Part shown: piece after piece, positions 1 through 23,843 of the stretch
How the letters are laid out: every line of letters begins with the position of its first letter
Numbering within the stretch: the stretch's first letter is position 1
Assembly: GCA_001304015.1 (NCBI GenBank)
Contig: LJUY01000043.1
Location: 1 to 23,843 of the forward strand
DNA: 23,843 nucleotides
Direction: 5' to 3'
DNA from: a candidate division Zixibacteria bacterium SM23_81
GTDB lineage: Bacteria > SM23-81
Made by a program: the position numbers and the translations under genes
Notes under the pieces: model-generated
The model's input: the letters and a program-made list of their open reading frames with translations, nothing else
What the model was told of the DNA's origin: nothing
Database searches by the model: none

Positions 1-1485
1 ACCGATCCTGATGTGGGTGATTCTGCTCTGTTGGTGGTGGATCTGGATTATAGTGATAATGCTGGAGGATCTTGGGCATCTATTGAAACGGGAGAATCCA
101 ACGACGGCGCTTATTTCTGGGATATCTCTGGTCTGTCAGATGGCACCAATTATCTGGTGCGCGTCATCGTTACCGATACCAGTGGTTTGTTTGACTCTGA
201 CACCTCCGATGCGATCTTTTCTATCGACAATCCTGACGATCCTACTGTAACTGTCACTTATCCCAATGGTGGAGAGACGTTGTCGGATTCTGTGATGGTC
301 ACCTGGACGGCTACCGATCCTGATGTGGGTGATTCTGCTCTGTTGGTGGTGGATCTGGATTATAGTGATAATGGTGGAGGATCCTGGGAATCCATCAATA
401 CTGGTGAGGTCAACGATGGTGTTTACTCATGGGACATTTCCGGTCTGTTAGACGGCTCCGGCTACCTCGTGCGCGTTACCGTCACCGATACCAGCGGTCT
501 TTTTGACTCAGACACCTCCGATGCGGTCTTTTCTATCGACAATCCTGACGATCCCACTGTGACTGTCACTTATCCCAATGGTGGAGAGACGTTATCGGAT
601 TCTGTGATGGTCACCTGGTTGGCTACCGATCCCGATGTGGGTGATTCGGCTCTGTTGGTGGTGGACCTGGATTATAGTGATAATGCTGGAGGATCTTGGA
701 CATCTATTGAAACGGGAGAATCCAACGACGGCGCTTATTTCTGGGATATCTCCGGTCTGTCAGACGGCTCCGACTATCTGGTGCGCGTCATCGTTACCGA
801 CACCACGGGACGGTCAGACTTAGATGTCTCTGACGGCACTTTTTCCGTCGATAATCCCGATGCTCCCACTGTGAGTGTCACTTATCCCAATGGTGGAGAG
901 ACGTTGTCGGATTCTGTGATGGTCACCTGGACGGCTACCGATCCCGATGTGGGTGATTCGGCTCTGTTGGTGGTGGATCTGGATTATAGTGATAATGCTG
1001 GAGGATCCTGGGAATCCATCAATACTGGTGAGGTCAACGATGGTGTTTACTCATGGGATATCTCCGGTCTGTCAGATGGCTCCGGCTACCTCCTGCGCGT
1101 TACCGTCACCGATACCAGCGGTCTTTTTGACTCTGACACCTCCGATGCGATCTTTACCATCGATAATCCCGATGCGCCTAGCGTGACTGTCATTTACCCC
1201 AATGGTGCGGAGACGTTGTCAGACTCAGCGGTGATCACCTGGTTGGCTACCGATCCTGATGTGGGTGATTCGGCTCTGTTGGTGGTGGATCTGGATTACA
1301 GTGATAATGGTGGAGGCTCTTGGATGCCCATCAGCACGGGTGAATCTAACGATGGCTCCCATTTTTGGGATGTCTCTGAGCTGAGTGATGGCACCAATTA
1401 TCTGGTGCGCGTTACCGTTACTGATACAACTGGTCTTTTCGATGTCGACACCTCCGATGCGGTCTTCATAATCGATAATCCGGAG
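1..1485 (+). repeat. Tandem 312-bp (104-aa) coding repeats, one partial plus four full copies
   Basis: The same sequence beginning ACCGATCC recurs at 1, 313, 625, 937 and 1249, an exact 312-bp period with no indels. In domain phase the units are 1-237 (partial), 238-549, 550-861, 862-1173 and 1174-1485. Long stretches are identical or nearly identical at the nucleotide level, including synonymous sites, which points to recent duplication or gene conversion. Units 1 and 3 share one variant of the middle segment (IETGESNDGAYFWD) and units 2 and 4 share another (INTGEVNDGVYSWD), giving an A-B-A-B order. Unit 5 is more diverged. Confidence 0.95.
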
Positions 1486-1842
1486 CCTCCGGCAGCCATT
1501 TCTGATCTGACGGTTGTGCTGACGGATGGTTCTATCCGTTTAAGCTGGACAGCGATCACCGAGGACACTTTGGGTATGCCCATTGTAGTGGAGTACTACA
1601 ATGTATACCGCAACGTGGACCCGTATTTCTCCTCCGGCCCAGCCGACTCCATCGGCAGCACTACTGGAACGTTCTATCTTGATCCAACTCCCGCGCTGAA
1701 AGACACGAGCGTCAATCACTACTACTTGGTGCAAGCCGTTTCTTTGCAGAGGAGGAAATCTGCAGATTCCAACCGTGTGGGAGAGTTCGATAGAAATATG
1801 ACGGACATCGAGCCTTCGGGGCCTCCTAAGAATAGACGATAG
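1..1842 (+). CDS. Secreted Ig-like tandem-repeat protein with C-terminal Fn3 domain (5' end outside window)
   Basis: The reading frame is open from base 1 to a TAG at 1840-1842, so the true start lies upstream and at least 613 residues are visible. Residues 1 to about 495 are copies of a 104-aa beta-sandwich repeat carrying YPNGGETL, TDPDVGDSALLVVDLDYSDN and a GSW...TGE.NDG...WD segment. This resembles the Ig-like modules of the Kre9/KNH type (PF10342) seen in bacterial surface proteins; that family match is from memory. Residues about 496-600 form a fibronectin type III-like domain (SDLTVVL, LSWTAITED, YYNVYR, VNHYYLVQAV) ending in VGEFD and a short basic tail. The Fn3 domain and tail are clearly homologous to the end of the protein encoded at 9163-14103. 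A structural or adhesive role outside the cell is inferred; no catalytic domain is visible in this part. Confidence 0.9.
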   Translation, partial: TDPDVGDSALLVVDLDYSDNAGGSWASIETGESNDGAYFWDISGLSDGTNYLVRVIVTDTSGLFDSDTSDAIFSIDNPDDPTVTVTYPNGGETLSDSVMVTWTATDPDVGDSALLVVDLDYSDNGGGSWESINTGEVNDGVYSWDISGLLDGSGYLVRVTVTDTSGLFDSDTSDAVFSIDNPDDPTVTVTYPNGGETLSDSVMVTWLATDPDVGDSALLVVDLDYSDNAGGSWTSIETGESNDGAYFWDISGLSDGSDYLVRVIVTDTTGRSDLDVSDGTFSVDNPDAPTVSVTYPNGGETLSDSVMVTWTATDPDVGDSALLVVDLDYSDNAGGSWESINTGEVNDGVYSWDISGLSDGSGYLLRVTVTDTSGLFDSDTSDAIFTIDNPDAPSVTVIYPNGAETLSDSAVITWLATDPDVGDSALLVVDLDYSDNGGGSWMPISTGESNDGSHFWDVSELSDGTNYLVRVTVTDTTGLFDVDTSDAVFIIDNPEPPAAISDLTVVLTDGSIRLSWTAITEDTLGMPIVVEYYNVYRNVDPYFSSGPADSIGSTTGTFYLDPTPALKDTSVNHYYLVQAVSLQRRKSADSNRVGEFDRNMTDIEPSGPPKNRR

Positions 1843-1873
1843 CAAAGGAAAATTCAAATTTACCACCTAAGGA

Positions 1874-1970
1874 CGGGCGCCTACTCTTCGAGGTGGCTTT
1901 CTCTGCTCCGAGAGCTGAGGAAGTATCACGATCACCTCTGGAACCAGAGCTTTGGCGCCCGATTTTTTTT
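1874..1970 (+). terminator. Compound hairpin closed by an 8-bp GC stem and followed by T8
   Basis: CGGGCGCC at 1874-1881 pairs perfectly with GGCGCCCG at 1954-1961, and eight T residues follow at 1963-1970. The 72-nt interior has further pairing potential: GAGGTG (1890-1895) with CACCTC (1933-1938), a small CTCT/AGAG hairpin (1901-1914) and CTCTG-GAAC-CAGAG (1937-1950). Not all of these can form at once. The position 30 bp after the stop of the repeat protein and the T tract fit a factor-independent terminator. The interior is unusually long for one, so a small structured RNA ending in its own terminator is the alternative. Confidence 0.6.
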
Positions 1971-2034
1971 CGCAAGAAAGCGGTGAAAGGTTGGAGAGAT
2001 TTGGAATTGCAAAGGAGCTTGAAGCCGAGTCGAG

Positions 2035-2112
2035 CATTAAGAAGCTGGAAACTAGTTTGAAGTTGTGGAAGCTAGTAAGGAAGCTGGAAACTAGAGGGTG
2101 GATGCTGGAAAG
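2035..2112 (+). repeat. Dispersed intergenic repeat, copy 1 of 3
   Basis: About 78 bp made of degenerate GAAGCTGGAA / GTGGAAGCTAGT blocks and ending GGTGGATGCTGGA. It aligns along its length with 18475-18550 and 22261-22336, in the same orientation. Its first half is itself a degenerate direct repeat (GAAGCTGGAAACTAG occurs twice, at 2041 and again around 2080). No open frame with coding character is associated with it. Confidence 0.85.
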
Positions 2113-2317
2113 AGGATATATTCCAATGGATTGTCTTTTTCAAATCTCGACTCTCCATTCTCAATACCCAAATACCTTGCCCAACAAAGCATTAAGCATG
2201 GCTTTTCCGCCTTGCTTGTCAGCCATATCAAAAGCTGAGCCTGGACCGCGAGGAGCAATGGGATGTCGCCTCAGGGATCATCGGGCAGGATAAGCCTTTT
2301 TCCTCTGACAAAAGTCC

Positions 2318-2346
2318 TTGACTTGGTGCTTCCTGTGAGATAATAT
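2318..2346 (+). promoter_or_regulatory. Probable sigma70-type promoter for the 2392 gene
   Basis: TTGACT at 2318-2323, a 17-bp spacer, then TAATAT at 2341-2346. It lies 45 bp before the start codon at 2392. The spacing matches the other promoters read in this window. Confidence 0.55.
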
Positions 2347-2391
2347 GAATATTAGAGAGAGGGTCTCGTTTCAACGGCCAGGAGGTGTGCG

Positions 2392-3243
2392 ATGTCTACC
2401 CGTCGTATAGGGACGGTTGGAGTCATATGGGGGATTATTTTATTTTGCCTGCTTTGCTTTGGCCTCACCTGCAGCAGGAGCGACAAGGAATCTGTGGAGG
2501 ACGAGAGCAAGTTGGCTGATACCACTAAATCCCAGGTGGTGCAAGCATACGGAAAGCTTCCCCTTTCCTTCACAGAGAACCGGGGACAGATGGCCGAGCC
2601 AGTGCGTTTCTATATCCGTGGCCCCAGGGGCACCGTTTATTATACCCCGGAAGAGGTGGTTTACGATGTTGTGGAGAAAACAGCGGAGCCAAAGAGGACA
2701 AAGCTGCCCGAGGAGAGGGATGAGATTGTGTCCTCCGACACGACCTTTAGGCGCAAGGGAGTTGTTGTCCGGATGAGGTTTTTGGGCGCCAATTCCTCCG
2801 TCGTCCTGGAAGGGATCGATGAGTTGGAGGGCAAAGTAAACATCTTCCGGGGAAAAGACCCCTCTCAATGGAAGACGGGGATTCGTACCTTTAGGGGAAT
2901 CATCTATCGGGATCTCTACCCTGGAGTTGATCTCATGTACCATGGCCAGGACGGCCGCCTGACACACCGACTGACCATAGAGCCCGAAGGAGAGGTGAGG
3001 GACGTCGTATTTCGATACGAGGGAGCGGATCAAATCGAGGTGGATGCGTCGGGCAATCTGCGCATCAAAACGGCTCTGGGGACCATCACCGAGCCGAAAC
3101 CTTATCTCTATCAAGAGAAGGCTGGAAAAAAGATAAAAGTGGAGGGAGGGTATCGGACGCTAGGCAGGGATGCAGTGGGCTTTTCGGCGAAGAAGTACCA
3201 GGGCAATCTACCCCTCATCATCTCCATGGGAGTAGACCATTAA
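2392..3243 (+). CDS. Exported DUF7948-type protein (N-terminal half of an SBBP-propeller protein)
   Basis: 283 aa. ATG at 2392 is preceded by a perfect AGGAGGT (2380-2386) with 5-nt spacing. Residues about 8-27 are a hydrophobic signal segment followed by LTC-SRSD; Cys27 could be a lipidation site, but the lipobox is weak. From about residue 55 the protein carries the features of the domain that normally precedes SBBP beta-propeller repeats (DUF7948 in recent Pfam, from memory): LSFTENRGQ, VRFYIRGPRGTVYYTPEEVVYD, YRDLYPGVDLMYHG and EPKPYLYQE. Such proteins usually run on from this point ('NLPLIID...VYSTFLGG') into the propeller. Here the frame stops at VDH-TAA, and the propeller is encoded by a separate gene 3 bp downstream. 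Function is unknown; it is probably a surface or periplasmic partner of the next product. Confidence 0.85.
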   Translation: MSTRRIGTVGVIWGIILFCLLCFGLTCSRSDKESVEDESKLADTTKSQVVQAYGKLPLSFTENRGQMAEPVRFYIRGPRGTVYYTPEEVVYDVVEKTAEPKRTKLPEERDEIVSSDTTFRRKGVVVRMRFLGANSSVVLEGIDELEGKVNIFRGKDPSQWKTGIRTFRGIIYRDLYPGVDLMYHGQDGRLTHRLTIEPEGEVRDVVFRYEGADQIEVDASGNLRIKTALGTITEPKPYLYQEKAGKKIKVEGGYRTLGRDAVGFSAKKYQGNLPLIISMGVDH

Positions 3244-3246
3244 ACC

Positions 3247-5076
3247 ATGGCAATTTACAAGATAAAATCGTTTCAAACACAGCTCTTTGGGCCCTGGACA
3301 GTTCACCGAAACAGTCTGGATGCCGTGGTGAGTGCGTTTTTGTTCTTGAGCTTATGGTTCTTGTGCTATGACATCTCATGGGCCATTGAATCGGACCTGG
3401 TCTGGAGCTCCTTTCTAGGAGGGAGCTTCAAGGATTTTGGGTATGATGTTGCCGTAGATAATTCGGGCGTCTACGTGACGGGGCATACAGAGTCTGCGGA
3501 TTTCCCAACAACAGCTGGGGCTTTCGACGAGACCTTAAATGATAACGGCGACGCCTTCGCGACTAAGTTGAATCCAATGGGCAGCAATATTGTGTACTCC
3601 ACTTTTTTGGGCGGAGGTGGTTGGGATGAGGGATACGGCATTGCTCTTGACGGTGGGGGCGGCGTTTACGTAACCGGGTGTACTCGATCGGTAGATTTTC
3701 CGATTACCTCTGGGGCTCTAGATACAATCCTTGGCGGCCCTTCAGACGTCTTCGTGGTTAAGTTGGAAGCCATGGGAGGGGCTCTTTTTTTTTCAACTCT
3801 CCTGGGTGGAAGTGGAGATGAGGTGGGGTTTCGGATCGTCGCGCAGCGTTCCGGGAAGGTCTATGTGACAGGAATTACCGAATCGGTGGATTTTCCCGGA
3901 ACTGAAGGAGAGATTGTTACGAATCATCGCGGCGGCAAAGACGTCTTCGTCACTCGGTTCAACACCTTAGGCAACGCTCTGGATTACGCCACCCTTCTGG
4001 GAGGAGTGGAAAACGAATTTGGCTGGGGCATCGATGTGGACGGCTCTGGTAGCGCCTATGTGACAGGGTACACAGAGTCAGCGGATTTTCCCACCACAAT
4101 AAATTCTTTCGACGCTACTTTCAACGGCTTCTCAGACGTCTTTATCGCTCGGTTGAACCCCCAGGGCAGTCTATTGGAATATTCCACCTTTTTAGGAGGC
4201 AGCTTTCGGGACGCCGCCCGGAGCGTCGTCGTGGATGGCTCTGGCAGCGCTTACATAACCGGTTACACCAATTCATTCGATTTTCCCACCACACCAGAAG
4301 CATTCGACACGGCGCAAGATTTCTCCAACTACAATGCCTTTTTGGCCAAACTTACCCCCGATGGAAGCGATCTGGTCTATTCGACCTTTTTGGAAGGAGA
4401 GGAAAAAGAAAGCGGTTACGGTATTACCGTGGACGATTCCAGCAACGCCTGGGTCGTTGGCTTTACAGAGTCCCCATTTTTTCCTACAACGCCTGGGGCC
4501 TTTGACGAATCACATAACGGTGGGAGAGATGTTTTTGTGGCTAGGCTCAACGGGAAGGGCAGCAGCCTTGACTACAGCACCTTTTTGGGGGGTATGGGAG
4601 ACGATTATGGCTGGGACATCTTTCTGCATGGTGTGGACGAAGCTTACGTAACGGGGTATACCCTTTCAGCGGATTTTCCCACCACAGCCGGGGTGTTTGA
4701 TGAAACGCACAACCACAGTGAAGATGCATTTGTGACCCGACTCTGCCTGAGAGGGCTAGTTCCTGTGGATCCAACCGGTCCTGTAGAAGCGTTGCCAGTG
4801 ATCTATATGTTGCACCAGAACTATCCTAACCCCTTCAACGCCACCACAGAAATCTGCTACGCGATTCCCAAGGATGGTCACGTAGTGCTGAGTATCTTCA
4901 ACTCTCTGGGACAAAAGGTGCGGACTCTAGTGGACTCTGAGCAAAGGGCCGGGGAGCATGTGATAGTCTGGAATGGGCGAGACAATATGGATCAAGATGT
5001 GGCCAGCGGATTGTATTTCTGCCGGATGAGAACGGGTAAGTTCACCCAGACTGTCAAGATGATGCTGGTCAAATAA
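3247..5076 (+). CDS. Secreted SBBP seven-repeat beta-propeller with type IX-like C-terminal sorting domain
   Basis: 609 aa. The N-terminus has a long polar stretch and then a hydrophobic segment (about residues 27-45, AFLFLSLWFLCYDISWA) that looks like its own signal peptide. Residues about 49-505 contain seven repeats of about 64 aa with YSTFLGG, GYG...VD, VYVTG.TES.DFPTT and DVFV.RLNP motifs. These are classic SBBP repeats (PF06739), and the number suits a seven-bladed propeller. The last 90 residues (from QNYPNPFN, through FNSLGQKVRTL and ASGLYFCRM, to KMMLVK) are a FlgD-Ig/Por-secretion type C-terminal domain used for type IX export and surface anchoring in Bacteroidota relatives. No strong ribosome-binding site precedes the ATG (GGGAG at 3229-3233 is 13 bp away), so translation is probably coupled to the upstream gene, 3 bp before. 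Confidence 0.9.
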   Translation: MAIYKIKSFQTQLFGPWTVHRNSLDAVVSAFLFLSLWFLCYDISWAIESDLVWSSFLGGSFKDFGYDVAVDNSGVYVTGHTESADFPTTAGAFDETLNDNGDAFATKLNPMGSNIVYSTFLGGGGWDEGYGIALDGGGGVYVTGCTRSVDFPITSGALDTILGGPSDVFVVKLEAMGGALFFSTLLGGSGDEVGFRIVAQRSGKVYVTGITESVDFPGTEGEIVTNHRGGKDVFVTRFNTLGNALDYATLLGGVENEFGWGIDVDGSGSAYVTGYTESADFPTTINSFDATFNGFSDVFIARLNPQGSLLEYSTFLGGSFRDAARSVVVDGSGSAYITGYTNSFDFPTTPEAFDTAQDFSNYNAFLAKLTPDGSDLVYSTFLEGEEKESGYGITVDDSSNAWVVGFTESPFFPTTPGAFDESHNGGRDVFVARLNGKGSSLDYSTFLGGMGDDYGWDIFLHGVDEAYVTGYTLSADFPTTAGVFDETHNHSEDAFVTRLCLRGLVPVDPTGPVEALPVIYMLHQNYPNPFNATTEICYAIPKDGHVVLSIFNSLGQKVRTLVDSEQRAGEHVIVWNGRDNMDQDVASGLYFCRMRTGKFTQTVKMMLVK

Positions 5077-5097
5077 GCGCTGGTTATCATAGGTATG

Positions 5098-5133
5098 AAA
5101 AGGCCCTTTCGGACCCCCGGGAGGGCCTTTTTT
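5098..5133 (+). terminator. Factor-independent terminator after the propeller gene
   Basis: AAAAGGCCCT (5098-5107) pairs perfectly with AGGGCCTTTT (5122-5131) around a 14-nt loop, with the T run extending to 5133. It starts 21 bp after the stop codon. Confidence 0.9.
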
Positions 5134-5256
5134 CTGTGAGGAAAGGATTAGAGGAATCGAGGATTCCAGGATAGCCGAAACCCTTGGCCGGCGCCCCTGT
5201 CAATGCGGATAAGACTTTCATGGTGGATTTTTCCTTAAAAACCGGAGGTTCTACAT

Positions 5257-5319
5257 ATGCAGATCCTCAGCTCTCCTGTATGTAAATTCTTTCTTGACAA
5301 TCTCCTCTGGATTTTGTAG
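5257..5319 (+). CDS. Possible 20-aa leader peptide or remnant ORF
   Basis: ATG at 5257 has a good GGAGG (5244-5248) at 8-nt spacing and runs 20 codons to a TAG at 5317-5319. The peptide (MQILSSPVCKFFLDNLLWIL) is hydrophobic at its end. The stop overlaps the -10 element of the promoter for the following gene. It could be a leader peptide, a decayed gene start or chance; there is no homology evidence. Confidence 0.25.
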   Translation: MQILSSPVCKFFLDNLLWIL

Positions 5320-5322
5320 ACT
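5294..5322 (+). promoter_or_regulatory. Probable sigma70-type promoter for the 5373 gene
   Basis: A perfect TTGACA at 5294-5299, a 17-bp spacer and TAGACT at 5317-5322. It lies 50 bp before the ATG. Confidence 0.65.
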
Positions 5323-5372
5323 TGAGACAGCTGTCATGGTCGATGTTTCTCTCGTAAAATAGGAGGTGAGCT

Positions 5373-5735
5373 ATGGCCGAGGATGCGAAAAAGGAAGAGG
5401 TGGAGACAAAGGAATCTGAGGGGCGCGGAATGGCCCGCAAGCTGGACGCAGTGGGATGGGGGCTATTCCTCATCTGGATCGGGATTGTCTTGCTGCTCAA
5501 TGCCAGCTCCAGTGTGGCTCTGCTTGGGATAGGTGTCATCATCTTGGGCGTACAGGTGGCCCGGGTATTTCTCAAGTTGAACCTGGAGGGCTTCTGGTTT
5601 GTCGTCGGTGTGCTCTTTCTGGTGGGCGGCATCTGGCAGCAATTGGACGCGAAATTGCCTCTGGTGCCCATACTCCTCATTGTGGCTGGCTTAGCGGTAC
5701 TTTTGACAAGGTTTATGCCCAAACGTCGAGCCTAA
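5373..5735 (+). CDS. Small membrane protein with about four transmembrane segments
   Basis: 120 aa. ATG at 5373 follows AGGAGGTGAG at 5361-5370, a strong ribosome-binding site. Residues 1-22 are highly charged (lysine and glutamate) and probably cytoplasmic. After that come hydrophobic stretches at about 28-43 (GWGLFLIWIGIVLLLN), 46-64, 70-86 (FWFVVGVLFLVGGIWQ) and 93-111, and then the basic end MPKRRA. The pattern of paired glycine-rich helices recalls the N-terminal membrane domain of LiaF-like and DUF5668 proteins, but I cannot assign it firmly. It has its own promoter, and no terminator separates it from the alkyltransferase gene, so read-through is possible. Confidence 0.8.
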   Translation: MAEDAKKEEVETKESEGRGMARKLDAVGWGLFLIWIGIVLLLNASSSVALLGIGVIILGVQVARVFLKLNLEGFWFVVGVLFLVGGIWQQLDAKLPLVPILLIVAGLAVLLTRFMPKRRA

Positions 5736-5798
5736 AGGAGGGAGGAAAAAAATTTTCATGAGGGTTTGAGATCACTCTGTCGCTGTTTCAGGAAGTTC

Positions 5799-5827
5799 TT
5801 GACTTTCTTCAGGCGATTCGGTAACAT
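5799..5827 (+). promoter_or_regulatory. Probable sigma70-type promoter for the alkyltransferase operon
   Basis: TTGACT at 5799-5804, a 17-bp spacer and TAACAT at 5822-5827. The expected transcript would begin near 5834, so a protein start upstream of it is unlikely. This supports the TTG start at 5856. Confidence 0.55.
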
Positions 5828-5855
5828 TGGAGCGGATCGTAAAGAGGTGTTAGCC

Positions 5856-6416
5856 TTGGACATACCGAAGACAGCCTACATGCTCATTTCTTCTGATTTT
5901 GGCCAACTCGTGCTCGTCTGGAGAAGTGCCCTCCGCGCCCCGCGGGTGCTACGGGTCCTTCTACCAGGTGAGAAAAAGCAGGTGGAGAGAGCCCTTCGAG
6001 ATGGATTTCCCGAAGCTGTCAGGAAATCGCACCGGGACATAGAGATCATCTGCACTCAAATTCAGGCTTTTCTTCAGGGAGAGCCCGTTGCCTTTTCGCT
6101 GGACCGCTTGGATTTTGGGATTTGTAACGACTTCCAGCGGCGAGTCTTGAAGGGCGAGGCGAAGATCCCTCGGGGGCGAGTGAGTACTTATAGCCGTCTG
6201 GCCGAGAAAATCGGAGCCTCTGGTGCTGCCCGGGCGGTGGGAAACGCTTTGGCACAAAACCCTTTCCCTGTCATCATCCCCTGTCATCGAACCATCAGAG
6301 CACATGGCCGCCTGGGGGGTTTTCAGGGCGGGGTGACTCTCAAGCGAGCCTTGCTGGAGATGGAGGGTGTTGACTTCGACGAGAAAGGCCGGGTGCCCGG
6401 TCGGTTTTTGTGGTAG
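5856..6416 (+). CDS. ogt: Methylated-DNA--[protein]-cysteine S-methyltransferase (O6-alkylguanine repair)
   Basis: Suicide DNA repair protein that moves the alkyl group from O6-alkylguanine onto its own cysteine. 186 aa. The C-terminal half holds the diagnostic block: FQRRVL, a helix-turn-helix (RVSTYSRLAEKIGASGAARAVG), NPFPVIIPCHR with nucleophile Cys143 (codon 6282-6284), and GRLGGFQGG..LKRALLEMEGV. Length is normal for Ogt. I place the start at TTG 5856, because GAGGTG at 5844-5849 is 6 nt upstream and a promoter lies at 5799-5827. The frame stays open upstream to a TTG at 5766, but that stretch reads as a basic, non-conserved extension. It is the first gene of a tight run: the next gene's ribosome-binding site overlaps its stop codon. 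Confidence 0.92.
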   Translation: MDIPKTAYMLISSDFGQLVLVWRSALRAPRVLRVLLPGEKKQVERALRDGFPEAVRKSHRDIEIICTQIQAFLQGEPVAFSLDRLDFGICNDFQRRVLKGEAKIPRGRVSTYSRLAEKIGASGAARAVGNALAQNPFPVIIPCHRTIRAHGRLGGFQGGVTLKRALLEMEGVDFDEKGRVPGRFLW

Positions 6417-6431
6417 GAGGAGGTGTTCGTG

Positions 6432-6623
6432 GTGAACTTTTTCAAGTCCAAGATGTGGCCTTTTGGGGACATCGTGTTGCTCAAGCTCTACTGCGTTGTG
6501 GTGGGAATCATCATCGGGGCCTACATCGCCTCGTTTGTGAAAAGCTATTTGTGGCTCTTCGTCCTGGTGGCCATCGTCTTGGTGGTGAGGCTCTTTTATT
6601 TCTACTTTTTCAAAAATGAGTAA
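6432..6623 (+). CDS. 63-aa membrane protein, unknown function
   Basis: The preferred start is GTG 6432, with GGAGGAGGT (6416-6424) 7 nt upstream; GTG 6429 and GTG 6423 are in frame, and the last overlaps the ribosome-binding site. After a short basic N-terminus (NFFKSKMWPFGD) come two hydrophobic helices (about residues 13-33 and 38-60) and the end FKNE. The ribosome-binding site begins at the last base of the alkyltransferase stop codon (6414-6416), so the two genes are almost certainly co-transcribed and possibly translationally coupled. I do not recognise a family. Confidence 0.7.
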   Translation: MNFFKSKMWPFGDIVLLKLYCVVVGIIIGAYIASFVKSYLWLFVLVAIVLVVRLFYFYFFKNE

Positions 6624-6643
6624 CGGAAGGTTGATGTACTGGT

Positions 6644-7441
6644 GTGCAGGAAGGTTCCTATAAGGTGAAGGGCTCTCCGCAAAACGCCCCCCCTCGCCTA
6701 TATGGCGATTTGGCTTGGCTTTGGCCGATCATAAGCTCGGTGGAGGATTATAGTAAGGAGGCCGAGTTCTTTGCCAGAACGATCCAAGAAGAGTCGCAGG
6801 TCCCTGTTTCTACCCTACTCGATATTGGATGTGGTGGAGGACACCTGGACAATTACCTGAAGAAGCACTTCCAGATCACCGCTGCGGATATCAGCGAGCC
6901 CATGTTGGAGCTGGCCAGAATGCTGAATCCCGAAGTCGTATACCTCACTGGTGACATGTGCACCATGCGGCTGGGCCAGCTCTTCGACACGGTGATCATC
7001 CACGATGCCATCAACTATATGCTTAATCCCGCTGATCTAAAGGCAGCCTTTCAGACTGCCTTTGAGCATCTCAGGCCCGGTGGAGTCTTTCTCACCTTTG
7101 TGGAGGTGATGACTAGGTCTTTCCAACAGAACAAGACCTTCGTCACCTCACGGTCGCGAGGTGATACGGAGGTTGTCTTCATCGAGAACTACTACGATCC
7201 CGATCCGCATGACACCACTTACGAGGGCACCTATGTTTACTTAATCCGGCAGAAGGGACATCTATCGGTGGAGACGGATCGCCACCTGGGGGGCGTTTTT
7301 CCGTTAGAAACTTGGCGCTCTCTGCTGAAGCAGGTGGGTTTTGTGGTCAAGCAGCGAGAGTGGAAGCATTCTGAGTTTGTTGAGGGCAAGGTCTTACCGC
7401 TTCTGGTCTGCACCAAGCCCGGAGAGAACGCCGCTTATTGA
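6644..7441 (+). CDS. Class I SAM-dependent methyltransferase
   Basis: 265 aa. It transfers a methyl group from S-adenosylmethionine to an unknown substrate. Motif I, LLDIGCGGGHLDNYL, is near residues 58-72. The acidic end of the next strand is ITAADISEPMLELAR, followed by VVYLTGDMCTMRLGQLFDTVIIHDAINYM and the post-motif LRPGGVFLTFVEV; together these make a complete Rossmann-fold Methyltransf_11/25-type core. The C-terminal third (FIENYYDPDPHDTTYEGTYVYLIR ... FPLETWRSLLKQVGF) is typical of small-molecule methyltransferases. GTG 6644 is used as start with a weak GGAAGG at 6625-6630; GTG 6665, behind AGGAAGG at 6648-6654, is an alternative that would not affect the core. The gap to the upstream gene is 20 bp. 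The substrate cannot be told from context. Confidence 0.88.
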   Translation: MQEGSYKVKGSPQNAPPRLYGDLAWLWPIISSVEDYSKEAEFFARTIQEESQVPVSTLLDIGCGGGHLDNYLKKHFQITAADISEPMLELARMLNPEVVYLTGDMCTMRLGQLFDTVIIHDAINYMLNPADLKAAFQTAFEHLRPGGVFLTFVEVMTRSFQQNKTFVTSRSRGDTEVVFIENYYDPDPHDTTYEGTYVYLIRQKGHLSVETDRHLGGVFPLETWRSLLKQVGFVVKQREWKHSEFVEGKVLPLLVCTKPGENAAY

Positions 7442-7507
7442 TTAGGCTAGATACAGAGGAAAGGAGAGGGGGTGGATGCACTCCTTTTGCACCAAGGGAG
7501 GTGGAAT

Positions 7508-8908
7508 ATGACCAGAGTCTTGACGGCCATCTGCACGGGAGTTTGTCTCCTGTTTGTCTTTGCTTTGGCCGAGGGCCAGGAACGGTTGCAGGGAGTGGAG
7601 AAGGGCAAAGCCAGGGAAGTTCTGGCTCATAGCGACGAGGCCTTTCAGAGTCGAGATTATGCTCAGGCCCAGGAGATGTACAAACTGACTGTTCTGGCTG
7701 CAGAACGCGAGGGAGAAGAGGAAATTTTAGTGGAAGCCCTGGCTCAAGTAGCCCGGAGCCACCTCATCCAGGGCAAAAAGGAACAGGGCCGTTCCTGGTT
7801 GGAAAAGGCGAAAGCACTGGCCTCAAAAAAGATGCCCATGGGGTGGTCGCGGTATCTGGGAGTGCGTGGGCGGTTTGAATGGAAAGATGACCAGCTGGAG
7901 GAGGCCACCGCGACCTTCAAGGAGATGTACCAATTCTGCCTGAGCCACAAGCTGCACAGCCGCGCCGTGGATGCCGCTCACATGGTGGCCATTACGGCTC
8001 CCCATGAAGAACAGATTGTTTGGGGCAAGAAGGGTATCGAGGCCGCCGAGGAGGGTCACTTGGAGAACTGGCTGGGGCCATTATGGAACAACCTGGGCTG
8101 GACCTTCGAGGAGATGGGTCGGTATGAAGAAAGCCTGGATGCCCTTTTGAGAGCCCGGGAGTATCACTGGAAATTGGGATCCGAGCATAACAAGCTGGTG
8201 GCCGATTGGTCCGTGGGGCACGCCTATCGCCAACTGGAGCAGCTCGATGAAGCCTCACATTGGCTGCGGCCCATCCTTGCCTGGGCCGAGAGGCGCTACG
8301 TCACGGATCCGAACCCAGATGCTGCCGAGTGGGTGGGGCACTCGCATCGAGAATTGGGCCAGCTGGCTATCGCGCGGGGAGAGATGGAAGAGGGTTTAGG
8401 GCACCTGCGCAAGGCCGAAGAGAAACTCGGCGAGGCTGAAATGCAGGAGTGGGATCCGGAGGACTTTCAGCGCCTGAGGGACCAAATCGCCGAGATCGCA
8501 GGGGAGGTGCCGTCCGAAAAGGTGAGATCCACTGTCGTGCACTTCGAAATTCCCTTCGATGAGGAGTCCCGTGCCATCTCTTTCTATCGTGAACTATTCG
8601 GCTGGGAAATCGTCGAGATTCCGGAGACGGATTACTGGCTGGTGAACACCGTGCCCACAGACGAACAGGGTCGTCCGACGGAGCCAGGAATCAACGGCGG
8701 CATGATGAAACGGGCGGTCCCCGACCATGTGACCATCAACTACATCTCCGTGGTCTCGGTGGATGAAACTCTCCAGAAGGCAGAATCTCTGGGGGGTAAA
8801 GTCATCTTCCCCAAAACGCCCATTCCCCAAATGGGATGGTTTGCCCACATAGTCGATACGGAGGGCAATGCATTCGGGATTATGGAGGAGGATCCATCAG
8901 CCCCATAA
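7508..8908 (+). CDS. Exported TPR protein fused to a C-terminal VOC (glyoxalase-fold) domain
   Basis: 466 aa from ATG 7508, which has GGAGGT at 7497-7502; an in-frame GTG at 7472 lacks comparable support. Residues 1-24 are a signal peptide (MTRVLTAICTGVCLLFVFALA, cleavage near ALA-EG), so the protein acts outside the cytoplasm. Residues about 30-330 are helical repeats of TPR type, for example AFQSRDYAQAQEMYKL, LWNNLGWTFEEMGRYEES and VGHAYRQLEQLDEA. Residues about 339-463 are a vicinal-oxygen-chelate domain: VVHFEIP..EESRAISFYRELFGWEI, PGINGGMMKR, HVTINYI.V.SVDE, GGKVIFPKTPIPQMGWFA and DTEGNAFGIMEED. Stand-alone VOC proteins of this kind are normally cytoplasmic. Two His and the terminal Glu positions suitable for metal binding are present. 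It is the last gene of the 5856-8908 run; the ligand or enzyme activity is unknown. Confidence 0.88.
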   Translation: MTRVLTAICTGVCLLFVFALAEGQERLQGVEKGKAREVLAHSDEAFQSRDYAQAQEMYKLTVLAAEREGEEEILVEALAQVARSHLIQGKKEQGRSWLEKAKALASKKMPMGWSRYLGVRGRFEWKDDQLEEATATFKEMYQFCLSHKLHSRAVDAAHMVAITAPHEEQIVWGKKGIEAAEEGHLENWLGPLWNNLGWTFEEMGRYEESLDALLRAREYHWKLGSEHNKLVADWSVGHAYRQLEQLDEASHWLRPILAWAERRYVTDPNPDAAEWVGHSHRELGQLAIARGEMEEGLGHLRKAEEKLGEAEMQEWDPEDFQRLRDQIAEIAGEVPSEKVRSTVVHFEIPFDEESRAISFYRELFGWEIVEIPETDYWLVNTVPTDEQGRPTEPGINGGMMKRAVPDHVTINYISVVSVDETLQKAESLGGKVIFPKTPIPQMGWFAHIVDTEGNAFGIMEEDPSAP

Positions 8909-8925
8909 CGGGTTGCCCCCGTTAT
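8905..8925 (+). terminator. Hairpin overlapping the stop codon of the TPR-VOC gene
   Basis: ATAACGGG (8905-8912) pairs perfectly with CCCGTTAT (8918-8925) around a 5-nt loop. The stop codon TAA is inside the left arm. Only a short T-rich stretch (ATTTTG, from 8930) follows, so it is a weak terminator on its own. Confidence 0.5.
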
Positions 8926-8951
8926 CTGGATTTTGTTGGCAATTTTCAGGA

Positions 8952-8979
8952 AGGGCCGCCCGCCACAGCAGGCGGCCCT
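8952..8979 (+). terminator. GC-rich hairpin, probable operon terminator
   Basis: AGGGCCGCC (8952-8960) pairs perfectly with GGCGGCCCT (8971-8979) around a 10-nt loop. It is followed by CATTACTTTG rather than a clean T tract. Together with the hairpin 27 bp upstream it likely ends the 5856-8908 transcript. Confidence 0.55.
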
Positions 8980-9029
8980 CATTACTTTGCGGACGATAGG
9001 GATTCCCGATTGGCTTGGCCATAAAAAGC

Positions 9030-9059
9030 TTGACACTCAGTTGGAGGATATGCTACAAT
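9030..9059 (+). promoter_or_regulatory. Sigma70-type promoter for the C25 peptidase gene
   Basis: TTGACA at 9030-9035, an 18-bp spacer and TACAAT at 9054-9059. This is one of the two best promoter matches in the window. A start codon at TTG 9094 would leave only about 28 nt of leader with no ribosome-binding site. Confidence 0.7.
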
Positions 9060-9162
9060 ATAAAAAGGGCGATCCGGCCTGAACCTGGTTTTTTTGAGAA
9101 AGCCTGTGTGGATTTGCCATCTTGTTCCATTGAGGGATAAAAGCTTGAAAAAGAGAGGTACT

Positions 9163-12100
9163 GTGCACAGAAAGCTTATCCTGACGACCGTCTGGGTCCT
9201 TATTTTGGTTGCGGCTCGGAGCGTAGTTGCTGAGCGTATTACTTTCACCATGACCGCCGGCCCGTACCAGCTTCAAGAGGAGGACGGATTTCAAGTGGTT
9301 AAACTGGAGGGCTTCGATCGCTTGCAGATACCTGGAAAACCCATGGTGCCGGCCAAACAATTTCATTTCGCCCTGCCCCCAGGAGCCCAGGTGTCCGATG
9401 TGAAGATCATGGGTGTTGAAAAGGTGTCTCTTGAGGGTGCCTACCGCATCGAGCCGGCACCGTGTGCCATCCCCTTGGGGCTTGACAAAGAGGCATTGCA
9501 AAAGAGCAGAGGCGACTGGCAGCGCAGCTATGATGCCACCTACCTCTCTGATGCGCCCTTTCCAGGGAAAGTCGGAGAGAACCTGGGTGTGAGCGGGCTG
9601 CGCAAGTACACGATCCTACGGGTCGCTTTCTACCCCTTCTCCTATCAGCCTCAGTCTGGGCGGCTTACCTTCTGCGCGCGTGCGACCGTTGAAGTGGACT
9701 TTCAGCTGCCTCCTGTGGGAAGCGAACCGGACCAGCGGGCGCAGCTGTCTTTGATGGATCGGGCAGGAGAGGAGCGCGCTCAGGAGCTTGTGGACAATTT
9801 CCGTCAAGCCAGCGGATGGTATGCCCCTCAGGAAGGAGCGCGGTCCTCCAAGTCCACCTACGACTACGTGATCATCACCAGCTCCGGCCTGCAGAGCGCC
9901 GTCTCAGATCTGGTGGACTGGAAGGAAGAAATTGGCCACACCGTCAATGTGGTCACCACCAGCTGGATCTCCAACAACTATTCCGGCTGGGATCTGGTGG
10001 AGGAGATCCGCAACTTCCTCATCGACAAACATCTCGATTGGGGCATCGAGTATGTCCTCTTGGCGGGCGACCTCGACGTCATCCCCATGCGTAACTGTTA
10101 CCCTGACGGTCACTCCAGCTATACTCCCACCGATTACTATTACGCCGACCTGACTGGAAACTGGGACTCTGATGGCGACGGTTACTACGGTGAACCCAGC
10201 CAGGATGCTGTCGACATGCTGGCCGATGTTTACGTGGGCCGCATTCCCTGGAGCAGCTCCACGACCCTCTCGAATATCTGCGACAAGCTCATCGCCACCG
10301 AAAGCGACACCGGCAGCTGGAAGAACAACGCCCTGCTGTTGGGTGCCTTCACCAATTTCGCCAACCAGGATCACTCTGGATGGCCGGCTACCGATGGAGC
10401 CTGGTTGGCAGAGAACTTACTCTCCGACGTTCTCACCGGCTGGAGCGCCACAACGATGTACGAGAAAGCGGGACTGGCTACCTCTGCTTTTTCCTGCGAC
10501 TATCCGCTCACTCGCAGCAACGTGGTCAGCCAGTGGTCGGCCAACGATTACGGAATTGTCACCTGGGCGGCGCATGGGTCATACGATGCCGCATGGAGAA
10601 TACATTGGAGCGGGGATGATGGCGATGGCGCACCCGAATCCAATGAGATCAGCTGGAACAGCTTCTTTCAGAATTCCGACGTCTCCTCCCTGGACGACGA
10701 TCATCCCGCCATCGTCTTTTGCTCTTCGTGCGAGAATGGGCATCCAGAATACTCGCACCTGGCCCGGGAGTTGATCAAAAACGGAGCCGCCGGCGTGGCG
10801 GCTGCCACCCGTGTTTCCTGGGGCATCGTGGGTTGGACAGATTCAAATGATGGCGGGATCGAGTCGTTAGCCTACTATTTCGATGACTACCTGGTCAACC
10901 GTGACCAACCGCCGGGGGACGCATTGTACGACTCAAAATATTACTGCTGGACCCATATGTGGGAGAACTACCAGAACATGTACGACTTCTGTCTTTACGG
11001 AGATCCGGCCTTGAACAGGGAGGGAATAGCCGCCACTCCGCAAATTCTGGCCGTAAATCCGGAACCAAACGGGTACATCGCCTCGGTGGGCTGCGACCTT
11101 TCGGCCAGGTTCGATCGGTTTATGGATCCGACCACCTTTAATGACACCACTTTCGTGGTCTACGGAGTCCAGAGCGGCCGGCATCGGGGTCTCATCGGCT
11201 ATGATCCAGATAGTTTTTCAGTGACTCTCGATCCCAATGGCGATTTTCTACCGGGGGAGATGCTCACGGCCATAGTGACCTGTCACGTTCTCTCGGCAGG
11301 GGGCATCGCGGTTAGCGGAGGCCACGCATGGTTCTTCCAGGCCGAAGCGCCTGGGGGGAGCGGAATCTTCGGGTCAGACAGCTCTTTTGGCTCGGGTACG
11401 GACCCGAGTGGAGTCTGCTGTGGCGATTTTGATGGGGATGGCCATGTCGACCTGGCCGCCGTTAATCTGAGTCTAGATAACCTCTCAATCTGGACCAATG
11501 ATGGCCAGGGTACCTTCTCCTTGGATGGCACCTATGGGGTCGGGGCCGATCCCAGAGGTGTGGCAGCGGCCGATCTAGATGGCGACGGGTATCCAGATCT
11601 CGTGGTGGCTGACTCCAGTGCCCATCAGATATCGGTTTTGCTTAACAACGGCGATGGCTCCTTTGCCGATGACCAATTGTATGGAACCGGCCAGTCGCCC
11701 AGGTCAGTTTTCATCGCAGATCTGGATGGGGATGGGTATCTAGACGTAGCTGCGGCCAACAGCGGTTCCGGAAACCTCTCAGTGCTGATCAACGACGGCG
11801 AAGGCGCCTTCGCTCCTGCTGTCAATTACGGGACGGGCAGCGTCCCGCGATCTGTTTCCGGTGGGGATTTGAATGGCGATGGACGCGTGGATCTGGTGAC
11901 CGCCAACTATAGCTCCGATAACATCTCGGTGCTGCTCAACGAAGGAGGTGGTCTCTTTGGCGCGGACGTGACCTACGCCGTGGGCGATGGTCCCCACTGT
12001 ATCTGGACAGGTGACCTGGACGCTGACGGCGTTCCTGATCTGGCTGTGGCCAACAAGAACTCCGACAGCGTCACAGTGCTCATCAACGAAGGAGCAGGAG

Positions 12101-14103
12101 CGTTCTCTATGGAGAGCAACTATGCCGTGGGCGATGAACCTCTTTTCATCTGCGGGGGCGATCTGGACGGCGATGAGGACGGCGACTTGATGGTAGCTAG
12201 CCGCGAAGGCAACTCGTTATGCATCCTTTTAAATGGGGGCGACGGCAGCTTTGAGGGCGTCACGAACTATGGAGTGGGCGTCGATCCCGTTGCTTTAGGC
12301 ACAGGCGATCTTGATGGAGACGGAGACCTGGATGTGGCCTCGGCCAACGCGGGCTCCAACGACATCTCCATTCTCTTTAACATCGATGCACTGAATGTCA
12401 TAACCACCTCTCCCAGCAGCCATGAGGCGGACGTGTCGGTGGCCACCGAGATTGTCGCGCACCTCAGCAGCGCCGTGGACAGCACCACATTGAGCGATTC
12501 CGCCTTCTTCGTCTATGGTTTGCAGACGGGGCGGCATTGGGGTCAGGTGCAAATGGGATCCGATGACTCCAGCGTGGTCTTCCATCCCGACCTTCCGTTC
12601 TCGGGCGGGGAAGCCGTGGCCACCATACTGACCCCCGAGCTGAAGAGCGACATCGGCGCTCCCATGAAAAAGGGCCATTGGTGGTCTTTCTTCGCAGCCG
12701 CCGAGATGGCCGGTGAGTTCCATGTGGACTCCATCTATGCGGCAGGCGATGGGCCCCGAGACATCGCCGCCGCCGACCTGAACGGCGATGGCCACATCGA
12801 CTTGGTGACGGCCAACTATCTAATCAGCTCTGTGGGGGTGTTTATCAACCAGACGGATGGAATCTTCCATCTGGACAGCACTTACAGCGTTGGCTATTGG
12901 CCTGCTTGTGTATGTGCCTTGGACGTTGAAGGCGATGGGGACTTTGATCTTGCCTCAGGAAATGTCTACGCTAGCACAGTTACCGTCTTGCGTAACAATG
13001 GAGGTGCCTTTTCCATAGATTCTACTTACACTGTTGGGAGCAGTCCCTATAGCATATGTGCCGTCGATCTGGACGGCGACGGCGATCTAGATCTGGTTGT
13101 GGGCCACGCACTCGGCGACAGCGTTTCTGTACTGCTGAACGAGGGCGATGGAAGCTACGCGCAAGCAATTTTTTACGCTGCGGGGAAAACACCTTACGGA
13201 GTGTGCACTGGTGATGTGGATGAAGACGGAGATGCGGATTTGCTGGTGGCTAATTACGAGGACAAAACGCTGTCGATTCTGCCCAACAAGGGCAATGCCC
13301 TCTTCGGTAAGCGACGGGTCTATCCCCTGAGCGGTAGTCCTCGCTCATTGGGTGTTGGCGACCTGAATGGGGATGGGCATCTGGATGTGGCCCTGGGGAG
13401 CTATATAGAAGGCGAGGTCTCGGTGTTGTTTAATGAGGGAGATGGGAGCTTCGAACCGGACACCGCCTATGTCGTGGCTGGGAAACCCTCTGCGGTCTTT
13501 ATGGGTGATCTGGATGGCGATGGCGATCTGGACCTGGCCCTCTCTAGGGCCACCGGGAATGACGTGTTGGTGATGAAGAACGACGGCCAGGGGGTCTTTT
13601 CAGTTCTGCAGACTTATGCGACGGGAGAAAATGTGGTGGGCCTATGCGCAGGCGATCTGGATGAAGACGGTGATCTGGACCTGGCCGCGGCCAGTTACAA
13701 TGACGATATGCTGGCTGTGCTGCTGAACTCCTCGGGCGGCTGGCTTCCAGCAGCGGTCTCGGATCTGACAGCCACCTTGGCGAGCAGCGCCGTACATTTG
13801 AATTGGACGGCCGTCACCGAAGATGAGGTGGGCAACCCCATTGTCGTAGACCACTACACCATCTACCGCCAGACCAGTCCCTACTTCGTGCCCAGTGCGG
13901 AGGACTCCATCGGGGGCACCGCTGAGAATTTTTATGATGATACCGGTGCAGAGTTGAAGAATCCCAGCATCAACCATTACTATGTGGTCAAAGCTGTCGA
14001 TTCCACGGGAGGCAAGTCTCTGGCATCCGATGTGGTGGGGGAGTTTGATAAAACCCTTCAGGAAGGAGCTAAGAGACAAGACAGCAAGGGTTTTAAAGAG
14101 TAG
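9163..14103 (+). CDS. Secreted gingipain-type cysteine peptidase (C25) with two FG-GAP propellers and Fn3 tail
   Basis: About 1646 aa. GTG 9163 follows GAGAGG; TTG 9145 behind GAGGG (9132-9136) is an equal alternative adding MKKRGT. A signal peptide ends near SVVA. Order: C25 propeptide-like region (about 20-230; IPGKPMVPAKQ), C25 catalytic domain (about 233-622; YDYVIITSS, YVLLAGDLDVIP, DVYVGRIP), Ig-like Big_5 domain (about 624-726), seven FG-GAP/VCBS repeats (about 738-1076), a second Big_5 domain, seven more repeats (about 1188-1526), and an Fn3 domain ending VGEFDKTL. The probable catalytic His471 is in WAAHGS (codon 10573) and the nucleophile Cys523 in CSSCENG (codon 10729), matching the HG and AC.NG motifs of gingipains. 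No canonical type IX C-terminal domain is present; the Fn3 end matches the protein at 1-1842. Probably a surface or secreted protease; its specificity is unknown. Confidence 0.9.
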   Translation: MHRKLILTTVWVLILVAARSVVAERITFTMTAGPYQLQEEDGFQVVKLEGFDRLQIPGKPMVPAKQFHFALPPGAQVSDVKIMGVEKVSLEGAYRIEPAPCAIPLGLDKEALQKSRGDWQRSYDATYLSDAPFPGKVGENLGVSGLRKYTILRVAFYPFSYQPQSGRLTFCARATVEVDFQLPPVGSEPDQRAQLSLMDRAGEERAQELVDNFRQASGWYAPQEGARSSKSTYDYVIITSSGLQSAVSDLVDWKEEIGHTVNVVTTSWISNNYSGWDLVEEIRNFLIDKHLDWGIEYVLLAGDLDVIPMRNCYPDGHSSYTPTDYYYADLTGNWDSDGDGYYGEPSQDAVDMLADVYVGRIPWSSSTTLSNICDKLIATESDTGSWKNNALLLGAFTNFANQDHSGWPATDGAWLAENLLSDVLTGWSATTMYEKAGLATSAFSCDYPLTRSNVVSQWSANDYGIVTWAAHGSYDAAWRIHWSGDDGDGAPESNEISWNSFFQNSDVSSLDDDHPAIVFCSSCENGHPEYSHLARELIKNGAAGVAAATRVSWGIVGWTDSNDGGIESLAYYFDDYLVNRDQPPGDALYDSKYYCWTHMWENYQNMYDFCLYGDPALNREGIAATPQILAVNPEPNGYIASVGCDLSARFDRFMDPTTFNDTTFVVYGVQSGRHRGLIGYDPDSFSVTLDPNGDFLPGEMLTAIVTCHVLSAGGIAVSGGHAWFFQAEAPGGSGIFGSDSSFGSGTDPSGVCCGDFDGDGHVDLAAVNLSLDNLSIWTNDGQGTFSLDGTYGVGADPRGVAAADLDGDGYPDLVVADSSAHQISVLLNNGDGSFADDQLYGTGQSPRSVFIADLDGDGYLDVAAANSGSGNLSVLINDGEGAFAPAVNYGTGSVPRSVSGGDLNGDGRVDLVTANYSSDNISVLLNEGGGLFGADVTYAVGDGPHCIWTGDLDADGVPDLAVANKNSDSVTVLINEGAGAFSMESNYAVGDEPLFICGGDLDGDEDGDLMVASREGNSLCILLNGGDGSFEGVTNYGVGVDPVALGTGDLDGDGDLDVASANAGSNDISILFNIDALNVITTSPSSHEADVSVATEIVAHLSSAVDSTTLSDSAFFVYGLQTGRHWGQVQMGSDDSSVVFHPDLPFSGGEAVATILTPELKSDIGAPMKKGHWWSFFAAAEMAGEFHVDSIYAAGDGPRDIAAADLNGDGHIDLVTANYLISSVGVFINQTDGIFHLDSTYSVGYWPACVCALDVEGDGDFDLASGNVYASTVTVLRNNGGAFSIDSTYTVGSSPYSICAVDLDGDGDLDLVVGHALGDSVSVLLNEGDGSYAQAIFYAAGKTPYGVCTGDVDEDGDADLLVANYEDKTLSILPNKGNALFGKRRVYPLSGSPRSLGVGDLNGDGHLDVALGSYIEGEVSVLFNEGDGSFEPDTAYVVAGKPSAVFMGDLDGDGDLDLALSRATGNDVLVMKNDGQGVFSVLQTYATGENVVGLCAGDLDEDGDLDLAAASYNDDMLAVLLNSSGGWLPAAVSDLTATLASSAVHLNWTAVTEDEVGNPIVVDHYTIYRQTSPYFVPSAEDSIGGTAENFYDDTGAELKNPSINHYYVVKAVDSTGGKSLASDVVGEFDKTLQEGAKRQDSKGFKE
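11374..12390 (+). repeat. First array of seven FG-GAP/VCBS coding repeats
   Basis: Seven units of about 49 aa, each with a G..P segment, a calcium-binding D.DGDG..D loop, an LAVAN-type strand and SVL.N.GDG.F. Degenerate loops occur in unit 5 (DLDADGVPD) and unit 6 (DLDGDEDGD). The count fits one closed seven-bladed propeller. Confidence 0.88.
12724..13740 (+). repeat. Second array of seven FG-GAP/VCBS coding repeats
   Basis: Seven units of about 48 aa with D.DGDG.D loops, separated from the first array by a Big_5-like Ig domain (12388-12700). Unit 2 has the variant loop DVEGDGDFD and unit 4 DVDEDGDAD. The Ig-plus-propeller pair at 11032-12390 is therefore duplicated as a block at 12388-13740. 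Confidence 0.87.
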
Positions 14104-14125
14104 CTAAAAACGGGCAGAAATAGAG

Positions 14126-14158
14126 AAAGCCGGCCCTTTTATCGGGGCCGGCTTTTTT
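14126..14158 (+). terminator. Strong factor-independent terminator after the C25 peptidase gene
   Basis: AAAGCCGGCCC (14126-14136) pairs perfectly with GGGCCGGCTTT (14145-14155) around an 8-nt loop, and T residues continue to 14158. Confidence 0.92.
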
Positions 14159-14159
14159 C

Positions 14160-14180
14160 ATCACGGCAGAAAGCCGTGAT
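14160..14180. repeat. Hairpin between convergent genes
   Basis: ATCACGGC (14160-14167) pairs with GCCGTGAT (14173-14180) around AGAAA. It sits 3 bp beyond the stop of the minus-strand gene and 1 bp after the plus-strand terminator. It may help end the minus-strand transcript, but no T tract follows it in that direction. Confidence 0.5.
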
Positions 14181-14183
14181 CGC

Positions 14184-15737
14184 TCAGTCTTCTCCGGGAT
14201 AAGGGGGCATCAGCTGGTCGAACTCCCCCACCTCGGGAAAGCCTTTCAGCCGAGCGAGCACCTCCTCAATCATCTGATAGAGTCGTTTTCTGGTGGTAAA
14301 GGACTCCCCTAAGATAACCAGCGTGGGCGTGTTGGAGGAGGCCCGCACCAGAAACCAGCTATCGTCTACGAACTGGATTCGTATTCCGTTAATGGTGATG
14401 AGCCGATCGATGGCTACTCCGGCCAGCTTGCGGCCCTGCTTGAAGTCTCCCTCATATTGGGCCTGCAGTTTGGCTACCACATCGTACTTGACCCGGTCGT
14501 CGGTGTGGGGTTGCATATTGGGCGACTGATAGGATGGGGGCAGCTCCGCCAAGATCTGGGAGAGGGACTTGTTCTGTTCCGAGAGCATGGAGGCGAAGAT
14601 CAGGCCGGAGAGGGTGGCATCGTCGTAACCCCTTCCCCAGGGCGGGCTGAAGAACATATGCCCACTGCGCTCAAATCCGGCCGTGGCCCCGTTGTTGCGC
14701 ACCGCCGCCTTGATGTAGGAATGGCCGGTCTTCTCCCAGATCACCTCAGCCCCAAGGGGCTTGACCATTTTTTCGAACAGATAGGTGGACTTGACGTCGA
14801 TAACAAATTTGGCCTCTCTCCGCTTTCTTTTCACATGGGGGATGAAGTGTCGGGCCAGCAACAGTCCCACCTTGTCGCTGAACACCTCTTCACCCTTGTC
14901 GTTCACGATGCCCAGGCGATCTCCGTCGCCATCCACACCAACTCCGAGGTCGGCCCCGGCTTCCCGAACCGCTCGGCCGATGGATTTTAAGAATTTGACG
15001 TGCTCAGGGTTGGGATTATAGTTGGGGAAGTTCCAGTCCAGTTTGGTGTGTACCTCTGTGACATGGAAGCCAGTTCGTCTGAAGGCCTCCGGGGCGAACA
15101 GACCCGCCGTGCCGTTGCCGGTGTTGACCACCACCTTCAGGGGGCGCTCTGCCTTGGCGCGACCGACCAGGTCCTCGATGTATCGCTCCCGAATCCCCGC
15201 CACCGTTCGATAGCGTCCGGCGCCCTCTTGGAACTGGCCACTCTCCACGATAGCTCGGAACTCCTTGACCTGCTCCGGCTCGAAGGTCATGGACAGCCCC
15301 TGGGCGAGCTTGATGCCAGTCCAGCCGTTTTCATTATGGCTGGCGGTGATCATGGCACCGGCAGGGATGTTCAGATGGTGCTGGGCGAAATACAGGGCCG
15401 GGGAGAGCAGCAGACCGGCGTCCACCACATGGGCTCCCGTGGCCAGCAAGCCCAGGACAAAGGCGTTCTTAACGTTCTGAGAATATGAGCGAAAATCGTG
15501 TCCTACTACTACTTGCCGGTTCTGCGCGAATCCATCGAGGTGTTCGAACAGCCAGGTGCCGAAGGCCTTCCCCAGGACAACTAACCCGCTGTAGTTCAGC
15601 TCTGGCTCCTCGCCACCCTCCAGACGCCAGCGCACATCGTATTCTCGAAACCCCGTGGACTTAATTAAGGGTTTGTTGAAAAAATCACCGGAGTTTGCGG
15701 GAATCCCGTCCTGATAGATGCGATTGTCACTGCCCAT
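14184..15737 (-). CDS. Phosphomannomutase/phosphoglucomutase (alpha-D-phosphohexomutase family)
   Basis: 517 aa, slightly longer than the usual 450-470. It interconverts hexose 1- and 6-phosphates and so supplies sugar nucleotides for polysaccharide and envelope glycans. All four family signatures are present: the phosphoserine loop ITASHNENGW (Ser133), the metal loop DGDGDR (269-274), the sugar loop FERSGH (355-360; GEMSGH in typical enzymes) and the phosphate loop RASSNTP (465-471). The ATG at 15737 has AGGAG at 8-nt spacing. The extra length is spread over an N-terminal extension before FREYDVRW and internal insertions. PMM and PGM specificity cannot be separated by eye. It is transcribed alone, convergent with the C25 peptidase gene, and probably has its own promoter. 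Confidence 0.92.
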   Translation of the reverse strand: MGSDNRIYQDGIPANSGDFFNKPLIKSTGFREYDVRWRLEGGEEPELNYSGLVVLGKAFGTWLFEHLDGFAQNRQVVVGHDFRSYSQNVKNAFVLGLLATGAHVVDAGLLLSPALYFAQHHLNIPAGAMITASHNENGWTGIKLAQGLSMTFEPEQVKEFRAIVESGQFQEGAGRYRTVAGIRERYIEDLVGRAKAERPLKVVVNTGNGTAGLFAPEAFRRTGFHVTEVHTKLDWNFPNYNPNPEHVKFLKSIGRAVREAGADLGVGVDGDGDRLGIVNDKGEEVFSDKVGLLLARHFIPHVKRKRREAKFVIDVKSTYLFEKMVKPLGAEVIWEKTGHSYIKAAVRNNGATAGFERSGHMFFSPPWGRGYDDATLSGLIFASMLSEQNKSLSQILAELPPSYQSPNMQPHTDDRVKYDVVAKLQAQYEGDFKQGRKLAGVAIDRLITINGIRIQFVDDSWFLVRASSNTPTLVILGESFTTRKRLYQMIEEVLARLKGFPEVGEFDQLMPPYPGED

Positions 15738-15805
15738 GAGTTGATCTCCTGTTTCGTCGCACGACCTGATTGATTTGCGGGTGCTTTGTGGATACAGCCC
15801 ATTTT

Positions 15806-15834
15806 AAGATAGCCCAGAGGTATTTCGTCAGCAA
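15806..15834 (-). promoter_or_regulatory. Possible promoter for the phosphohexomutase gene
   Basis: On the minus strand, TTGCTG (15834-15829), a 17-bp spacer and TATCTT (15811-15806), about 70 bp before the ATG. The -35 match is poor, so this is tentative. Confidence 0.35.
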
Positions 15835-16050
15835 GGACTTTTTTGATTGAAAAAACCGGAGGAGATGTAACCGGGTATGAGGTTATGATGGACGTTCGGT
15901 GGAAGGGCGGGATCTCTGAAGAAAGGCTCTCTTCACCTTAAAAGCGGTGATGTCGTTTATAATGCCAGAAGATCAGAAACTGAGGTCAGCACAGCTCAAA
16001 TCGATTTGATAGTGATTTTTGAGTTCTCATCCGCGTTGAGGTCTGCGACG

Positions 16051-16086
16051 AAAATTGAGCGGTTTTGGAGGAGCGTGTAGCTCAAT
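16051..16086 (-). terminator. Weak terminator-like hairpin after the lpoB operon
   Basis: Read on the minus strand, ATTGAGC (16086-16080) pairs with GCTCAAT (16060-16054) around a 19-nt loop, and a run of T follows (complement of 16051-16054). It lies about 86 bp past the stop of the COG3014-like gene. Confidence 0.4.
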
Positions 16087-16171
16087 CGAATTGGCTGTTC
16101 ATGGAAAGGTTAAGGCTTCGACCGGTGCGAATAAAGGGATTTCTTAGACCGTTAAAGGCTCATCTTAGGTT

Positions 16172-17587
16172 CTAGTAAACCCTGTAATTCAGGAAGGTCG
16201 TGCGATCGGCTCTTATATTCACGTCCGGGATGCTGAAAGATTCCACGAGCTCTTGTGAAAATCCAAAAACATCTACGGAGATCTCGTAGTCCCCCTCTGG
16301 CAATTCCAGCCTTGCCATCAGTATCTTCTCGGGAAGCGTTGTCCAACTTCTGGTATCTGCGCTTTCCGTGGCAACGCCGAAAAGATTCACTATCCAACCA
16401 AATAGTTTACCCTTGCTTTTCTCGGCCTTACTTGTACCCAGATACTTAGCCAGACCTCTCAGGACGGTCTTGAGAAGAATGGTCGCCTTCCTCTCCTCAA
16501 AAGCTCTCCAGGCCAGGTTTCCGGGATTTTCCACGAGGGTGGTGGACACCTCTTTCCCAAATGAACCATCAGGGTTTACAGTTCGAATCTTGGCATATTC
16601 AAATCTGGAAGGCTCGACCACCATCTCGGGAATGGAGACTCTCAGCAGATACTCGATCTCCCTTCCATGAACGACTGGTTCTCCATGGCGGCCTGCAAGC
16701 GTCACCGCCAAAGCGTCTTTGTCCCAATCATCGCTGACCTCATCCTTGTAGATTGGAAGAACGATGTTTATCTCTCTCTTGAAAGGCACGTAGCCGCACT
16801 CCAGAAAGATGTTCACCGCTCCCCAATCATCGTCGGCAGCCTCGTCGCCGGTCCGTTCGCACTCTTTGCGGTACAGCGCTGCCTCCTCCAACTCTCCCAG
16901 GGCTTGGGCGCTTTTGACCAGATCGCAGTAAAGAAGCTCAGGGATTTCCACCTGATACGCTTGGTGAAGTTTCTGATACCATTCCAGCGCCACCCGGAGA
17001 GAGACGTTGGCATCGACGTGCTCGCCCTCCATGAAGTAGACCATTCCCGTCAGATATTGGAGAAACGGATCATTCACATAGTAAGATCCTTCCTGATCCA
17101 GAAAGGTCTGCAGTTTGTGATTGAGCTTTCTGCACTCGACGAGGGCCTCTTCGGGTTGGCCGAGGTAGAGATAATTTAAGATCTTGTAGTAATGAATAAG
17201 AGCCGATTCGAACCGCTCTCCGCGATACTTGATGATCACATCAGAAGTTACCAAAGCACCGACCTCTCGGGAGACACTTCTGGTATAGAGATCCTCAAGG
17301 AGAAGGTCGGATTCCTCGAAACACCGGTTGCTTTCCTCGAAGCTGCCCTCATTATGCAAAACAAGGCCCTTCTCATAAAGATAGAGAAGGGCCGAGGTCT
17401 TTTTGTCAATCTTCTCAACTTTTTGGAGGGTTTTCTCGTAATCCTCCTGGCTCAACAGTTCCCTCATACGAAGGGCCCTGGCTGTGTATGATGCACAGGA
17501 TGACAGGGAAAAGGCAATCAGAAGAATTGTCGCAAGCCCTATGAATACATCGACCTTAGCTCGCGTGCTGCCTCGCATATTCAGCAA
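16172..17587 (-). CDS. COG3014-like lipoprotein with helical repeats, partner gene of lpoB
   Basis: 471 aa from TTG 17587, with GAGGA 9 nt upstream; ATG 17578 (three residues shorter) has no clear ribosome-binding site. The N-terminus is a lipoprotein signal peptide: basic start, hydrophobic stretch FIGLATILLIAFSLSSC, with Cys31 as the likely lipidated residue. The region from about 40 to 245 is helical and TPR-like (for example YLYEKGLVLHNEGSFEESNRCFEES and YYKILNYLYLGQPEEALVECRKL). The C-terminal half is beta-rich, with ILLKTVLRGLAKYL as the most recognisable helix. The arrangement matches the COG3014 proteins that sit beside LpoB homologues in other bacteria; this is recalled, not searched. 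It begins 19 bp after the lpoB stop and is surely co-transcribed with it. An accessory envelope role is inferred. Confidence 0.8.
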   Translation of the reverse strand: MLNMRGSTRAKVDVFIGLATILLIAFSLSSCASYTARALRMRELLSQEDYEKTLQKVEKIDKKTSALLYLYEKGLVLHNEGSFEESNRCFEESDLLLEDLYTRSVSREVGALVTSDVIIKYRGERFESALIHYYKILNYLYLGQPEEALVECRKLNHKLQTFLDQEGSYYVNDPFLQYLTGMVYFMEGEHVDANVSLRVALEWYQKLHQAYQVEIPELLYCDLVKSAQALGELEEAALYRKECERTGDEAADDDWGAVNIFLECGYVPFKREINIVLPIYKDEVSDDWDKDALAVTLAGRHGEPVVHGREIEYLLRVSIPEMVVEPSRFEYAKIRTVNPDGSFGKEVSTTLVENPGNLAWRAFEERKATILLKTVLRGLAKYLGTSKAEKSKGKLFGWIVNLFGVATESADTRSWTTLPEKILMARLELPEGDYEISVDVFGFSQELVESFSIPDVNIRADRTTFLNYRVY

Positions 17588-17606
17588 GGGGACATATCCT
17601 CGGTTA

Positions 17607-18215
17607 TCAGAAGCTCACTTTCTTTCTGCCGATATACTTTTTTATCTTCTTCTGACCGAGCCAGACTTTTGAATTGTCTTCCAGATGAATGAGATTTAAG
17701 TCCACTTGGTAGAATACGACTTTTTCCCCCTCCTCCTCATCAGTAATGGTGGTGATGACACCCCCCATCATATAATCCGCCCCCTTTTCCATGCCCCACC
17801 TCTTCATGGTCTCTTCGCTGGCGTAGTCTTGCTGGTCGGCCCTCTCATCTCTGACCTGCTCCCGCTCCTCGGCACTTGCAACTATGGCCACTTCGCCGGA
17901 GTTGATGAAGGCTCTTTCGATGTCTCCGATGAAAGTATCGACGGCGATGTGCTCAGAGCTTTTATTTCTGATGATCCCCACGATGACAACGGGCTTCTCC
18001 TTGTATGTTTCCCAATGCCTAGGTTTCCACGAATGCATCAGGCAGTCAGCGATCATCTCCTCAGAGACCAGTCTCGAATCGGTATCGTTCCACCGGCCAG
18101 AAAGATCGGTGACCGTGTCGGTTGAGATTCTGGTAACGGTCTTCTTGGCACAGCCAAAGCACCCAAGAAGTAAGGCACCCATGAGTATCCAAAAGACAAG
18201 TTTGACAACTCTCAT
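17607..18215 (-). CDS. lpoB: LpoB-type penicillin-binding protein activator lipoprotein
   Basis: 202 aa from ATG 18215, preceded by AAAGGGGGT. LpoB proteins are outer-membrane lipoproteins that reach through the periplasm and activate class A penicillin-binding proteins. The signal peptide ends in LLLGC, with Cys19 the likely lipid anchor and a second Cys at 22. The mature part has the family blocks TDLSGRWNDTDSRLVSEEMI, PVVIVGIIRNKSSEHI, TFIGDIERAFINSG, a charged stretch EEREQVRDERADQQ.YAS, GADYMMGGVITTI, FYQVDLNLIHLEDNSKVW and GQKKIKKYI (PF13036). The frame stays open upstream to 18392, but that extension would start inside the -10 of the probable promoter, so the lipoprotein start is preferred. 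It is the first gene of a two-gene operon with the COG3014-like lipoprotein. Confidence 0.9.
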   Translation of the reverse strand: MRVVKLVFWILMGALLLGCFGCAKKTVTRISTDTVTDLSGRWNDTDSRLVSEEMIADCLMHSWKPRHWETYKEKPVVIVGIIRNKSSEHIAVDTFIGDIERAFINSGEVAIVASAEEREQVRDERADQQDYASEETMKRWGMEKGADYMMGGVITTITDEEEGEKVVFYQVDLNLIHLEDNSKVWLGQKKIKKYIGRKKVSF

Positions 18216-18391
18216 CTTTGACCCCCTTTGGAGTGAGGCTCTCTTATCCAAGGAAAAAAGCTCTCCGAAAGCCCCGGCTGTAGTGAATTTTGTGTCTGTT
18301 TTTGCTTGATTCGTGAAATTACTGGGCTTGATAATGCCAAAAGCAGCCTTGAGCCGATGTGACAACCAGTGCATCAGATGGGTGATTGTCA

Positions 18392-18420
18392 AATATAGTA
18401 CTGATCAGCAATTCGGTCAA
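18392..18420 (-). promoter_or_regulatory. Probable promoter for the lpoB operon
   Basis: On the minus strand, TTGACC (18420-18415), a 17-bp spacer and TATATT (18397-18392). The predicted leader of about 170 nt ends at the ATG at 18215. Confidence 0.6.
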
Positions 18421-18474
18421 GGGAAAAAAGATTGGGTTTTTATGGTGGAACAGAAAAATCGCCCTCTTTGTTTA

Positions 18475-18550
18475 CATGAAGCTAGAGTGTGGTTTGAAGT
18501 TTGTGGAAGCTGGTTCGGAAGCTGGAAGCGGGAGGCTGGATGCTGGATAG
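18475..18550 (+). repeat. Dispersed intergenic repeat, copy 2 of 3
   Basis: Begins CATGAAGCTAGAG, continues with GTGGAAGCTGGT and GGAAGCTGGAAGCG blocks, and ends GGCTGGATGCTGGA. It aligns with 22261-22336 at most positions and with 2035-2112 somewhat less well. As with copy 3, the promoter of a fibre-like gene follows downstream. Confidence 0.87.
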
Positions 18551-18756
18551 GATGAGTCCGAAAACTTGGGTTTTTTCCGCTTAGCGTTTTAAGCATCTTG
18601 CAGTCATACCAGTTTCCACACCTATAGATGAGCACCGAAACGTGGATCGTGAATCGCAAAAGCTGTGGCTGAGGTTATGTCTTTTCACGATTCCCGATAC
18701 ACGAAATCCGAAACCCGGCTTTCCCCCAAGTTTTTAAGAATTATCAAATTTCCCCC

Positions 18757-18785
18757 TTGACAAAAAAAGGGAGTTATGATAAACT
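18757..18785 (+). promoter_or_regulatory. Promoter of the first fibre-like gene
   Basis: TTGACA at 18757-18762, a 17-bp spacer and TAAACT at 18780-18785, the latter within the longer motif TATGATAAACT. The block from AAGTTTTTAAGAATTA to the -10 is clearly homologous to that at 22377-22435. The leader to the ATG is about 95 nt. Confidence 0.65.
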
Positions 18786-18888
18786 GGTTTTGAAAATTCC
18801 AAAGGTGTTATTTTAAAAAAGATACGAGAGGAGCTATTCAATTTCACATCTTTTCTTTCTAAACCTTTAACCTCACAGGAGGTCTGCC

Positions 18889-21800
18889 ATGAGGGCGAGC
18901 GTTTTCGTGGTGGTGCTGTCGATGGTTGTTCTGTCGACCGCAGCGCTGGCCGCTGGGCCCGAATTAAATTTGGGCCAAGCTGATGAGTTCGCATCGACAG
19001 GCATGCGGACAGAAGTACCCGGACTGATGAGTTTTCAGGGTACTTTGACCGATGAGCATGGAGTGGTCATGGACACGACGGTTTCCATGGTCTTTTCAAT
19101 TTACACCGATTCTACTGGGGGGACTCTGGTATGGGGTGAGACGCAAGCAGCGGTGGTGGTGAGTCGTGGGGTGTTCGACGTTCTTTTGGGAAGAGTGAAT
19201 AGCATCTCAGACACGGTGTTCAAGGATTCTGAGCGCTGGTTGGGAATACAGGTGGGAGGTGATCCTGAGTTGCAGCCTCGGCAGCGGATAGCTGCGGTGG
19301 GGTATGCCTTTCAGTCTGGAAGTGATGGTGATTGGACGATAGCAGGGGTTGATATGTCTTCCGCGGTGTCGGGTAATGTGGGCATAGGCACGACAAGTCC
19401 ACAGTCGAAGTTACACGTCAACGGGGCTATCCGGCTGGGGGGTGGATCTGCCAAGTATCAGATTCAGGAAGTAACCCCATATAGTGGGGGTGGTTGGAAA
19501 AGTTACATCGATTATGGTGGTATAGGGATCGGCAGCAATGACGGCACCAATCGGCAGATGTTCATGTTTACTGATGGTGCCGGCTCCAACAATATCTTTA
19601 CCGCAGCGACCAGTGAGAACGGGGGCAGCTCTTGGGAGGCGGATTTTGTGATTCAGCAGGATGGCAAAGTTGGTGTGGGGACAGGGAGTCCGGCACAGAG
19701 GCTGGAGGTGGTGGGTACCGCCCAGATGACTGGATTTAAGTTGCCTCCGGGAGCCGCTGTTGGTCATGTTTTGACCTCAGATGCCAGCGGTGTGGGTACC
19801 TGGCAAGAGCCCGCGGCGGTATCCGATGGTGACTGGACGATAGTTGGGGATGACCTGTATTCCAATGTGGCCGATCAGGTGAATATCATATCCACGACGA
19901 AGAAAACTGAAGGCGCACAGAGACGTGAAGGCCCAAGGAGAGAAAAGAGAGATATCACCAAAGGGAAAGCGGGCAATGCGCTATATGTGGAAGGTGATAA
20001 TAAGACAGTCATCCAAAGTTACTTAGCTGGGACCGATGCAGCCGCAGATGGAAGGGCGGCGCTCTGGGGTATCTATGATCCATGGTGGGCGGGGAATGCG
20101 GGTGCCGGGTACGCTGCTTTTGAGACGAATAGTGGTATTAGTGGCTTGAATCTTTATGGCGATCCGTATACCTTTGGTGTGGCCGGTTATAGTGAGAATT
20201 TGAGTGTTAGATCGGGAGGTGTTTTGGGCGCAGATATGACTGCAACCTATTGGGGTGCATTGGGATATTATGATGAGAACCTTAACAACTGGGGTGTTTA
20301 TACCCCCAGCAATGCTTACTTTGGCGGGGCTGTGGGCATCGGGGTGGCCAGTCCGGCAGACATGCTTCATGTAAACGGCAACATTCGTTTTAATTCTGGG
20401 TTTGGCATTAATTTTGTCGATTACAACACTAGGATTTACGAGAATCTAGATGATTTGTGCCTTGAGGCCGACAACGACATCTATATCAAGCCGGACAATG
20501 ACATCTTCATGGATATGATCACCCTCGTTGTGGACGGCTCGGCAAATAGAGTCGGTATCGGAACATACACTCCGGCGGAGATGCTGGATGTGATTGGCAC
20601 TGCCCAGGTGACCGGTTTTAAAATGCCCACGGGGGCAGCCGCCGGCCGTCTGTTGATCTCAGACGCCTCGGGCCAGGCAAGCTGGCAGGATCAAACAACA
20701 ATCTCCGATAGCGATTGGACCGTTTCGGGCATCAACATCTATTCTGCTGTCACAGGGAATGTAGGCATCGGGACAACAACCCCGGATTATAAACTTGAGG
20801 TTGCCGGCAATGCCGGATTTAACGACTACCTGTATCATACCGGCGACACAGACACTTACCTCTACTTATCAGATGATCAGTTCGATGTGTATACAGGTAA
20901 TGTCAGAATGCTGACAGCCGATGAGGCCACGCAGGACGTTGTTGTCATCAATGAGGGCGGTGTAGACGTTGATTTTAGGGTGAAATCGGACAACGATGCG
21001 AATGCCTTGTTTGTTGAAGGTAACACTGGAAGGGTGGGCATAGGGACGGCGAGTCCAGCACGAAGACTGGATGTGAGTGCGACGAGCGGTATTGGAATTT
21101 ATGGAGAAAATAACGATGCGACTTATTCCGCTCTCTATGCTACTAATAATGGCACTGGACCAGCCGCGAGATTCCAAAGTGGCGAGGTTATCGTGATGGA
21201 TAACCTTGGCATAGGGACAGAGATCCCAGCATATAAGCTTGATGTATCAAACACTGCAGGTACTGCTGCGCATTTCGTTACATCGGAAAACAGCAGCTCC
21301 GCGTATGGGTGCTATGCTGTGGCAGCTCCGGGAGACATCACCGATGCGAAAGGTGTATATGCAGTCTGTGACCCTGCTGATTACTACGGCTACGGAGTTT
21401 ATGGCAGTGGCGGGTATCAGGGTGTGTATGGTGCATGTCTCCATGCGGCGACAGGCCATACAGCATATGGCGTCTATGGCTATGCCTCCGGGGGGACTAC
21501 CAATTATGGCGTTTACTATTCGGGGGGTCTAGGAGGTTCTGGTTCTAAAAGTGCCATAGTTCGGACCGAGGAGGGACCAAAGGCTGTGTATTGCCAGGAG
21601 TCTCCGGAAAATTGGTTCGAGGACTTCGGCACAGGTGCCATTTACGATGGCCGAGCTCAGGTTCAATTGGCCTCTGATTTTCGCCAGACGGTGACCATCG
21701 ACGAAAAGGACCCTATGAAGGTCTTCATCACACCGAACAATCGAATCGGCGGCGAATGGTGGGTGGAAAAGAGTACTACTGGATTCACTTTAGTAGCTCC

Positions 21801-21990
21801 AGAAGCACCCGCTGGCGCTCAGTTCGACTACCGCGTCGTGGCCAAGCGGAGAGGGTTTGAAGATCTGCGACTCGAGTCGACACCCGATGCCTACGCTGAT
21901 CGTTACCTCTATCCCGATATGAACGATGTGCCCCTTGAGCACCGAGATTCATGGTTAAAATCTGCTCCAGAAGAGCAGCGGACCCAATAA
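18889..21990 (+). CDS. Secreted fibre/adhesin-like protein with head domain and GIGTxSP repeats
   Basis: 1033 aa. ATG 18889 follows CAGGAGGT. The signal peptide MRASVFVVVLSMVVLSTAALA is cleaved near ALA-AG. Residues about 43-145 form a beta-rich head (MSFQGTLTDEHG, MVFSIYTDSTGGTLVWGETQ, GVFDVLLGRVNSI, LGIQVGGDPELQPRQRIAAVGYAF) common at the N-terminus of large secreted proteins of this type. Next come six or seven irregular repeats marked by VGIGT.SP...L.V, the pattern seen in phage tail fibres and bacterial stalk proteins. The last 170 residues (SAIVRTEEGPKAVYC, ESPENWFEDFGTG, VFITPNNRIGGEWWVEK, DYRVVAKRRGFEDLRLE) are a conserved terminal domain found on such proteins. Residues about 336-362 are an unusual lysine/arginine-rich insert. 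Probably extracellular and structural; no enzyme motif was seen. Confidence 0.88.
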   Translation: MRASVFVVVLSMVVLSTAALAAGPELNLGQADEFASTGMRTEVPGLMSFQGTLTDEHGVVMDTTVSMVFSIYTDSTGGTLVWGETQAAVVVSRGVFDVLLGRVNSISDTVFKDSERWLGIQVGGDPELQPRQRIAAVGYAFQSGSDGDWTIAGVDMSSAVSGNVGIGTTSPQSKLHVNGAIRLGGGSAKYQIQEVTPYSGGGWKSYIDYGGIGIGSNDGTNRQMFMFTDGAGSNNIFTAATSENGGSSWEADFVIQQDGKVGVGTGSPAQRLEVVGTAQMTGFKLPPGAAVGHVLTSDASGVGTWQEPAAVSDGDWTIVGDDLYSNVADQVNIISTTKKTEGAQRREGPRREKRDITKGKAGNALYVEGDNKTVIQSYLAGTDAAADGRAALWGIYDPWWAGNAGAGYAAFETNSGISGLNLYGDPYTFGVAGYSENLSVRSGGVLGADMTATYWGALGYYDENLNNWGVYTPSNAYFGGAVGIGVASPADMLHVNGNIRFNSGFGINFVDYNTRIYENLDDLCLEADNDIYIKPDNDIFMDMITLVVDGSANRVGIGTYTPAEMLDVIGTAQVTGFKMPTGAAAGRLLISDASGQASWQDQTTISDSDWTVSGINIYSAVTGNVGIGTTTPDYKLEVAGNAGFNDYLYHTGDTDTYLYLSDDQFDVYTGNVRMLTADEATQDVVVINEGGVDVDFRVKSDNDANALFVEGNTGRVGIGTASPARRLDVSATSGIGIYGENNDATYSALYATNNGTGPAARFQSGEVIVMDNLGIGTEIPAYKLDVSNTAGTAAHFVTSENSSSAYGCYAVAAPGDITDAKGVYAVCDPADYYGYGVYGSGGYQGVYGACLHAATGHTAYGVYGYASGGTTNYGVYYSGGLGGSGSKSAIVRTEEGPKAVYCQESPENWFEDFGTGAIYDGRAQVQLASDFRQTVTIDEKDPMKVFITPNNRIGGEWWVEKSTTGFTLVAPEAPAGAQFDYRVVAKRRGFEDLRLESTPDAYADRYLYPDMNDVPLEHRDSWLKSAPEEQRTQ

Positions 21991-22029
21991 GGTGCTGGCC
22001 TCAAAGTTGAGCATCTGATCTTTACCGTA

Positions 22030-22049
22030 GGGCTCAATATATTGAGCCC
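22030..22049. repeat. Perfect 20-bp palindrome, REP/MITE-like element
   Basis: GGGCTCAATATATTGAGCCC is self-complementary, and flanking GTA/CTAC extends it with one bulged C. No T tract follows, so it is not a normal terminator. It resembles the short 'GTAGGGG...CCCCTAC' palindromes scattered in many genomes, an impression from memory. Confidence 0.7.
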
Positions 22050-22120
22050 CTACAAGCGTGTGGATTCGTATAAAGCTTAATGGGGATTTGGATCATTTAA
22101 TAGTTCGTTCCGTTTATTTA

Positions 22121-22153
22121 AACTTCCCGAAAGTTTCAAAATTTCGGGAAGTT
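22121..22153. repeat. Hairpin with a perfect 12-bp stem
   Basis: AACTTCCCGAAA (22121-22132) pairs perfectly with TTTCGGGAAGTT (22142-22153) around a 9-nt loop. It is followed by CCCCTCTCC, not T residues, so it looks like an interspersed palindromic element rather than a terminator. Confidence 0.75.
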
Positions 22154-22233
22154 CCCCTCTCCTCTATATCTAAAAGTATCCGCCGCACTCTTCCCAAATT
22201 AAGATCCTAATTCCCGCTAGAGGGGATAGATCG

Positions 22234-22260
22234 GGGCGCAGCATGTTGCGCCCTTTTTTT
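22234..22260 (+). terminator. Factor-independent terminator
   Basis: GGGCGCA (22234-22240) pairs with TGCGCCC (22247-22253) around a 6-nt loop, followed by seven T residues (22254-22260). It lies 243 bp after the fibre gene stop, so that transcript would carry both upstream palindromes in its 3' end. Confidence 0.85.
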
Positions 22261-22336
22261 CATGAAGCTAGAGGCTGGTTTAAGGTTGGGGAAGCTGGTC
22301 AGGAGGCTGGAAGCGAGAAGGTGGATGCTGGACAGG
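22261..22336 (+). repeat. Dispersed intergenic repeat, copy 3 of 3
   Basis: Starts CATGAAGCTAGAGGCTGG directly after the T tract of the terminator and ends GGTGGATGCTGGACAGG. It is closely similar to 18475-18550 and related to 2035-2112. Confidence 0.87.
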
Positions 22337-22406
22337 AGGTGTCCGCTACCCGAACACCGATTCAAAGCTTTTTTCTAAGTTCTTAAGAATTACCAAAATT
22401 TTTCCC

Positions 22407-22435
22407 TTGACAAAGTAAATTAGGTATGATAAAAT
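22407..22435 (+). promoter_or_regulatory. Promoter of the second fibre-like gene
   Basis: TTGACA at 22407-22412, a 17-bp spacer and TAAAAT at 22430-22435, within TATGATAAAAT. It is the better-matching member of the duplicated promoter pair. Confidence 0.7.
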
Positions 22436-22524
22436 GGCATTGAGATTTCTAACTGACTTTTTTAAACAAGTTACTATTTCGTGCTTTTTCCCTTTTCATC
22501 TTTCTTCTCCACAGGAGGTGCGCC

Positions 22525-23843
22525 ATGAGGGCGAGGGTTTTCGTGGTGGTGCTGTCGATGATTGTTTTGTCGACCGCAGCACTGGCCGATGGGCCTGGAT
22601 CGGCGGTGGGCCAGGCCGACAGGTATGATTTGGCGCGGGCCAATGAGTCCGCATCAAAAAGCGTTCGGAAAGAAGTGCCTGGGGTGATGAGCTTTCAGGG
22701 CACTTTGACCGATGAGCACGGGGTGGCCATGGACACGACGGTTTCCATGGCCTTTTCAATTTACAGCGATTCTACCGGGGGGAATCTGGTCTGGACCGAG
22801 ACCCAGCCGGTAGTGGTGGTGAGCAGTGGTCTTTTCAACGTCTTATTGGGCAGGATCAACAGTATCCCGGACACGGTGTTCAAAGAACCCTCGCGCTGGC
22901 TAGGGGTTAAAGTTGGCGGGGACCCCGAAATGACCTCTCGGCAGCGGCTTGCGGCTGTGGGGTATGCTTTTTGGGCTGCTGAGGCCGATACAGCGGGGTA
23001 TGCTCGTACTGCTGTGGCTGCTGGTGATAGTGATTGGACGATTTCTGGGGATGATCTCTATTGTGCCCAACCAGGTAAGGTGGGCATCGGGACGACAAGT
23101 CCGCAGTCGAAATTGCATGTTGATGGAGCCATACGGCTGGGCAGTGGATCAGCCAAGTATCAGATTCAGGAGGTGACTCCCTATAGTGGTGGTGGTTGGA
23201 AGGATTACATCGCTTTTGGTGGTATTGGGATTGGCAGCAATGACGGCACCAATCGACAGATGTTCATGTTTGCTGATGGTGCCGGCTCCAACAATATCTT
23301 CACAGCAGCGACCAGTGAGAACGGGGGCAGTACCTGGGAGGCAGATTTTGTGATTCAGCAGGATGGCAAGGTGGGCATCGGGACGACTTCGCCGACTGCG
23401 CCGCTGACCATACAGACCATCAATGGAACGGATATCGCGTTTACCAGTACAGGAAATAACGCAGATATCATGGCGCCTGGTACATTAAAAATCGGTACCA
23501 CAGGCGGTGGCTACTGGCTGCACTTTTTGACAGATGATGGGTACAAGATGAGCATCACCGGCGCAGGCGATGTGGGTATTGGCACCACCAGCCCTGCCGC
23601 GAAGCTGGATGTTGGCGGAGATATCAATGCCGATTCCCTCTACAAAATTGGAGGAAATACGGTGCTCTCTGTAACGGACCTGGATAATCTTTTCGTGGGT
23701 GACGGTGCTGGGACGTACAATACGGGGAATCATGGGACGTTTGTGGGAGATCAGGCTGGGCACAATAACCAGGGTTCTCAGAACACATTCTTAGGGAAAG
23801 CCGCAGGTCTTCTCAACGCCGATGGTTTCCAGAACACGTTCGT
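22525..23843 (+). CDS. Second fibre/adhesin-like protein, paralogue of the 18889 gene (3' end outside window)
   Basis: ATG 22525 follows CAGGAGGT. The frame is open for 439 complete codons to the window end. The signal peptide MRARVFVVVLSMIVLSTAALA and the head domain (MSFQGTLTDEHGVAMDTT ... GDPEMTSRQRLAAVGYAF) nearly repeat those of the first fibre gene. A block around 23081-23380 (VGIGTTSPQSKLHVDGAIRL, QIQEVTPYSGGGW, NIFTAATSENGGS, FVIQQDGKVGIGT) is also almost identical. After that the sequence diverges (SPTAPLTIQTINGT). The last visible part, FVGDGAGTYNTGNHGTFVGD...QNTFLGKAAGLLN, is the start of the TFLG.AG-type repeats typical of stalk proteins. Compared with the first gene it has an extra AAEADTAGYARTAVAAGD segment after the head. 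It has its own promoter and is probably a separate transcript. Confidence 0.9.
   Translation, partial: MRARVFVVVLSMIVLSTAALADGPGSAVGQADRYDLARANESASKSVRKEVPGVMSFQGTLTDEHGVAMDTTVSMAFSIYSDSTGGNLVWTETQPVVVVSSGLFNVLLGRINSIPDTVFKEPSRWLGVKVGGDPEMTSRQRLAAVGYAFWAAEADTAGYARTAVAAGDSDWTISGDDLYCAQPGKVGIGTTSPQSKLHVDGAIRLGSGSAKYQIQEVTPYSGGGWKDYIAFGGIGIGSNDGTNRQMFMFADGAGSNNIFTAATSENGGSTWEADFVIQQDGKVGIGTTSPTAPLTIQTINGTDIAFTSTGNNADIMAPGTLKIGTTGGGYWLHFLTDDGYKMSITGAGDVGIGTTSPAAKLDVGGDINADSLYKIGGNTVLSVTDLDNLFVGDGAGTYNTGNHGTFVGDQAGHNNQGSQNTFLGKAAGLLNADGFQNTF

Follow-up and report, generated by a model that had tools for sequence, protein, structure and literature searches.

The 23,843-nucleotide stretch of DNA analysed here (the window; contig C51 of a 3.07-Mb, 92.6% complete genome of Ca. 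Zixiibacteriota) encodes an Ig-repeat protein and a C25 peptidase that end alike, and the question raised by this locus is whether their common C-terminus is a sorting or anchoring signal, as a first-pass annotation of the sequence had suggested. BLASTP comparison of the two proteins aligned residues 497-602 of the one with 1529-1634 of the other (49% identity over 106 aa, E=6e-28) without gaps through the invariant G-E-F-D motif, while all other matches between them had E>1, in agreement with the earlier description of a homologous terminal module on otherwise unrelated proteins (Table 1). The charged tails of 14-17 residues described at that time measure 16 and 17 residues past the motif, but are atypically long, as most family members have 7-9. 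It also proved correct that the protein encoded from position 3247 carries a tail of the type IX secretion system (T9SS; TIGR04183 cut-off, 23 bits) and that neither GEFD protein does. The signal peptide of the Ig-repeat protein is out of reach because the gene is open at its 5' end at the contig start. The closest copies of the module outside the source genome belong to relatives named Candidatus Zixiibacteriota. Elsewhere in the window, the neighbouring genes at 18889-21990 and 22525-23843 encode N-termini that closely resemble each other, together with VGIGTTSP repeats, as is typical of tail-fibre-like repeat proteins; the former ends without a GEFD module and the latter continues beyond the window.

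Table 1. Position of the two GEFD modules, their carrier genes and a T9SS-tailed contrast case in the window.
Feature	Position	Strand	Evidence
Big_7/Ig-repeat protein bearing the module; 5' end cut by contig start	1..1842	+	domain search
GEFD module (Fn3-type domain and C-terminal tail) at the end of the Ig-repeat protein	1489..1839	+	AF2 pLDDT 90.6
GEFD motif codons, module residues 98-101	1780..1791	+	invariant in 31-row cross-phylum alignment
16-residue charged tail RNMTDIEPSGPPKNRR, then stop at 1840-1842	1792..1839	+	AF2 pLDDT 57-75
T9SS type A tail on the SBBP propeller protein 3247-5076 (contrast case)	4822..5064	+	TIGR04183 35.4 bits
C25 peptidase with FG-GAP repeats, carrying the second module copy	9163..14103	+	Peptidase_C25 E=7e-52, FG-GAP_3
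Likely signal peptide VHRKLILTTVWVLILVAARSVVA, GTG start	9163..9231	+	judged by eye
GEFD module of the C25 peptidase	13747..14100	+	E=3e-30
GEFD motif codons, peptidase copy	14038..14049	+	sequence

We then searched the source genome for further copies. A single copy of the module gave 43 matches at E<=0.01 and a 22-row profile gave 50, and removal of ordinary Fn3 matches left 45 copies with the GEFD motif, Fn3 modules ending in the pattern SN.VGEFDR.L....K, with K as the final residue in 24. The generic Fn3 matches were not accepted as family members; they end at model position ~96 without GEFD and lie internally or ahead of a T9SS tail. A stop codon follows within 39 residues of GEFD in 43 of the 45 copies (7-9 residues in 33/45), the two exceptions being adjacent genes on contig C91 in which a terminal domain of ~190 residues succeeds the module. 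Each of 43 out of 43 proteins has a single module, with no tandem copies. When 22 members were scanned against Pfam and NCBIfam, no model covered the module beyond generic fn3 (PF00041), which matched 11 of them at E<=1. Apart from these copies, two short broken ones were noted at C53:9904-10056 and C87:2216-2380 (G000), one with in-frame TGA and TAG codons, and are probable gene remnants.

The N-terminal parts of the carriers are unrelated to one another. They comprise C25 peptidases, subtilases, an alpha-amylase, an N-acetylmuramoyl-L-alanine amidase, SBBP propellers, Omp28-type selenoproteins, lamin-tail proteins and short 190-residue proteins, some of which were identified by eye. By a strict heuristic, signal peptides were present in 28/36 GEFD carriers and 20/27 T9SS-tail proteins, as compared with 28/82 other long ORFs, many of the latter being spurious. 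Most misses can be traced to non-ATG starts, selenocysteine codons or truncation: several have clear signal peptides at GTG or TTG starts, and two are selenoproteins with a signal peptide upstream of the TGA. The profile search that the first-pass annotation had proposed thus returned copies at the extreme C-terminus of signal-peptide proteins, rather than mostly internal or cytoplasmic matches. The genomes analysed are draft MAGs, in which signal peptides were called by heuristics and GEFD status by profile and pattern.

Two groups of carriers deserve separate mention. Three Omp28-related proteins on C53 (L310; TGA at 4528-4530 and 3138-3140) and C32 (L296; TGA at 3175-3177) of G000 have an in-frame TGA just before FDC/GAC, which probably encodes selenocysteine in a UxxC motif; one of the three matches NF045500 (Omp28_seleno), and GEFD is the ending of two of them, a T9SS tail that of the third. 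In addition, short proteins of ~190-260 aa, many per genome, consist only of a signal peptide, a stretch of ~45 aa (SVIGSAGGQASSTNF..GFWYQ or SVIAGGGARMTGG) and the GEFD module, and are found on C10, C23, C29, C72 and C85 of the source genome and at many Fermentibacterial and Eisenbacterial loci (for example L240, L249 and L262).

The module is also found far outside its host phylum. A scan for SN[RQ]VGEFD in one genome per species detected 51 loci, spread over Zixiibacteriota, Fermentibacteria, Eisenbacteria and Chloroflexota (Anaerolineae and Caldilineae), which rules out a repeat private to Zixiibacteriota, and GEFD itself is invariant across these four phyla. At the 49 sites that were read, a stop follows within 26 residues in 38, one terminal domain of ~175-193 residues in 8, and a longer or internal arrangement in 3. 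Whole-genome searches, which count in some ordinary Fn3 domains, gave 12-30 copies in five Chloroflexota, 81 in a Fermentibacteria genome and 90 in an Eisenbacteria genome, and in four of these genomes all 70 complete frames whose match reaches the end of the tail stop at most 30 residues on. The Anaerolineae tail always reads GEFDFAL.PG plus 0-2 residues or a close variant, the Chloroflexota form being GEFDFALTPG-stop. A few copies have long C-terminal extensions (the C91 pair, L177, L188 and L222), of which L222, whose frame is open in the stretch analysed, runs at least 384 residues past the module and is a true exception. The spread between genomes is all-or-none: of the 336 genomes sampled, four reach 23 or more copies (23 being the scoring cap), five contain a single one and the others none, and among 201 Chloroflexota full-length tail matches occurred in the centre genome only.

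Two further C-terminal arrangements came to light alongside these. In Zixiibacteriota and Chloroflexota, a second architecture joins Fn3-GEFDY to one terminal domain of ~175-193 aa (FNLIAVPF...; L149, L152, L158, L143-L145, L147, L148 and the source C91 locus, L085), and the L085 copy had no Pfam match above cut-off. Ends resembling YLP[LI][VI]x[KR] were seen on 10/547 Chloroflexota ORFs, where ~2 are expected, and on 0/201 in Zixiibacteriota loci, never together with GEFD (for example L160, L181, L380, L398 and L275); this is possibly another Chloroflexota C-terminal signal.

The source genome encodes 96 T9SS tails matching TIGR04183, and no protein in it bears both such a tail and a GEFD module. 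Paralogues that match over nearly their full length bear one or the other: an amylase pair encoded by adjacent genes on C46 (64% identity over 738 aa in the parts before the tails), subtilases on C11 and C44 (72% over 450 aa), amidases encoded by adjacent genes on C42 (44% over 567 aa), Omp28 selenoproteins on C53 and C32 (46-51% over ~215 aa) and SBBP propellers, where the T9SS-tailed protein 3247 of the window pairs with the GEFD-bearing C11:34134 (47% over 479 aa). The T9SS partners score 31-42 bits against TIGR04183, and the alignments of these pairs extend up to, or near, the start of both tails. Because the homology of the paralogues reaches both tails and no protein has both, the GEFD module and the T9SS tail are alternatives at one position; and since enzymes that are almost identical carry either it or an established secretion tag, the GEFD domain resembles a not yet described address label by which proteins may be moved or attached outside the cell. 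Neutral recombination at the 3' end is another way in which paralogues could have come by different tails.

Modelled with AF2, the window copy and a Chloroflexota copy (pLDDT 87.2 for the latter) are Fn3 sandwiches in which the last (G) strand has two residues only and GEFD itself forms a turn or short helix, with the terminal residues of the Chloroflexota model falling to pLDDT 65. Foldseek and sequence profiles place the Fn3 domains of ChiA1 and PelI/Pel3 as the nearest folds, with PelI and Pel3 among the top structural matches. Such a plain fold is what one would expect if the module were an ordinary accessory Fn3, a lineage-expanded cap or binding domain for carbohydrate, protein or matrix that happens to stand last, GEFD merely closing its last strand. 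Fn3 domains are common as accessory domains without a sorting role, Pfam fn3 recognises roughly half of the members, and in the phylum's sister family Fn3 domains of the same subtype lack GEFD and are followed directly by a T9SS tail; moreover, in a tree calculated without the tails, GEFD and non-GEFD cores are not cleanly separated. On this explanation, though, internal and tandem copies are expected, yet tandem copies are absent and internal GEFD is rare. Furthermore, the module replaces a secretion tail at the same junction on near-identical paralogues, and its constant distance to the stop and all-or-none spread are typical of sorting systems. We consider an ordinary accessory domain unlikely, if not quite as unlikely as the possibility that in diderm hosts (Zixiibacteriota, Fermentibacteria and Eisenbacteria) it belongs to the T9SS as one more kind of C-terminal domain (CTD), delivered to SprA via a PorV-family shuttle, with the Chloroflexota form being ancestral or differently used.

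In favour of such a CTD, the source genome encodes SprA, a PorU-like C25 protein adjoining two PorV genes on C79 and 24 PorV-family proteins, and the swaps with type A tails involve paralogues that are 44-72% identical. A terminal K or R, seen in 28/45 Zixiibacteriota modules and 29/29 type A tails of the source genome as against 30/159 of its other ORFs, and in 0/30 Chloroflexota modules, adds to the likeness, as type A tails depend on lysines of motif E (PMC10202324). Type B and C tails show that sequence-unrelated CTDs exist. The K/R resemblance is confounded by phylogeny, and among Fermentibacterial and Eisenbacterial tails P or E is a frequent last residue. Neither TIGR04183 nor PF18962 matched any of 22 members at E<=1, and no T9SS tail model of NCBIfam matched them (type C was not separately compared). 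GEFD tails are missing from the sister family (f2), although it possesses a T9SS. SprA and PorV are present in the GEFD-bearing Zixiibacteriota, Fermentibacteria and Eisenbacteria. In the five GEFD-rich Chloroflexota, SprA, TIGR04183 tails and the PorV family are all absent, and it is there that the module, equally C-terminal and numerous, takes its strictest C-terminal form. The module is thus not specific to T9SS bacteria, and because T9SS-free Chloroflexota have the same module, the T9SS cannot be the common machinery; together with the lack of model matches, this rejects a T9SS tail in disguise as a general answer.

Several more specific candidates were set aside. A signal of the sortase or exosortase type does not fit, given that there is no transmembrane helix and that the 5-20 residues after GEFD are mostly polar. 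Nor was a special PorV paralogue apparent in GEFD hosts, the counts of 24 and 22 in the GEFD family versus 17 and 9 in the sister family not being decisive. C25 peptidases are found in 5/5 GEFD-rich and 5/29 other Chloroflexota (Fisher p=9e-4), an enrichment that is only a lead because some GEFD carriers are C25 peptidases themselves and similar GEFD-less C25 proteins occur in a GEFD-poor genome; a PorU-like C25 peptidase was rejected as the specific partner on these grounds. We note that in GEFD-rich Chloroflexota C25 genes form tandem pairs, one with and one without a GEFD tail (C68:3327 and C68:6190 in G063; C162:7411 and C162:10066 in G064), C25 being rare in the other Chloroflexota sampled. 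In the set of papers searched there was no use of VGEFD or GEFDF in the sense of a tail and no paper linking Zixibacteria to type IX secretion.

What is observed, then, is a single terminal Fn3-type beta-sandwich with an invariant G-E-F-D and a short free C-terminus; tens of exported proteins unrelated to one another bear it, and on close paralogues it and the T9SS type A tail are interchangeable. The best reading of these sequences is a module that may be functionally interchangeable with T9SS tails while being built on an Fn3 fold, and we see about an even chance that it serves Sec-exported proteins as a hitherto undescribed domain for C-terminal targeting or attachment. The proposal of an alternative anchoring or export signal accordingly gains strong support from the C-terminal restriction and the tail swaps as far as sorting or anchoring is concerned, while the actual directing of export or anchoring is only inferred. 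Shared descent of a terminal exon-like module could by itself preserve position and spacing, and the few copies with long C-terminal extensions also speak against such a role.

If the module is a targeting domain, it would fold after Sec export, and its GEFD turn and exposed C-terminus would be bound by a putative dedicated envelope receptor or translocon, which would bring the cargo to the outside of the cell and hold it there, as PorV and PorU do with T9SS tails. That some machinery reads the module and exports or attaches its carriers is a proposition in which we have moderate confidence. In Chloroflexota the same process would necessarily operate without a T9SS, and in diderm hosts it would offer a second destination for the same enzyme beside the T9SS one. 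The more specific idea of a dedicated, T9SS-independent export or surface-attachment system, common to monoderm Chloroflexota and diderm FCB-group phyla, that recognises the folded Fn3-GEFD domain through a receptor or transpeptidase yet to be discovered, perhaps one of the C25 peptidase kind, we regard as doubtful. C-terminal tags have revealed whole secretion and anchoring systems before, as PEP-CTERM and the T9SS tail did, and the GEFD tag, found in no fewer than four phyla with tens of carriers in a genome, has neither a name nor a model in Pfam and NCBIfam. It allows one to list, for uncultured lineages, the proteins predicted to be secreted or to lie at the surface; the swap pairs form a ready experimental set and the phyletic pattern a guide to the machinery.

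Several known systems invite comparison with the module. Like GEFD, the T9SS type A tail (TIGR04183/PF18962) is a beta-sandwich of ~70-100 aa at the extreme C-terminus, is borne in each genome by tens of signal-peptide proteins that are otherwise unrelated, including paralogues of the same enzymes, and in Zixiibacteriota frequently ends in K or R. The GEFD module differs in its Fn3 fold, its invariant GEFD, the lack of a model match and its presence in T9SS-less genomes. The type B (gliding_CTERM) and type C (ChiA, cl41395) tails illustrate how sequence-unrelated CTDs can feed one translocon by different shuttles and to different destinations (PMC10202324, PMC12618676), but, unlike GEFD, are known from T9SS bacteria only. 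Fibronectin type III domains (PF00041; for example that of chitinase A1, 1k85) have the same fold, whereas ordinary ones stand inside proteins and in tandem and do not end in GEFD. That an Fn3 domain can act as an export signal has a precedent in PelI and Pel3, where it is an established determinant of T2SS secretion that acts via flexible exposed segments (PMC7949064). In contrast to GEFD, this domain is N-terminal, forms a composite signal with the catalytic domain and serves a proteobacterial T2SS, rather than being a terminal tag shared by many proteins. Moreover, Chloroflexota are thought to lack an outer membrane, which makes a T2SS unlikely as the common mechanism. Finally, LPXTG, PEP-CTERM and GlyGly-CTERM signals require a transmembrane helix and a basic end, whereas the GEFD tail has no hydrophobic segment; what it does have in common with them is an all-or-none spread between genomes, many unrelated carriers and a strictly C-terminal position.
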